Shown here: in pieces, positions 1-64,000 of the stretch
Layout of the letters: the number at the start of each line of letters is the position of its first letter
Numbering within the stretch: position 1 is the first letter of the stretch
Position numbers and translations under genes: made by a program
Notes under the pieces: model-generated
What the model was told of the DNA's origin: nothing
Database searches by the model: none
Seen by the model: only the letters and a program-made list of their open reading frames with translations
NCBI GenBank assembly: GCA_019347675.1
Contig: JAHWKW010000010.1
Location: forward strand, 1-64,000
Source of the DNA: Actinomycetota bacterium
Lineage (GTDB): Bacteria; Actinomycetota; Nitriliruptoria; Nitriliruptorales; JAHWKO01
Reading direction: 5' to 3'
DNA: 64,000 bases

Positions 1-509
1 TCGCCCGACGCGCCATCACCACCGACGTCGTGCCCGACACGGCGGGGCGCCCCGCACGCGTGATCGTCACCACCGACGTGGCCACCCTGCACAAGGCCGT
101 CGACGCCGACGCCAGCGCCCGCCTGGGCCACACCGGCCCGATCTGCGCCGAGACCGCCCGCCGGCTGGCCTGCCACGCCAACATCGTCCCGGTCGTGGTC
201 AACGGCGCGTCCGTCCCGATCGATGTTGGGCGCACCACCCGCGCCCCGAGCGTCGGCCAGCGCGACTGCCTGCTCGTGCGCGACAAGGCCTGCCGCGGCT
301 GCGGGGCGCCAGCCCACATCTGTGTCCCCCACCACTGCGTGCACTGGACCGATCTGGGCCCCACCGACCTCAACAACCTCGTGCTGCTGTGCGACCACTG
401 TCACCAGCTGGTCCACGAAGGCGGCTGGAACGTGCGGTGGAACCCCGACAACACCGTCACCTTCACCACCCCCGACCAGCGACACCTCGTCCGAGACCCA
501 CCCACCTGA
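1..509 (+). CDS. HNH endonuclease domain protein (DUF222/13E12-type), 5' end outside window
   Basis: The reading frame is open from the window edge (codons start at base 3), so this is the C-terminal part of a longer gene. The last ~80 residues form an HNH nuclease fold: a Cys pair in CRGCG, the HH of VPHHCVHW, an Asn-rich helix (LNNLVLLC) and the terminal CDHCHQLVH. This layout is typical of the C-terminus of actinobacterial DUF222-HNH proteins, which occur in many copies per genome and are linked to REP13E12-type mobile DNA in mycobacteria. All visible catalytic and zinc residues are present, so the nuclease domain looks intact. The DUF222 part lies upstream and cannot be judged. The cellular role of these proteins is not established. 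Confidence 0.85.
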   Translation, partial: ARRAITTDVVPDTAGRPARVIVTTDVATLHKAVDADASARLGHTGPICAETARRLACHANIVPVVVNGASVPIDVGRTTRAPSVGQRDCLLVRDKACRGCGAPAHICVPHHCVHWTDLGPTDLNNLVLLCDHCHQLVHEGGWNVRWNPDNTVTFTTPDQRHLVRDPPT

Positions 510-659
510 CCCCCGGGTCTGCCCACCGCCCAGCCCCCGCCCGGCGCGGACGGGCCGTCCCCAACGTGGCCGGCCCGCTGGCTGCCGGCCTCGCGGCTGT
601 CGCGGTCGCGCGCTGGCTGGGAACGAGAAGCGGTCATCGCGTGCCACCGACGACGACCG
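510..659. other. Intergenic gap between convergent genes
   Basis: 150 bp between the HNH gene and the convergent AI-2E gene. It is C-rich and I see no clear hairpin-plus-T terminator, RNA gene or credible small ORF. Confidence 0.5.
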
Positions 660-1823
660 TCAGCGGCGGGACACGCCATGCGCCTCGACGAGGTCGTGCT
701 CCATCACCTCGTGGCGTGCCCCAGCCGCGCTCACCAGCGCCGCGATGATCGCCGCCGCTGGGAGCGCCAGGAGCGCCCCGGCCGCGCCCAGGAGGGCCGC
801 ACCGCCCAGCACGGCCAGGAACGCGACCGCTGGGTGAAGTGCCAGCGTGTGGGCGGTGACACGCGGCTGCACCAGGTAGTTCTCGAACTGCTGGTAGACC
901 ACCACGGCCAGCAGGACCCACAGGGCACCGATCGGGTCACGGGCCAGCGCCACCGCCAGCGGGAGTGATCCGGCGAGGTAGGTGCCCACGACGGGGATGA
1001 GGCTGCTGATCACCCCGACCCACGCGCCCAACGCCAACGCGTAGGGGACGTCGATCATGATGAAGGCGGTGGCGTGGAAAGCGGCCGACGCCACCGCGAT
1101 CAGCAGGCGACTGTAGACGTACCCGCCGGTCTTCTCGATGGCCAAGTCCCAGATCGCCAGGAAGTTGGCCTGCCGGTCGGCTCGCAGCCGCGATGACAGC
1201 GTGCGGCGCAGGCGTGGCCCATCCGCGACCAGGTAGAAGGTCACCAGCAGGATGGTCAGCGTCTGGATCACTCCTCCCAGGACGGTGGTGCCGAAGCCCA
1301 GGATCCCGCCGCCGAGGCGCTGCATGGCCGGCGACGCTCGGGCACCGGCGAGCGGGGCGCCTTCGAGGTAGTCGGCGATGCTGTCGCCCAACCCCGCAGG
1401 CAGGCGTCGCGCCTGGTCGGCCAGGCCCGACAGCACCTCGGGGCCCTGCCCGATCAGCGTGCGCACCTGGCTCACCACCAGCGGGGCCATCGCCGCGATG
1501 AACCCGATCAGCGCCACCCCCGCAGCCAGGAACGTCAGCGCCGTCGCCAACCCCCGGCGCATGCCACGACGGGACAGCCACTGCACCGCCGGTTCCATCG
1601 CGAAACTCAGGAACAGGCTGACGACCACCGCGACCAGGAGATCCTGTAGCCGCGAGAAGACGAACTGCACCACTCCCGTCAGCAGCAGCCCACCGGCCAC
1701 GCCCAGCGTGATGGTCGCCGCGAGACCGCCGTCTGCCCGCGCATGGTCACTCCAGCGTCGGCCCCGCGACCGGCGCCGCTCGGCCGGCGCCCCGTCGAGC
1801 CCGGATCCGTCGCGCACGTTCAC
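660..1823 (-). CDS. AI-2E family transporter (PerM/YdiK-like membrane protein)
   Basis: A 387-residue polytopic membrane protein. The first ~35 residues are charged and cytoplasmic. Hydrophobic segments follow at about residues 35-75, a helical hairpin region at about 100-190, and a C-terminal cluster with the family's typical run of small residues and Pro/Tyr (ALGAWVGVISSLIPVVGTYL, then YQQFENYLVQPRV). Members act as exporters of small molecules; AI-2, Na+/H+ and other substrates have been proposed for different members, so the substrate is unknown here. The start is GTG at 1823. A TAGGCT box sits only 6 nt before it and no Shine-Dalgarno fits, which suggests leaderless translation. The ABC gene to the right is divergent. 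Confidence 0.88.
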   Translation of the reverse strand: MNVRDGSGLDGAPAERRRSRGRRWSDHARADGGLAATITLGVAGGLLLTGVVQFVFSRLQDLLVAVVVSLFLSFAMEPAVQWLSRRGMRRGLATALTFLAAGVALIGFIAAMAPLVVSQVRTLIGQGPEVLSGLADQARRLPAGLGDSIADYLEGAPLAGARASPAMQRLGGGILGFGTTVLGGVIQTLTILLVTFYLVADGPRLRRTLSSRLRADRQANFLAIWDLAIEKTGGYVYSRLLIAVASAAFHATAFIMIDVPYALALGAWVGVISSLIPVVGTYLAGSLPLAVALARDPIGALWVLLAVVVYQQFENYLVQPRVTAHTLALHPAVAFLAVLGGAALLGAAGALLALPAAAIIAALVSAAGARHEVMEHDLVEAHGVSRR

Positions 1824-1829
1824 GGGGCG

Positions 1830-1835
1830 AGCCTA
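1830..1835 (-). promoter_or_regulatory. -10 box TAGGCT of a leaderless promoter
   Basis: On the minus strand TAGGCT is followed by 6 nt and then the GTG start of the AI-2E gene. This spacing puts the transcription start on or next to the start codon. No clear -35 hexamer is visible. Confidence 0.6.
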
Positions 1836-1908
1836 CGGGGCGGGAGGTGGGTGGACCGGAGCGTTGCACGCGACAAGTCACACGTACGGGGTGGTGCGAC
1901 GGCGCCGG

Positions 1909-1914
1909 TAGCCT
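1909..1914 (+). promoter_or_regulatory. Possible -10 box TAGCCT for the ABC exporter genes
   Basis: TAGCCT lies about 40 nt upstream of the ABC ATPase start in the divergent intergenic region, facing right. It matches the TANNNT class seen elsewhere in the window. The -35 region is not recognisable. Confidence 0.4.
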
Positions 1915-1953
1915 GACCAGGCGGCGCCCTGCGCCCCAACACCCGGAGACCGC

Positions 1954-2883
1954 GTGCCCGCCATCGACGTCCGCGGCCTCGTCAAGCGCTACGGCGAGAC
2001 GGTGGCCGTCGCCGGGCTCGACCTGACGGTCGAGCGGGGCGAGACGTTCGCGATCCTCGGACCCAACGGCGCCGGCAAGACCACCACCATCGAGTGCTGC
2101 GAGGGCTACCGGCGCCCCGACGCCGGCACGGTGCGTGTGCTCGGCCTGGACCCGATCGCCGATCCCGACCGCCTCCGTCCCCGGCTGGGACTGATGTTGC
2201 AGGAGGGCGGGGTCTACCCGACCGCCCGGCCGCTCGAGGTCCTGCACCTGTTCGCAGCCTTCCACGCCGACGCGCTCGACCCCGACGCGCTCCTCGAACA
2301 CGTCGGTCTGGCCGACACGCGCCGGATCGCCTTCCGTGACCTATCGGGGGGGCAGAAGCAGCGACTCAAGCTCGCGATCGCTCTGGTGGGCCGACCGGAG
2401 CTGGTCTTCCTCGACGAGCCGACCGCCGGCCTGGACCCGGCGGCGCGGCGGCTGACGTGGGACATCCTGCGCGACCTGCGGCGAACCGGCGTGACGGTGG
2501 CGCTCACGACCCACCTGCTCGACGAGGCCGAGGAGCTGGCCGACCGGGTCGCGATCATCGACCGGGGGGTGCTCGTCGCCCTCGGATCGCCCGACGAGCT
2601 GACCCGCGAAGCCGGCTTGCCCGAGGTGCGGTTCACCGCCCCGCCGGCTTTGGACAGCGCCGCGTTGTCCGTCGCGATCGACGCCAAGGTCGAGGAGGAA
2701 CGCCCCGGCCGGTACGTCGTGCACGCCCCGGGCACCCCGGAGCTGATCGCGCGGCTGACCGCCTGGCTGCACGCCCACGATCTGCCGCTGGGTGATCTGC
2801 AGGCGGGACGCCGCACCTTGGAGGACGTCTTCCTCCGCCTCACCGCCGAACCGTTGCCCAGAGACGAGGACCCAGCGCCGTGA
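1954..2883 (+). CDS. ABC exporter ATP-binding protein (DrrA/CcmA-like)
   Basis: A 309-residue ATPase that would energise the permease encoded next. Walker A is GPNGAGKTTT near residue 38, the signature is LSGGQKQRLKLA near 130, and Walker B with the catalytic Glu is LVFLDEPTAGLD near 150, followed by the switch His in TTHLLDEAEEL. The C-terminal ~90 residues form the extra domain found in DrrA-type ATPases and end in the conserved LEDVFLRLT. All ATPase motifs are intact. The start is GTG at 1954. The stop overlaps the permease start by 4 nt (GTGA), so the pair is translationally coupled. Drug, lipid or polysaccharide export is possible; no substrate can be inferred. Confidence 0.92.
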   Translation: MPAIDVRGLVKRYGETVAVAGLDLTVERGETFAILGPNGAGKTTTIECCEGYRRPDAGTVRVLGLDPIADPDRLRPRLGLMLQEGGVYPTARPLEVLHLFAAFHADALDPDALLEHVGLADTRRIAFRDLSGGQKQRLKLAIALVGRPELVFLDEPTAGLDPAARRLTWDILRDLRRTGVTVALTTHLLDEAEELADRVAIIDRGVLVALGSPDELTREAGLPEVRFTAPPALDSAALSVAIDAKVEEERPGRYVVHAPGTPELIARLTAWLHAHDLPLGDLQAGRRTLEDVFLRLTAEPLPRDEDPAP

Positions 2884-3662
2884 GCCTCCTCGCCGCCCCG
2901 CCCCCCTCCGGTGTCCGCCGGACGCCGGTGCTGCGGGCGGTCGTGGCGCAGGCACGGATGGAGCTGCGCCTGCTGCTGCGCTCCGGCGAGAGCCTGCTCG
3001 TGACCGTGGGGATCCCGCTGGGGCTGCTGGTGTTCTTCTCGATCGTCGAGGACGTCCTGCCCACCGGCGGCAGCGACGCGGTGGACTTCCTGGTCCCTGG
3101 GGTGCTGGCGATCTCGGTGATGTCCACCGGGCTTGTGTCGCTGGCGATCGCCACGGCCTTCGAACGCAAGTACGGGGTGCTCAAGCTCCTCGGTGGCTCG
3201 CCGCTGCCCCGAGGCGGGCTGTTGGCCGCCAAAGCTCTGGCTGTGCTCGCGGTGCTCGCTGCGCAGGCCACCCTGGTGCTGGTCGTGGCCGCCGCCGGAC
3301 TCGGCTGGGAGCCCGGCGGCGGGGTGCTCGCCGTGATGGTCGCCCTGGTGGCCGGGACGGCGACGTTCAGCGCCATCGGGCTGCTGGTGGCCGGGACGCT
3401 CCGCGCGGAAGGGACCCTGGCCGTGGTCAACGCGCTGTTCCTCGTCCTGCTGCTGATCAGTGGGCTGGCGTTCGATGCCGACGCGCTCCCCGGCCCGCTC
3501 GCTGCGCTGGGCAGGGCGCTCCCGTCCGGGGCGCTGGGTGAGGCGCTGCGGGCCGCCCTCGACGACCCGGGCCGGTTGGTGGTCCGACCGTTGGCGGTCC
3601 TGCTGGCCTGGGGAGCGGTGGCGGCGGCGGTGGCCTCCCGCACGTTCCGGTGGGAGCCGTGA
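2880..3662 (+). CDS. ABC-2 type exporter permease
   Basis: A 260-residue inner-membrane protein with about six hydrophobic segments, the usual size for the ABC-2 permease partner of a DrrA-type ATPase. An N-terminal basic stretch precedes the first span (VTVGIPLGLLVFFSIV). The cytoplasmic coupling region carries FERKYGVLKLLGGSPLPR, a pattern typical of this family. It starts at GTG 2880, overlapping the ATPase stop. About 145 bp follow before the cytochrome oxidase operon, so the pair probably forms its own unit. Substrate unknown. Confidence 0.88.
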   Translation: MSLLAAPPPSGVRRTPVLRAVVAQARMELRLLLRSGESLLVTVGIPLGLLVFFSIVEDVLPTGGSDAVDFLVPGVLAISVMSTGLVSLAIATAFERKYGVLKLLGGSPLPRGGLLAAKALAVLAVLAAQATLVLVVAAAGLGWEPGGGVLAVMVALVAGTATFSAIGLLVAGTLRAEGTLAVVNALFLVLLLISGLAFDADALPGPLAALGRALPSGALGEALRAALDDPGRLVVRPLAVLLAWGAVAAAVASRTFRWEP

Positions 3663-3730
3663 CACCCGGCGCCCGGGAGGTGTCCGCCGGGAGGCCGGCG
3701 CCCGGTTTCGGACCACTCGGAGGCCACTGG

Positions 3731-3736
3731 TAATGT
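3731..3736 (+). promoter_or_regulatory. Possible -10 box TAATGT of the oxidase operon
   Basis: TAATGT lies 71 nt before the ctaC start in the only sizeable gap upstream of the operon. No convincing -35 hexamer is visible, so this is a weak prediction. Confidence 0.35.
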
Positions 3737-3806
3737 CCCGACCCGGCCCGCAGCGAACTGTTGGCGTCGGGCCGGTTCAGCGACACCCGTGTGAGGAGGC
3801 CAGACG

Positions 3807-5051
3807 GTGCGCAGCCGCCCGGGTGCGGGTCCGAACCAGCTGAGCAGGAGATCGACCTCACCGCGTGCCGCCGTCCACCAGCCCAGGGCCTGGCGTGTCG
3901 TGCGGCCCCGGGTCGCGGCGGGGATCGGGCTGCTGGCGCTGGCGCTGATCGGCTGCGCCGAGAACGCGGAGCAGACCGAGATAGAAGAACCGCTCCGTGT
4001 GATGGACTACCTGGAACCCGTCGGTCGGTACGCCATCGTCGCCGACCGGTTGTGGGACCTCACACTGTGGGTGGCGATCGCGATCTTCGTCTTCGTCCAG
4101 GGGATGATCGTCGTCGCGCTGCTGAGGTTCCGGGAACGCGACGACGGCGGCCCCTCACCCAAGCAGATCCACGGCAACCCGCGGCTGGAAGCACTGTGGA
4201 CGGTGGTGCCGGCGCTGATCCTGGCTGGGGTGGCGTTCCCGACCGTGCGGACCATCTTCTATCTCGCTCGCCCCGTCGAGGGCGCGCTCGAGATCAACGT
4301 GACCGGCCACCAGTGGTGGTGGGAGTACGAGTACCTGCAGCACGAGGGGCTCACGACCGCCAACATCATGCACATCCCCACCGGTCAGGAGGTCGTCCTG
4401 CGGATGACCTCCGCGGACGTCATCCACTCGTTCTGGGTCCCCAAGCTCGCTGGGAAGCAGGACGTGATCCCCGGCCGGACCACCATGCTGAAGCTGTACA
4501 CCGACGAGCCCGGCGAGTACTACGGGGCGTGCGGCGAGTTCTGCGGGCTGTCCCACGCCAACATGCGGCTGCACGTGATCGCCCACGACCCGGCCGAGTT
4601 CACCCGGTGGGCCCAGGCGCACGCCGAACCGGTCGACACCGCCGCGGTGACCGGCCAGGTCGCCGCCGGCAAGGCGCTGTTCGTCACCAAGGAGTGCGTC
4701 GGATGCCACACGATCCGTGGCTTCCAACTGTCCGGTGACGACCCCGAGGACGTCTCGGCGCTGCGTCGGCTGGGCGAGGATCAGGAGAGCATCGACCAGC
4801 TCCTCGAGGGTGGACCCATCGAGGCGACCGCGACGGTCGGCCCCGACCTGACCTACTTCTCGGACCGGGGATGGTTCGCCGGAGCGATCTTCGCCAACAC
4901 CGACGAGAACCTGCGCGACTGGCTGGAGGACCCACCTGCCATGAAGCCGATGGATTGGGAACAGGGCCGCGGCATGCCGCCCCTGGGCCTCCAACCCGAC
5001 GAGATCGACGCGCTGGTCGCGTTCCTTCGCACCTTGACCGTCCAGCGCTAG
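3807..5051 (+). CDS. ctaC: Cytochrome c oxidase subunit II with fused cytochrome c domain
   Basis: A 414-residue electron-entry subunit of a caa3-type oxidase. After a basic N-terminus a hydrophobic signal ends in a lipobox-like LALIGC (Cys50), so the mature protein may be lipid-anchored. Two transmembrane helices follow (about 80-105 and 130-152), then the Trp-rich GHQWWWEYEY. The CuA ligands are all present: His207, Cys242, Glu244, Cys246, His250 and Met253. A C-terminal cytochrome c domain carries CVGCH (297-301) and a candidate axial Met in GRGMPP. Electrons would therefore pass heme c to CuA within one polypeptide. The GTG start is set by a GAGGAGG site 7 nt upstream. First gene of the cta operon. 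Confidence 0.95.
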   Translation: MRSRPGAGPNQLSRRSTSPRAAVHQPRAWRVVRPRVAAGIGLLALALIGCAENAEQTEIEEPLRVMDYLEPVGRYAIVADRLWDLTLWVAIAIFVFVQGMIVVALLRFRERDDGGPSPKQIHGNPRLEALWTVVPALILAGVAFPTVRTIFYLARPVEGALEINVTGHQWWWEYEYLQHEGLTTANIMHIPTGQEVVLRMTSADVIHSFWVPKLAGKQDVIPGRTTMLKLYTDEPGEYYGACGEFCGLSHANMRLHVIAHDPAEFTRWAQAHAEPVDTAAVTGQVAAGKALFVTKECVGCHTIRGFQLSGDDPEDVSALRRLGEDQESIDQLLEGGPIEATATVGPDLTYFSDRGWFAGAIFANTDENLRDWLEDPPAMKPMDWEQGRGMPPLGLQPDEIDALVAFLRTLTVQR

Positions 5052-5074
5052 CGCGAACGGGAGGACGACGTCCG

Positions 5075-7003
5075 ATGGCAACCACCTCGATCGAGCGCAG
5101 CGCCACGTTGCGACGGCCCAGCTCCAAGACCGGGCTGGTCGGGTGGCTGACGACGGTCGACCACAAGAAGATCGGGATCCTCTACGGCATGACGGCGTTC
5201 GCCTTCTTCATCGTCGGCGGGATCGAAGCGCTGCTGATCCGGATGCAGCTGGCCGGCCCCAACGGGGACGTGCTCACCGCCGAGGTGTACAACCAGCTGT
5301 TCACGATGCACGGCGTCACGATGATCTTCCTCGTGATCATGCCGATGACCGCGGCGTTCATGAACTACGTCATGCCGATCCAGATCGGCGCCCGGGACAT
5401 GGCCTTCCCGCGGCTGAACGCGATGAGCTACTGGCTGTTCCTCCTCGGCGGGCTGTTCCTCAACTCCAGCTTCTTGTTCGGGCAGGCGCCCTCGGGCGGC
5501 TGGTTCGGGTACGCCCCCAACTCGCTGTTCGCGTACAACCCCGGGCCGGGGATGGACTTCTACGCGGTCGGGCTCCAGATCCTGGGGATCGCGTCGCTGG
5601 CGTCGGCGGTGAACTTCATCGTCACCATCCTCAACCTGCGCGCGCCCGGCATGACGCTGCTACGCATGCCGGTGTTCTCCTGGATGACGTTTGTGACCGC
5701 CTTCCTGCTGCTGTTCGCCCTCCCCGTCCTGGCGGTCGGCCTGTTCGAGCTCACCGCCGACCGGATCCTCGGCACGAACTTCTTCGACGTCGGCAAGGGC
5801 GCCGACCCGATCCTGTGGCAGCACCTGTTCTGGGTGTTCGGCCATCCCGAGGTCTACATCATGATCCTGCCCTCGTTCGGGATCGTGTCCGAGGTCCTGC
5901 CGGTCTTCAGTCGGAAACCCCTGTTCGGCTACGCCGCCGTGGTCTTCGCCGGTGCCGCGATCGCGTTCATCGGCTTCGGCGTGTGGGCCCACCACATGTT
6001 CGCCGCAGGGCTCGGACCGATCGCCAACACGGGGTTCGCGTTGTCGTCGATGGTCATCGCGGTGCCAACGGGGATCAAGATCTTCAACTGGGTTGCGACG
6101 ATGTGGGGCGGCCGGATCCGACTGACCGCACCGATGCTGTTCGCGATCGGACTCGTGGCGCAGTTCACCATCGGTGGCCTGTCGGGGGTGACCCACGCGA
6201 TCGCGCCACACGACTACCAGCAGACCGACACCTACTACATCGTCGCGCACTTCCACTACGTGCTGTTCGGCGGTGGCATGTTCGGCATCTTCGCCGGGCT
6301 GTACTACTGGTGGCCGAAGATCTTCGGCCGGATGCTCAACGAAACTCTCGGCAAGCTCAACTTCTGGACGATGTTCGTCGGGTTCAACCTGGCCTTCTTC
6401 CCGATGCACATGAGCGGGTTGTGGGGCATGCCGCGACGCACCTACATCTTCCCGCCCGGGATGGGATGGGACCTGATGAACCTGCTGTCGACCATCGGGG
6501 CGTTCACCATCGCGTTCGCGGTGCTGGTTTTCATCGTCAACGCCGTGAGGTCGCACCGGGTCGGTGAGGAAGCCACCGGAGACCCGTGGGACGGTCGGAC
6601 GCTGGAGTGGTCGGTGGAGTCACCCACGCCCGAGCACAACTTCCACGAGACGCCGATCGTGCACTCCCGCGACGACTGGTGGAACACCAAGTACGAGGAG
6701 GACACCCAAGGCCGCCCCGTCCGCGTGCCCGCCGGCGCTGCCGACGACGGCGAGCAGCTGGATGTCGGCGCCCGCGAGCGTGGCATCCACCTGCCCGACC
6801 CGTCGTACTGGCCGCTGGTGGTGGCGATCGGGATCACCGTGATCGGCTACGGGATCGTGTTCCTCCGCCCACAGGGCCCGGCGTCGAACCAGTGGAGCGC
6901 CGGGGGGATCCTGTTCATCGTCCTCGGCGTGGTGACGCTCCTCAGCGGGTACTTCGGTTGGGTGCTCGAACCGCTGGAGGAACCCGGCGGCGACGATCAC
7001 TGA
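5075..7003 (+). CDS. ctaD: Cytochrome c oxidase subunit I with C-terminal two-helix extension
   Basis: A 642-residue catalytic subunit carrying the low-spin heme and the heme-copper centre. The 12-helix core is recognisable, with WVFGHPEVYI (CuB His-Tyr region), the HHMF pair and HFHYVLFGG (heme His ligands). The core ends near residue 510. A Pro-rich linker (ESPTPEHNF) leads to a further ~130 residues with two hydrophobic helices (WPLVVAIGITVIGYGIVFL and ILFIVLGVVTLLSGYFGWVL). This extension resembles a small subunit IV fused in cis; in many actinobacteria such a subunit is a separate gene. The ATG start at 5075 is chosen because GGGAGG lies 9 nt upstream; the frame is open further upstream but overlaps ctaC. 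Confidence 0.95.
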   Translation: MATTSIERSATLRRPSSKTGLVGWLTTVDHKKIGILYGMTAFAFFIVGGIEALLIRMQLAGPNGDVLTAEVYNQLFTMHGVTMIFLVIMPMTAAFMNYVMPIQIGARDMAFPRLNAMSYWLFLLGGLFLNSSFLFGQAPSGGWFGYAPNSLFAYNPGPGMDFYAVGLQILGIASLASAVNFIVTILNLRAPGMTLLRMPVFSWMTFVTAFLLLFALPVLAVGLFELTADRILGTNFFDVGKGADPILWQHLFWVFGHPEVYIMILPSFGIVSEVLPVFSRKPLFGYAAVVFAGAAIAFIGFGVWAHHMFAAGLGPIANTGFALSSMVIAVPTGIKIFNWVATMWGGRIRLTAPMLFAIGLVAQFTIGGLSGVTHAIAPHDYQQTDTYYIVAHFHYVLFGGGMFGIFAGLYYWWPKIFGRMLNETLGKLNFWTMFVGFNLAFFPMHMSGLWGMPRRTYIFPPGMGWDLMNLLSTIGAFTIAFAVLVFIVNAVRSHRVGEEATGDPWDGRTLEWSVESPTPEHNFHETPIVHSRDDWWNTKYEEDTQGRPVRVPAGAADDGEQLDVGARERGIHLPDPSYWPLVVAIGITVIGYGIVFLRPQGPASNQWSAGGILFIVLGVVTLLSGYFGWVLEPLEEPGGDDH

Positions 7004-7020
7004 CCAACGGAGGCGAACGA

Positions 7021-7632
7021 GTGGCTGAGGCGCACGCCGAGGCGGCCCACGCGGCCGGGCATCCCGACACCACGCTCGGGCTCGATCACCGCAAGCTGGG
7101 GATCTGGGTGTTCCTGGCCTCCGAAGCGATGTTCTTCGGGTCGCTGATCACGACCTACATGCTCTACAAGGACCGCACCGCCAACGGGCCTGGCCCCACA
7201 GACATCTTCGACATCCCGTTTACGTCGGTGAGCTCGTTCGTGCTGTTGATGAGCTCGCTGACGATGGTGCTGGCCCACGACGGGGCGGTGAAGCGCGACG
7301 AGGGCCGCATGCGCTTGTGGCTGCTTGCCACCGCCATGCTCGGGACGGTGTTCATCGGCGGACAGGTCTTCGAGTTCACCAGCTTCGTGAGCGAGGGCAT
7401 GACGATCACGACCAGCCCGTTCTCGTCCAGCTTCTACCTCCTGACCAGCTTCCACGGCATCCACGTGACGGTGGGGATCCTGTTCCTCCTCGGCCTGTAC
7501 ACCCTGAGCCGGCTGGGGCGACTACCCATGGAGGACGACATCCGCGTGGACATGATCGCCCTGTACTGGCACTTCGTGGACATCGTCTGGATCGTGATCT
7601 TCACGTTCGTGTACCTGATCCCCGTCGGCTGA
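7021..7632 (+). CDS. ctaE: Cytochrome c oxidase subunit III
   Basis: A 203-residue subunit with five predicted membrane helices, the short bacterial form. Diagnostic segments are KLGIWVFLASEAMFFGSL near the N-terminus, SSFYLLTSFHGIHVTVG in the middle and ALYWHFVDIVWIVIFTFVYL at the end, the last holding the conserved Trp-His-Phe-Val-Asp. It stabilises subunit I and proton uptake. The GTG start at 7021 has a GGAGG site 7 nt upstream and follows ctaD by 17 nt, so the genes are co-transcribed. Confidence 0.95.
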   Translation: MAEAHAEAAHAAGHPDTTLGLDHRKLGIWVFLASEAMFFGSLITTYMLYKDRTANGPGPTDIFDIPFTSVSSFVLLMSSLTMVLAHDGAVKRDEGRMRLWLLATAMLGTVFIGGQVFEFTSFVSEGMTITTSPFSSSFYLLTSFHGIHVTVGILFLLGLYTLSRLGRLPMEDDIRVDMIALYWHFVDIVWIVIFTFVYLIPVG

Positions 7633-7662
7633 CTGCGCCGCAGCCACCGGAAGGACGCATCG

Positions 7663-8001
7663 ATGGCGACCGAGGTCACCCACACGCCCGCCGAGCAACA
7701 CGTCGCGGCGCACCCCACGCCGCGCGACTACGTCAACATCGCGATCGTCCTGGCGATCATCACCGCCGCGGAGGTGATGACCTACTTCTTCCGGTTGCCG
7801 GGCTGGGCGCTGTGGGGAGGACTGACCGGCATGGCGATCGCGAAGTTCACGTTGGTGGTCGGCTTCTACATGCACCTGAGGTACGACAGCCGGATGTTCC
7901 GCCGGGTGTTCCTGTTCGGGCTGATCCTCGCCACGACGGTGTTCCTCCTGGTGCTGGGTGTCTTCGCCGTCGGTCCGGAAGGTGGAGGTGCCGGGAACTG
8001 A
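7663..8001 (+). CDS. ctaF: Cytochrome c oxidase subunit IV (CyoD/COX4-prok family)
   Basis: A 112-residue protein with three hydrophobic helices and the family motif KFTLVVGFYMHLRYD, in which a Met-His-Leu motif follows the second helix. Subunit IV of caa3/bo3-type oxidases is needed for assembly or stability of the CuB site. Its stop overlaps the next gene by one base (TGATG), coupling it to ctaG. Because ctaD already carries a two-helix extension, this complex may contain two subunit-IV-like parts. The symbol follows position and family; naming of small subunits varies between species. Confidence 0.85.
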   Translation: MATEVTHTPAEQHVAAHPTPRDYVNIAIVLAIITAAEVMTYFFRLPGWALWGGLTGMAIAKFTLVVGFYMHLRYDSRMFRRVFLFGLILATTVFLLVLGVFAVGPEGGGAGN

Positions 8002-8852
8002 TGGTCGAGTCGCCGTGGACCTTCCATCTGCACCCCGAGGTGGTCGCGGTGGTGGTCGCCGCTCTGGTCGCCTACGGCTACGCCGTCCGCCGCTGGGGCC
8101 GGCTGTTCCACCCGTCGCCGGCCGAGCAGCCGGCCACACCCCGCCAGAAGGTCGCGTTCGTCCTCGGGGTCGTGTCGTTGTGGGTGGCGCTGGGTTGGCC
8201 CGTCCACGACCTCGGGGAGCGCTACCTGTACGCGGCGCACATGGTGCAGCACCTGATCCTCGGCTTCGTCGTCCCGCCGCTGATCCTGCTCGGGACGCCG
8301 CGGTGGCTGGGGGAGCTGGTCCTCGGCCGTGGTGCGGTGGGCCGCACCTACCGCAGCCTCACCCGGCCGCTGATCGCCGCGGTCGCGTTCAACGTCGCAT
8401 TGGCGTTCATCCACTGGCCGGCGGTGGTGGACATCATGGTGGCGTCCGAGCCGGCGCACGCCGCGATCCACTGGGCGTTTCTGGCTGCGGCGTTCCTGAT
8501 GTGGTCGGTGCTGTACAGCCCGCTCCCGGACGTCGCGGGGCGCCTGGGGCCCCCCGGCAAGATGCTGTTCCTGTTCGTCCAGACGATCCTGCCGACGGTC
8601 CCGGCGTCGTTCCTGACCTTCGGGGACCGGACCCTGTACCGCTTCTACGAGACGACGCCGCGGCTGTGGCAGCTGACACCACGTGACGACATGCAGCTCG
8701 CCGGGCTGATCATGAAGGTCGGCGGCGGCCTGCTGCTGTGGAGCATCCTGACCGTGATGTTCTTCCGGTGGGCCAACGCCGAGGAACGTGCCGACCGTGC
8801 ACGCCTGCACGCCGGCGACGCCGACCCGCGCCCGTCCAACAGCTGGAGCTGA
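8001..8852 (+). CDS. ctaG: Cytochrome c oxidase assembly protein, caa3_CtaG family
   Basis: A 283-residue membrane protein with about seven helices. It shows the caa3_CtaG pattern: a His-rich first span (FHLHPEVVAVVVAAL), the conserved AAHMVQHLILGFVVPPLILL, a further IHW pair and YSPLPD after the middle helices. CtaG of this family is required to build the CuB centre of caa3 oxidases. The start at 8001 overlaps the ctaF stop; the open frame extends far upstream, but that part overlaps ctaE and ctaF and is not coding. The gene position supports a role dedicated to this oxidase. Confidence 0.9.
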   Translation: MVESPWTFHLHPEVVAVVVAALVAYGYAVRRWGRLFHPSPAEQPATPRQKVAFVLGVVSLWVALGWPVHDLGERYLYAAHMVQHLILGFVVPPLILLGTPRWLGELVLGRGAVGRTYRSLTRPLIAAVAFNVALAFIHWPAVVDIMVASEPAHAAIHWAFLAAAFLMWSVLYSPLPDVAGRLGPPGKMLFLFVQTILPTVPASFLTFGDRTLYRFYETTPRLWQLTPRDDMQLAGLIMKVGGGLLLWSILTVMFFRWANAEERADRARLHAGDADPRPSNSWS

Positions 8853-8856
8853 CCAG

Positions 8857-9498
8857 ATGAAGCCCGACGTCCGCGACCGGTTGGTGCTGCCGCTGCTGGT
8901 CCCCCTGGGGCTGTTGGCGCTGGTCGCGATCACCGCCGTGCTCTTCGGGATGATCCTGTTCTTCAACCCCGTCGAGGTGTCGCTGACCATCGCGACCGTG
9001 GTGGCTGCCGGGATCCTGGCTGCGTTCGGGATCGCCAACGCGCGACGTGAGGAGCTCACCCGCGCCAAGCGCATGGTGATCGTCTTCGCGGGCGTGCTCC
9101 CGCTGCTGGTCGGGGGGCTGGTCGCGGTCGGGGCCATCCCGCTCGCTGAGGGTGTGGTGCGGGTCGCTGACCGAGAGTGCCACTTCTGCATCCCCGAGGA
9201 CGCCGTGGAGGTCGTGGCGGAGGGGATCGAGTTCGAGCAGGACGAGATCACCCTCCCGGCCGACGACGAGGAGGTGGCGATCCTCTTCATCAACAACGAC
9301 CAGAACATCCCCCACAACGTCTACATCTACCCGATCCACCAGGAGGAGCCGCTGATCGACGAGCCGATATTCGAGGGGGAGACCTTCAACGGCGTCGACC
9401 AGCGCGTCTACGAGTTCCCACCGCCCGAGCCCGGCACCTACTACTTCAACTGCAGCGTGCACCCGCAGCAGATGACGGGGACCGTCGTCTTCGAGTAG
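8857..9498 (+). CDS. Membrane-anchored cupredoxin (type-1 copper protein)
   Basis: A 213-residue protein: three N-terminal membrane helices (about 8-37, 41-60 and 73-95), then an exported ~115-residue cupredoxin domain. The type-1 copper ligands are complete and in canonical order: His153 (IPHNVYIY), Cys199, His202 and Met206 (CSVHPQQM). It starts 4 nt after the ctaG stop and closes the oxidase operon. By context it could pass electrons to the CuA or cytochrome c domain of CtaC, or act in copper delivery. The extra pair in CHFC (109-112) just outside the membrane could be a second metal or disulfide site. Neither role is proven. Confidence 0.88.
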   Translation: MKPDVRDRLVLPLLVPLGLLALVAITAVLFGMILFFNPVEVSLTIATVVAAGILAAFGIANARREELTRAKRMVIVFAGVLPLLVGGLVAVGAIPLAEGVVRVADRECHFCIPEDAVEVVAEGIEFEQDEITLPADDEEVAILFINNDQNIPHNVYIYPIHQEEPLIDEPIFEGETFNGVDQRVYEFPPPEPGTYYFNCSVHPQQMTGTVVFE

Positions 9499-9501
9499 CG
9501 C

Positions 9502-10413
9502 TCACACCAGCGCGTCGACGGCGGCGACCGTGAACACCAGCGCGAGGTACGCGGTCGAGTAGTGGAACAGGCGCATGGCGTTGGGGATCGATGGGTCACG
9601 CCGCAGCCGGTGGGCGAGCACCAGCCAGCCCGCGTCCAGCACCGCGATCCCGCCCAGGTACACCAGGCCGGCTTGCGCGATCGGGTAGTACGCCAGGGTC
9701 ACCGCCAGCAGCAGGTAGGAGTACAGCAGCACGTGGCGGCTGGTCTCACGGTTGCCGTGGGTCACCGGGAGCATCGGGACGCCCGCAGCGGCGTAGTCAT
9801 CGTGGTACTTCATCGCCAGCGTCCAGAAGTGGGGTGGCGTCCAGTAGAAGATGATGGCGAACAGCGCCCAGGCGGGGGCGTGCAGCGTCCCGGTCACCGC
9901 CGCCCAGCCGGTCAGGACCGGCACGCATCCCGCCGCTCCGCCGATCACGACCGCCTGGTTGGTCCGCCGCTTCATGCCGATCGTGTACACGAACACGTAG
10001 AAGACGATCGCGGCGGTCGCGAGCGCGGCCGCTAGCAGGTTCACGAGGACGGCCAGCCACACGGCCCCGACGATCCCGAGGGCCACGCCGTAGGTCAGTG
10101 CCGCCCGGGGGGTGATCGCCTGCTGCGACAGCGGCCGCGAGCGGGTGCGTGACATCAGCTGGTCGATGTCGCGGTCGAGGTAGTTGTTGATCGTGTTCGC
10201 GCTGGCCGCGCACAGGGTCCCGCCGACCAGCGTCGCGACCACCAGCCACGTCCCCGGCCATCCGCCGGCGGCCACGATCATCGACGGGACAGTGGTGACC
10301 AGCAACAGCTCGATGATCCGCGGCTTGGTCAGCGCCACGTACGCCGAGACGATGGTACGCCGCCTTCGTGGTGCCGTCCGGGGCAGCTGCAGGGGGTCCG
10401 CGCGGCTGGTCAC
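9502..10413 (-). CDS. ctaB: Protoheme IX farnesyltransferase (heme O synthase)
   Basis: A 303-residue UbiA-superfamily membrane enzyme that adds a farnesyl chain to heme B to give heme O. The prenyl-diphosphate Asp motif is NTINNYLDRDID, with the second motif YTIGMKRRT and the family hallmark YWTPPHFW. About nine hydrophobic helices are seen. The GTG at 10413 is chosen because it overlaps the ctaA stop by 4 nt; the much longer open frame upstream is the complement of ctaA. It converges on the cupredoxin gene, only 3 bp away, with no room for a separate terminator. Confidence 0.95.
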   Translation of the reverse strand: MTSRADPLQLPRTAPRRRRTIVSAYVALTKPRIIELLLVTTVPSMIVAAGGWPGTWLVVATLVGGTLCAASANTINNYLDRDIDQLMSRTRSRPLSQQAITPRAALTYGVALGIVGAVWLAVLVNLLAAALATAAIVFYVFVYTIGMKRRTNQAVVIGGAAGCVPVLTGWAAVTGTLHAPAWALFAIIFYWTPPHFWTLAMKYHDDYAAAGVPMLPVTHGNRETSRHVLLYSYLLLAVTLAYYPIAQAGLVYLGGIAVLDAGWLVLAHRLRRDPSIPNAMRLFHYSTAYLALVFTVAAVDALV

Positions 10414-11351
10414 GCCGGGGCCTCGACCGGCTCGACGGCCAGGCTGGTCGCAGCGACACGGGCGTTGGACCGGCGCGCCACCGTGGCCGCTGCCACCATG
10501 CTGCACCACGCGAGGCTGGCGACCAGCAGGTGGGCCACCACCAGCCCGGTCGAGCTGACCTGCGTGAACACGTGAGCGGCGCCGAGCGCCGTGTTGACCA
10601 CGAACAACCCCAGCGCTGTGTGAACCAGACGGACCTCGGCCCGCGGCCGCCGACGCCGCAGCACCTCGACGGCGAGGACCGCGAGCAACGCCAGCACGAT
10701 CACGACCGCGCCACGATGGGCGGTGTGCACGGCCACCACCGGGTCGGTGAGGTCGGGGACGAGCCGGCCGTCGACGAGCGGGTAGCCCCCGACGTACTCG
10801 TCGTGGACCAGGGAGCCCAGCATGATCACCGCGTACACCGACGCGGCCGCAACGGTCAGCATCCGCCGCCAGCCGGGATCGGGGACGCCGCTGCGCACGG
10901 GCTGCGTCCCGCCAGCGAAGGCGGCCTCCACGACGACGACGGCCAGGAGCCCCAGGAGGACCATCCCGACGGCCAGGTGCAGCGAGACGGTGTCGGCGTT
11001 GAGGTCGTTCATGACCACCACCGCACCCAAGCCGGCCTGGACCACGATCGCGGCGAGCGCCGCGGTGGCGGCCCAGCGAACGGCACGGTCGCGGCGGTGG
11101 TGGCGCCAGGCGTACACGGTCGTGGTGGCCACCAACACCACCGCGATCGACGCGAACCATCGGTGCGTCCACTCGACCACCATGTGGAACTCCGGGCGGG
11201 GCAGCAGTCCGCCGAGGAGTCCGTCGTGACACAACGGCCAACGGTCCTTGCAGCCGTAGCCGCTCCCGCTGCCACGAGTGAACCCGCCGATCGCGACGAG
11301 CAGGACGGTGACCGCGAACGTCGACGTGGCCAGCTTCTGCAGGCGGGTCAC
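10410..11351 (-). CDS. ctaA: Heme A synthase (COX15/CtaA family)
   Basis: A 313-residue membrane enzyme that oxidises the C8 methyl of heme O to a formyl group, giving heme A for the oxidase alongside. Eight helices in two four-helix halves are visible. The first half holds GGFTRGSGSGYGCKDRWPLC, with the extracellular Cys pair seen in Gram-positive CtaA, and EWTHRW with a heme His. The second half holds VHTAHRG and AAHVFTQ/VVAHLLVA. The GTG start at 11351 overlaps the stop of the upstream small gene by 4 nt. Operon order is small membrane protein, ctaA, ctaB. Confidence 0.93.
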   Translation of the reverse strand: MTRLQKLATSTFAVTVLLVAIGGFTRGSGSGYGCKDRWPLCHDGLLGGLLPRPEFHMVVEWTHRWFASIAVVLVATTTVYAWRHHRRDRAVRWAATAALAAIVVQAGLGAVVVMNDLNADTVSLHLAVGMVLLGLLAVVVVEAAFAGGTQPVRSGVPDPGWRRMLTVAAASVYAVIMLGSLVHDEYVGGYPLVDGRLVPDLTDPVVAVHTAHRGAVVIVLALLAVLAVEVLRRRRPRAEVRLVHTALGLFVVNTALGAAHVFTQVSSTGLVVAHLLVASLAWCSMVAAATVARRSNARVAATSLAVEPVEAPA

Positions 11352-11605
11352 CGTCGGTCTCCTCGGGCCTCCTGGCGCATCCGCCAGCCGACCACCGCCA
11401 GCGCAGCCGCGAACCCCAACGACACCGCGATCAGGATGCCGTGGACGATCCTGAAGCGGCCGGTGTTCTGCCCGTCGAGGACCAGTCCCAGTCGCGTCAG
11501 CCACACGTAGGCGTTCCACCCGGCGGCAGCCAGCAGCAGCCAGGAGCGATGCCGGTGACGCTCGGTCGACGTGGCGACGGGGCGCTCGCCGAGGTCGGTG
11601 GACAC
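11348..11605 (-). CDS. Small two-helix membrane protein upstream of ctaA
   Basis: An 85-residue protein with two hydrophobic helices (WLLLAAAGWNAYVWLTRLGL and GILIAVSLGFAAALAVVGW) and basic ends. I recognise no family. The GTG at 11605 is preferred over an upstream TTG because CGGAG lies 5 nt before it and a TAGCCT promoter box would fall inside the longer version. It is coupled to ctaA by a 4-nt overlap, so it may help heme A synthase assembly or simply share its promoter. Confidence 0.65.
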   Translation of the reverse strand: MSTDLGERPVATSTERHRHRSWLLLAAAGWNAYVWLTRLGLVLDGQNTGRFRIVHGILIAVSLGFAAALAVVGWRMRQEARGDRR

Positions 11606-11639
11606 GGTGACTCCGTGCGCGACGGGTGAGATGCCCCGA

Positions 11640-11645
11640 AGGCTA
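11640..11645 (-). promoter_or_regulatory. -10 box TAGCCT of the ctaA-ctaB operon
   Basis: TAGCCT on the minus strand lies 34 nt before the chosen GTG of the small membrane gene. It is one arm of a divergent promoter region shared with the oxidoreductase gene. Confidence 0.45.
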
Positions 11646-11717
11646 CGCAACGCCCATCGGCCGGGCGAACCGAGCGACGCGGCCGCCCCCAGAGGGCGGC
11701 GTCGAGGTGGTCGTGCC

Positions 11718-11723
11718 TAGGCT
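11718..11723 (+). promoter_or_regulatory. -10 box TAGGCT of the oxidoreductase gene
   Basis: TAGGCT lies 31 nt upstream of the GTG at 11755, facing right, followed by a Shine-Dalgarno AGGAG. The same hexamer recurs before several other genes in this window. Confidence 0.5.
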
Positions 11724-11754
11724 CGCTCGAAGACGCGTCCAGGAGCAAGGCCAC

Positions 11755-12519
11755 GTGGCGAGGTTCGCGGTCGGTGCGCAGCTGTGGCCCCAGCACACCA
11801 CCATCGAGCAGCTGACGGACGCCTGGCGGCGCGCCGAGGAGGTCGGGGTGGACAGCCTGTGGACCTGGGACCACTTCTTCCCGATCACCGGCGACCCCGA
11901 CGGCCCGAACTTCGAAGGGTGGTCGCTGCTGGCCGCCAAGGCGGTCGTGACCAGCCGCCCACGCATCGGCGTCCTGGTCACGTCCGCCGCGTACCGCAAC
12001 CCCAACCTGCTGGCCGACATGGCCCGCACCATCGACCACCTGTCGGGGGGTCGCGTGGTGCTGGCACTGGGTGCCGGGTGGGCGCAGCGCGACTACGTCG
12101 AGTACGGCTACGGCTTCCCCGACGCACGCACCCGCCTCGACCACCTCGCCACGACACTCGAGACGGTCCGTGACCGCCTGCACCGGCTCAACCCCCCTTC
12201 CAAAGGCGATCTGCCGATCATGGTGGGCGGCGGCGGTGAACAGGTGACCCTGCGTCTGGTGGCCGCCCACGCCGACTGGTGGAACGCCTTCGGACCAGCC
12301 GAGCGGTACGCGCGGAAGAGCGGGATCCTCGACGAGCGTTGTCGTGAGATCGGCCGCGATCCCGCAGACGTCGTCCGCACCGCTCTCCTCCAGCCTCACG
12401 AGATCGACGACGTGGGGGCCTTTCTCGACGCCGGCGCACGGCACGTGATCGTCAGCCTCGCCCCGCCCTACGACCTCGAGCCGGTCGAGCGGTTGATCGC
12501 GCTCGCCGCGGCCGGCTGA
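11755..12519 (+). CDS. LLM-class (probably F420-dependent) oxidoreductase
   Basis: A 254-residue TIM-barrel enzyme of the bacterial luciferase-like family. It shows FAVGAQLWPQ at strand 1, a conserved WTWDHFF, TSAAYRNPNLLADMARTID with the non-prolyl cis-peptide region, and the phosphate-binding ALGAGW. It is shorter than many members because the C-terminal part is trimmed. In actinobacteria most such enzymes use coenzyme F420 to move hydride; the substrate cannot be told from the sequence. The GTG start is supported by AGGAG 9 nt upstream; the open frame extends 43 codons further but overlaps the promoter. Confidence 0.85.
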   Translation: MARFAVGAQLWPQHTTIEQLTDAWRRAEEVGVDSLWTWDHFFPITGDPDGPNFEGWSLLAAKAVVTSRPRIGVLVTSAAYRNPNLLADMARTIDHLSGGRVVLALGAGWAQRDYVEYGYGFPDARTRLDHLATTLETVRDRLHRLNPPSKGDLPIMVGGGGEQVTLRLVAAHADWWNAFGPAERYARKSGILDERCREIGRDPADVVRTALLQPHEIDDVGAFLDAGARHVIVSLAPPYDLEPVERLIALAAAG

Positions 12520-12553
12520 GCGACACGCGCGGCGTCCAGCGGCGACCTCGACC

Positions 12554-13456
12554 TCAGCTGGGCACCCCGTAGCCCTCCTCGAGGATGAGGTCGCCGTTCA
12601 CGGTGATGTAGTACACCCGCCAGTTGTAGTAGATGCGGTAGTAGTGCGGGTACTCGCGCATCACCCGGGCGTGGTCCTCGATCGCGTCGACGTACAGCTC
12701 GCTGCGGTTGTAGGCGTACAGCGCCCGGCGCATGTTCCCGGGCGCACCGTGCGCCACCAGGTACCGGGCTGCCGCGCGGATCGCGTCGCGAGGATCGTCG
12801 ATGTCGCCCTCCCCGTACGCTTCCCAGGTCGCGGGCATGAACTGCATCGGACCGCGGGCTCCGGCGGTGCTGGTCCCACGGATACGGCCCATGCGCGACT
12901 CGACGAAATGGATCGCGGCCAGGTACGACCAGTCGACGCCGAACTCCGCCGCCGCCGCGTCGTAGTGAGCCCGCAGCTCGTCGACCGGCGGGGCGGGGAC
13001 GATCCGCCAGTCAGGGAGCTCCTCGCGGGGCTTGGTGAGCTTGCGCAGCTGGGTGCCGGCGTGGACGTTCAGGTCGAACGCGGTGTGGAACTCGGGGGGA
13101 AGTGCCCCCTTCGCGGTCGGTCGCCACTCGGTGTTGACGACCAGGTCGCGGTACGCCTGCTGCTGGAGCCACGCCCACGCCCGGGTCGCCTCGTCGGACG
13201 CATCGGGCGACGCAAGAGCGGTCTCGGCCGTGGCCAGGGCCTCGGCGAGCTCGTCCGGGTGGGTGAACGGCGACACGTCCGATGGTGGTATCGGGCCGGT
13301 CGGGGTCGGGGTCGGCGACGGTTCCGGGGATCCGGTCGCCGCGGGGGAGGTCGTCTCGGCCGCGAGTGGCGAGGGCGGGCCGGCGCGGTCGCTTGGCCCC
13401 GGCGAGCACGCCACGACAGCGGCGCAGACCATGGCGAGGGCGGCGGGGCGGAACAT
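12554..13456 (-). CDS. Lytic transglycosylase lipoprotein (SLT domain)
   Basis: A 300-residue exported protein. The signal peptide ends in a lipobox (AVVAC, Cys17), followed by a Pro/Ser/Thr-rich linker to about residue 60. The C-terminal half is a transglycosylase fold: the catalytic Glu in IHFVESRMG, then GPMQFMPATWEAYG and the DPRDAIRAAARYL helix, ending with AYNRSELYV. It should cleave peptidoglycan glycan strands outside the membrane. The last ~40 residues are very Tyr-rich. ATG 13456 is chosen because it starts the signal peptide and has TAGTCT exactly 7 nt before it, indicating a leaderless transcript; 128 further open codons upstream lack any homology. Confidence 0.9.
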   Translation of the reverse strand: MFRPAALAMVCAAVVACSPGPSDRAGPPSPLAAETTSPAATGSPEPSPTPTPTGPIPPSDVSPFTHPDELAEALATAETALASPDASDEATRAWAWLQQQAYRDLVVNTEWRPTAKGALPPEFHTAFDLNVHAGTQLRKLTKPREELPDWRIVPAPPVDELRAHYDAAAAEFGVDWSYLAAIHFVESRMGRIRGTSTAGARGPMQFMPATWEAYGEGDIDDPRDAIRAAARYLVAHGAPGNMRRALYAYNRSELYVDAIEDHARVMREYPHYYRIYYNWRVYYITVNGDLILEEGYGVPS

Positions 13457-13463
13457 GGCGGCG

Positions 13464-13469
13464 AGACTA
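13464..13469 (-). promoter_or_regulatory. -10 box TAGTCT of a leaderless promoter
   Basis: On the minus strand TAGTCT is followed by 7 nt and the ATG of the transglycosylase lipoprotein, with no Shine-Dalgarno between. Confidence 0.6.
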
Positions 13470-13554
13470 CGGGGGGCCGGGGCGCGCAGCGACCGACCGG
13501 CCGCGGTGTCGTCTGGGTGTGGTGTCGTGTGGTGTTGGCGGGCGGGGCGGCAAC

Positions 13555-13560
13555 TACGCT
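13555..13560 (+). promoter_or_regulatory. -10 box TACGCT of a leaderless promoter
   Basis: TACGCT is followed by 7 nt and the ATG of the DUF4870 gene. It forms a divergent pair with the transglycosylase promoter 86 bp away. Confidence 0.6.
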
Positions 13561-13567
13561 GGTCGCC

Positions 13568-14038
13568 ATGGACCGCACCTGCCCCGCCTGTGGCACGCTC
13601 GTGGCCGCGCCCGACGGGCAGCACTGTCACGCGTGCGGGGCGCAACTGCCGTCGGAAGGGTCGCCGTCTGCCGGCTCCAACCCGGCCGGGCGCCCGTCGG
13701 ACCTGTCCAGCGAGGTTCGCAACTGGGCGATGGCCGCGCACCTCAGCGCCTTCCTCGGCGCTTGGGTGGCGCTGGCGTTGCTCGGCCCGCTGGTGGTGTG
13801 GCTGATCAAGCGCGACGACCATCCGTTCATCCGGGCGCACGCCACGGAGGCGCTCAACTTCAACATCTCCGTCCTGATCTACCTTGCGATCGGGGTGATC
13901 CTGGCGTTCGTCTTGATCGGGATTCCGCTCCTCGTCGCGCTGGGGATCGCCTGGCTGGTGTTGACGATCGTCGCGGCTGTCCGCGCCGCCAACGGCGAGG
14001 ACTACCGCTACCCGTTGACCATCCGGTTCGTGTCGTGA
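13568..14038 (+). CDS. Zinc-ribbon plus DUF4870 membrane protein
   Basis: A 156-residue protein. The N-terminus is a four-Cys zinc ribbon (CPACG at 5-9 and CHACG at about 20-24). After a polar linker, DUF4870 spans the rest: the conserved WAMAAHLSAFLG, a first helix, KRDDHPFIRAHATEALNFN and two more helices. DUF4870/Tic20-like proteins are common in bacteria and have no firm function. ATG 13568 is the natural start in front of the zinc ribbon; no ribosome-binding site is present, in line with the leaderless promoter. Confidence 0.85.
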   Translation: MDRTCPACGTLVAAPDGQHCHACGAQLPSEGSPSAGSNPAGRPSDLSSEVRNWAMAAHLSAFLGAWVALALLGPLVVWLIKRDDHPFIRAHATEALNFNISVLIYLAIGVILAFVLIGIPLLVALGIAWLVLTIVAAVRAANGEDYRYPLTIRFVS

Positions 14039-14102
14039 CGCCGCGACGTCGTGGGCTGGCGGCGCTCACAGCCCACCGGTGCGAACGACAGGACGGCGAG
14101 CG

Positions 14103-14531
14103 ATGACCGCGCCCGCGCCGCACGAGACACCCAAGGCCGATCGCGACCTGGAGTGGGACTGGTCGTCCAAGGCCACCGACTACACCAACGAACTCCTCGA
14201 CGAGGGCGGCTGGGACGCGATGGCTGCGGCGCATGCCTGGTACGACACGTCGTCGGACAACCAGGACCCACCACACAAGAAGCAGGCCTACAAGCTGCCT
14301 CACCACCGTGTCATCGATGGCCAGTTCCGGGTCGTGCTCGAAGGGGTCCGCAGCGCCATGAACATTCTGGCGGCGACCCGCTTCCAGCCGCAGGACTACC
14401 GCGTCGATCTTCCCGCCGATGACGTCGCCGGCGTCTACGAACATCTGGCCGCCCACCTCCGCCAGTTCGACGAGGAGCCCCCCGACATCCTCAAGGGCTG
14501 GTCGCCCGACGACGGGTGGCCTCCCGGCTGA
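14103..14531 (+). CDS. Stand-alone KLPHH domain protein (phage prohead-protease-associated type)
   Basis: A 142-residue soluble protein. An acidic N-terminal half (WDWSSKATDYTNELLDEGGW) leads to AYKLPHHRV, a helix with GVRSAMNILAATRF, and GVYEHLAAHLRQFDEEPPDIL. As I recall it, this C-terminal pattern is found in phage prohead-protease and capsid-maturation polyproteins, where it follows the protease, but there is no protease domain or phage neighbour here. It could be a domesticated remnant with a cellular role. ATG 14103 has a weak GGACGG upstream; GTG 14079 is an alternative. It lies 63 bp before bpa on the same strand. Confidence 0.6.
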   Translation: MTAPAPHETPKADRDLEWDWSSKATDYTNELLDEGGWDAMAAAHAWYDTSSDNQDPPHKKQAYKLPHHRVIDGQFRVVLEGVRSAMNILAATRFQPQDYRVDLPADDVAGVYEHLAAHLRQFDEEPPDILKGWSPDDGWPPG

Positions 14532-14594
14532 CTCGGAAGTTGACGGCATCGCCCGCGCGCCGTTGCCTGTACAGGCCGCAGGAGGTGACAGGTC

Positions 14595-15137
14595 GTGGGC
14601 GAAGGCAGCGAGCTGGAACGTGCCGCCCGGGCGGTCAACGAGGCGCGGCAAGAGGGTGACGACGACAGCGGCCTCGTGGTGGTCCCCTTCGACGACGAGG
14701 GCGACCAGCGCCACTCCGACGAGGAGATCGAGCATCCCGCCAAGCTGATCCGGATCGCCACGATGATCCAGCGGTTGCTCGTCGAACTGCGCGAGGTCGA
14801 GCTGGACGAGGCCAGCCGGCGTCGGCTCGTCGAGATCTACAACCGCTCGATCGAAGGTCTCCGCGATGTGCTGTCCGACGACCTCCGCAACGAGCTGTCC
14901 CAGATGGTGATCCACCGCCTGGCGGCCGAGGATCCACCGACGCCCTCGGAGCTGCGGATCATCCACGCCCAGCTCGTGGGTTGGCTCGATGGCCTGTTCG
15001 AGGCTGTCCAGGCGTCCATCGCGAGCCAGCAACTGGCGGCGGCGCAGCAGCAGCTCGCTCGCGTCCGGCAGCAGCCGGCGCTGCGACCAGGTCGGGCTGA
15101 TGCGCCAGAGCAGGGAGCGTCCGGCCAGTACCTGTAA
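14595..15137 (+). CDS. bpa: Bacterial proteasome activator Bpa/PafE
   Basis: A 180-residue helical protein of the DUF2587 family. It forms an ATP-independent ring that docks on the 20S proteasome and feeds it unfolded proteins. The helical core is typical (PAKLIRIATMIQRLLVEL, then LRIIHAQLVGWLDGLFEA). The C-terminus is GQYL (177-180), the docking motif of Bpa, separated from the core by a flexible Gln/Arg/Pro-rich tail. The N-terminal ~45 residues are acidic and variable. The GTG start has AGGAGGT 7-8 nt upstream. Its presence implies that this lineage has a proteasome; no proteasome core genes lie in the window. Confidence 0.93.
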   Translation: MGEGSELERAARAVNEARQEGDDDSGLVVVPFDDEGDQRHSDEEIEHPAKLIRIATMIQRLLVELREVELDEASRRRLVEIYNRSIEGLRDVLSDDLRNELSQMVIHRLAAEDPPTPSELRIIHAQLVGWLDGLFEAVQASIASQQLAAAQQQLARVRQQPALRPGRADAPEQGASGQYL

Positions 15138-15190
15138 CGGCGGCGCGCCCGAGCTCGCTCCATGAGGGCCGGACCCAACCGGAGGCCGAC

Positions 15191-16473
15191 ATGCGTGAGG
15201 TATCCCTGCACGTGCCGCCGGGTCGAGGTGCCGAGGTGGTCCGCGCCGCCGCCCAACGCGGCGGGGTGGCGATCAGCCGGGCGCTGGCGCACGACGCGGA
15301 CGGCGACGAGGTCGAGGTGGTCACGGCCACCGTGCCCAACTTCGTCGTCGAGGAGCTGATCGGAGTCGCCGAGCGAACCGGGCCGCTCGAGGCGACGGTC
15401 CCGTCGACCTCGGTCTTCGCGGTCGAGCCGCCGGCGGACAAGCCATCGGAGGTGCTGCTCGACGTCACACCGCGGAGCGCGATCGAGATCGTGCTGGCCG
15501 GACAGGAGAGTGCCGGGTCGTGGCGCGGGTTCCTCAGCTTCGCGATCACCGCTGGGGTCGTGGTGTGGACCGGCCTCTACACCGAGGTCGTCTACCTGCT
15601 GACCGCACGATGTTGCTGGCGCCCTTCGCCGGGCCGGCCATGAACACCGCGCTGGCGCTCGCGAGCGGGCACCCGACCCTGCTCCGCCATGCGGTCACAC
15701 GGTACGCAGCGGGCATCGCCGCGACCGCAATGGCGTCCGGCGTGCTGACGGCGGTCACGCAGCAACAGCGGATCACCGACCTCGCGACGGACGTGCTGAC
15801 GGTGTCGAACGTGGCGGTGCTGCTTCCGCTCGCCGCCGGGGTGGCGGGCGCCACCTACCTGGTGCAGTCGGAGCACAGCTCGCTGGTTTCGGGCGCCGCC
15901 GTCGGCATGCTCGTCGCCGCGTCGCTGGCGCCCCCGGCGGGCGGCATCGGCATGGCAGCAGTTCTCGGCCGGACCGACCTGCTGGCCAGTGCGGTGTTCG
16001 TGGTCGCCCTGCAGCTGGTCGGGATCACGTTGACCGCGGCACTGGTGTTCCGGTGGTACGGGGTCACGCCAGCCAGCCGTCGCGCCGCAGACGTCCGTGA
16101 GGGGTACCTGACGCGGGGACTGCCGATTGTTGCCTTGGTCGTCGCCGCCCTGCTCGCCGTGCAGTTCGTCTCTGGACAGGCGTTCCAGCGCTTCTCGCTC
16201 ACACGCGATGTATCGGTGACGGTGGAATCGCTGCTCGAGGGCCGTGGGGACGTCGACCTGGTCGGCGTCGACACCACCGTCCCCACGCAGCGGATCGCGG
16301 GTGGCCAACGGCTGCTGGTCGATGTCGACCTCGAGCGGGCCGCGACCGACCGGTCCACCGACCAGCTCGAGCAGGCCTACGCCGACCTGATCCGCACGCA
16401 CGTCGCGGGGCGGTTCGCCGACACCGTGCCGCTGGTGGACGTGACCGTGCACGCGCCGCCTGGCGCTGGTTGA
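15191..16473 (+). pseudogene. DUF389 membrane protein, interrupted by one frameshift
   Basis: The first frame (15191 to about 15605) encodes an ACT-like N-terminal domain (REVSLHVPPGRGAEVVRAAA) and the start of a membrane helix. Homology then continues in another frame from about 15608 with MLLAPFAGPAMNTALALASG, which is the DUF389 membrane core, followed by about seven helices and a C-terminal soluble part to 16473. Adding one base (or removing two) near 15600-15612 would give a single ~427-residue protein of normal size. The first frame instead reads 12 aberrant codons and stops at 15643. The downstream 290 codons are free of stops, so the lesion is recent or is a sequencing error. DUF389 function is unknown. 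ATG 15191 has GGAGG upstream. Confidence 0.82.
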
Positions 16474-16489
16474 GCGCCGCTGATCCGCG

Positions 16490-16880
16490 TCTGCGGGCCG
16501 AACAGGTCGCCGCGATCGGGGCCGGGCTGGTGAGCGCCAGCCGAGGACCTGGCTGCCGACGCGGCCAGCACGCCGAGCCCGACGCCGACGAGCTTGGACC
16601 CTCCCGCGGCGATGGGTTCGCCGCCCACGCCGAGGATCCACACCCCAACCAGGACCGGAACCAGCGCGCCCCAGAAAGCGGCGTGCGGTCGTTCGCCGAA
16701 GGCGAAGATCGCGATGATGCTGACGAACACGACCTGGACGTTCGGCAGCATCGTGCCGAGGCCGGCCCCGATGATCGCGATGGACTCGTGCAGGCGATGA
16801 AGTCCATGCCGAGGAACACACCGGCGATGGCGGCGAACGGCACGATCCGGCTGATCAGCACCACGCCGGTCCAGGTGCGT
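16490..16880 (-). pseudogene. EamA/DMT transporter remnant (middle part)
   Basis: On the minus strand, two frames together encode the middle of an EamA-type drug/metabolite transporter: VPFAAIAGVFLGMDFIA in one frame, then HESIAIIGAGLGTMLPNVQV, the FGERP motif and ALVPVLVGVWILGV in the other. One frameshift near 16800 separates them. The N-terminal helices and most of the second repeat are missing. Its 5' edge coincides with the end of the repeat at 16857, where the reading frame TWTGVVL joins directly to the middle of the transporter. A complementary N-terminal piece lies at about 21895-21990. Confidence 0.7.
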
Positions 16881-17090
16881 CGGAGCGGATGGCGTGGCCA
16901 GCGCAGGCGGTGTGTGGCCTCGGGACGCCGGCTGCGCGAGATCCTCCTTCGCGGCGCCGCCCGTGGTGCGCCACCGCTGACGGACCTGGCGTCTCGGGGA
17001 GACGGTCACGGTGTCGCTGGGGCTGACCGACGCGTGGTTCCCGACACGGATCGCGTCGTTCCGGTCACCCGGTACTGGCGTGCCTGCACG
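16857..17090 (+). repeat. Direct repeat, copy A: scarred copy of the 21963-22656 region
   Basis: Three collinear blocks match 21963-22656 in the same orientation. 16857-16995 matches 21963-22103 (about 93% identity by eye, one 2-nt indel). 16997-17059 matches 22301-22363, which is coding for the end of the secreted M14 peptidase. 17063-17090 matches 22629-22656 exactly. The DNA between blocks has been lost from this copy. It is therefore an internally deleted duplicate of the peptidase 3' end and its flank. Confidence 0.85.
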
Positions 17091-17262
17091 GCGCGCATGC
17101 TCGGTGACCTCGGCCGTCGTTGGCTTCAGGAAGACGCATGGCGTCGCGGTCGGTGCTCTGTTGACCGCCCCACATCGGACAGGAGCATGGGCCGTTCCCG
17201 GTTGACGCCGAGCGCGGCCCGAGGATGTACTCGGGGCACGTCGTTGAGGCGAGGAGGAGGCC
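17091..17262 (+). other. Junction DNA before the lower-GC block
   Basis: About 170 bp without a credible gene, between the scarred repeat and the propeptide-like gene. It ends in a GAGGAGGAGG ribosome-binding site for the gene at 17263. I see no match to copy B here. Confidence 0.4.
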
Positions 17263-25211: not shown

Positions 25212-27590
25212 CTAGGGGCAGATCTCCTCGGCGAAATTGGCGATGCCCCACCGCCAATGGTGCGTGTTGATGTCGAAGGCCGTCCCGGGTGGGCAGTGCA
25301 TGCTGCCCGTGTTCGTCCCTGAGCAGTAGATAGCGCCACACGACACGATCGAGTCCCGGTCCTGTGCCCACATCGCCGGGCTCACGTTCGGGAAGCGGAG
25401 GTCGTACTCGACGGTGCCGCCCACCAGCTTGCGGATGCGCCCGTGCGTGGCGTTGCCGTCGGTGTCGAGGAACATGCGGAACCCGTCGTCGCGCTGGTCG
25501 ACACCCACGACGAACTTCCGGAACGTCAGGTCGACGGAGCTGAAGTCCACCCAGCAGGAACCGTTCACCAGCCGGTCGCAGTCGTGCACCTGGAGCCGCG
25601 TCGTCTCGCTCGCCACCAGCGACGTCGTCCCCTTGTCCGCCGGTGACAGCCTTCGCTCGCAGGCGTTGCCCGCCGAGTCGGTGCAGACGTCGAGCGTGCG
25701 GGGCACGGGGGTCAGGCTGAGCGTGAGGAGATGGCGGCTGCCGCTGTCCGTGTCGAACTTGAGCTGGCCGGCGGTGCTCGAGGCCTTGTAGCCCAGCCGG
25801 TTGATCCCGCTGTCCCACTCCGCGCCGGTGTCCTCGTGCTTGTAGATTCGCCGCGTCGAGCGGGGCGTCACCTCCGACGGCATCGACGACATGGTGAGGA
25901 GGGCGAACTCCGAGCCGTCAGGCTCGTTGGGTGCGGTCTTCACGACGTCCACCCGCAGTGGCCGGCCTCCGGTCGTGCGGAGCGTCGCCTCCTTCACGTG
26001 ATCGATCACCAGGAACGACCCCAACAACGGGATGGTGGTGCGACCGACGGTCGTGCGCGTGTCGCTGTAGGCGAAGCGCTTCAGGCCGGTGACCCGGGCG
26101 AACACCACGTACCGGTCGGCGAGGTCGCGGACGAGGACGCCGTCGGTCGAGGATGCCAGACGCTCGTCGGGCCCGCTGGTGAACAGCGCCTCGACGAGGC
26201 CGATCGTGGCGCCGTTGGCGTCGAGAACAAGCGAGCTGCCCGAGGGACCGAGCGTGAGGTTGACCGACGTCGGGAGCTGGCGGACGAGCAGCTTGGCCGC
26301 CGTGACCCGCTCGAACAGCGGCGCCGCCCGATGCAGCGACGCCCGAAGCTCCGCGATCGGGGCGGAGCCCGAGTACGCCACCGAGCGTCCGGTGGGCGAG
26401 AAGCTGAGGTTGGCCGTGGCCGGGAGGTCGGCGACGGTGGCGTCGATGGTGAGCCCGTCGACGATCCCAGCCACCACGAACGTCCCCGGGTCGCGCGTCA
26501 CGCTGACGCGGACGGGGTCACCCCAGCCGACGTCGGCCTTGGTCACACCGCGCAGGCGGACCCGTGCCGCTGTCTTGGCGCCTTCCTTGCGGACGGCGAG
26601 GTGGTCGGCCGTGAGCACGGACGGCGGGGCCGCGATCGGCCCTCCCGCCGTGAACACGGCGTCGACCTCGCCGATGCGGCCTGCATCGAGCATTGCGCCG
26701 GTGGGCCCCGTCCTCCGCAGCGTCACGCGGGTAGGCAGACCGGTCAGGTTCACAACGAGCCTGTCGCGGTCTCGGGCGAGATCGACGCGCGCCTTCTGAA
26801 CAGGTGCCGAGGCCGTGTAGTTCAGGCGGGAGGCACTCGCCTCGATGGTGGCCGCCCCGGGGAACCGGTCGAGGGTGATGTCTGCCTGCGACGCCCCGTC
26901 GGTGTAGCGCAAGCCCAGCTTGGTCGGTACGGCGGTGGCCAACGTGGCGGTGACGCCCGTCTGGGTGGTAGAGGCGTTCACGGTGACGGTTGCGGGGACG
27001 GGCGTCACCGAGGCCCGCAGGTCCTTCGACCCGGCCCGTCCCACGTACACGAGGCTCGAGCCGGCTCCGGCGGTCTCCACCTTCAGCGACACGTTCGTGT
27101 CCGAGGCGCTCGCGGTGGCCTTGAACGACTGGGGGGCCGTCGAGTCCGGGGCGCACCCGTCGTAGCCGAAGTCCACCCCGCTGGCCGAGACGGTGACGGC
27201 CAGGCGAAGGGGCTCCAGGGTCAGCCGCGTGATATCGAGTGTCACCACGCCGCTCCCGACGGGCGGTGGCACCGCGCTGAGATGGACGAGCAGCTCAGGG
27301 GCCGGGGTGCCGCCGGCGTCGACCGGGACGGGGACGCCAGCAGGCACCGTTGTCGTGCGCGTGACGGTGCAGGGCCCAGAGCCGCCATAGCGAGTCGTGA
27401 CCTGGTACGTGGGCGCCGGTGCCGTTTGCGCTGACGCCGTGCCCATGGGCAACAACAAGACCGTGAGGACCGCAGCGGCCGCCCACCCGACGAGGACCAT
27501 CGCCGGCCGCAGATCGCTCCATCCATCGGCGCGTCCCCTGGCCCGCGCCCCGCCGCTGCACAACCCGCGAAGGCGGATACGTGAGAACAT
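25212..27590 (-). CDS. Large secreted beta-repeat protein of unknown function
   Basis: A 792-residue exported protein. The N-terminus has a basic region and signal helix (AAAAVLTVLLLPMGTASA, about 36-54). Most of the rest is made of beta-strand repeats with recurring patterns such as VVNLTGLPTRVTLRRTGPTG and LPTSVNLTLGPSGSSLVL, or AGRIGEVDAVFTAGG and IGLVEALFTSGPDE. These look like internal repeats of roughly 150 residues. The C-terminal ~150 residues contain several Cys pairs and an Asp-rich FLDTDGNATHGRIRK. There is no anchor or sorting signal, so it is probably released. GGAGGAG lies before the ATG. I recognise no family. Confidence 0.75.
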   Translation of the reverse strand: MFSRIRLRGLCSGGARARGRADGWSDLRPAMVLVGWAAAAVLTVLLLPMGTASAQTAPAPTYQVTTRYGGSGPCTVTRTTTVPAGVPVPVDAGGTPAPELLVHLSAVPPPVGSGVVTLDITRLTLEPLRLAVTVSASGVDFGYDGCAPDSTAPQSFKATASASDTNVSLKVETAGAGSSLVYVGRAGSKDLRASVTPVPATVTVNASTTQTGVTATLATAVPTKLGLRYTDGASQADITLDRFPGAATIEASASRLNYTASAPVQKARVDLARDRDRLVVNLTGLPTRVTLRRTGPTGAMLDAGRIGEVDAVFTAGGPIAAPPSVLTADHLAVRKEGAKTAARVRLRGVTKADVGWGDPVRVSVTRDPGTFVVAGIVDGLTIDATVADLPATANLSFSPTGRSVAYSGSAPIAELRASLHRAAPLFERVTAAKLLVRQLPTSVNLTLGPSGSSLVLDANGATIGLVEALFTSGPDERLASSTDGVLVRDLADRYVVFARVTGLKRFAYSDTRTTVGRTTIPLLGSFLVIDHVKEATLRTTGGRPLRVDVVKTAPNEPDGSEFALLTMSSMPSEVTPRSTRRIYKHEDTGAEWDSGINRLGYKASSTAGQLKFDTDSGSRHLLTLSLTPVPRTLDVCTDSAGNACERRLSPADKGTTSLVASETTRLQVHDCDRLVNGSCWVDFSSVDLTFRKFVVGVDQRDDGFRMFLDTDGNATHGRIRKLVGGTVEYDLRFPNVSPAMWAQDRDSIVSCGAIYCSGTNTGSMHCPPGTAFDINTHHWRWGIANFAEEICP

Positions 27591-27879
27591 GATGCTCCTC
27601 CAAGGTCTGGTTGCCCGCGCCTGCTGCGCCAGGTCGTCCCGGGCATTTCGTCTGTACCGCCCAGGCTGGGATCATGGGGTGCGCGGCCACGCTCCGTCGA
27701 TGCAGCAGGCACGTGTACGGGCGGGGGGCTAGCACCACCGCCCGACCGGTGACCCTGGACCACCTTGCCGACACCCACGTCGCGCAACCGAGCCGAAGAA
27801 GCGGCGTTGCCGACAACGACTGCACGAAGAGTCCCACCACCCGAACCCGCACTCGACGATCGATGGCAACGCCGACACA
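27591..27879. other. Upstream region of the secreted repeat protein
   Basis: About 290 bp containing the leader of the minus-strand gene at 25212-27590. The open frames here have no family match and no good start signals. I see no clear promoter. Confidence 0.4.
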
Positions 27880-28200
27880 ACACGTTCGGCATGGACTGAG
27901 GGCTCGTGCAGGTGCACATGCCTTGGGCTTTGTGGCCGGTGATCGCATACCCGTGGGTGACGTCGCCGCCCTGCGGGCCGGCCAGGAGCCCGTCGCGGTC
28001 AGCGCCGGCCGCTGCGCGAGCGTGGCCGCCACCGCCGACGGTCGGGCCACGGCCAGGCCGCCGTCGCGGCGGGCCACGCCGCATCGATGACCTCACGCTC
28101 GAACGCCAGCAACTCAACTCGGGGGTGGAGTAGCGCGGCTCGTCGCGGTCGCAGGCACCAACCGCGCGTCCGTCCGCTCACCGGATCAGCGCCGCCCCGT
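27880..28200 (-). pseudogene. Relaxase/helicase (TraA/MobF-type) remnant
   Basis: Two minus-strand fragments in different frames match parts of TraA-like conjugative relaxases. VELLAFEREVIDAAWPAA (near 28100) fits the segment between the relaxase and helicase domains. THGYAITGHKAQGM (near 27920) fits helicase motif V, which reads HGYA-T-HK-QG in intact proteins. About 450 residues that normally lie between them are missing, and frames shift several times. It is a scar of a conjugative element. These assignments rest on pattern memory over short stretches. Confidence 0.6.
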
Positions 28201-28244
28201 CCAGCCGCCGGCCGTCGATCGAGCACCGCGGGCCCGAACAGCGC

Positions 28245-28814
28245 TCAGGCGAGGAAGCCGCGCTGCGCCGCCCACTGTGCGAGCTTGTGAGACGCGACGT
28301 CGAGGGCCTCGCGCCAACTGATGTCCGCGTCGAGATCCGCGGTGTCCGAGACGCACTTCACGATCCGTGCGGGAACGCCGAAGCGTATGCACGTTGCGGC
28401 GACGGCGTAACCCTCCATGTCGACGAGATCGGCGCGTCTGGCCAAGCGTGCGCGCTCCACAGGGTCGGTGATGAACCGGTCGCCGGTGGCCAGCCAGGCG
28501 TCCGCTCCGGGAGCACCAGAGAGTTCGATCGGGCCACCCGGCAGAGGCCGACCGACCAGGGCGGACAGGGCCTCGTGGTCGAAGTCGTGCTGAACGACGG
28601 TGGCGACCTCGACCAGGTCACCCACGCGGTGTTCGCGCAACGTCCCCGCAGTGCCCGCGTTCACCACGAGGCTGACCGGTTCGCGGGTCGTGGCGAGGTG
28701 GTGAGCGAGCGTCACGGCAGCCTGCAGCTTCCCCACGCCCACGTGCAGGACGCGTGCACGGCCCCCGATCGCTGCGAGCTCCTCGGGAAGGGCGCTGACG
28801 AAGAGGACCGACAT
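28245..28814 (-). CDS. Purine nucleosidase of the MTA/SAH nucleosidase superfamily
   Basis: A 189-residue enzyme that should cleave the N-glycosidic bond of an adenosine-type nucleoside (methylthioadenosine, S-adenosylhomocysteine or futalosine). It has the N-terminal strand MSVLFVSALPEEL, the phosphate-loop-like HVGVGKLQAA, NAGTAGTL, DLVDMEGYAVA with the ribose-binding Glu, and VSDTAD with the catalytic Asp. It is shorter than E. coli Mtn (~230). ATG 28814 is chosen because it begins the first strand and has GGGGAAGGG before it; an ATG at 28847 is possible. Its start lies 40 bp from the tRNA-Sec gene on the same strand. Confidence 0.82.
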   Translation of the reverse strand: MSVLFVSALPEELAAIGGRARVLHVGVGKLQAAVTLAHHLATTREPVSLVVNAGTAGTLREHRVGDLVEVATVVQHDFDHEALSALVGRPLPGGPIELSGAPGADAWLATGDRFITDPVERARLARRADLVDMEGYAVAATCIRFGVPARIVKCVSDTADLDADISWREALDVASHKLAQWAAQRGFLA

Positions 28815-28853
28815 CCCTTCCCCGAACAGCTGTCGCGAGCAGGTCACACTCAG

Positions 28854-28946
28854 CGGAGGCGGACGGGAATCGAACCCGCCAGGGGGCTCAGCACCCCCTC
28901 AACGGTTTTGAAGACCGCGGGGCCCACCAGGAACCCAGACGCCTCC
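28854..28946 (-). tRNA. selC: tRNA-Sec (anticodon TCA)
   Basis: The minus strand folds as a selenocysteine tRNA: 8-nt acceptor strand GGAGGCGT against CCGCCTCC, a long D arm, anticodon loop CTTCAAA with TCA closed by GCGGT/ACCGT, a long variable arm with GAGGGGG-GC-rich pairing, and T arm GCGGGTTCGATTCCCGT. The discriminator is G and CCA is not encoded. The length of ~93 nt and the TCA anticodon exclude ordinary tRNAs. It implies that SelA, SelB and SelD exist elsewhere and that some UGA codons in this genome mean Sec. Confidence 0.93.
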
Positions 28947-29043
28947 CCGTGCCGGTGGGCACCGGCCTAGCGTACCGGCAGGACGGTCGACCCTCGCGCC
29001 GACGCCACGTGGCGAGCCGTCCGCCAGCGACGGCCGTGTCGCG

Positions 29044-30474
29044 TCACCTGCGGACGAGGTCGTCGGCGCGTTCGGCGAGCTCATGGAACAGGAACGCTTC
29101 CGCCAGGCACGCCTGGGTGAAGTCTCCCAGGTGCAGGGACTCGTCCTCCCCGTGGGCGTTGCTGGCCGGGTCCTCCACCCCTGTCAGCAGGCACGGCGCC
29201 CCGTCGAACGCGTCGCTGAACGGCACAACGAACGGGATCGTCCCCCCGCAGCCCAGCAACGCCGGCTCGGTCCCGAACCCTGCCCGCAGCGCCGCCTGCG
29301 CCGCCTGGAACGCTGGCCCGCTCGGGTCGGTCATCCAGGGCTCGCCGCCGTGACCCGGGCGCGTCTCGACCTGCAGCCCCCATGGGACGTGGTCACGCAG
29401 GTGCTGTTCGACCAGGCGGACCGCTCGCGCAGGGTCCTGGCCCGGCGCCAGCCGGATCGAGACCTTGGCGCGTGCCTCTGCCGCCAGCGTGTTCGAGGCC
29501 TGCTGGACGCTGGGGACGTCGATCCCGATCACGGTGATCGTCGGCTGCATCCAGATCCGCTCCAGCAGCGGCACGTCCGGCTCGCCGATCAACGTCACGC
29601 CCGGCAGCAGGCGAGCCTCGTGCCGCAGCTGGTCGGGATCGGCGTCGAGCGCGGCGAAGCGTGCGCGCTCCTCGGCGGTGGGCCGACGCACGTCGTCGTG
29701 CAGGCCGGCGACCGCCGGTCGACCGCGGTCGTCGGTGAGCGACGCCAGAGCCTTGAGCAACCCGCTGACAGCGTCGGGGACCGGTCCTCCCCACATCCCC
29801 GAGTGGATCGGCTGTTCCAGCCCTCTGACGGTGACGTAGACCTCGCCGAGGCCACGCAGGCTGTAGGTCAGGCCGGGGACGCCGACCTGCCAGTTGACGA
29901 GATCCGCCAGGACGATCACGTCGGCGCGGAGCGTGTCCGCATGTCGATCGAGGAACTGCGCCAGGTGCGGTGAACCGATCTCCTCCTCACCCTCCACGAT
30001 CACCTTGACGTTGACCGGGAGCCCACCGCGGACCTCCAGCCAGGACCGCACCGCGGCGACGTGAACCATGATCCCGGCCTTGTCGTCGGCGGCGCCCCGG
30101 CCGTACAACCGTCCGTCGCGGACGGTTGGTTCGAACGGCGGCGAGTGCCAGCGATCTCCAGTGGCGACCGGCTGCACGTCATGGTGGGCGTACAGCAGCA
30201 CGGTCGGGGCGTGGTGGCCGGCGCCCAGCCACCCGCCGTACACGGACGGGTGGGTGTCTTCCACCTCGAGCAGGCGCACGCCGTCCAGGCCCGCACCGCG
30301 CAGCAGCTGAGCGGTGGCCTGCGCCGACCGACGGACCGGTTCGGGGTCGTGGCCTTCGGCGGAGATGGACGGGATCCGGACGAGGTCACACAGCGCCTCC
30401 CGCGTCTGGTCCTCGCGCGTCAGCACCGCCCGGGCCACGTCGTCGAGGAGGTGGGGCCAGGTCCGGTCGGTCAC
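29044..30474 (-). CDS. M20 family metallopeptidase (dipeptidase)
   Basis: A 476-residue two-zinc peptidase of the carnosinase-like M20 group. Metal and catalytic motifs are in order: LLYAHHDVQPV (His and Asp), GRGAADDKAG (bridging Asp), VIVEGEEEIGSPH (catalytic Glu and ligand Glu), LADLVNW, and near the end VEDPASNAHGEDE (His). A lid domain with the dimer motif QPIHSGMWGG lies between. It should hydrolyse dipeptides or short peptides in the cytoplasm. GTG 30474 is chosen because AGGAG lies 5 nt upstream; 78 upstream codons are open but have no similarity to the family. Confidence 0.9.
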   Translation of the reverse strand: MTDRTWPHLLDDVARAVLTREDQTREALCDLVRIPSISAEGHDPEPVRRSAQATAQLLRGAGLDGVRLLEVEDTHPSVYGGWLGAGHHAPTVLLYAHHDVQPVATGDRWHSPPFEPTVRDGRLYGRGAADDKAGIMVHVAAVRSWLEVRGGLPVNVKVIVEGEEEIGSPHLAQFLDRHADTLRADVIVLADLVNWQVGVPGLTYSLRGLGEVYVTVRGLEQPIHSGMWGGPVPDAVSGLLKALASLTDDRGRPAVAGLHDDVRRPTAEERARFAALDADPDQLRHEARLLPGVTLIGEPDVPLLERIWMQPTITVIGIDVPSVQQASNTLAAEARAKVSIRLAPGQDPARAVRLVEQHLRDHVPWGLQVETRPGHGGEPWMTDPSGPAFQAAQAALRAGFGTEPALLGCGGTIPFVVPFSDAFDGAPCLLTGVEDPASNAHGEDESLHLGDFTQACLAEAFLFHELAERADDLVRR

Positions 30475-30898
30475 GTTCGCTCCTGCCGTGGGCCGTCCCG
30501 ACAGTGTGCCGGAGGTGGACGGCTCCCCATGGCGCCGCCACGAGGCGGGCGAGCCGCCGGCCAGGTCGTGTGGCGGCCTGCGGTTGTCCACAGTCGACCA
30601 CCGGGTTCGCGAGCATTGTGCACGGTTTGTCCCCAGGGCCCTGTGGAAGTTGGGGAAAGCTGGGAGGTCCTGGCTGCCTGCTCGGGGACGAACGGCGACG
30701 GTCCGCACACGCTCGAAAGACGCAGCGTCAACGGGCGTTCGCTGGAGGTCCGGTGTCCCGCCCCGTCACGTACCCCACCGGTGGCCCAGCCCTGGCAGCG
30801 GCGAGACCGTCACCGTCCTAGGGGCGGCTGCGGACACTGGCCGCTAGTCTCTGCGTCACACCGTCGCCAGCGAGTGGGCGTCGCGCAGCGGAGGCAGC
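30475..30898. other. Divergent intergenic region with DnaA-box-like sites
   Basis: About 420 bp between divergent genes. It contains TTGTCCACA (30584-30592) and TTGTCCCCA (30627-30635), close to the actinobacterial DnaA box, and a TGTGGAA at 30642. TAGTCT at 30845-30850 could be the -10 box for the gene at 30899. No dnaA/dnaN genes are near, so I do not call an origin. Confidence 0.4.
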
Positions 30899-31249
30899 AT
30901 GGGTCTCGCGTTGGACCGTTGGAACCAGCTGATGAAGGCGTGGCAGGCCCAGGACTTCGACGCGATCAGCGACATGTACGGCCCCGACTCGGTGTACTCC
31001 GAGCCCTACAACCCGCCCCACCACGGCAACCTGTTGACGGTGTCGTACCTCAAGGACTTCCTGGGAAGTAAGTCGCAGCTCGAGATCAAGACGAAGCGCG
31101 TCCTCGAGGACGAGGCGGAGGCCCGGGTCGCCGCCGAGTGGAGCATCTCCTACACCGCTGCGGGTCGGCGCTGGAATGACCTTCCTCGTGCGTCGTTCAT
31201 CGACGTCGACGACGACGGCCGGATCACCTACCACCGCGATTACACCTAG
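30899..31249 (+). CDS. SnoaL/NTF2-like domain protein
   Basis: A 116-residue protein with the NTF2-like cone fold pattern: an N-terminal helix pair (WNQLMKAWQAQDFDAISDMY), a DSVYSEPYNPP strand-loop, a helix, and long strands ending FIDVDDDGRITYHRDYT. Members act as small enzymes or ligand-binding proteins; the sequence does not show which. The ATG has GGAGG 4-5 nt upstream. pdxH follows 39 nt later on the same strand. Confidence 0.8.
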   Translation: MGLALDRWNQLMKAWQAQDFDAISDMYGPDSVYSEPYNPPHHGNLLTVSYLKDFLGSKSQLEIKTKRVLEDEAEARVAAEWSISYTAAGRRWNDLPRASFIDVDDDGRITYHRDYT

Positions 31250-31288
31250 GACACCGGCCGTGGCGCCCACCGGTCGCTGCTAGACACC

Positions 31289-31870
31289 GTGGCGCTGGAG
31301 CAGGGCGACCTCCACCCCGATCCGGTGCGCCAGTTCGCCGCCTGGTACGCCACCGCGTCCGTCGCACATCCCGAGGAGGTCGCGGTCGCCACCGCCACGC
31401 CAGACGGGCGTCCTTCGGTGAGGATGGCGTTGCTGCGCGGGTACGGCCAGCGCGGGTTCGTCTTCTACACCGACCGCAGCAGCCGCAAGGGCCGAGAGCT
31501 GCAGATCAACCCGCGTGCCGCGTTGGCGTTCCACTGGGACGAACGTCAGGTCCGTGTGGAGGGGATCGCCGCGCCGGTGTCCGACGAGGAGTCCGACGCC
31601 TACTGGCGCGGCCGCCCGCTCGAGAGCCGCTACAGCGCGCTGGCTTCGCACCAGAGCCAGCCGGTGACCGACCGGACCGAACTCGAGGACGCCGTCGCCC
31701 GGCTGCGTGCCAAGTACGGCGACGACCCGCCCCGGCCGCAGCGCTGGGGAGGGGTCCGCATCACCGCCGACGCGTACGAGTTCTGGCAACGCGGACCCAA
31801 CCGCCTGCACGACCGGTTCCGTTACGAGCAGGCCGTCGGCGGTTGGCGGCTGCAGCGCCTGGCGCCGTGA
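31289..31870 (+). CDS. pdxH: Pyridoxamine 5'-phosphate oxidase
   Basis: A 193-residue FMN enzyme that makes pyridoxal 5'-phosphate. Family motifs are complete: DPVRQFAAWYATA at the N-terminus, RMALLRGYGQRGFVFYTDRS for FMN binding, SRKGRELQINPRAALAFHW, and the C-terminal FWQRGPNRLHDR with WRLQRLAP. Length is normal. The GTG start lacks a good Shine-Dalgarno; an upstream stop prevents a much longer version. It converges on the HAD gene with only 11 bp between stops. Confidence 0.93.
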   Translation: MALEQGDLHPDPVRQFAAWYATASVAHPEEVAVATATPDGRPSVRMALLRGYGQRGFVFYTDRSSRKGRELQINPRAALAFHWDERQVRVEGIAAPVSDEESDAYWRGRPLESRYSALASHQSQPVTDRTELEDAVARLRAKYGDDPPRPQRWGGVRITADAYEFWQRGPNRLHDRFRYEQAVGGWRLQRLAP

Positions 31871-31881
31871 ACCCGGCGACG

Positions 31882-32880
31882 TCAGGTCGTCTCGCGGTGG
31901 GCCAGGTACCAGGCGGTTGCGCCGGCGGCGGCGGCCACGCCGATGCCCACGAGCACGGTCGACGTCGACGGCGGATCCGGCAGGTGGCTGCGCAGCGTCA
32001 CGGGCGAGTGGAAGTCACGGATCGGCCAGCCCATCGCCCGGGCCGCGGCGCGTAGTTCCCGGTCCGGGTTGACCGCGACCGGGTTGCCGACGGCGGACAG
32101 CATCGCCAGATCCGTGATCGAGTCGCTGTAGGCGTGGCAGCGGTCCAGGTCGTAGCCGCGCGCCTCCGCGATCTGGCGCAGCGCCGTCGCCTTGTGCTGC
32201 CCGTAGGCGTAGAACTGCAGTGTCCCGTCGAAGCGGCCCTGTTCGTCGACGCGGGATCGGGTCGCGATGATCTCGGGGATGCCGAGGTGGTCGGCGATCG
32301 GGCGCACGACCTCCTCACCGGACGACGACACCAGCCACAGGTCGCGTGCGGCCGCGCCGTGCTCGTCGATCAGCTGGAGCGCCTCGCCGTAGACGACGGG
32401 GACGATCACCTCCTCCAGCGTCTCACGCACGATCCGCGCGACCCGCTCGGCCTCCCACCCCTTGGTGACCTGCAGGAGCGCGACGCGCATGGACTCCATC
32501 TTCTCGTGGTCGGCGCCCTGGAGGGTGTACATGAACTGGGCGTACATGCCCTTCAGCAGGGTGGTGGTGCCCACCAGCCCGTCGCGGTACATCTCGCGTC
32601 CGAACGCCAGCGCCGACGAACGCGCCAGGATGGTCTTGTCCAGGTCGAAGAAGGCGGCCTGGGTCGCTCCCGTCGACCGGCGCGCGATCGCCTCGACGAC
32701 CTCGTCGCTGAGCTGGTCGGGCGTCTCACGGGCCAGTCGCTCGGCGGTCTCCGAGCGGTTCGCGGGTGACTGCGCCAACACCGGTGAGGGTTCCGCGGAC
32801 CCGTCGGGCCGATCCTGCGTCGGTGGTCGGCCACCAGCGGCGTCCGCAGCGGCGTCAGCAGCGGCGCTGTCGTGGTCCAT
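31882..32880 (-). CDS. HAD-IB family phosphatase with C-terminal membrane helix
   Basis: A 332-residue protein. A disordered Ala/Pro-rich N-terminus (~65 residues) precedes the HAD domain: nucleophile motif FFDLDKTIL, motif II VSSSGEE, motif III Lys in QHKATAL and motif IV YSDSITDLAMLSAVGNPVAV. A C-terminal helix (VLVGIGVAAAAGATAWYLA) would anchor it. HAD-IB members dephosphorylate phosphoserine or lipid-phosphate-like substrates. The order HAD, ssd, tad matches Rv3661-Rv3654c of M. tuberculosis, though the HAD gene is divergent. ATG 32880 is chosen from the leaderless promoter 6 nt upstream; upstream codons overlap the ssd region. Confidence 0.88.
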   Translation of the reverse strand: MDHDSAAADAAADAAGGRPPTQDRPDGSAEPSPVLAQSPANRSETAERLARETPDQLSDEVVEAIARRSTGATQAAFFDLDKTILARSSALAFGREMYRDGLVGTTTLLKGMYAQFMYTLQGADHEKMESMRVALLQVTKGWEAERVARIVRETLEEVIVPVVYGEALQLIDEHGAAARDLWLVSSSGEEVVRPIADHLGIPEIIATRSRVDEQGRFDGTLQFYAYGQHKATALRQIAEARGYDLDRCHAYSDSITDLAMLSAVGNPVAVNPDRELRAAARAMGWPIRDFHSPVTLRSHLPDPPSTSTVLVGIGVAAAAGATAWYLAHRETT

Positions 32881-32886
32881 CCTGCG

Positions 32887-32892
32887 AGAGTA
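32887..32892 (-). promoter_or_regulatory. -10 box TACTCT of a leaderless promoter
   Basis: On the minus strand TACTCT is followed by 6 nt and the ATG of the HAD gene. Confidence 0.6.
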
Positions 32893-33077
32893 CTCCCCGA
32901 CACGGTCGGCGCGGGCCGGCGGGCTCCCTGCCGGTGTCGCAGCCTTCCAAGGTGCGGCGGCGCTGACGGTCCGGCGGCGAGCGCCCGCCGCTGTCCACAG
33001 TCGCGCGCCGACGGTCGCCCAAACCGTCGGTGCGGTGGCGTAGTGTCCGCGGCGGGCAGGGGGACGCGAGGAGCGAC

Positions 33078-33150
33078 CCTTTGCCCCGCGCACCTTTGCC
33101 CAGTGCACCTTTGCCCAGTGCACCTCTGCCCAGTGCACCTCTGTCCGCCC
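33078..33150 (+). repeat. 15-bp tandem repeat at the start of ssd
   Basis: A unit CCTTTGCCCAGTGCA is repeated at 33093-33107, 33108-33122 and 33123-33137 (one C for T), with degenerate units on both sides. It encodes repeated Pro-Leu-Pro-Ser-Ala and covers the proposed TTG start. Such a repeat can expand or contract in units of five residues without breaking the frame. Confidence 0.85.
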
Positions 33151-34061
33151 CACTCCCCGTCCGGTTGGAGCTCGCCGGCGTCCACGCCGACGGGATCCGC
33201 CGATGGGTCGAGAGCGTGGTGGGGTGGCAGCCGGTCGACACAGCCGGCGGCCCTCTCGCTCCGGCGGTGGTCGTCCTCACCGACGTCGCCGCCGCCTGGC
33301 AGGACGGCAGCCTCGACGCGTCGGTGGCCACCGACGGACCCCCGCGGATCCTGCTGGTCGCCGCCGAGGATCCGGCCGTCCGCGCTGCGGCGGCCGGGAC
33401 CCACGCCGCCGTCGCGGTCACCTGGCCCGACGACCGCGAACGGATCGTGGAGGTGGCGGCCGCGCTCGCCGGGCATCGCACCACCCGCTCCACCCGCGAC
33501 CTCAGCATCGGCGGGGCGTGCGGCGGTGTGGGAACAACGACCGTCACCGTGGCGCTGGCGGCTCTGGCGGCCTGGAGTGGGCGCCCCGCTCTGGTCTTGA
33601 CGCACGGCGCCGTCCCCGTTCCGCTTCCGCCGCCGAGTCCGGGCGTCGGAGACCTCCAGGATCTCCCGGTGTGGCAGGCCGCGACCGCGGTGCCCGGCGT
33701 GGCGGGCCTGAAGGCCCTGCGGCTGCCAGCACCTGCCCCCGGCGTCGACCTGGACGCGGGTCCCGCCGCGCTCGTCGTTCGCGACCGCGGCGCGGACGAG
33801 GACGTCGATGTGCTGGTGGCCCGCCGCGACCGTCCGGGGCTGGCGGCGCTCGCCCGTGCCTCCGCCGCCGTGGCGGTGGTGGCCGACACCGGCCCCGCCG
33901 GCGAGCGTGCTCTGCGTGCTGCGGCGGCGGGCCGTCGTGTCGTGCGGGTCGCGTGGGATCCGCGGGTGGCCCGCGCGGCGCTGGGCGGTCGCGTCCCGGC
34001 GGGGCTGCCGGGGGCGTGGCTGCGGGCGCTGGCGCCGGTGCTGTCGGGCGGTGCCCGGTGA
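33081..34061 (+). CDS. ssd: Septum site-determining protein Ssd (CpaE/MinD-like)
   Basis: A 326-residue ParA/MinD-like protein. A Pro/Ala repeat leader is followed by a receiver-like domain (about 22-110) and a nucleotide-binding domain starting with SIGGACGGVGTTTVTVALA, a P-loop without the usual Lys, as in other Ssd proteins. In mycobacteria Ssd affects septum placement; CpaE relatives place Tad pili at poles. TTG 33081 is chosen because AGGAG lies 7 nt upstream (the same AGGAGCGACC also precedes the sortase start); the GTG at 33030 has no site. The stop overlaps tadA by 4 nt, so ssd leads the pilus operon. Confidence 0.85.
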   Translation: MPRAPLPSAPLPSAPLPSAPLSAPLPVRLELAGVHADGIRRWVESVVGWQPVDTAGGPLAPAVVVLTDVAAAWQDGSLDASVATDGPPRILLVAAEDPAVRAAAAGTHAAVAVTWPDDRERIVEVAAALAGHRTTRSTRDLSIGGACGGVGTTTVTVALAALAAWSGRPALVLTHGAVPVPLPPPSPGVGDLQDLPVWQAATAVPGVAGLKALRLPAPAPGVDLDAGPAALVVRDRGADEDVDVLVARRDRPGLAALARASAAVAVVADTGPAGERALRAAAAGRRVVRVAWDPRVARAALGGRVPAGLPGAWLRALAPVLSGGAR

Positions 34062-35203
34062 ACCCGACCGCGACGGTGGTGTCCCGCTCCGGTGTGGACG
34101 CGGCGCTCCGCGCCGCGGTGGCCGCCCGGATCCTCGACGATCCCGAGGCCGTCGCCGGCGCCACCGACCGCGGTCGGCTGAGGCTGGCGGTGGCGCGCGC
34201 TCTGGCCGCCGAGGGCGTCGTGGTCACCCCGATGCGTTGGGCGCAGCTGGTCCGCGACCTCGTCGACGAGCTCGGCGGGTTGGGTCCGCTCGAGGCGCTG
34301 CTACGCGATCCCGACGTGACCGACGTGATGGTCAACGCCCCCGACGAGGTCTACGTCGACAGGGCCGGCCGCCTCGAGCGGGTCGAGACCGGGTTCTCCG
34401 ACGACGCCCACGTCACCGCCGTCCTGGGTCGGGTCCTGGGCCCGCTCGGTGTGCGCCTCGACCGTGCCCACCCCTGGGCCGACGCGGTGCTGCCCGGCGG
34501 CGTCCGGCTGCACGCGCTGCTCCCGCCGCTCGCCGCCCATCCCACCATCACGCTGCGACGGGTCCCTCCGGTCGTGCCGGCCTGGGACGAGTTCGTCGCG
34601 ACCGGGGCGGTCCCGGCCCCGGCCGCGGCGCTGCTGCGCGAGGCCGTCGCCAACCACCGCAACCTGGTCGTGTGCGGTAAAGCCGGCGTGGGCAAGACCA
34701 CGCTGCTCAGTCGGCTCCTCGGCGAGGTCGGCGACGACCGCGTCGTGGTGATCGAGGATGCGCCCGAGCTGGCCGCTCCGGTTGCGCACCTGCTCGCGCT
34801 GCGGGTCCACCCGCCGACCCCCGACGGGGCGGGCGGTGTCGACGTCGCGACGCTGGTCCGCAACGCCCTGCGCATGCGGCCCGACCGGATCGTGGTCGGT
34901 GAGGTGCGCGGTGCCGAGGTCGCCGACGTCCTGCAGGCGATGAACACCGGCCACGCCGGGAGCATGACGACCGTGCACGCCAACGGGGCGGTTGATGCGC
35001 TGGTGCGGCTCGAAGGCATGGCTCTGCTGGCGGGCGTGCCGCTGGCTGCGGCCCGCGCACAGCTGGCGACCGCCATCGACCTGGTCGCGTGGCTGGGTCG
35101 GGCGCCCGACCGCACCCGCCGCCTGGCGGAGCTGGTCGCGGTCGATGCACACGACGGGGGGCCCAGGCCCCGCACCGTGTGGCGGCGGGAGACCATGCCG
35201 TGA
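34058..35203 (+). CDS. tadA: Tad pilus assembly ATPase TadA/CpaF
   Basis: A 381-residue secretion ATPase that powers pilus assembly. It has an N-terminal helical domain with LGGLGPLEALLRDPDVTDVM, Walker A GKAGVGKTT (207-215), the Asp box VVVIEDAPEL, Walker B MRPDRIVVGEVRG, and the His box MTTVHANGAVDAL. All motifs are intact. It starts at GTG 34058 (GTGA overlap with ssd), and its end overlaps the next gene by 4 nt. Confidence 0.93.
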   Translation: MNPTATVVSRSGVDAALRAAVAARILDDPEAVAGATDRGRLRLAVARALAAEGVVVTPMRWAQLVRDLVDELGGLGPLEALLRDPDVTDVMVNAPDEVYVDRAGRLERVETGFSDDAHVTAVLGRVLGPLGVRLDRAHPWADAVLPGGVRLHALLPPLAAHPTITLRRVPPVVPAWDEFVATGAVPAPAAALLREAVANHRNLVVCGKAGVGKTTLLSRLLGEVGDDRVVVIEDAPELAAPVAHLLALRVHPPTPDGAGGVDVATLVRNALRMRPDRIVVGEVRGAEVADVLQAMNTGHAGSMTTVHANGAVDALVRLEGMALLAGVPLAAARAQLATAIDLVAWLGRAPDRTRRLAELVAVDAHDGGPRPRTVWRRETMP

Positions 35204-36069
35204 CCGCCACGCGACCGACGCAGCCGACAACCGTCGAGGCGGCCCCGCAGGCCGGCCGCCTTGACGAGCTGCGCGCGCGGCTGGCGGTCGGCGCTCCCGC
35301 GGGCCCGCTGGCGGGCCTGCCCGACCGCGTCGTCCGCGCGGTCACGCTTGCCGCCGCGGTCGGCGCCCCGGCCGTCCCCGCGCTCGATGCGGCACTCGCG
35401 GCCGAGGATGACCGCCGCCGCCTCGAGCGGAGCGTGACCGTCGCCACGGCCCAGGCACGCACGGTCGCGGCCGGCCTGGCGCTGCTGCCTCCGCTGGCCA
35501 TCGCCGGGACCGGCCACCTGCTCGGCGAGCCCCTGTGGCGCTTCTACCTCACCGGTGCCGGCCGGATCGTGGGGCTCGTCGGCGCGACGCTGGCCGCCAT
35601 CGGGGTCGTCACGGTCCGGGCGCTGGCCCGCCACGCGTCCGGCGCGTGGCGTCAAGACCCCGCCCCGCCGGATGAGGCGGCCGATCTGACCGCCACCGCC
35701 CTGACCGGTGGCCTGGCGCCGACGGCGGCGTTGCGCGCAGCCGCTGGGCTGCTCCCCGCGCGGTCCGCCGGGCTTCGTCAGCTCGCGCTCGCGGTGGAGC
35801 TCGGGTTGCCCGCCCGCCCCGACACCGACCTCGAACCGATCGCGCGGGCCCTGACCGCCGCGACCGGCTGGGGCGCCCCGGCCGGACCGGCACTGCGCCG
35901 CGCCGCCGCTGACCTGCGGGCCGAGGAGCTGACCCGCGCCTTGGCCCGCGCCGAGCGGCTCCCCGCCCTGTTGGCCTTCCCCACCGCCCTGTGCCTGCTC
36001 CCGTCTTGCCTGCTGCTGGTCGGCGCCCCGCTGATCGGCGCGGGGCTCGCCGCGGCAGCCGGCACGTGA
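35200..36069 (+). CDS. Fused TadB/TadC-like pilus membrane platform protein
   Basis: A 289-residue protein with two halves. The N-terminal half has a T2SSF-like helical segment (RAVTLAAAVGAPAVPALDAA) followed by a membrane helix pair near 85-135. The C-terminal half (about 155-289) looks like TadC, with AAGLLPARSAGLRQLALAVE and two terminal membrane helices. Mycobacteria use two genes (Rv3658c and Rv3657c) here, so this is probably one shortened fusion. It would form the inner-membrane platform on which TadA acts. It begins at GTG 35200, overlapping tadA. Confidence 0.75.
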   Translation: MTATRPTQPTTVEAAPQAGRLDELRARLAVGAPAGPLAGLPDRVVRAVTLAAAVGAPAVPALDAALAAEDDRRRLERSVTVATAQARTVAAGLALLPPLAIAGTGHLLGEPLWRFYLTGAGRIVGLVGATLAAIGVVTVRALARHASGAWRQDPAPPDEAADLTATALTGGLAPTAALRAAAGLLPARSAGLRQLALAVELGLPARPDTDLEPIARALTAATGWGAPAGPALRRAAADLRAEELTRALARAERLPALLAFPTALCLLPSCLLLVGAPLIGAGLAAAAGT

Positions 36070-36086
36070 CAAGACAAGGAGAAACC

Positions 36087-36314
36087 ATGCACCACACCGC
36101 ACACACCGCGACACACCCGGCCTCGCCAGGCACGCACGGGCGGACCGATGTCCGGTTGCTCGCCGAGGACGGCTCGCTGGTCACCGAGTACGGCCTGATC
36201 GCCATCGTCGGGGCCACCGTGGCGTCGCTCGTCATCAAGTGGGCGAGCAACGGCGCGATCTGGCAGCTGTTCGACGCGGTGACCAAGAAGGTCCGCGTCC
36301 TGCTGGGTGCGTGA
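36087..36314 (+). CDS. Flp-type pilin (DUF4244)
   Basis: A 75-residue prepilin and the likely major subunit of the Tad pilus. The leader ends at Gly29, followed by SLVTEYGLIAIVG with Glu34 and Tyr35, the Flp motif, in a single hydrophobic helix; the tail is short and basic. A prepilin peptidase would cut after Gly29; no such gene is in the window. A strong AAGGAG precedes the ATG, the best ribosome-binding site of the operon, as expected for an abundant subunit. Confidence 0.85.
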   Translation: MHHTAHTATHPASPGTHGRTDVRLLAEDGSLVTEYGLIAIVGATVASLVIKWASNGAIWQLFDAVTKKVRVLLGA

Positions 36315-36673
36315 TACGCCCGGCCGGCCAGGGCGGGTCGGTGAGCCTCGAGCTCGCGCTCACCGTCCCCGCCCTGGCCCTGCTCGTCCTGGTCGTCCTG
36401 CACGCCGCCGTCTACGCCCGTGACGCCCTGCTGGTGCAGGCAGCGGCGCAGCGGGGCGCCCGGGTGGCAGCCACCACGAGCGACGACACGGCCGTGGTCG
36501 CCGCCGTGCGCGACGCCCTCGACGGGCGCGACGCCGCTGTGACCGTCACCGCGCGGGGCCGCGTCGGCCAACCCATCCGGGTGCGGGTGACGATGCGCTC
36601 CCGAGCCGGCCAGGGCCGGCTGGACCTGACCGCCGTCGGCGTCACGGCGGTCGAACCCGGTGCGCTGCCGTGA
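36311..36673 (+). CDS. TadE-like minor pilin
   Basis: A 120-residue pseudopilin. A short leader ends in GG, followed by SVSLELALTVPALALLVLVV (Glu in the helix) and a soluble ~80-residue domain with VTVTARGRVGQPIRVRVTMR strands. It matches the position of Rv3655c. It starts at GTG 36311 (GTGA overlap with the pilin gene) and overlaps the next gene by 4 nt. Confidence 0.85.
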   Translation: MIRPAGQGGSVSLELALTVPALALLVLVVLHAAVYARDALLVQAAAQRGARVAATTSDDTAVVAAVRDALDGRDAAVTVTARGRVGQPIRVRVTMRSRAGQGRLDLTAVGVTAVEPGALP

Positions 36674-37143
36674 TCGGCGACCGCCGCATGGTCGGGCGCC
36701 GACGACGCCGCACCCTCGACGGCGCGCCCGATCACCCACGCCGCGAGGACGGCAGCGCCGCGATGCTCGGGTGGAGCGCCATCGCGGTCACCGTGGTGGC
36801 GCTCGTCATCGCCGTGGATCTCGCCGCCTACCTCGTCGCGGCCCAGCGCGCCCAAGGCGCTGCCGACGCCGCGGCCCTGGCCGCGGTCGCTGCCAGCCAC
36901 CCCCGGGGAGGCGCCCCGGGACCGCCCGAGCACGCCGCCCGGTCTGTGACACACGCTGCGGGCGCCGTGTTGCAAAACTGCCGCTGCCCGCCCGGCGCCC
37001 GCCAGGTCACCGTCACGGTCGAGGTCCGCGTCCGGGCCGTGGCCGTGACGCGCCTGGCGGGTCGGAAGGTCCGGGCGACCGCTCAGGCTAGGCTGGTCCG
37101 CGACCGAAACCCTTCTCGAGGTCGCTCGTTGGTACGGCCGTGA
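36670..37143 (+). CDS. TadE/TadG-like protein (Rv3654c-type)
   Basis: A 157-residue protein with a long Arg-rich N-terminus, then EDGSAAMLGWSAIAVTVVAL as the processed helix, AQRAQGAADAAALAAVAASH as in TadG/Rv3654c, one CRC pair, and a strand-rich end. It corresponds to the helicase/secretion-neighbourhood TadE-like family at the end of actinobacterial tad operons. It begins at GTG 36670, overlapping the preceding stop. Last gene of the cluster. Confidence 0.82.
   Translation: MIGDRRMVGRRRRRTLDGAPDHPRREDGSAAMLGWSAIAVTVVALVIAVDLAAYLVAAQRAQGAADAAALAAVAASHPRGGAPGPPEHAARSVTHAAGAVLQNCRCPPGARQVTVTVEVRVRAVAVTRLAGRKVRATAQARLVRDRNPSRGRSLVRP
37089..37094 (+). promoter_or_regulatory. Possible -10 box TAGGCT for the sortase gene
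   Basis: TAGGCT lies inside the end of the TadG-like gene, 121 nt before the sortase start. The hexamer recurs before other genes here. Confidence 0.4.
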
Positions 37144-37215
37144 CCGGCCCGCAACACTCCCGGGGTCCCGCGTCGCGGCAAGCGACCGGCCGGTGGATCG
37201 TGAGGAGCGACCGAC

Positions 37216-37986
37216 ATGGATGAGCGACGCGACGAGCCCGAGCAGTGGGGTTCGGGGTGGGGCGGCTTCACGATGCCCGACCCGGTGCAGGAGCAACCCA
37301 CCAAGACGACGTCCTCGGGGTTCCTGCTCGACTCGCTGCGCACCCGGCCGGCCGGTCGCCGCATCCTGTCGGGGCTGATCGCGTTGCTGTTCCTCTCCGG
37401 CGCGGGGATGTTCACGTACCCGTTCTTCACCGACGTCTACACCAGCCAGGTCATCCAGCAGCGTCTCGAGGACGACTACGTCAACGTCAAGGTCAAGACC
37501 TTCGACGAGTGGCAGGCGACCGTCCAGGACGGGCGGGCGCTGACCAAGATCGTCATGCCCGCGCTGGGCGTGGAGACGCTCGTGGTCGAGGGGATCTCGC
37601 CGACGGCGCTGCGTGCGGGGGCCGGCCACTACCCCAAGACGCCGCTGCCCGGCCAGGACGGCAACGTCGCGATCGCCGGTCACCGCACCACGTACGGCAA
37701 GCCGTTCAACGCCGTCGACAAGCTGAAGGAGGGCGACAAGATCCTCCTGCTCACGCCGGTCGGTGAGTTCACGTACGCGGTGTCGCCCCCGCCTCCCGGA
37801 TGGAACGCCAACCCCTACATCACCGGCCCGAGCGACTGGTCGGTGATCGAGCCCACCGCCGAACCCACCCTCACGCTCACGACCTGCCACCCCAAGGGAT
37901 CGGCGGCCAAGCGGCTGGTGGTGCGCGCAACCCTCGTCTCGTCCGACCCGCCCGGAACCTACGCCGCATCGAAGCAGAAGGCCTGA
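37216..37986 (+). CDS. Class E sortase
   Basis: A 256-residue transpeptidase. A cytoplasmic N-terminus is followed by one membrane helix (ILSGLIALLFLSGAGMFTYP), then the sortase barrel: His in NVAIAGHRTTYGKPF, Cys in LTLTTCHPKGSA and Arg in RLVVRA. Class E enzymes of high-GC actinobacteria usually recognise LAXTG. I find no LAXTG or LPXTG protein in this window. AGGAG precedes the ATG. Confidence 0.9.
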   Translation: MDERRDEPEQWGSGWGGFTMPDPVQEQPTKTTSSGFLLDSLRTRPAGRRILSGLIALLFLSGAGMFTYPFFTDVYTSQVIQQRLEDDYVNVKVKTFDEWQATVQDGRALTKIVMPALGVETLVVEGISPTALRAGAGHYPKTPLPGQDGNVAIAGHRTTYGKPFNAVDKLKEGDKILLLTPVGEFTYAVSPPPPGWNANPYITGPSDWSVIEPTAEPTLTLTTCHPKGSAAKRLVVRATLVSSDPPGTYAASKQKA

Positions 37987-38018
37987 CGCAGGCGTCAGCG
38001 GTCGTCACCCACCCTGCC

Positions 38019-38024
38019 TAATCT
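38019..38024 (+). promoter_or_regulatory. -10 box TAATCT of a leaderless promoter
   Basis: TAATCT is followed by 7 nt and the GTG start of the substrate-binding lipoprotein. No Shine-Dalgarno is present. Confidence 0.6.
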
Positions 38025-38031
38025 GCGGCGG

Positions 38032-39360
38032 GTGCGCACGGTCGCCGTCCTGTTGCTCGCTTCGGCTTTGGTGGCGTGCACCGGCGGGCCGCCCGAGCAC
38101 GTCCGTATCGGTGTGGTGGCCCCGTTGGGTGGGCCCCGCGCGTACCTGGGGCACGAGGTCCGCGCCGGCGCGGAACAGGCGATCGGCGACCTCAACGACA
38201 GCGGTGGACTCCTGGGGGCCCCGGTCGAGCTGATCACCGTCGACGACAGCGACCTGGTCGCCCTCCCCGGGCAGCTGGCCGCCCTCGCCGAGCGCGAGCG
38301 GGTGTCGGCCGTGATCGGGCCGGAGGTCCCCGGCGTCCTCCTCGGCCCGCGTAACCCCCTGGCCCGCCGCTCGGTCCCGGCGCTGCTGGTCACCGCGTTC
38401 GGCGGGGACCTTGCGCAGGCCGACACCACCGTCGTCCGCACGGTGCCCAGCGCCCACGCCCAGACCGCCGCGCTCGGTCGGTGGCTGACCGACGTGCGCC
38501 GCGTGCACGACGTCGCGATCCTGATCGCCGACCCGGTGGAGGGCACCCTGGTCCGCGAGGCGGTCGTCGCAGGTCTGGACGGCGTCGGCGCCCGGGTGGC
38601 GGCGGTCGATGAGGTCGCTGCGGACAGCCCGGACCTGGGACCCGCCGTGGCGAGGTTGCGCCGTCGCGCCCCGGATGCCAGGGCGGTCCTGCTGTGGGCA
38701 CCGCCGCCCGCAGCTGCCCGGGCGACTCGGGCGATCCGCGATCAGGGCTGGGACGTCCAGCTGGCGGTCCCGATCAGTGCCTTCGTCGGCGAGTACCGCA
38801 CGCTCGCGGGGGAGGCGAGCGAGGGCGTGGTTCTCCCACTGCCCTTCCGCGAGGACTGGTTCGGGCCGCGCCTGCAGGAGTGGTTGCTGCGCTGGCACCG
38901 CGACCGCGGGATCAGCGCGCTGCCGCAGCTGCAGACGCTCGTGCTCGACCTCCCGGTCGCTGCAATGGCTGCCTACGACGCGGTCGGCCTGGTCGCCGCC
39001 GCCGTCCGCGACGCGGGAAGCCGCGAACCGGCCGCCGTCGCCGACGCTCTTGGACAGGTCCGGCACGACGGGCTGCTGCACGACTACCGCATCGGCGGAG
39101 GCCGCGAGGCGTGGGACGCGTCGCAGCTGTACGTCGCCCGGTTCCACCACCTGGCGGTCGTCTACGACGTCGATCCCCGTTTCGACGCTGCCCAGCAGCG
39201 ACGCTTCTACGAGCTGCAGGTCCGTCTGGGTTTCCTCCCGGACGAGGCGCGCGATGGTCCGACCGCCGGGTTGATCGAGGAGCTGCTGGCCGAGCGCCGT
39301 GCCACGGCGCCCGCCTACCAACCGCCCCTGCCACCGCCGGGGCCGGTCGGACGTCCGTGA
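38032..39360 (+). CDS. ABC transporter substrate-binding lipoprotein (LIV type)
   Basis: A 442-residue type-1 periplasmic-binding-fold lipoprotein. The lipobox is LVACTG (Cys16). The fold is that of the Leu/Ile/Val receptors: RIGVVAPLGGPRAYLGHEVR, DLNDSGGLLGAPVELITVDD, VSAVIGPEVPGV, and in the second lobe AMAAYDAVGLVAAAV and DALGQVRHDGLLHDYRI. A long Pro-rich tail ends the protein. It is first in a four-gene ABC operon, coupled to the next gene by a 4-nt overlap. The ligand is unknown. Confidence 0.87.
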   Translation: MRTVAVLLLASALVACTGGPPEHVRIGVVAPLGGPRAYLGHEVRAGAEQAIGDLNDSGGLLGAPVELITVDDSDLVALPGQLAALAERERVSAVIGPEVPGVLLGPRNPLARRSVPALLVTAFGGDLAQADTTVVRTVPSAHAQTAALGRWLTDVRRVHDVAILIADPVEGTLVREAVVAGLDGVGARVAAVDEVAADSPDLGPAVARLRRRAPDARAVLLWAPPPAAARATRAIRDQGWDVQLAVPISAFVGEYRTLAGEASEGVVLPLPFREDWFGPRLQEWLLRWHRDRGISALPQLQTLVLDLPVAAMAAYDAVGLVAAAVRDAGSREPAAVADALGQVRHDGLLHDYRIGGGREAWDASQLYVARFHHLAVVYDVDPRFDAAQQRRFYELQVRLGFLPDEARDGPTAGLIEELLAERRATAPAYQPPLPPPGPVGRP

Positions 39361-40235
39361 CCGTCGCCCTGCTGGCTGCACTGGCGCTCGGAGCCGCCTA
39401 CGGGCTGGTGGGCGTGGCCGTCGCAGCGGTGGCCCTGGCGTCCCGGACCCTGCACCTGGCCGTGGGGGCGGTCCTGGTGGCCGGCGTGCTGATCTACGTC
39501 CACCTCACCGCGGTCGGCGCTGCCCCGCTGCTGGCCGCCGGGATCGCGGTGGCGGCCGGCGCGACGGTCTCCGCGCTCCTCGAGCCGCTCGTCCTGCGTC
39601 CTCTGGGGCAGTCGCGTCGCGACGAGGCCCGCGGCGACGATGTCGCGCTGCGCTGGCTGGTGGCCTTGGCGGTCGTGGCGGCCGTGCTCGACGCGGTCAC
39701 GGCCCGCACGCTGGGCACCCGCCATTTCCGGCCACGTCCCTTGGTCGGCGCGCTCGGTGATGCGGCGGCCGGGCCCGGCGCGTTGCTCGTTCCCGCCGCC
39801 GCCGGTCTCGTGCTCGCCGTCGGCCTGGCGGCGGTTCTGCGCGGCACCCGCTTCGGGCGGCGCGTGCCGCTGGTGGGGGCGGCGCCACTCGCGGCCGCGC
39901 TCGGCGGGATCTCGCCCCGCCGGGTCCGCGCCGGCGCGCTGGCGTTGACCGGCGCCGCCGCGGTCGTCGCCGGGCTGCTGCTCGCGCCGGTCACCGCGGT
40001 GGGGACCGCCCAGACCGGCGGGCTGACGGTGCGGGGCGTCGCGGCGGCTGCCGTCCTGGGCATCGCCGGGCCGGCCCGAGCCGTGGCCGGCGGGCTGCTG
40101 CTGGGCGCCGCCGAATCGGCCGGCCAGTCGTTGTGGCCGGCAGCCGGCGGCACGGTCGCGGTTGCGGCGGTGATCGTCGCGGTCCTGGTCGGACCGGCCC
40201 GGAGGGTGACGCGGCGAGGGGACCGACCGTGGTGA
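39357..40235 (+). CDS. LIV-type ABC permease (LivH-like)
   Basis: A 292-residue membrane protein with about eight helices, very rich in Ala/Val/Leu. It has LivH-like features: AAYGLVGVAVAAVALASRTL, LLEPLVLRPL after the third helix, and TRFGRRVPLVGAAPLAAALG, which corresponds to the cytoplasmic coupling loop (normally TR-G-A-RA-A-N-E-A-LMG). The loop is degenerate compared with typical LivH. GTG 39357 overlaps the receptor stop; 4-nt overlap with the next gene. Confidence 0.78.
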   Translation: MTVALLAALALGAAYGLVGVAVAAVALASRTLHLAVGAVLVAGVLIYVHLTAVGAAPLLAAGIAVAAGATVSALLEPLVLRPLGQSRRDEARGDDVALRWLVALAVVAAVLDAVTARTLGTRHFRPRPLVGALGDAAAGPGALLVPAAAGLVLAVGLAAVLRGTRFGRRVPLVGAAPLAAALGGISPRRVRAGALALTGAAAVVAGLLLAPVTAVGTAQTGGLTVRGVAAAAVLGIAGPARAVAGGLLLGAAESAGQSLWPAAGGTVAVAAVIVAVLVGPARRVTRRGDRPW

Positions 40236-41725
40236 GGATCGGTGCTGGCGTGCTCGGGGCGGCGCTCGCCGCCGTGGTTGTGGCGGTGGCCGCACCGGTG
40301 GGGCTGGTCAGTGCCAGCCTGCGGGTGGCGGTGGCGGCGGTGCTGGCCAGCGGAGCGTGGCTGAGCCTGCGGCGCACCGGCCTTGTGGACCTGGGTACGG
40401 CCGGAGCGGCCGCGGCCGGTGCGTACGCGACGGTCGCCACGGCGCTGGCCGGCCTGCCAACCGCGCTGGGTCTGCCCGCGGGGGCGGTGGCCGGTGCCGC
40501 GGTCGGGGCGGCCGTGGGCGCGACCGGCGGCCGGGTGGGACGGACGCTGACGGCGCTGACGTCCCTGGCGGTCGGCCTGGCGGTGGTTGCGGTGCTCGGT
40601 GCGGTCCCTGTGTGGGGTGGCGCCGCCGGATTCCACGCCGTCCCGTTGCTGACACCGTCCGAACGCGGCGACCTGGTGGTGCTGCTGCTCATCGCCGTGG
40701 CTGCGGTGATGGCGGTCACCCGGGTCGCGCGGTCTCACGTGGGCGCTGCCGGGTCGGTCGCGGCCCGGGCGCCACACGTGGCCGCCACCCTGGGCCGCTG
40801 GCCTGTCGTCGACGCCGCCGTGGCGGGTGCAGCAGCCGGGGCCGTGCTGGGCGTGGGGGGAGCGGCGGGCGCAGCGGCCACCGGCTCGGTGGTGCCGGGC
40901 GGGTACGGGCTGTCGCTCGCCGCCGCGCTGGCTCTCGCGGCGCTCGTCGGCGGGGAACGGCCGCTGGCGGGGACGGTGGGTGCGGCGGTGGTCTTCGCTC
41001 CCGCCGTGCTGTGGCCGACCGTCGCGGTCGTGTCTGAGGCGCCGCTGCTGGTCACGGGCGTGGCCGGGATGGCCCTGCTCGCCTGGCGCCCTGGTGGGCT
41101 GCTGACCGGCGGCACCGGTGACGAGCCCGTGCCGGAGGGACCGTCGGACGTTCCGCCGCGACCACGGTCGTCGCCGCTGCCGCTCACCGTTTGCGACGCC
41201 CCCGTGCCCGGCGGTCGGGTCGTCTCCTTCGAGGTTCAGGCGGGGCAGATCGTCGCTCTCGCCGGCCGCAACGGGTCCGGCAAGTCCACGCTGCTGGCCC
41301 GGATCGGGGGACAACTTCCCCACCACGGCAGCGTCCGCCTGGCCGGGGTCGCCCCGGCGCGCAGCGTCACCGGCCGTGCCCGCCGTGGCGTGGCGCGGAC
41401 CTGGCAACACCCGCCCCGACTGCCACAACACGACGCGCTCACGGTCGTCGGCGGGGCCGACGCCGCGGCTGCGCGGTGGGCCCGCGCCGTCCTCGGCGAC
41501 AGTGCCGACACGCCCGCCGGCGCCGACCTCGTCCGCCTCGCCGCCGCCCGCCCCAGCCTCGCGCTGGTCGACGAGCCCGCCGCCCACGTGCCCTCCCAGC
41601 GGGTCGCGACGCTGCTGCGTGGGCTCGCCGACGGCGGGGCGGCGGTCGTCGTCGCCGAACACCGCCCGGAGGTCCTGGCCGCCGCCGACCGCACCGTCCA
41701 TCTCGGCGAGGACCCGATCCGGTGA
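40232..41725 (+). CDS. Fused LIV permease-ATPase (LivM-LivG) lacking the ABC signature
   Basis: A 497-residue fusion. Residues 1-290 form a LivM-like permease with about nine helices. Residues 318-497 form a short ABC ATPase: Walker A GRNGSGKST (345-353), Q-loop Gln392, Walker B LALVDEP (443-449) and switch His477 (VAEHRPE). The signature LSGGQ is missing: the expected place reads TPAGAD (427-432), and the usual helical domain is shortened. It can bind ATP but could not complete a partner's site. It starts at GTG 40232 (or 40229) and overlaps the next gene by 4 nt. Confidence 0.82.
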   Translation: MRIGAGVLGAALAAVVVAVAAPVGLVSASLRVAVAAVLASGAWLSLRRTGLVDLGTAGAAAAGAYATVATALAGLPTALGLPAGAVAGAAVGAAVGATGGRVGRTLTALTSLAVGLAVVAVLGAVPVWGGAAGFHAVPLLTPSERGDLVVLLLIAVAAVMAVTRVARSHVGAAGSVAARAPHVAATLGRWPVVDAAVAGAAAGAVLGVGGAAGAAATGSVVPGGYGLSLAAALALAALVGGERPLAGTVGAAVVFAPAVLWPTVAVVSEAPLLVTGVAGMALLAWRPGGLLTGGTGDEPVPEGPSDVPPRPRSSPLPLTVCDAPVPGGRVVSFEVQAGQIVALAGRNGSGKSTLLARIGGQLPHHGSVRLAGVAPARSVTGRARRGVARTWQHPPRLPQHDALTVVGGADAAAARWARAVLGDSADTPAGADLVRLAAARPSLALVDEPAAHVPSQRVATLLRGLADGGAAVVVAEHRPEVLAAADRTVHLGEDPIR

Positions 41726-42312
41726 TCCTGTCGGCGACCCTGACCCTGGCAACGGGACCGATCCACCTGGAGGTGGCAGCCGGCGACGCTGCCGTCCTCG
41801 ACGGCCCGTCGGCCGGGGCGGCGGTCGCTGCGCTGGCAGGCACCGACGGTCGCCGCGACCACCGCATCCACCTGGGAGGCCGCGACCTGGGTCGGCTGCC
41901 GACGCACGTGCGGGTCCGCCGCGGCCTGGGTCTGGTCATCGACGCGGCCGTGGCTGGCGATGTCAGCGTCCGCGACCACCTGGCAGCGGTCGTGGGCGGT
42001 CGGAGGGCCGACGCCCTCCTGGACTCGGCACCGCTCCTGGCCGGGCGAGGCAGCGACCCGGCGGGGGTCTTGTCCGGCGGCGAGCGCCGGATCCTCGCGT
42101 GGCTGCGGTGCCTGGCGACCGACCCCGAGGCGGTCGTCCTCGACCGCGCCGGCGCCGGGCTCGACCTGCCCACCAGCGACTGGGCCGCGGGTACCGTTCG
42201 TCGCTGGCGGCAGGCCGGCGTGGCGGTCGTCGTCCATCCGGCGACGCCCGGGGAGCGCCGGTGGGTCGAGTCAGCTGGCGCAGACCAGACACGGACGGTC
42301 GAGGAACCGTAG
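41722..42312 (+). CDS. Degenerate LIV ABC ATPase (LivF-like) lacking Walker A
   Basis: A 196-residue ABC domain. The P-loop position reads GPSAGAAVA (28-36) without Lys, and Walker B reads VVLDRAG, with Arg142 in place of the catalytic Glu. The signature LSGGE (117-121), followed by RRILAWLRCLATDPEA, is intact, and a His follows at 172. It therefore cannot hydrolyse ATP on its own P-loop but can supply the signature to a partner. This is the mirror image of the upstream LivG-like domain. GTG 41722 overlaps the preceding stop. Confidence 0.8.
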   Translation: MILSATLTLATGPIHLEVAAGDAAVLDGPSAGAAVAALAGTDGRRDHRIHLGGRDLGRLPTHVRVRRGLGLVIDAAVAGDVSVRDHLAAVVGGRRADALLDSAPLLAGRGSDPAGVLSGGERRILAWLRCLATDPEAVVLDRAGAGLDLPTSDWAAGTVRRWRQAGVAVVVHPATPGERRWVESAGADQTRTVEEP

Positions 42313-42315
42313 GCT
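42310..42315 (+). promoter_or_regulatory. Possible -10 box TAGGCT for the secreted FN3 protein
   Basis: TAGGCT overlaps the LivF stop codon and lies 94 nt before the start of the next gene, giving that gene its own promoter. Confidence 0.45.
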
Positions 42316-42409
42316 TGTGCCGACAACAGTGTGGGCGCGCCGCGCGCGCCCGTGTCACCGTGGCAGGCCAGCGCCGTTGATACGGAACACATCGGGAGGA
42401 CCGGCTGAA

Positions 42410-43657
42410 GTGAGACGACTGGCCGCCACCGTCGCGACGGCCCTGATCGTGGTGCTCGCGACCGCGGGGACCGCTGCTGCCACCGTCACCGCCAGCGTCA
42501 CCTCGCCGGGTGCGAAGATCGAAGGCCCGGCGGCAGTGTCCGTGCGCGTCGACCGCGAACTCACCGACAGCGTCAACCGCGTCGACGTCCGGCTGCGCCG
42601 CGGCGGCGATGCGGTGTGGGACGCGTCCCTGACCTGTGGGAACTGCGGCACCGCATGGACGACGTCCGACTGGGGCGGGAAGACGCTCAACCCGGGCGGT
42701 CTCCCCAACGGGACCTACCAACTCCACCCGGTCATCGATGGCAAAGAGTTCGGCGGCCGCGACGTGTGGATCTCGGTGGCGCCGTCGCGGGTGAGCAACC
42801 TCAAGACCTCCGTGTCCGGCCAGGATGTCACCGTCACGTGGACCCGCGCCCCCGAACCGGACATCTCCGGGTACCGCGTTCAGCGCCGCATCAAGGATGG
42901 GGCGTGGCAGCAGATCGCCAGCATCGGTCCGGGAGCGGACCGGTACGCCGAGAGGCTGAGCCCCGGCAAGTACGAGTACCGGATCGTGACGGTCCGCCCC
43001 GACGGCAAGGGAGGCCACATCACGGTCACGAGCTCGGCCGTGGCCGCCGCGGTCTCGCCGCCACCCGCGCCAACGCAGCCCAGCGAGACGTCCGGGTCCG
43101 GCGGCGGCTCGACCGAGTCGACCGGCGGGTCGACCGGCGGGTCGACCGGCGGGAGCGACGACGGGTCCACAACCGCGACCGGCGGGACGACCGTGCAGCC
43201 GGGAGGCGGGGCCGCGACCGGGGACCCTGCCTCCGCCGAGGGTGAGGGCACCGGCGGCGACGGTCCGCAACAAGCCCCCTCCGAGGCGTCCACCACCCAG
43301 ACCAGCGCCCGGACCGCCGGTGCCGGACGGCGGGTCGCGCCACCCCCCGGTGTCCGCCGCAGCCTGATGCTCGGCGGCGGCGAGCTGTCCCTACCCGACC
43401 CGCAGGTCGCCGGCCCCCGCGAGCGCTTCTACGGGCAGGACCAGCCGTTCTCGGAGGAGCTCGACTACGGCGACATCGATCCGATCACCGGCGAGCCGAG
43501 GGTCCGCGACGGCACGGCGACGCGGCGGGTTCCCGGCGCCGTCCAGGAGTTCGTCGTCGCCCAGCTCAACACCCCGCTGGTCGCGATCCCCATCGCCGCC
43601 GGTTTGCTCTGCATCGCCCTGGGACTACACGGCATGCGCTGGCTGCGCCAAGGATGA
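42410..43657 (+). CDS. Secreted membrane-anchored protein with fibronectin III domain
   Basis: A 415-residue exported protein. After a signal peptide (about 1-25) comes an Ig-like domain with CGNCGTAW (two Cys, about 75-80), then an FN3 domain (about 128-208: VSNLKTSVSGQDVTVTWTRA to YRIVTVRPDGKGG). A long Gly/Ser/Thr linker follows, an acidic region, and a C-terminal helix (VAIPIAAGLLCIALGLHGM) with RWLRQG. The tail resembles a sorted protein but has no LPXTG or LAXTG before the helix, so it is probably a simple membrane anchor. GGGAGGA lies ~10 nt before the GTG. Function unknown; adhesion is possible. Confidence 0.78.
   Translation: MRRLAATVATALIVVLATAGTAAATVTASVTSPGAKIEGPAAVSVRVDRELTDSVNRVDVRLRRGGDAVWDASLTCGNCGTAWTTSDWGGKTLNPGGLPNGTYQLHPVIDGKEFGGRDVWISVAPSRVSNLKTSVSGQDVTVTWTRAPEPDISGYRVQRRIKDGAWQQIASIGPGADRYAERLSPGKYEYRIVTVRPDGKGGHITVTSSAVAAAVSPPPAPTQPSETSGSGGGSTESTGGSTGGSTGGSDDGSTTATGGTTVQPGGGAATGDPASAEGEGTGGDGPQQAPSEASTTQTSARTAGAGRRVAPPPGVRRSLMLGGGELSLPDPQVAGPRERFYGQDQPFSEELDYGDIDPITGEPRVRDGTATRRVPGAVQEFVVAQLNTPLVAIPIAAGLLCIALGLHGMRWLRQG
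43118..43153 (+). repeat. Three 12-bp tandem repeats in the Gly/Ser/Thr linker
   Basis: TCGACCGGCGGG occurs three times in a row and encodes Ser-Thr-Gly-Gly units of the linker. Confidence 0.9.
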
Positions 43658-44022
43658 TCACCTGCGACGCATGCGGCGAGCCACTCGTGGACGACCTCGA
43701 CGGGGCGGGGTTGCGGATCGACGGCGAGCACGTCCCGTTCCGCCGTGGCAGCGACTGGGTCGCCTGTTCGGTGTGCGGAGCGCTGGGCAACGTCCGCGAC
43801 CTGCGTGCCGCGGCCGGTGCCGACGCGCCGGTGGCGGCCGGTGCCGACTCCGACGCGCCGGCTGACCCGGCCGCAGGCGATCTGCGGTCCGCGGTCCAGG
43901 CAGCTCTCGCTGATCTGCACGACGCACTGGCACGGCGCGGGGGGAGCGACCAGCTCGACGTCGACCCTCTGCTGTCGGCGTTGAGCGATGTGGCCCGTGG
44001 TGAGGACGACGACTCGCCCTAG
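43654..44022 (+). CDS. Small zinc-ribbon protein
   Basis: A 122-residue protein. The N-terminus has CDACG (4-8) and CSVCG (about 38-42), a split zinc ribbon of four Cys. The rest is acidic and Ala-rich with one helix (LRSAVQAALADLHDALARRG). It starts at ATG 43654, overlapping the FN3 protein stop by 4 nt (ATGA), so it is coupled to that gene. No family recognised. Confidence 0.7.
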   Translation: MITCDACGEPLVDDLDGAGLRIDGEHVPFRRGSDWVACSVCGALGNVRDLRAAAGADAPVAAGADSDAPADPAAGDLRSAVQAALADLHDALARRGGSDQLDVDPLLSALSDVARGEDDDSP

Positions 44023-44092
44023 GTCACTCAAGTAGCGAAGCGGTAGTGACCCGGCTCCCAGGTCACTCAAGTAGCGAAGCGGTCGTGACCCG
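44022..44092 (+). repeat. Tandem pair of 32-bp palindromic units
   Basis: The unit at 44022-44053 recurs at 44061-44092 with one change in the first 30 positions (A to C at position 24). Each unit starts GGTCACT and ends near AGTGACC or CGTGACC, so each can form a hairpin with a ~16-nt loop containing AAGTAGCGAAGCGG. They lie between convergent genes, so they may stop transcription from both sides, or be a dispersed REP-like element. No T-run follows. Confidence 0.85.
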
Positions 44093-44164
44093 CCTCCTGA
44101 AGCTCCGTCGCTGTCCGGGGCGCCGGAACCACGTCGATGCCCCACGGCCTCCAGCCGCACGCTG

Positions 44165-46471
44165 TCACGGCCCGTGGGCGAGCACCAGGTCGAGGACGGT
44201 GACCGCCCCGGCCTTGTCCAGCGGTTCGTTGCCGTTGCCGCACTTGGGTGAGTGCACGCACGACGGGCAGCCCGCCCGGCAGGCGCACTCCGAGACCGCG
44301 GCGCGCGTGGCGGCCAGGTGCTCGCCGAGGCGCCGGAAGGACCGCTCCGCCAGCCCGGCACCGCCCGCGTAGCCGTCGTAGACGAACACGGTGGGACGGC
44401 CGGTATCGGGGTGACGGGCTGTCGACAGCCCGCCGAGGTCCCACCGGTCACACAGCGCGATCAACGGCAACAGCCCGATCGCGGCGTGCTCCGCGGCGTG
44501 CAGCGACCCTGGCAGCTGCGCCGGCGCGAGCCCGGCGGCGGTGAGCAGGTGCACGGGGATCGCGTACCAGACCGCGACCGTGATCAGCTCGGTGGGCGGC
44601 AGGTCAAGGTCGTGGCGGCCGATCACGCGGCGGGTGGCGTGATCGAGCGTGTCGTACCCGGTGACCTGCTCGGTCACCCGGACACGGCCGAGCCGGACCG
44701 CGACCTCGCCCCGGTCGGCGGCCTCGAGCTCGTCGATCACCGTCACGTCGGCGGTGGACCGCGGGCGGGTGGTGTGGCGCACCTGCGGGGCGCGTCGCAC
44801 CGCGGCGACCCGGCGACGCAAGCTCAGGTCGGTCACCTCGTGGATGTGGCCCTGATGCAGGTAGATCGCTCCCGGATGCACCTGACGTGGTGCGCGTGCG
44901 GCGTCCACATCCCCGATCAGCTCGCCGGATGCGGCATCCACGATCCGCACCGGCGGGCCGCCCGCCGACCGCAGATCGACCTCGGCCGCTGCCCGGCCCC
45001 GCCCGACCCAGAAGTACCGGCCGGCCCGCTCCCGCAGCACGCCGGCGTCCGCGTCGGCGCCCAGTAGGTCCGGTGCCGAGGGGCCGAACCACCGCCGCGC
45101 GTCCTCGGCGTCGAGCGGGTGCTCCTGGCAGGCGCACCGCAGGTGCGGGCCGAGCACGTGCGCGTTGGCCGGATCGGCGATCGCGTCCTCGGGCGGTCGC
45201 CCCAGCAGCTGGTCGGGGTGGGCGACGAGGTACTGGTCGAGGGGGTCGTCGTCGGCGACCAGCACCCCGATCGCCTCCCGTCCCGACCGCCCGGCCCGCC
45301 CCAGGCGCTGCCAGAACGCCGCAGCGGTCCCCGGGTAGCCCGCCAGCACCACGGCGTCCAGCCCGCCGACGTCGATGCCGAGCTCGAGCGCCTCGGTGGC
45401 CGCCACGCCGAGCAGCTCCCCAGCGGTCAGGGCGTCCTCCAGCTCCCGTCGTTCCTGCGGCAGGTACCCCGCGCGGTAGGCGGCCACCGTGTCGGCCAGC
45501 GGGGAGTCGCCCAGACGTTCACGGGCCACCACGGCGGTGACCTCCGCTGCGCGACGGCTGCGGACGAACACCAGCGTCTGCACCCCGGCGGCCACCAGCG
45601 ACGCCAGGACCTCCCCGGCCTCACCGACGGTCGACCGCCGGATCCCGGCGTCCTCGTCGATCATGGCTGGCTGCCAGAAGCCGATGTCAATCGCCCCGCG
45701 CGGCGAGGTGTCGTCGGCCACCGCCTCCACGGCCAGGCCGGTCAGCACGGCGGCGTGCTCGGCCGGGTTGCCGATCGTTGCGGACGCCAGCACGAACGTC
45801 GGAGCGGCGCCGTACCGATCGCACAGGCGGCGTAGCCGGCGCAGGATCACCGCGACGTGGGCGCCGAAAACGCCTCGGGCGACGTGACACTCGTCGACCA
45901 CCACGTACGCCAGCCGGTGCAGGACGTCACCCCAACGGCGGTGGTCGGGGAGCACACCGTGGTGCAGCAGGTCCGGGTTGGTCAGGATCCAGTTCGCCGT
46001 GCGCCGGATCGCGTCGCGCTCCGGGCGGGGCGTGTCGCCGTCGAGCGCGGCGGCACGCAGCTGCGGCAGCCGCCACGCCCGCAACGAGCGGAGCTGGTCG
46101 CGGGCCAGCGCCTTGGTCGGCGCCAGGTACAGGGCCGTGGCGGTGGGGTCGGCGACCAGCGCCTCGACGACCGGCAGCTGGTAGCAGAGGGTCTTCCCGC
46201 TGGCGGTGCCGGTGGCCACGATCACGTGGCGATCGGCGCGGACGAGCTCCCGGGCCTGCGCCTGGTGGCGGTACAGGCGGGCGACGCCCATCAGCTCCAG
46301 TCGGCTGCGCAGTGTCGGGTCGAGGTCTGCCGGGATCTCCACGGTGGTCCCGCGGCGGGACGGGAGCCGTTCGCGGTGGACCAGCGGGCACCCACCCTGG
46401 CTGGCGCTGCGGGCCGCAGCGACCAGCTCGAGGACGTCCCGAGGGTCGTGCAGCGCGGCGTGCTCGACCAC
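44165..46471 (-). CDS. DEAD/DEAH helicase with DUF1998 domain (Rv3649/MrfA-like)
   Basis: A 768-residue superfamily 2 helicase. It shows Q-motif-like LYRHQAQA, Walker A ATGTASGKTLCY, APTKALARDQ, VVVDECHVARG (DECH), LASATIGN, and in the second RecA domain ATEALELGIDVGGLD and WQRLGRAGRSG. The C-terminal DUF1998 domain has four Cys in CACRAGCPSCVHSPKC, which bind zinc in MrfA. B. subtilis MrfA takes part in repair of mitomycin C lesions, so a DNA repair role is likely. It is followed on the left by the palindromic repeats. GTG start, with a leaderless promoter 6 nt upstream. Confidence 0.92.
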   Translation of the reverse strand: MVEHAALHDPRDVLELVAAARSASQGGCPLVHRERLPSRRGTTVEIPADLDPTLRSRLELMGVARLYRHQAQARELVRADRHVIVATGTASGKTLCYQLPVVEALVADPTATALYLAPTKALARDQLRSLRAWRLPQLRAAALDGDTPRPERDAIRRTANWILTNPDLLHHGVLPDHRRWGDVLHRLAYVVVDECHVARGVFGAHVAVILRRLRRLCDRYGAAPTFVLASATIGNPAEHAAVLTGLAVEAVADDTSPRGAIDIGFWQPAMIDEDAGIRRSTVGEAGEVLASLVAAGVQTLVFVRSRRAAEVTAVVARERLGDSPLADTVAAYRAGYLPQERRELEDALTAGELLGVAATEALELGIDVGGLDAVVLAGYPGTAAAFWQRLGRAGRSGREAIGVLVADDDPLDQYLVAHPDQLLGRPPEDAIADPANAHVLGPHLRCACQEHPLDAEDARRWFGPSAPDLLGADADAGVLRERAGRYFWVGRGRAAAEVDLRSAGGPPVRIVDAASGELIGDVDAARAPRQVHPGAIYLHQGHIHEVTDLSLRRRVAAVRRAPQVRHTTRPRSTADVTVIDELEAADRGEVAVRLGRVRVTEQVTGYDTLDHATRRVIGRHDLDLPPTELITVAVWYAIPVHLLTAAGLAPAQLPGSLHAAEHAAIGLLPLIALCDRWDLGGLSTARHPDTGRPTVFVYDGYAGGAGLAERSFRRLGEHLAATRAAVSECACRAGCPSCVHSPKCGNGNEPLDKAGAVTVLDLVLAHGP

Positions 46472-46477
46472 GGGGCG

Positions 46478-46483
46478 ACGTTA
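46478..46483 (-). promoter_or_regulatory. -10 box TAACGT of a leaderless promoter
   Basis: On the minus strand TAACGT is followed by 6 nt and the GTG of the helicase gene. The box includes part of the TAA stop of the upstream LCP gene. Confidence 0.55.
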
Positions 46484-47356
46484 CCGGCCGGCCACCACCC
46501 CGTCGTCGGCTGCGTCGCGGATCAGCGCGTACGCCCGGTCGGGCAGGAACACGACGCTGGCCCCGCCGGCGCTCCCGACGTTGCCCGGCAGGGTCACGAT
46601 CGCGACGTTGTCCGGCGGAAGCGTCATCGCCGCGAACCCGTACCGCAGCAGCGTCGCGGTGGGTGCGTCGGTCACGGTGGTCTGCGCCACGAGACCGGCC
46701 AGCTCCGCGGCGCGAGCCACCCCGACACCGCCGGCGACGACCTGGCGGTGGGCGGCGGTGAGCAGCCGCGCCTGCGCCCCGGCCCGGCCGAAGTCGCCGT
46801 TGGGCCGGCTCTTGCGGGCCCGGCTGAACGCCAAGGCCTGGCGCCCGTCGAGGATCTGGCGGCCCGGCTGCAGGTTGGCTTCCGCCTGAGCGTCGACCAG
46901 GCGACGCTCGACCTCGATCTCGACCCCGCCGATCCCCTCCACCCCGTATGCCAGACCCCGGAAGTCGGTCAGCAGGTAGTGGTCGACGTCCACACCGAAG
47001 TTCTGCTCGACCGCGCGGACGCAGTTGTCGGGACCCGACGCCAGGCAGGCGTTGATCTTAGTGCGCCCCTGTCCGGGCAGCGGCACGTACGCGTCGCGGG
47101 GGAAGTCGACGAACGTGGCATGCTGGCGGTCGGGCGAGACGAACAGCAGGTGGAACGCGTCAGCGCGGGCGCTCAAGGGGGTGCCGCCACGGTAGGGACC
47201 CTCGTCGGCGCCCAGCAGCAGCAGGGTGATCACGCCATCGTCGACCGGGGCGCGCAGCAACCGCTCGGCGGCCACAGCGGCGGTGGCCAGGACCAGGCCG
47301 GCGAGCGTGGCGACCACGGCCGCGGCGCGGGCGGTCGATCGCGACGGTCGTCTCAC
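46481..47356 (-). CDS. LytR-CpsA-Psr (LCP) family protein, copy 2
   Basis: A 291-residue extracytoplasmic enzyme that should transfer a glycopolymer from a lipid carrier to the cell wall. One N-terminal helix (AAVVATLAGLVLATAAVAAE) anchors it. The LCP domain has LLLLGADEG, SARADAFHLLFVSPD, FVDFPRDAYVPLPGQGRTKI, NFGVDVDHYLLTDFRG, GGVEIEVERRL, LDGRQALAFSRARKS. The Arg residues that bind the pyrophosphate are present. GTG 47356 overlaps the stop of the upstream lipoprotein gene by 4 nt. It is a tandem paralog of 48013-48888. Confidence 0.9.
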   Translation of the reverse strand: MRRPSRSTARAAAVVATLAGLVLATAAVAAERLLRAPVDDGVITLLLLGADEGPYRGGTPLSARADAFHLLFVSPDRQHATFVDFPRDAYVPLPGQGRTKINACLASGPDNCVRAVEQNFGVDVDHYLLTDFRGLAYGVEGIGGVEIEVERRLVDAQAEANLQPGRQILDGRQALAFSRARKSRPNGDFGRAGAQARLLTAAHRQVVAGGVGVARAAELAGLVAQTTVTDAPTATLLRYGFAAMTLPPDNVAIVTLPGNVGSAGGASVVFLPDRAYALIRDAADDGVVAGR

Positions 47357-47949
47357 GGCGCACCTCCCGACTGGGCCGGGCCGGCCCCCACCAGCACGGG
47401 GCGCGGATCGCCAGGCGTGAAGACGAACTCGGCGGCGGTGACGCTGCCGTCCGGTCCCGCGACGTCGACCGTGACGCGGCCCCACTGTGGTCCGCCGCTC
47501 TCGGCGACCAGGAAACGGTACGTGGCGCTGCTCACCGGCCGGTCCTGGCCGGTCAGGGCGGTCGTGACCGCCACCACCGCCTCAGGTGCGGCGCCGTCGA
47601 GCAGCCCCGGCGCGGCGACCTCCGCCAGGAGCCCCTCCCCGCCGGCGCGGAGATCGGTCAGGTGACGGTTCAGCCAGTCCTGGACCGCCTGCACGAACGC
47701 CTGGATCGCCGCCTCGTCGGGGCTGGGCACCCGTGCGTTGGGGTCGCCGGCGTTGAAGACGGCTGCACCGTTGTGCACCGATCTGACGTCCAGCTCGACC
47801 GCCCCCGACACCGGCTCGACGTCGGGCGTGGTGGGGGTCTCGGTCGGTGTTGGTGACGGCGACGGGTCAGGAGCCCGACCCCCGTCACAGGCGACCGCCA
47901 GGAGCGTGGCTGCTGCCGCCAGCACGACCACCTTGGGGACGCGGGTCAC
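47353..47949 (-). CDS. Lipoprotein paired with LCP protein, copy 2
   Basis: A 198-residue exported lipoprotein: signal and lipobox LLAVAC (about 14-21), a Pro/Thr/Ser linker, then a domain with QDWLNRHLTDLRAGGEGLLA, EVAAPGLL and DRPVSSATYRFLVAE. The second half looks like a beta-rich fold. It is clearly paralogous to the lipoprotein at 48885-49472. GTG 47949 is chosen because GGAGGAGG lies 8 nt upstream; an upstream in-frame GTG at 47967 overlaps that site. No family is recognised. Coupling to the LCP gene suggests a partner role in glycopolymer attachment. Confidence 0.75.
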   Translation of the reverse strand: MTRVPKVVVLAAAATLLAVACDGGRAPDPSPSPTPTETPTTPDVEPVSGAVELDVRSVHNGAAVFNAGDPNARVPSPDEAAIQAFVQAVQDWLNRHLTDLRAGGEGLLAEVAAPGLLDGAAPEAVVAVTTALTGQDRPVSSATYRFLVAESGGPQWGRVTVDVAGPDGSVTAAEFVFTPGDPRPVLVGAGPAQSGGAP

Positions 47950-48012
47950 CGGCGCCACCTCCTCCACAACGGGCCGACGGTATCAGCGGCGCCCCGTCGT
48001 CCGGCCGAGCGG

Positions 48013-48888
48013 TCACGGCGGGCCGAGGATCCCGTCGTCGCGCAGGTCGGCGATCTGGGCTTGGGCGGTGGGCGTGAGGAACACCACGCTGGCGTTCCCC
48101 GCGCGGCCGATCCGGGCGTCAGCGACCTGGCTGCGCACGTTCTGCGGGGGGATCCGCATCCCCAGCAGCGCCAGCCGCAGGCTGTCGGCGGTGTCGGCGC
48201 TGCTCACCGTGGTGGCGCGCAGGTAGCCGACCAGCTCCGCGATCCGCGTCACGGACGGACCCTCCCCGACCAGCTGGGCGTGCAGCGACTGCAGCACCTT
48301 GGCGTGCGCAGCGGCGCGACCCTTGTCGCCGCTGGCGCGCGACTTGCGGTCGCGGGTGTACGCCAGCGTCTGGCCGCCGTCGACGACCTGCGCTCCGGGG
48401 TGCAGGTCGGTCCCCGAGAACGGGTCCTTGAGGCGCTCCTCCACGTCGAGGTGCAGCCCGCCGATCGCGTCGATGGCGGCAGCCAGCCCCCGGAAGTCGG
48501 TCAGGTACCAGTAGTCGACGTCGATCCCGGTCAGCGACTCGATCGTGGCGACGCAGGTGTCGGGGCCGGCGTTGAGGCAGGCGTTGATCTTGGTCCGTCC
48601 GCGGCCGGGGACCGGCACGTACGAGTCGCGCTGGAAGTCCAGGATCGAGGCGTGCTGACGGTCGGCGGAGACCACCAGCAGGTGCAGCCCGTCGGCGCGG
48701 GCCGACAGCGGGCTACCCGCGCGCGGCGGGCCGCCGTCCGAGCCGATCACCAGCAGCACGATCAAGCCGTCGTCGCGGACGGGCGCGGCCAGGTACGCCA
48801 CCGCAGCGGCAGCGGCGACCGCGGCGGCGACGAGCACGGCGACCGCGGCGGTGGCGACGGTGGTCATGCAAGCGGTGGGCCGACTCAC
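48013..48888 (-). CDS. LytR-CpsA-Psr (LCP) family protein, copy 1
   Basis: A 291-residue LCP protein. After an Ala/Val-rich membrane helix, the domain shows LLVIGSDGGPP, SARADGLHLLVVSAD, ILDFQRDSYVPVPGRGRTKI, IDVDYWYLTDFRG, LDVEERLKDPF and LAYTRDRKSRASGD. It is the same length as, and strongly similar to, copy 2. The GTG start overlaps the upstream lipoprotein stop by 4 nt. 63 bp separate the two lipoprotein-LCP pairs. Confidence 0.9.
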   Translation of the reverse strand: MSRPTACMTTVATAAVAVLVAAAVAAAAAVAYLAAPVRDDGLIVLLVIGSDGGPPRAGSPLSARADGLHLLVVSADRQHASILDFQRDSYVPVPGRGRTKINACLNAGPDTCVATIESLTGIDVDYWYLTDFRGLAAAIDAIGGLHLDVEERLKDPFSGTDLHPGAQVVDGGQTLAYTRDRKSRASGDKGRAAAHAKVLQSLHAQLVGEGPSVTRIAELVGYLRATTVSSADTADSLRLALLGMRIPPQNVRSQVADARIGRAGNASVVFLTPTAQAQIADLRDDGILGPP

Positions 48889-49472
48889 CGCAGCGTCTCG
48901 GGGAGCGGGTCGGGCCCGGCGGCCAGCAACACCGCCGGGTCCGCGCCGGCGAACACGTACCCGGTCCGGGTGATGCGGCCGTCGGTGGTCTCCACCAGCG
49001 CCGTCATCCGCAGGAACGCCGGGGCGCCCTCCTCGGCCACCACCACGTGGTACAGGGCCGTGCGCACGGGGCGGTCGGGACCGGTCAGGTCACTTGTGAC
49101 CGACGCCAGGAGTGCCGGGTCAGCGCCGTCGAGGAGCCCGTCGGCGGCGACCTCGGCCAGCAGGCCCCCGCCTCCGGCTTGCAGGTCGGTGAGGTGGCGG
49201 TCGAGCCAGTCGGTGGCCTGCTGCACCATCGCGCCTGCCGCGGCCTCGTCCGCGGGCGGCCTGGGGCGGTCGTGGAAGACGATCGGCCCGTTGGACGTGC
49301 TCTGCACCAGCACCGTGGGTTCTCCCCGCACCGGTGCGGGGGAAGCAGCCGCGTCGGTGGCCTCGGTCGCGTCGGCGGTCGGAGCCGGGCGGGCCTCCGA
49401 GCCGCCGCCACCGTCGCAGGCGCCCAGCAATGCACCGCCGACCAGCAGGCCCGCCACGGCACGGCGGATCAC
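48885..49472 (-). CDS. Lipoprotein paired with LCP protein, copy 1
   Basis: A 195-residue exported lipoprotein: signal with lipobox LLGAC, a short linker, then TDWLDRHLTDLQAGGGGLLA, EVAADGLLDGADPALLAS and DRPVRTALYHVVVAEEG, in line with copy 2 throughout. GTG 49472 begins the signal peptide; the longer open frame upstream has no similarity. Function unknown. Its stop is coupled to LCP copy 1. Confidence 0.75.
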   Translation of the reverse strand: MIRRAVAGLLVGGALLGACDGGGGSEARPAPTADATEATDAAASPAPVRGEPTVLVQSTSNGPIVFHDRPRPPADEAAAGAMVQQATDWLDRHLTDLQAGGGGLLAEVAADGLLDGADPALLASVTSDLTGPDRPVRTALYHVVVAEEGAPAFLRMTALVETTDGRITRTGYVFAGADPAVLLAAGPDPLPETLR

Positions 49473-49570
49473 GTTCGAGCCACGGGGGGTCCGTCCACCA
49501 CGGTCGGACGAGTCGAGTCGGCACGCGAACGCTAGCAGCCGTGACCCCGCCGCCGCCGACCGGCAGCCCG

Positions 49571-51904
49571 TTAGCGGACCGCTGCGCCGTCGTCGCGGGC
49601 GGACTCCACCAGCAGGCGTCGTTCCGCCGCGGCGATGATCCGGCGCGCATCCAGCGCCGCATCGGCGTTGACCGAGATCGACGTGATCCCGAACCGGACC
49701 AGCTGTTCGGCGAACTCGGGGCGGTCGGAGGGAGCCTGGCCACACAGCGACGACGTCAGGCCCGACTCGCGGCACGCCACGATGATGCGCCGCACCGCGT
49801 CGAGGACGGCCGCGTCCATCTCGTCGAACAGCTCCGCGAGCACCGGGTTGTCACGGTCGACGCCCAGCATCAGCTGGGTCAGGTCGTTCGACCCGATCGA
49901 GACCCCGTCGATGCCCAGCTCGGCGTACTCGGGGATCCGGTACACCACCGACGGGACCTCCGCCATGACCCATCGCTTCAAGCTGCGGTCGTCGCCGAGC
50001 GGGCTCGCGTCGATCGCCTCCAGGCACTCCTCCAGCTCCCAACGGGTGCGCACGAACGAGATCATCAGGTGCAGGTTGTCCGTCTCTTCCCGGACGCGCG
50101 CCAGGACCTCCAGCTCGAAGGAGAACACCTCGGGGTCGCGGACGTAGCGGAAGCAGCCGCGGTAGCCGAGCATGGGGTTCTCCTCCTGCGGCTCGTACTC
50201 CTCACCGCCTTTGAGGCCCCGGAACTCGTTGGTCTTGAAGTCGGTCGCGCGGTAGATGACCGGGCGCGGGTGGAACGGTCGGGCGATCTGCAGGATCTTC
50301 TCGGCCATCGCGGCGGCTGCCTCCTCGCGGCGGCCCTGCGCCAGGACGTACCGCGGGTGCTCACCCTGCAGCGCCTCGGTGATCAGGAACTCGGCACGCA
50401 GCAGCCCGACGCCATCCACCGGGAGCTCGGCCGCCTCCTCGGCACGGCGCGGGATCGCCAGGTTGACGTACAGCTGCGTCGCCAGGGGGATCATCGCCTC
50501 CTGCGGTCGCTCACGCTCGCCGGAGGCGGCCGCAGTCCCGCCGCGCCGCGGCTCCTGCAGTTGGTCGGTGACGTCCCCGGCGTACACCACGCCGGCCTTG
50601 CCGTCGACGGTGACCGTGGCGCCGCCGGAGAGCTTGCTCGTGGCGTCGCCGGTCCCCACGACGCACGGCACCTGCATCTCTCGGCCCACGATCGCCGCAT
50701 GGCTGGTCATCCCGCCGCTGTCGGTCACGAACGCCGCAGCCCGGCTCATGATCGGGACCCAGTCGGGCGCGGTCATGTCGGTGACGAGGATGTCGCCGTC
50801 CTCGAAGCGGTCGCCCTGGTCCGGGGACTCCAGGACCCGCACCGTTCCCGCTGCGATCCCGGTGGACGCGCCCAGCCCTTCGACCAGGACCTCGGCGGCG
50901 GCGATGGGTTCCTCGTCGCCGGCTTCGTCGTCGCCGGCTTCGTCTTCCTCCAGGGTGGTGATCGGGCGCGTCTGGACCAGGAAGACCTCATCGTCTTCCG
51001 CCGCCCACTCGATGTCCTGCGGGGCGCCGTAGTGCTCCTCGACCCGCAGTGCCAGCTCCGCCAACTCGAGCAGCTGATCGTCGTCGAGGACCCGGCGCGA
51101 CGCCTCGTCCTCGTCGAGTTCCACCTCGCGGTTGCCTCCCCCGTCGCCGCGGACGATCTTCTTCTGCTTCTGGCCGATCCGCACGTCAGCGACCTCGACG
51201 CCATCGTCGCCGCGGTGCAGCACGTACGTGTCGGGTTCGACCTCGCCGGCCACCACCGCGTCGCCGAGCCCGAACGCGGCCTCGATGATCATCTCGTCGC
51301 GGTCCCCGCTCGGATCCACCGTGAACACCACGCCGGCCCGGTCCGCATCGACCATGCGCTGGATCACGACCGCGATGGCGGGTTCGTCCTCGATGCCGCG
51401 CCTTGCGCGGTAGGTGAGTACCCGCTCGCTGAAGATCGACGCCCAGCAGTCCACGAGCCGCTCGAGCAGGGCGTCCTCACCGCTGACGTTCGTGAACGTC
51501 TCGTTCATCCCGGCGAAGGACGCCTCCTCGGTGTCCTCCGTGGTGGCCGACGACCGCACCGCCACCAGCACGGTGCCGTCGTCGCTGAGGTCGCGGTAGG
51601 CGGCCAGCACCGCCTCGCGGAGGTCGTCGGGGATGCCCGCGTCCCGTACCACCTCACGGGCCCGCTCGGCGAGCCGCTGGACCTGGTCGGGGTCGTCCAC
51701 GTCGGCCTCGCCCGTGAGCTCGCGAAGCTCCTCGCGCGTCCCGGCTTGCTCCATCGCCGCCCGGTACGCCGCAGCGGTGACCACGAACCCCGGTGGGACG
51801 GGCAGACCCGCGGTGACCAGCTCCCCGAGGTTGGCGCCCTTGCCGCCCGCCAGGTCGGTGTCGTCCTTGGACAGCTCGGCGAACTCGGCCACCAGCTCGC
51901 TCAT
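49571..51904 (-). CDS. ppsA: Phosphoenolpyruvate synthase
   Basis: A 777-residue enzyme that makes PEP from pyruvate and ATP (AMP and phosphate as products) for gluconeogenesis. Domain order is normal: the ATP-grasp N-terminal domain ([20 protein letters not shown]), the swivelling domain with the phosphorylated His in [20 protein letters not shown], and the C-terminal TIM barrel ([50 protein letters not shown]). Acidic repeats ([12 protein letters not shown]) lie between the first two domains, an unusual insertion. The ATG has GGGAGGG upstream. Confidence 0.93.
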
Positions 51905-51939
51905 CGACCCTCCCGGCGCCGTTGAGTTGCGGCACGTCG

Positions 51940-51945
51940 AGCCTA
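51940..51945 (-). promoter_or_regulatory. -10 box TAGGCT of ppsA
   Basis: TAGGCT on the minus strand lies 35 nt before the ppsA ATG, with a Shine-Dalgarno between. The methyltransferase gene is divergent. Confidence 0.5.
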
Positions 51946-52040
51946 CGAGGATGGGTGTGTCCTCCTCGCCCCGTTCGGCCAGTGAGAACGCCTGCGCTTC
52001 CGGCGCCCTACCATCTGTGCGCGGCCGGACGGGGGACCAC

Positions 52041-52661
52041 GTGCAGCTGGACGAGCGGACCGCGACCAGCATCGCGGCGTACGACCAGCACGCCCGTGCC
52101 TACCAGGAGGCGCTGCGCCGCCGGCGCCCCCTGCAGGACGTCCGTCGGTTCGCGGGGCTGGCCGCAGCCGGGGCGCTGATCCTCGACGTGGGATGTGGAC
52201 CCGCCAGCGACCTGCGCAACCTCACCGACATGGGTCTGCGGCCGGTCGGTGTGGACCTGTCGCTGGGTGCGCTGCGTGAGGCGCGGCTGCTGCTGCCCAA
52301 GCACCCGCTGGTGTGCGGCCCCTACGACCGGCTGCCGTTCGGTCCGCGCACCTTCCAGGGCCTGTGGCTGTCGGGGGCGCTGGTCCACCTGCCGCGCTCG
52401 GCGTGGCGTGACATCTTCGCCCGGCTGCTGTACCACCTCGACACCGGACCGGTGTACTTCTCGTGCGCCCGGGGTAGCGCAGACCTCGCCCCGGTCGACG
52501 ACCACGTCCTGGGGCGGGTCTACCGTTCCGAGGCGACCGAGGACGAGGTCGAGGTCCTGCTGGCGTCACACGGGCTGCGCGACGTGCAGGTCGAGCTCCG
52601 TCCCGACCCGCTGGTGGACCGCGACCGCGCCTGGGTGGCCGGCTTCGGCCGGAAGGTGTGA
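52041..52661 (+). CDS. SAM-dependent methyltransferase (class I)
   Basis: A 206-residue Rossmann methyltransferase. Motif I is [17 protein letters not shown], motif II ends [18 protein letters not shown], and post-motif segments are [20 protein letters not shown]. The substrate is unknown. GTG 52041 follows a GGGGGAC site; the open frame upstream is antisense to ppsA. It converges on hppA with 25 bp between stops. Confidence 0.85.
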
Positions 52662-52686
52662 GCCGGCAGGTGTGAGCCAGGGCCCG

Positions 52687-54783
52687 TCACGGCAGGAACG
52701 CCGGGGCGAACACCAGCGCGACGATCGTCATGACCTTGATCAGGATGTTCATGGCGGGCCCGGAGGTGTCCTTGAACGGGTCGCCCACCGTGTCACCGAC
52801 GACCGCGGCCTTGTGCGCGTGGGATCCCTTCCCGCCGAGGTTGCCGGCCTCGATGTACTTCTTGGCGTTGTCCCACGCCCCGCCGGCGTTGGCCATGAAG
52901 ATCGCCAGGAGGAACCCGGTCACGAGCGCGCCGGCCAGGAACCCACCCAGCGCCGGCGTGCTGATCAGCCCGACCACCAGTGGGAGCGCCACCGCCAGCG
53001 TCCCCGGCACCACCATCTCGCGGAGCGCCGCGGCGGTGGAGATGTCCACGCAGCGGGTGTAGTCGGGTCGTGCCCCGACCCGCCCTTCACGCAGGCCGGG
53101 GATCTCGGCGAACTGGCGGCGGACCTCCACGATCATCTTGTTGGCGGCCCGGCCCACCGACTTCATGGTCAACGCGGCGAACGCGAACGTGACCATCGAC
53201 CCGAGGAACAGCCCGATCACCACCGACACGTCCTGGATGTCGATGCGCTCGAGGCCGACCGCCGCGGTGAACGCGCGGAACAGGGCCAGGGCCGTCAGCG
53301 CCGCGGACCCGATCGCGAAGCCCTTGGCGACCGCGGCGGTGGTGTTGCCCAACGCGTCGAGCGAGTCGGTGACCTCGCGGACCTCGGGCGGCAGCTCCGA
53401 CATCTCGGCGATGCCACCGGCGTTGTCCGAGATCGGACCGTACGCGTCGACCGAGACCACCGCGCCGGTCGTGGCCAGCATCCCGATCGCGGCGAGGGCC
53501 GCGCCGTACAGGCCGGACTCGCCGATGCCGGGCATGGCGGCCTGCCCGGCGGCGTAGGCCAGCCCGATCGCGCCGACCACCAGCGCCACCGATGCGACCG
53601 TCGACAGCATCCCCTCGGCGATCCCGCCGATGATCACCGTCGCCGAGCCGGTCTCGGACTGACCGGCGAGCCGCTTCACCGGCGTGTAGTGGGCCGAGGT
53701 GTAGTACTCGGACGTGAACCCGATCGCGTACCCGGCGACCAGGCCGACCACGATCGCGGTGGCCATGTACAGCGGGTTGGTGACCTGCGGCACCCCCGTA
53801 CCGAACACCCAGTAGGCACCGGCCACGGCCGCGATCGCGGTCAGCAACAGCGCGACGTTGGTGCCGCGGTGCAGTTGGCGCGACAGGCTCGTGCCCTTCC
53901 GGCCGCGGACGAGCAGGGCCCCCAGGATCGAGGCGAGCATCCCCAGCGCCGCAACCAGCAGCGGGTACAGGAAGGTGGCGCGCTGCAGGTTCGTGAAGTC
54001 CGGGGCGAGCTCACCGCGGGCACCGACCCCCCCAAACAGCAGGGCCGCCAGCACCATCGGGGCGACGATCGCGCCGGCGTACGACTCGAACAGGTCGGCG
54101 CCCATTCCGGCGACGTCGCCGACGTTGTCACCGACGTTGTCGGCGATCGTGGCGGGGTTGCGCGGGTCGTCCTCGGGGATCCCGGCCTCGACCTTCCCGA
54201 CCAGGTCCGCGCCCACGTCGGCCGCCTTGGTGTAGATCCCGCCACCGATGCGGGCGAACAGAGCGATCGACGAGCCGCCGAGCCCGAACGCCGCCACGAC
54301 CTGGAAGGCGTCGTTCACCCGCAACAGCTGCACGAACACGATGTAGGCCACCGCGATGCCCAGCAGCCCGAACCCGGCGACCGTGAAGCCCATCACCGCG
54401 CCGCCCCGGAACGCCAGGGGCAGCGCGCGGTGAGCGCCGTGACGGGCCGCGTTGGCGGTGCGGACGTTCGCAGCGGTGGCGATGCGCATCCCGACCAACC
54501 CGGCGGCCCCCGACAGTCCTGCGCCCAGGAGGTAGGCGAGCGCCCCCCATGGGCGGCCGTAGGGCAGCACCACGAAGATCAGGACGGACATGGCTGCCAC
54601 GAACACCGCGACCCAGCGGTACTCGCGCCGCAGGAACGCCATCGCGCCCTCGCGGATCGCGGCGGCGATCTCCTGCATCCGCTCCGTGCCTTCGTCGGCG
54701 CGGTGCACCACGCTCGAGAAGTAGGCGGCGAGGGCCAGCCCGGCGAGGGCAGCGGCGACGGCGAGGTAGGGGATCACTTGCAC
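52687..54783 (-). CDS. hppA: Membrane-bound H+-translocating pyrophosphatase (K+-dependent type)
   Basis: A 698-residue pump with about 16 helices that uses pyrophosphate hydrolysis to move H+ (or Na+). Catalytic loops are intact: [57 protein letters not shown], and [19 protein letters not shown]. The motif [10 protein letters not shown] has Ala where K+-independent pumps have Lys, which places it in the K+-dependent group. The GTG start has GGAGACG 6-8 nt upstream. It could recover energy from PPi, or support the proton gradient along with the oxidase. Confidence 0.94.
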
Positions 54784-55085
54784 GGTGACGTCTCCAGCCC
54801 GGCCAGGCGCATGCGGCGCTCACCTGCCCGGTCGTCGGGGTTGGGGTGGATTGCGGTGGCGGCGCGCTCGAGGACGCCGGAACGGGCGGGGAGCGTAGCG
54901 CACGCCGCCGCGCGGCCACGTCGGGGTGGCTGGTGTCCCGGCCGCCGGTCGGTGCGACGCTCGGCGCGAACGGACGGGTCCGCAGGGGCCGCTCGCAACC
55001 GGCAGGCGGTAGTCCGTGTGGTTGACAGGGCAGCAGACTTGCTCCACCGTGCGCGGCCCCCGGAGCAGGGCGCTCCAGCGACGGG
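54784..55085. other. Divergent promoter region between hppA and topA
   Basis: About 300 bp without a gene. TTGACA at 55022-55027 faces topA but no good -10 box lies 16-18 nt downstream. No RNA gene or riboswitch is recognised. Confidence 0.4.
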
Positions 55086-57650
55086 ATGAGTTGGATGACC
55101 GAGACGCAACGCGACCGGCCCCAGCTGGTGGTCGTCGAGTCGCCGACCAAGGCCAAGACCATCGAGCGGTACCTCGGCGAGGGGTACCGGGTCGTGGCGT
55201 CCTACGGACACATCCGCGACCTGCCCAAGTCGGACTTCGCGGTCGAGGTCGACGACGGCGGGGCGCGACTGCACTACGAGGTCCCGTCGGGCTCCAAGAA
55301 GCACGTGACCAAGCTCCGCCAGGCGGCCAAGGACGCCGAACGGGTGTGGCTGGCGCTGGACCTGGACCGCGAAGGCGAGGCGATCGCCTGGCACGTCGCG
55401 GAGATCCTGGGGCTCGATGCGCGCCAAGCCAACCGGGTGATCTTCGACGAGATCACCCGCGACGCGATCCGCGCGGCGTTCGCCGACCCGCGCCCGATCA
55501 ACCTCGACCTGGTCGACGCCCAACAGGCCCGGCGGGCGGTCGACCGCATCGTCGGGTACCGCCTGTCGCCGGTGCTGTGGCGCACCGTGTCGGCCGGGAT
55601 CTCGGCGGGGCGGGTCCAGTCGGTGGCGCTGCGGCTGATCGTCGACCGGGAGAACGAGATCCGGGCCTTCGTCGAGCAGGAGTACTGGAGCTTCGAGGGG
55701 ACGTTCCGCTCCCGAGACGATCTTCAGGCGCGCTCCCCGGTCCAGGCGTCGCTGCACGCGGTCGGCGACCGGCGGCTGGCCACGCCCCGCGACCTGGAGC
55801 GGGCGGAGACCTCCGAGCGTCGCGACGTCGACGACTACCTGCTGATCGCCGACGCCGACGCCGCGCAGACGCTGCGCGCCCGGATCGACGGCGTCGACCG
55901 GTTCGAGGTCCGTGCGGTCCGCCGCAGCGAGACCCGTCGCAACCCCTCCCCGCCGTTCACCACCTCGACCCTGCAGCAGGAGGCCGCACGCAAGCTCGGC
56001 TTCTCGGCCAAGCGCACCATGACGGTGGCGCAGAAGCTGTACGAGGGCGTCAACCTGCGCGGCGAGGGGCAGGTCGGGCTGATCACCTACATGCGGACCG
56101 ACTCGGTGAACCTCTCCGACGTGGCGCTGCGCGAGCTGAACGCCCTGGTCGGTGAGCGGTACGGGGAGCGGTACGCCCTCGACCAGCCACGCCGCTACCG
56201 GACCAAGCAGAAGCGCGCCCAGGAGGCGCACGAGGCGGTCCGGCCGACCTCGGCCCGGCGCGTCCCCGAGTCGCTCCGCGGGCAGCTCGACCGCGACCAG
56301 CAGCGCCTGTACGAGCTGATCTGGAAGCGGACCGTCGCCACACAGATGGCGCCGGCGGTGATGGACCGTCTGTCGGCGGACATCGCCGGCGTGGAGGCCG
56401 GGGGCGAGGAGTTCACCTTCCGCGCGACCGGCCAGGTGATCAAGTTCGACGGGTTCATCGCCGTCTACCTCGAAGGACGCGACGAGGACGACGAAGGCGA
56501 CGGCGAGGTCAGCGACCGGTTGCCCGACCTCGAGGAGGGTCAGGTCCTCAGGCTCGACGACCTCACCGCCAACCAGCACTTCACCCAGCCGCCGCCGCGC
56601 TACACCGAGGCGTCGCTGGTCAAGATCCTCGAAGCGGAGGGGATCGGGCGTCCGTCGACGTACGCGTCGATCATCTCCACGATCGTGGCGCGCGAGTACG
56701 TCCGGTTGGAGGGCCGTCGGTTCGTGGCCACCCCGCTGGGCGAGGTCGTGACGGCGTTCCTGAAGGCGCACTTCGGCGAGGTCGTCGACGTCAAGTTCAC
56801 CGCCCGCATGGAGGAGGAGCTGGACGAGATCGCCGGCGGCGAGGAGGACTGGGCCGCCATGGTCCAGCAGTTCCTGGACGAGGTCGACCACTGGGTCCGC
56901 GAGCGCAAGCCCGAGCGACCGCGGCTGCCGCTGATCCCTCCGGCCGCGTGTCCCGTGTGCGGCACGCCGATGGAGAAGGTGTTCTCCGGCAAGTCCAAGC
57001 AGTGGTTCGCGTCGTGCAGCCGCTGGCCCGACTGCGAGGGGACGCTCCCCCTCGACGAGCACGGCCGGGTGACCGAACCCGAGCCCGAACCCGAGCCCGA
57101 CGAGCGCGTCGCCTGCCCCAACTGCGGGAAACCGATGGTGCGTCGCAGCGGCCGGTTCGGGGAGTTCTATGGCTGCGTCGACTACCCGTCGTGCAAGGGC
57201 ATCGTCAACGTCGCGGCCCGCACCCGGTTCACCTGCCCCAAGTGCGGCGAGGGCAAGGTCGATCAGCGCAAGAGCCGGTACGGCAAACCGTTCGTCGGCT
57301 GCAGCCGGTACCCCGACTGCGACTTCGCGGTGTGGAGCGTGCCGCTGCGCGAACCGTGCCCCCACTGCGGGGCGCCGCTCAAGCCGCCCCCGCGGAACCG
57401 CAAACGGCCGATCGCGACCTGCGCCAACCCCGAGGACCCGCACAAGATCGAGCTGGACGACTTCGACCCGCCGCGGGTCGTGACCGTCCCGGCGGTCGAC
57501 GGCGTCGAGGGGCTCGACCCGGACCTGCCCGGCTACGAGGGGCCGACCTGGGAAGAGATCGCCGAAGCCGAGGCTGGCCAGGCCGACGAACCCGGCGCGG
57601 ACGACCGGGCCGGCGACACCGTCGGTGGGCGCGAGGCCGCCACCGCCTGA
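55086..57650 (+). CDS. topA: DNA topoisomerase I with four C-terminal zinc ribbons
   Basis: An 854-residue type IA topoisomerase that relaxes negative supercoils. The Toprim domain starts QLVVVESPTKAKTIERYLG and holds LALDLDREGEAIAWH. The active-site Tyr is in QVGLITYMRTDS. After a Glu-rich stretch, four Cys4-type zinc ribbons follow from about residue 620: CPVCG...CSRWPDC, CPNCG...CVDYPSC, CPKCG...CSRYPDC, and an incomplete CPHCG...CANP. Mycobacterial TopA lacks Cys4 zinc ribbons, so this tail is closer to that of other phyla. A second in-frame ATG lies at 55095. Confidence 0.94.
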   Translation: MSWMTETQRDRPQLVVVESPTKAKTIERYLGEGYRVVASYGHIRDLPKSDFAVEVDDGGARLHYEVPSGSKKHVTKLRQAAKDAERVWLALDLDREGEAIAWHVAEILGLDARQANRVIFDEITRDAIRAAFADPRPINLDLVDAQQARRAVDRIVGYRLSPVLWRTVSAGISAGRVQSVALRLIVDRENEIRAFVEQEYWSFEGTFRSRDDLQARSPVQASLHAVGDRRLATPRDLERAETSERRDVDDYLLIADADAAQTLRARIDGVDRFEVRAVRRSETRRNPSPPFTTSTLQQEAARKLGFSAKRTMTVAQKLYEGVNLRGEGQVGLITYMRTDSVNLSDVALRELNALVGERYGERYALDQPRRYRTKQKRAQEAHEAVRPTSARRVPESLRGQLDRDQQRLYELIWKRTVATQMAPAVMDRLSADIAGVEAGGEEFTFRATGQVIKFDGFIAVYLEGRDEDDEGDGEVSDRLPDLEEGQVLRLDDLTANQHFTQPPPRYTEASLVKILEAEGIGRPSTYASIISTIVAREYVRLEGRRFVATPLGEVVTAFLKAHFGEVVDVKFTARMEEELDEIAGGEEDWAAMVQQFLDEVDHWVRERKPERPRLPLIPPAACPVCGTPMEKVFSGKSKQWFASCSRWPDCEGTLPLDEHGRVTEPEPEPEPDERVACPNCGKPMVRRSGRFGEFYGCVDYPSCKGIVNVAARTRFTCPKCGEGKVDQRKSRYGKPFVGCSRYPDCDFAVWSVPLREPCPHCGAPLKPPPRNRKRPIATCANPEDPHKIELDDFDPPRVVTVPAVDGVEGLDPDLPGYEGPTWEEIAEAEAGQADEPGADDRAGDTVGGREAATA

Positions 57651-57705
57651 CCTGCGGGGCTCCAGCACTACGATCGCGGCGCCGTGCGACGACTGCCAGG
57701 AGAAC

Positions 57706-59727
57706 GTGGCCACGGACCGACGCGACCGTTCCTCGGCCGGGGACGGTGGCGAACAGCTGTTGGGCGGGCTCGGATGGTGGGAGCGTTCCGCCTACGTCGC
57801 GCTGCTCGCCGACGCGCGCTACAGGCGCTTCTTCTTCGCCAGTCTGACTTCCAGCCTCGGGGACTGGGTCGGGGTCCTGGCGATCCTGGCCCTGACCGAG
57901 ACCGTCGTCGGCCGCGCGTCGCGGGCGGCGGCGTTCGCCCTGTCGGGTGTGATGGTCGCCCGGATCCTGCCGATGCTGGTCCTGGGGCCGGTGGCCGGCG
58001 TCTACGCCGACCGGTGGGATCGCAAGCGGACACTGATCGTGACCGACGTCAGTCGCGGGCTGATCATGGCCGTGATTCCCTTCGCGCAGGACTTCTTCCA
58101 GCTGTTCGTCGCGTCGTTCGTGATCGAGCTGTTCTCGATGGTGTTCTCGCCGGCGAAGGAAGCGACGCTGCCCAACATCGTCGCGCGTGAACGGCTGGTG
58201 CAGGCCAACCAGCTCACGTTGATCGTCACCTACGGGACGCTGCCCCTGGGCGGGGTGTTGTTCGCCGCGTTCGTGCAGCTGAGGGGACTGTTGCCGGCGT
58301 GGGAGATCGTCGCGCAACGGCCGGAGTCGGTCGCGATCTGGGCGAACGCGTTGACCTTCTGGCTGTCGGCGTGGCTGTTCTTCGGGATGCGGTTCCCGCC
58401 GCAGGAAGCCCCCGCCCAGGCGACCGAGACGTCGCTGGGCACGCGCGCGTTGCAAGAGGTCAAGGAGGGTCTGCGTTTCGTCGCGACCCGGCCGAGGCTG
58501 CGTGCCCTGATCGTCGGCGTGATGGCTGCCGCGTTCGCGGGTGGCCTGCTGTTCGCGCTGGCGAAGCTGTTCGTCAGCGTGATCGGGTCCGGCCAGTCCG
58601 GGTTCGGGCTGCTGGTCGCGGTGGTGGGCGCCGGGATGCTGGTCGGGTTGCTCGCGGCCGTGCCGCTGGACCGCCACTTCGGCAAGGACCGGCTGTTCGG
58701 GCCGGGGGTCGGGGTGGGCGGGGCGTTCGCGTTCGTGGTGGCCCTGATGCCCAACCTCGGCCTCGCGTCCGCGGCGGCGTTCGTGATGGGCGCCGGCACC
58801 GGCCTGGCGTTCGTGACCGGCTACACCCTGCTGCAGGAGAACGCCGGCGACGAGATCCGCGGCCGGGCGTTCGCGGTGTTCCACACCGGAGTGCGTCTCG
58901 CGCTGTTCCTCAGCCTGGTGGTCGGCCCGGCGGTGGTCGGGGTGCTCGGCCTGGAGGCGGTCGGCGGGTACGACATCGGTGGCGTGCGGGTGACGATGGC
59001 CGTCGGCGGGCTGATCGCCGTGGCCGGTGCGGTGTGGGCCACCCGCGAGCTCGAGCGGCTGCACGACCGGCCGCGGCCCCAACCCACCACCGGGACCGGG
59101 ACGTTCGTGGTGTTCGAGGGCGGCGAAGGAGCCGGGAAGTCCACGCAGCTGCGGCTGCTCCGTGACGCTCTGGCCGACGCCGGGTACGACGTGGTCGTGA
59201 CCCGCGAACCGGGGGGCACCGAGCTCGGCGAGGAGCTGCGCGACCTCGTCCTCGACCCCGACCGAGACGTCACCGACCGGACCGAGGCGCTGCTGTACGC
59301 CGCGGCGCGCGCCGAGCACGTCGCCGAGGTGATCCGCCCCGCGCTCGACAAGGGCGCGGTGGTGCTGTGCGATCGGTACGTGGACTCGTCGATCGTCTAC
59401 CAGGGGGCGGTCCGCGGGCTGGGCGAGGACCGGATCGAGGAGCTCAACCGGTGGGCCACGCAAGGCCTGACCGCCGACCTGGTCGTGCTCCTCGACATCG
59501 ACGCGGAGGAGGGACTCCAACGGGCCGACGGCTCCACCCCCGACCGGCTGGAGCGCCAAGGTGTCGAGTTCCACCGGCGGGTCAACGAGGCGTTCCGGCA
59601 GCGGGCTGCGGCCGATGCGGGCCGCTTCGTGGTGGTCGACGCCACCGGACCGGCGCACCAGGTACACCAACGCATCCGCCAGGTCATCTTCGAGCTGCTG
59701 GGGCACGAGACGGAGACGCAAGCGTGA
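57706..59727 (+). CDS. tmk: MFS transporter fused to thymidylate kinase
   Basis: A 673-residue fusion. Residues ~25-440 are an MFS_3/EntS-like transporter with 10-12 helices and the motif GVYADRWDRKRTLIV between helices 2 and 3. Residues ~465-673 are a complete dTMP kinase: P-loop FEGGEGAGKST, TREPGGTELGEELR, the DRYVDSS motif and the LID region. It should phosphorylate dTMP to dTDP at the membrane. The transporter substrate is unknown. A similar membrane-fused Tmk next to holB is, as I recall, found in Streptomyces. GTG 57706 follows AGGAG closely; a TACGAT box lies at about 57669. Confidence 0.9.
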   Translation: MATDRRDRSSAGDGGEQLLGGLGWWERSAYVALLADARYRRFFFASLTSSLGDWVGVLAILALTETVVGRASRAAAFALSGVMVARILPMLVLGPVAGVYADRWDRKRTLIVTDVSRGLIMAVIPFAQDFFQLFVASFVIELFSMVFSPAKEATLPNIVARERLVQANQLTLIVTYGTLPLGGVLFAAFVQLRGLLPAWEIVAQRPESVAIWANALTFWLSAWLFFGMRFPPQEAPAQATETSLGTRALQEVKEGLRFVATRPRLRALIVGVMAAAFAGGLLFALAKLFVSVIGSGQSGFGLLVAVVGAGMLVGLLAAVPLDRHFGKDRLFGPGVGVGGAFAFVVALMPNLGLASAAAFVMGAGTGLAFVTGYTLLQENAGDEIRGRAFAVFHTGVRLALFLSLVVGPAVVGVLGLEAVGGYDIGGVRVTMAVGGLIAVAGAVWATRELERLHDRPRPQPTTGTGTFVVFEGGEGAGKSTQLRLLRDALADAGYDVVVTREPGGTELGEELRDLVLDPDRDVTDRTEALLYAAARAEHVAEVIRPALDKGAVVLCDRYVDSSIVYQGAVRGLGEDRIEELNRWATQGLTADLVVLLDIDAEEGLQRADGSTPDRLERQGVEFHRRVNEAFRQRAAADAGRFVVVDATGPAHQVHQRIRQVIFELLGHETETQA

Positions 59728-60887
59728 GCGAGGGTCTGTGGGGTGACGTGATCGGCCAGCCGGCGGCGACCGCGGCGCTGCGGGCAGCGGTCGCCGCCGG
59801 CTCGGTCGCGCACGCCTGGTTGCTGGTCGGCCCACCCGGCGTCGGTCAGCCCGAAGCGGTCGCTGCCCTGGCTGCCGACCTCAACTGCCTCCACGCCCAC
59901 CCGTACGCGTGCGCGACCTGTGGCACCTGCCGGCGGATCCGTCGCCGTGCCCACCCGGCGCTGCGCGACCTCGAGCCGGAGGGCGCCTTCCACGTGGTCG
60001 ACGCCGTCCGCGACGAGTGGATCCCCACCGCGACCAGCTCCCTGCTGGACGGCCGGGTCAAGGTGCTGCGGGTGGTCGAGGCTGACCGCATGCACGACGC
60101 CACCCAGAACGCGTTCCTGAAGCTGCTCGAGGAGCCACCCCCCTCGGTGGTGTGGGTGCTGGAGGTGGCCGATGACGCACAGCTGCTGCGCACGATCGTC
60201 TCGCGCTGCCGCCGGCTGGACTTCGTCCAGTGGGGCCGCGACGACCTGGCCGCCCGCGCCGTCGAGCTGGAGATCGGTGAGCGCAGCGCGGACCTGGTCC
60301 GGGCGGCGATGGGATCACCGGCACGGCTCGAGGAGTTGCACGATCCCGACGTCGCCGCGGCTCGCGACCGCCACCTCGGGGTGGTCGGACGCCTCGCGGA
60401 CGAAGGGCCCGCTGCGGCGGTCCCGGCGACGCGTGAGCTGACCGACTGGTCCAAGCGACGCGCCAGGCACCAGCGCGACCGCAACGCCCGCGACCGCGCC
60501 CGGTTGGAGGAGGCCTACGGCGGCGAGTGGCCGGCGGGGGCCAAGACCCGCCGCGAGCGCCGGGAGCGGCGCCTGGAACGCGAAGGCGGCCAGGCGGCGT
60601 TGCGGACGGCACTGGCGGATCTCGCCGCGTACCTGCGCGACCTGATCGCGGTGGCGGGCGGAGCAGACGCGGCCGACCTGGTCAACCGCGACCACCGTGA
60701 GGCGCTCAGCCGGGACGCGGCGCGCGTCTCGGTGGCTGTCGCGGTCGATGGCCTGCAGGCGGTCGCCGACTGCCTCGACGCCCTCGAGCACAACGGCCAG
60801 CCCGACCTGCACGTCGAGCGGCTGCTGCTCCGCCTGAGCGTTCCGTTGCAGCAGTCAGCGTCGCAGGAGCTGGTGCGACGGGAGTGA
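59724..60887 (+). CDS. holB: DNA polymerase III subunit delta prime
   Basis: A 387-residue clamp-loader subunit. The AAA+ core has a non-canonical P-loop GPPGVGQPEA without Lys, as usual for delta prime, a zinc module CATCGTCRRI, the conserved ADRMHDATQNAFLKLLEEPP, and the SRC sensor in TIVSRCRRLDF. A basic helical segment (WSKRRARHQRDRNARDRARL) and the C-terminal collar domain follow. GTG 59724 overlaps the tmk stop by 4 nt, so the pair is coupled. Confidence 0.93.
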   Translation: MSEGLWGDVIGQPAATAALRAAVAAGSVAHAWLLVGPPGVGQPEAVAALAADLNCLHAHPYACATCGTCRRIRRRAHPALRDLEPEGAFHVVDAVRDEWIPTATSSLLDGRVKVLRVVEADRMHDATQNAFLKLLEEPPPSVVWVLEVADDAQLLRTIVSRCRRLDFVQWGRDDLAARAVELEIGERSADLVRAAMGSPARLEELHDPDVAAARDRHLGVVGRLADEGPAAAVPATRELTDWSKRRARHQRDRNARDRARLEEAYGGEWPAGAKTRRERRERRLEREGGQAALRTALADLAAYLRDLIAVAGGADAADLVNRDHREALSRDAARVSVAVAVDGLQAVADCLDALEHNGQPDLHVERLLLRLSVPLQQSASQELVRRE

Positions 60888-60949
60888 CGGTCGGCGACGG
60901 GTAGGTGGCCGCGCGGTTCGGGGCGCCGGTACCCTGCCTTCCTCGACTC

Positions 60950-61022
60950 GCTGGAGTAGCTCAGCCGGTAGAGCAGCCGCCTCGTAAGCGGCAGGTCAGG
61001 GGTTCGAGTCCCCTCTCCAGCT
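60950..61022 (+). tRNA. tRNA-Thr (anticodon CGT)
   Basis: A 73-nt cloverleaf: acceptor GCTGGAG/CTCCAGC with discriminator T, D arm GCTCAGCCGGTAGAGC, anticodon stem CCGCC with loop CTCGTAA (CGT), and T arm AGGGGTTCGAGTCCCCT. CCA is not encoded. TACCCT at about 60930 fits a -10 box. Confidence 0.97.
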
Positions 61023-61082
61023 CCGACCTTCCAACATCCGGGCGCTGGCCTGCTCGGGTCACGGCCGCACAGGACCGCCGCG

Positions 61083-61721
61083 ATGCCCGAACGTGACCGC
61101 GCCGACCCCCGGGGCGGCGACCTGCCCTGGGAGTCGCTGACGACCCCGACCCCGCGTGGTGACGTCCAGACCCGGCTGCATCTCCCCGCCAGCGCCACCG
61201 CCGCCGCGGTCATGGTCGGGGGAGTCGGCGGCGGGTTCGACACGCCCGGCCGTGACCTGTACCCGCGGATCGCCCACCGTCTGGCGGCCAGTCGCGTCGG
61301 TGCGCTGAGGGTGCGCTTCCGCAACCCGAGGTCGCTCGACGAGGCGACGGCGGACCTGGGGGTTGGCGTCGAGCAGCTCACCCGGCGGGGGATCGAGCGG
61401 GTGGCGCTGGTCGGTCACTCGTTCGGCGGAGCCGTCGTGGTCCGCGTGGCCGCCCGGACCGACGCTGTCGTCACGGTCGTCACGCTGGCGACTCAGAGCT
61501 ACGGCGCCGAAGCTGTCTCCGGGCTCGGCCACCGCCCGTTGCTGCTGGTCCACGCAGCCAACGATCGGGTCCTGCCCGCCGGGGCGTCGCGGTCGCTCGC
61601 CGCCCGCGCCAGCGGGCCGGCCGATGTCCGGATCCTGCCCAGCGCCGGCCACGACCTGCTCGAGGCCCGCGACGAGGTGCTCACGCTCGTCTCCGACTGG
61701 CTGGTGGCCCACCTGGCGTAG
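61083..61721 (+). CDS. Alpha/beta hydrolase
   Basis: A 212-residue alpha/beta hydrolase of the dienelactone-hydrolase-like type. It has an oxyanion region VMVGGVGGGFDT, the nucleophile elbow ALVGHSFGGAVVV (Ser), the Asp in HAANDRVLPAG and the His in LPSAGHDLLEA. The triad is complete; the substrate is unknown. AGGACC precedes the ATG weakly. Confidence 0.82.
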   Translation: MPERDRADPRGGDLPWESLTTPTPRGDVQTRLHLPASATAAAVMVGGVGGGFDTPGRDLYPRIAHRLAASRVGALRVRFRNPRSLDEATADLGVGVEQLTRRGIERVALVGHSFGGAVVVRVAARTDAVVTVVTLATQSYGAEAVSGLGHRPLLLVHAANDRVLPAGASRSLAARASGPADVRILPSAGHDLLEARDEVLTLVSDWLVAHLA

Positions 61722-61767
61722 CTGGCGACGCGGGCGCGTGACCCGGCCGCACGCTCGGCGCTTGGAG

Positions 61768-62580
61768 TCACCACTCGGCGAGCAGCTCGTCGATGGCACC
61801 GGCGATGACGTGCGGGTGATCCTCGGGGACGAAGTGCTTGGCGCCTTCGATCCGGTGCAGCTCGACGCCGAGGTCCCACGCGAACCGCTCTCCGTACCGC
61901 ACCTTCTGGAACTGGTCCGCCGCACCCCACACCACGCGTGCGGGGACGTCGAGGTCCCTGATCTGGTCCTGCACCGCCAGGGTGTCGCGGACATCGAGCG
62001 ACGTCACCTGCCGCGCGAGCGCCGCCGCCCCGTCGTGCTCCGAGTACGGACGCCAGTGCACCGCGAACGCGTCTCGGGCCAGCTGCAGGTCATCGTGGCC
62101 GCGCACCATCAGCGTGGCCAGGACCGGCTGGACCGCCCGGGGATGCAGCCGCGCGAACACGTCGCTGACCGCCCGCAGGCCCTTGACGCTGGGGATGGGC
62201 CACGAGTCGTACCCCACGGCGTTGGTCAGCAGCAGGCCAGCGCACCGCTGGGGCTGGTGGATCGCCGCGATGTGGGCCACGCCCCCACCCAGGTCGTGGC
62301 CGACCAGGATGGCTCGCTCGATCGCGAGCTCGTCCAGCCAGCCCAGGAGGTAGTCGCTCTGCTGCGCCACCGAGATGTCGCGGCCGCGGCCGGCGGGGAT
62401 GCTCTCGCCGTACCCGACCATCTCGAACGCCAGGCACCGCGCCCCGTCGAGCAGCGGGACGACGTGGCGCCACAGCGCCGGACTGGTCGGGATGCCGTGG
62501 ACGAGCACGACGGGCGGACCCTCGCCACGCTCCTCCCAGCGGACGGGGACGCCGCCCACCGACGCCTGCCGAGACTCCAT
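61768..62580 (-). CDS. Alpha/beta hydrolase with Asp nucleophile (haloalkane dehalogenase/epoxide hydrolase-like)
   Basis: A 270-residue alpha/beta hydrolase. The oxyanion motif is VLVHGIPTSPALW and the nucleophile elbow is ILVGHDLGGGVAHIA, with Asp instead of Ser, as in haloalkane dehalogenases and epoxide hydrolases. Later come VVWGAADQFQ (acid) and AKHFVPEDHP (His base). Substrate class is likely halogenated alkanes or epoxides, but cannot be settled. ATG 62580 is chosen as the start of the family homology; no good ribosome-binding site is visible. Confidence 0.82.
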   Translation of the reverse strand: MESRQASVGGVPVRWEERGEGPPVVLVHGIPTSPALWRHVVPLLDGARCLAFEMVGYGESIPAGRGRDISVAQQSDYLLGWLDELAIERAILVGHDLGGGVAHIAAIHQPQRCAGLLLTNAVGYDSWPIPSVKGLRAVSDVFARLHPRAVQPVLATLMVRGHDDLQLARDAFAVHWRPYSEHDGAAALARQVTSLDVRDTLAVQDQIRDLDVPARVVWGAADQFQKVRYGERFAWDLGVELHRIEGAKHFVPEDHPHVIAGAIDELLAEW

Positions 62581-62782
62581 GACGTCAACCGATCGCCGCT
62601 GACACCCGACCACCATTGCAGAAACGTTCGCTCCGCGAGGCGTCCGAGCGCCGGTCGAGCGGCGCCAACCCGCGGCCGCAGCAGGTGTGTGGCACGCTCG
62701 CCCTCTTCTGGCGCCGCGTTCGGCCGGGCCGGCGACGGGGGGAACCCCGGTAGGGTCCCGCCGCACCGACCCGGGAGTGGCC

Positions 62783-63535
62783 GTGGAGCCGGGAGGCTGG
62801 AAGCGCCGGTTGCTCCGCACGCTGCCGTCGTTCGAAGAGGAGATGGCGCTCCTGGGGGACCTGGTCCCACCCGGGGGGGTGTGCGTCGACGTCGGCGCCA
62901 GCTACGGGTTGTACGCGGTGGCGCTTGCGCGCCTCGTGGGGCGTGCGGGATGCGTGCATGCTTTCGAACCTCGACCCCGCTCTCGGCGGGTGCTGCGGGT
63001 CGTGACGTCGCTGATGGCCCCCGGCAACGTGCGTGTCCACGCGGTGGCGCTCAGCGACCGCGATGGGGACGACGTCCTCGTCACCCCACAACGGCGGTGG
63101 CTGCTGCCGGTGCCCGGTCGCACGTTCCTCAGGAGCAACCTGGATGCGTCCCCCGGCGGCGACCGCTACTACGCGGGCTGGGAGGACGAGTTCGGGGGCG
63201 CGACCGAGCAGCGGGTCGCGATCGGCCGGCTCGACGGGATCGTCGAGGGGCGCGAGCGGGTCGGGTTCGTGAAGATCGATGTGGAAGGGACGGAGCTGCG
63301 CGTGCTGCGCGGCGCAGCGGCGACGATCGTTCGGGACCGGCCGCCCGTCCTGTGCGAGATCGAGGCCCGCCACACCGCCAAGTACGGCCGGGATCCGGAC
63401 GAGGTGCCCGCATGGTTCGCCCAGCGCGGTTATACGATGCACACGCTGACGCTTGATGGTCTGCGGCGGTGCGAGCGGGTCACGGCCGAGGTGAACAACT
63501 ACCTGTTCGTGCCCGACGATCGATCCACCGGCTGA
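62783..63535 (+). CDS. FkbM family methyltransferase
   Basis: A 250-residue methyltransferase. Motif I is VCVDVGASYGLYAVALARLV, followed by GCVHAFEPRPRSRRVLR and, near the end, the FkbM pattern GFVKIDVEGTELRVLRGA and LCEIEARH. Such enzymes methylate hydroxyl groups of sugars or natural products. GTG 62783 has GGGAG 5 nt upstream; GTG 62777 is an alternative. A TAGGGT box lies at 62751-62756. Confidence 0.85.
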   Translation: MEPGGWKRRLLRTLPSFEEEMALLGDLVPPGGVCVDVGASYGLYAVALARLVGRAGCVHAFEPRPRSRRVLRVVTSLMAPGNVRVHAVALSDRDGDDVLVTPQRRWLLPVPGRTFLRSNLDASPGGDRYYAGWEDEFGGATEQRVAIGRLDGIVEGRERVGFVKIDVEGTELRVLRGAAATIVRDRPPVLCEIEARHTAKYGRDPDEVPAWFAQRGYTMHTLTLDGLRRCERVTAEVNNYLFVPDDRSTG

Positions 63536-63637
63536 CCCGCCGACGCCCAGTTGTCCGATTCGGGTCACTGGCAGGAAATGGCGCCGGCCGTGGCGAAGTC
63601 TCCGTCGGCGGGCTTCACTGTCGGCGGAGGGGGTGAG

Positions 63638-64000
63638 GTGGCGAACGCTCAGCACGACGAACGGCCGCGACGACCGGCCCGGCGCACCACACCGCCGTCC
63701 CAGATCGCCGTGGCACGGCTCAACCACGCCTTGGACGACGCGCTACGCAGCTTCCACGACGAGCTGAGCGAGGATCTGCTCACCACCCTCCTGCTCCGCG
63801 ACGCCGGGAAGGTCGATGAGGCTCGCCGTGTCGTCGAGCGCCGCCGCGCCCGGCTGCGTGACCTCGAGGACGCACTGTCCGCCGCGGTCGCTGCCGCTGT
63901 CGTCGAACGCGAGACCGAGTGGATCCTGGCTGCGGCGGCCCGCAAGACGCGGGCAGGTCCGTCGCGGGTCCCCGCATCGCTGCGGACGCTCGCCACGGCC
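63638..64000 (+). CDS. Hypothetical helical protein, 3' end outside window
   Basis: The frame from GTG 63638 is open to the window edge (121 codons) and is preceded by GGCGGAGGGGG. It has a basic disordered start, then charged helices (ALDDALRSFHDELSEDLLTT and the Arg-rich VIA/VVERRRARLRDLEDALS region). No family is recognised from this part. The minus-strand frames here are shadows. Confidence 0.55.
   Translation, partial: MANAQHDERPRRPARRTTPPSQIAVARLNHALDDALRSFHDELSEDLLTTLLLRDAGKVDEARRVVERRRARLRDLEDALSAAVAAAVVERETEWILAAAARKTRAGPSRVPASLRTLATA

Follow-up and report, generated by a model that had tools for sequence, protein, structure and literature searches.

The window examined here, a 64,000-nucleotide stretch of an Actinomycetota genome (contig JAHWKW010000010.1), carries at positions 38032-42312 the genes of a LIV-type importer, namely a binding protein, LivH, a LivM-LivG fusion and a LivF-like protein, all on the forward strand. 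The substrate-binding protein (SBP; 38032..39360) belongs to Peripla_BP_6 (PF13458, 131.3 bits, cut-off 31.7), is 57-62% identical to its counterparts in five relatives of the order and 39-40% to those of two outgroups, and is probably a lipoprotein, judging from a lipobox read by eye and from Cys16, which is kept in 8/8 alignment rows. It is followed by a LivH-type permease (39357..40235; PF02653, 44.8 bits, cut-off 26.8) and by the fusion gene (40232-41725), about the first two thirds of which encode permease. This LivM-type part (40232..41170, boundary approximate) scores 17.5 bits with PF02653, under the cut-off of 26.8, and five of the six members of the A1 alignment, the window's included, match that family at E<=0.01 (best 2.5e-9). 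The LivG-type ATPase domain (41171..41725, boundary approximate) is assigned by PF00005 (46.9 bits, cut-off 25) and by alignments. The LivF-like ATPase-fold protein (41722..42312; PF00005, 19 bits, below the cut-off of 25) has 196 amino acids and a GTG start at 41722, and its gene overlaps the LivM-LivG gene by 4 bases in the six split loci, the window's among them. Gene order, overlaps and related loci thus present the SBP-H-M-G-F arrangement with two different ATPase subunits, as in the LIV/HAAT branched-chain amino acid importers (LivKHMGF, TC 3.A.1.4).

The neighbourhood is likewise conserved. Directly upstream lies a sortase gene (37216..37986, forward strand; PF04203, 100.8 bits, cut-off 26.6), whose top NCBIfam match is class E sortase at 126.4 bits, under its cut-off of 160; it adjoins the SBP gene in the five orthologous order loci that reach that far (L031, L032, L033, L035, L036) and may be co-transcribed with the importer genes. 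Downstream on the same strand (42410..43657) a conserved protein with a C-terminal hydrophobic stretch is encoded, which gave no Pfam family above cut-off and which, by our own reading of its sequence and with no database match, appears fibronectin-III-like. By tblastn it stands beside LivF in five of six order relatives (not L034) and, as a weak match (25%, E 6e-6), in the outgroup L038; a similar protein was seen by eye in the outgroup L044, where tblastn gave no match. The syntenic anchor is a DECH-box helicase of the actinobacterial "helicase/secretion neighbourhood" (44165..46471, reverse strand; TIGR03817, 996.6 bits, cut-off 874.1), which adjoins the locus in 6/6 order relatives and in L044 and did not appear in the part of the L038 locus that was covered.

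The LivG domain occupies residues about 314-497 of P0001, the translation of 40232-41725, and the translation bears out the original prediction that Walker A, Walker B, the Q-loop and the switch His are kept and the signature is not. Walker A is GRNGSGKST (345-353), the Q-loop glutamine is Q392 (RTWQ), Walker B with the catalytic Glu is D447-E448-P449 and the switch His is H477 (AEHRP), while ADTPAGAD stands at the position expected for LSGGQ, which contains the predicted TPAGAD. The D-loop is lost as well (AAHVPS). In alignments inspected by eye, all seven LivG domains of the clade lack the A-loop aromatic that precedes Walker A (Tyr or Phe in the five intact LivGs compared) and have a shortened hairpin, so that ATP binding at the site built on this domain may be weak. 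Also shortened is the helical subdomain, which spans 33-40 residues from the Q-loop to the signature region, whereas four intact LivGs have 64-66 and a fifth has 43, as measured by a pattern-based procedure in which one LivF span (93) is an artefact.

The LivF-like protein has the reverse set. As predicted, it carries LSGGE (residues 117-121), reads GPSAGAAVA where Walker A should stand and has Arg142 (LDRAG) at the catalytic Glu position; its Q-loop is also without Gln (LVID). Beyond the original prediction, its D-loop Leu-Asp is kept where that of LivG is lost, which fits the composite-site rule. An ABC-domain fold is still predicted for it: the PDB entries matched by profile are ABC ATPases (ABCB1 first; LptB and the LivF 1ji0 lower), the AlphaFold model has a pLDDT of 91.4, and Foldseek with this model returned matches to 4wbs and LptB, with 1ji0 at rank 23. 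The alignment behind the model (A4) held LivG rows and one ordinary LivF, which could bias it, and the AlphaFold and Foldseek results bear on the fold only. NCBIfam equivalog scores are under cut-off for both proteins (LivG, P0001, 30.9 vs 362; LivF, P0002, 21.2 vs 441), and the LivF score says little because that cut-off is passed in 0/119 genomes of our LivF survey. The LivM structure model was unreliable (ten-residue blocks with pLDDT 27-61) and was left unused.

Orthologous loci were found in 7/66 genomes of the class and 7/36 of the order, several of the latter being incomplete drafts. When 396 genomes of the phylum were searched more widely with SBP and with A1, at most 4 and 3 candidates per genome, respectively, were scored, and carriers may have been missed. 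A match in G327 was rejected because it belongs to a different locus, where LivM and LivG are fused in the ordinary way and the neighbouring LivF is intact. The identical motif split between LivG and LivF recurs in 7/7 loci, with LivF 43-58% identical, and in five genera of one family plus the window's own, from a different family. The original prediction that the losses are complementary and leave one complete catalytic motif set is thereby upheld: both occur together in every locus, LivF is missing from none, and random loss was not seen. LSGGQ is present in 0/7 LivGs and the catalytic Glu position of LivF is R, A or G in 7/7; the LivF Walker A stretch differs in each locus, has Lys in none, and is shorter in the six others than in the window.

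We call site 1 the pairing of LivG Walker A with the LivF signature, and site 2 the opposite pairing. Among the seven orthologs, site-1 columns are invariant at 11/11 positions in LivG (hypergeometric P 3e-7, against 51/185 invariant columns) and 7/9 in LivF (P 1.7e-4, against 38/196), these P values taking columns as independent, ignoring shared descent and using columns picked from known motifs after the alignments had been seen. Site-2 columns are invariant at 0/12 and 0/13 positions. Both genes are open frames in 7/7 loci, and the TGA counted in the G030 and G013 matches is in each case the natural stop of the gene, lying a few codons before the match ends; given these open frames, we rejected frameshift and misassembly. 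Moreover, six sequences compared in all 15 pairs give pN/pS below 1 throughout, for LivMG, LivF and SBP alike. The closest pair gives dN/dS of 0.44 for LivF, 0.36 for LivG and 0.15 for SBP, by which both ATPases are less constrained than the SBP. G013 holds LivM, LivG and LivF in one open frame with a Pro/Gly-rich linker, and this fusion is a natural 1:1 link of LivG to LivF. The transporter is dispensable, being found in 7/36 order genomes and absent in G001 from between its usual neighbours, where the sortase and the downstream gene are adjacent.

The explanation we consider best, and hold to be rather probable, is a LIV-type importer powered by LivG and LivF as an obligate heterodimer in which a single ATP site functions. 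LivG would give the Walker A and Walker B motifs, the catalytic Glu, the Q-loop and the switch His, and LivF would give the LSGGE signature and the D-loop that close over the LivG-bound ATP, acting as an activating, non-hydrolysing partner, while site 2 would have been erased. Only the heterodimer should be able to build a site, and only one, because LivG is without a signature and LivF without Walker A; a LivG homodimer and a LivF homodimer were rejected on the same two absences, and a canonical site should be impossible in either. Dimer formation, ATPase activity, transport and the binding and hydrolysis of one ATP per cycle are what we infer from these motifs. As to origin, selection on site 2 presumably lapsed in the clade, and the parts serving only that site would have been lost.

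The direction of this split is shared by ordinary relatives. In the LivF survey (the best 30 of 87 positives among 119 genomes, and so leaning to typical LivF; each locus from a different genome, one of them another LIV system of the window's own genome), 30/30 pairs combine a LivG without LSGGQ with a LivF in which Gln replaces the switch His, and in 30/30 this LivF keeps the Walker A Lys and the catalytic Glu. Where pattern matching failed, in three LivG rows and several signatures, the motifs were read directly; the signature of L079 is ambiguous, though not LSGGQ, and an exception is the LivG paralog on contig 17 of the window's own genome, which has LSGGQ. E. coli LivGF is asymmetric in the same direction. 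By their motifs, ordinary pairs thus appear to combine a canonical site 1 with a sub-canonical site 2, and the clade seems to have erased a site already sub-canonical in its kin. No paper stating this lopsidedness was found in the portion of the open-access literature covered. Two related loci in another class (G074 and G088) keep Walker A, signature and Glu in both ATPases, and the extreme loss therefore looks derived.

Against the LIV/HAAT importers, the clade shares the gene order and a set of motif states seen in E. coli and in 30/30 sampled pairs (in LivG the Q-loop Gln, the switch His and a non-LSGGQ signature; in LivF [LM]SGGE and a Gln that replaces the switch His), and differs in that the ordinary LivF Walker A Lys, catalytic Glu and LivG signature motif are gone and both helical subdomains are shortened. 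The original prediction had called such a perfect split unusual in an importer, which was not supported, since E. coli RbsA is split in a similar way, with one complete and one degenerate site (domain 1: GENGAGKST, Gln, LSIGD, Glu, His; domain 2: Walker A Lys to Arg, LSGGN, switch His absent) and all 30 sampled ordinary LIV pairs lean likewise. RbsA and NupO belong to importers of the ribose and nucleoside type and are double ATPases in a fused chain; for both of these proteins in B. subtilis, PMC11466899 states that one site is degenerate. RbsA differs in that domain 2 has a full-length P-loop and a Walker B Glu and the substrate is ribose, and RbsA-type (CUT2) systems hold two ATPases in one chain without permease, whereas here they are separate genes in 6/7 loci and fused behind LivM in G013. 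The unusual part is the extent, the second site being erased and not merely weakened.

Heterodimeric exporters (TM287/288, BmrCD, TAP, MRP1; Pdr5) resemble the clade in deviations that are spread across both ATPases but affect a single composite site, and Pdr5 is among the most degenerate, with all NBS1 motifs changed (PMC7756269). They differ in having an exporter fold and a degenerate site that is described as conserved among orthologs and as likely to hold ATP; such conservation is absent from the site-2 columns here. By the consensus/degenerate distinction, site 1 has Walker A, Q-loop, Asp-Glu, switch His and an opposing signature, with the A-loop aromatic missing, and the second site is without catalytic Glu and signature in 7/7 loci. 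E. coli DppDF, also a pair of heterodimeric importer ATPases, has only DppF holding nucleotide in one state according to PMC12136057, but closed DppABCDF binds two ATP analogues. Taken by its motifs, the one-sidedness of the clade is real and conserved, an extreme form of a known lopsidedness.

Other explanations account for parts of these observations. It is unlikely, though the least so of the three considered, that the complex is a non-transport machine which, as FtsEX does, would sense a ligand or act as a mechanical switch, serving the sortase, surface-protein and Tad-pilus genes nearby. Such a role would agree with the divergent LivM and with the conserved clustering of the sortase, the downstream membrane protein and the DECH helicase around the locus, but the full importer gene set in canonical order and the conserved SBP speak for import, and the two-site loci have the same kinds of neighbours (the downstream protein in G074; that protein and the helicase in G088), so that gene linkage does not track the ATPase change. 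A slightly smaller chance is given to decay, in which a transporter losing function would be heading for deletion and the complementary pattern would be coincidental. The patchy presence, the empty locus of G001, the higher dN/dS of both ATPases and the trimmed helical subdomains and A-loop are what decay would leave; nevertheless the frames are open throughout, site-1 residues stay invariant while others vary, the pattern is common to two families, the SBP and permeases are conserved and the G013 fusion keeps both domains, and random decay is disfavoured.

Improbable, and the weakest of these, is that ATP is still bound at the degenerate site, serving as a permanent glue, with only hydrolysis lost there, as proposed for heterodimeric exporters (PMC7756269), since the conservation reported there for that site is not seen here and no LivF Walker A stretch retains its Lys.

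The lopsidedness of ordinary LivG/LivF pairs would mean that this common family of nutrient importers, usually viewed as symmetric machines, is not symmetric. It is possible, and proposed here only tentatively, that the LIV motor is lopsided in general and that this clade has erased its weaker half, the closed dimer holding a single nucleotide at one ATP site in total. If true, two bound ATPs would not be required for import by the LIV fold. The number of ATP molecules bound or split per importer cycle is still debated, and a natural importer that lacks the second site at the sequence level, together with its two-site relatives, would make that question testable.

Translation of the LivM-LivG fusion gene (LivMG, 40232-41725; its LivG part above the Pfam cut-off and its LivM part below) and of the gene for the LivF-like protein (LivF, 41722-42312; below the cut-off) bears out the motif assignment of the original prediction. 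LivG retains Walker A (GRNGSGKST), the Q-loop (RTWQ), Walker B (VDEP) and the switch His (AEHRP) and lacks LSGGQ; LivF retains the signature LSGGE and the D-loop AGLD, and its Walker A, Q-loop and Walker B positions read GPSAGAAVA, VID and LDRAG, respectively, with Arg for the catalytic Glu. In an ABC dimer site the D-loop belongs with the signature side. Part of PMC7756269 describes such a site as one to which one domain contributes the Walker A/B motifs and the A-, Q- and H-loops, and its partner the signature. Grouping the motifs by site shows the catalytic set of site 1 (LivG Walker side with LivF signature side) to be present except for the A-loop aromatic, and that of site 2 (LivF Walker side with LivG signature side) to be missing. 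One full set of catalytic motifs is left, in line with the prediction that exactly one composite site could still work. Despite its Pfam score, LivF is an ABC ATPase by sequence profile and predicted fold: profile comparison matched it to ABC ATPases, with ABCB1 chains on top and LptB and 1ji0 lower, and its predicted fold is that of an ABC ATPase (mean pLDDT 91.4), for which Foldseek returned 4wbs first, then LptB, and, at rank 23, 1ji0, which sequence comparison shows to be closely related to E. coli LivF.

A LivF search of 120 related genomes gave clear orthologs in six genomes other than the window's (E 9.6e-44 to 3.7e-28; best match outside the orthologs 1.6e-15), and a LivH search of 66 class genomes gave six carriers, the window genome counted; the seventh carrier is G013, whose contig starts within LivM. 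The locus was thus detected in 7/66 class genomes, all within a single order of 36 genomes, the window genome belonging to one family and the other six, spanning five genera, to a second. Identity to the window proteins (six rows each, within the order) is 48-56% for LivMG, 43-58% for LivF and 57-62% for the binding protein (SBP). LivG and LivF have uninterrupted reading frames in 7/7, the one TGA flagged in the LivF matches of G030 and G013 being LivF's own stop codon, and LivMG and LivF overlap by 4 bases in all six split loci. In G013 (locus L034:2-1777) a single reading frame, open over at least 592 residues, joins LivM, LivG and LivF and includes a Pro/Gly-rich linker, so that the motor is naturally encoded as one chain.

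The two losses co-occur across homologs, site 1 being kept and site 2 lost in 7/7 orthologous loci. Among the seven LivG and seven LivF domains, invariant site-1 columns numbered 11/11 in LivG (background 51/185) and 7/9 in LivF (background 38/196), both variable LivF columns belonging to the N-terminal half of the D-loop; for site 2 the counts were 0/12 and 0/13, and the position of the LivF catalytic Glu holds Arg in four, Ala in two and Gly in one. By simple counts on GC-rich genes of high synonymous divergence, pN/pS was below 1 in all comparisons among six sequences, and dN/dS of the closest pair was 0.28 for LivMG (LivM 0.24, LivG 0.36), 0.44 for LivF and 0.15 for SBP. These values show that the genes compared are under purifying selection, with the ATPases less constrained than SBP.

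According to parts of PMC7756269, degenerate sites of exporters stay conserved across orthologs, and ATP may serve there as a scaffold. Unlike these, site 2 in the window's clade lacks conservation among orthologs, and its P-loop stretch differs in length from one to another and contains no Lys; we infer that it probably no longer binds nucleotide. There is support for the view that a single ATP site can suffice. A histidine importer reportedly works with a single intact HisP. For heterodimeric exporters, a portion of PMC7756565 suggests that one ATP hydrolysed resets the cycle. The A-loop aromatic is missing from 7/7 LivG domains of the derived type, whereas 5/5 intact LivGs compared have it. 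The helical subdomain spans 33-40 residues in LivG, as against five intact LivGs with 64-66 (four of them) or 43 (one); in LivF it spans 42 residues in 6/7 domains (the seventh value, a pattern artefact, was left out) versus 49-52 in five compared. These changes could lower ATP affinity or coupling.

Upstream of LivMG lie the SBP gene (38032-39360) and a LivH-type permease gene (39357-40235), both above the Pfam cut-off, flanked by a sortase gene (37216-37986); a conserved downstream protein (42410-43657), a small zinc-ribbon-like gene and a DECH-box helicase gene (44165-46471, minus strand) follow LivF. The window is part of contig 10 of a draft genome of 3.49 Mb in 76 contigs. No Pfam family scores above cut-off for the downstream protein, which accompanies the transporter in most loci of the ingroup and can be recognised weakly in those of the outgroup. 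TadE-like genes (36239-37143) just upstream of the sortase gene score slightly under NCBIfam cut-offs and are of the kind found in the actinobacterial helicase/secretion neighbourhood. In carrier G020 (L032:2185-5662), about 3.5 kb separates the SBP gene from LivH, holding another gene and what reads like a sensor-kinase gene. The helicase region was fetched for ten genomes of the order without the locus, one of whose contigs ended too early to judge; both flanks were recognisably kept in G001 alone (L082:11856-13270), where the sortase gene adjoins the downstream gene with the transporter absent between them, so that the clean gap is seen in one genome.

An SBP search of 396 phylum genomes yielded two further loci, in G074 and G088, at 40% identity. 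G074 carries SBP, LivH, LivM-LivG fusion, LivF (about 5 kb after the fusion) and downstream protein on a single contig; in G088, SBP ends one contig, and LivM-LivG (63% identical to that of G074), LivF, downstream protein and DECH helicase end another. From the G074 arrangement, the two G088 contigs presumably belong together. G074 has two SBP genes of this type in tandem ahead of LivH (L038:4544-7608), with 32% and 39% identity to the window SBP. The G074 contig also appears as record L042, titled Acidobacteria; the genome search places it in the window's phylum, and the title may be mislabelled. Both ATPases of G074 and G088 have the Walker A Lys, the signature (LivG LSYGQ, LivF LSGGE) and the catalytic Glu, and in their LivF the Q-loop position is Ser or Thr, with Lys replacing the switch His. 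On the simplest reading, the extreme losses would have arisen on the lineage to the window's clade.

Ordinary pairs were sampled as the 30 best-scoring LivF loci of the phylum, each beside LivG (87/119 genomes with a match). In these best 30, LivG has the Q-loop Gln and switch His in 30/30, and its signature differs from LSGGQ in 30/30; LivF has [LM]SGGE, the Walker A Lys and the Glu in 30/30 each, Gln for the switch His in 30/30 and Glu for the Q-loop Gln in 26/30. E. coli agrees (LivG LAYGD; LivF VPE, MSGGE, VEQ), as does the 1ji0 sequence with the LivF pattern; a LivG paralog in the window genome is an exception with LSGGQ. The suggestion that such a division is unusual in an importer is not supported, given this same lean in 30/30 ordinary pairs, a similar split in E. 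coli RbsA on direct alignment and the single degenerate site that part of PMC11466899 describes for RbsA and NupO of B. subtilis. The window LivG/LivF pair thus appears to carry to its end point an asymmetry already present in the LIV family.
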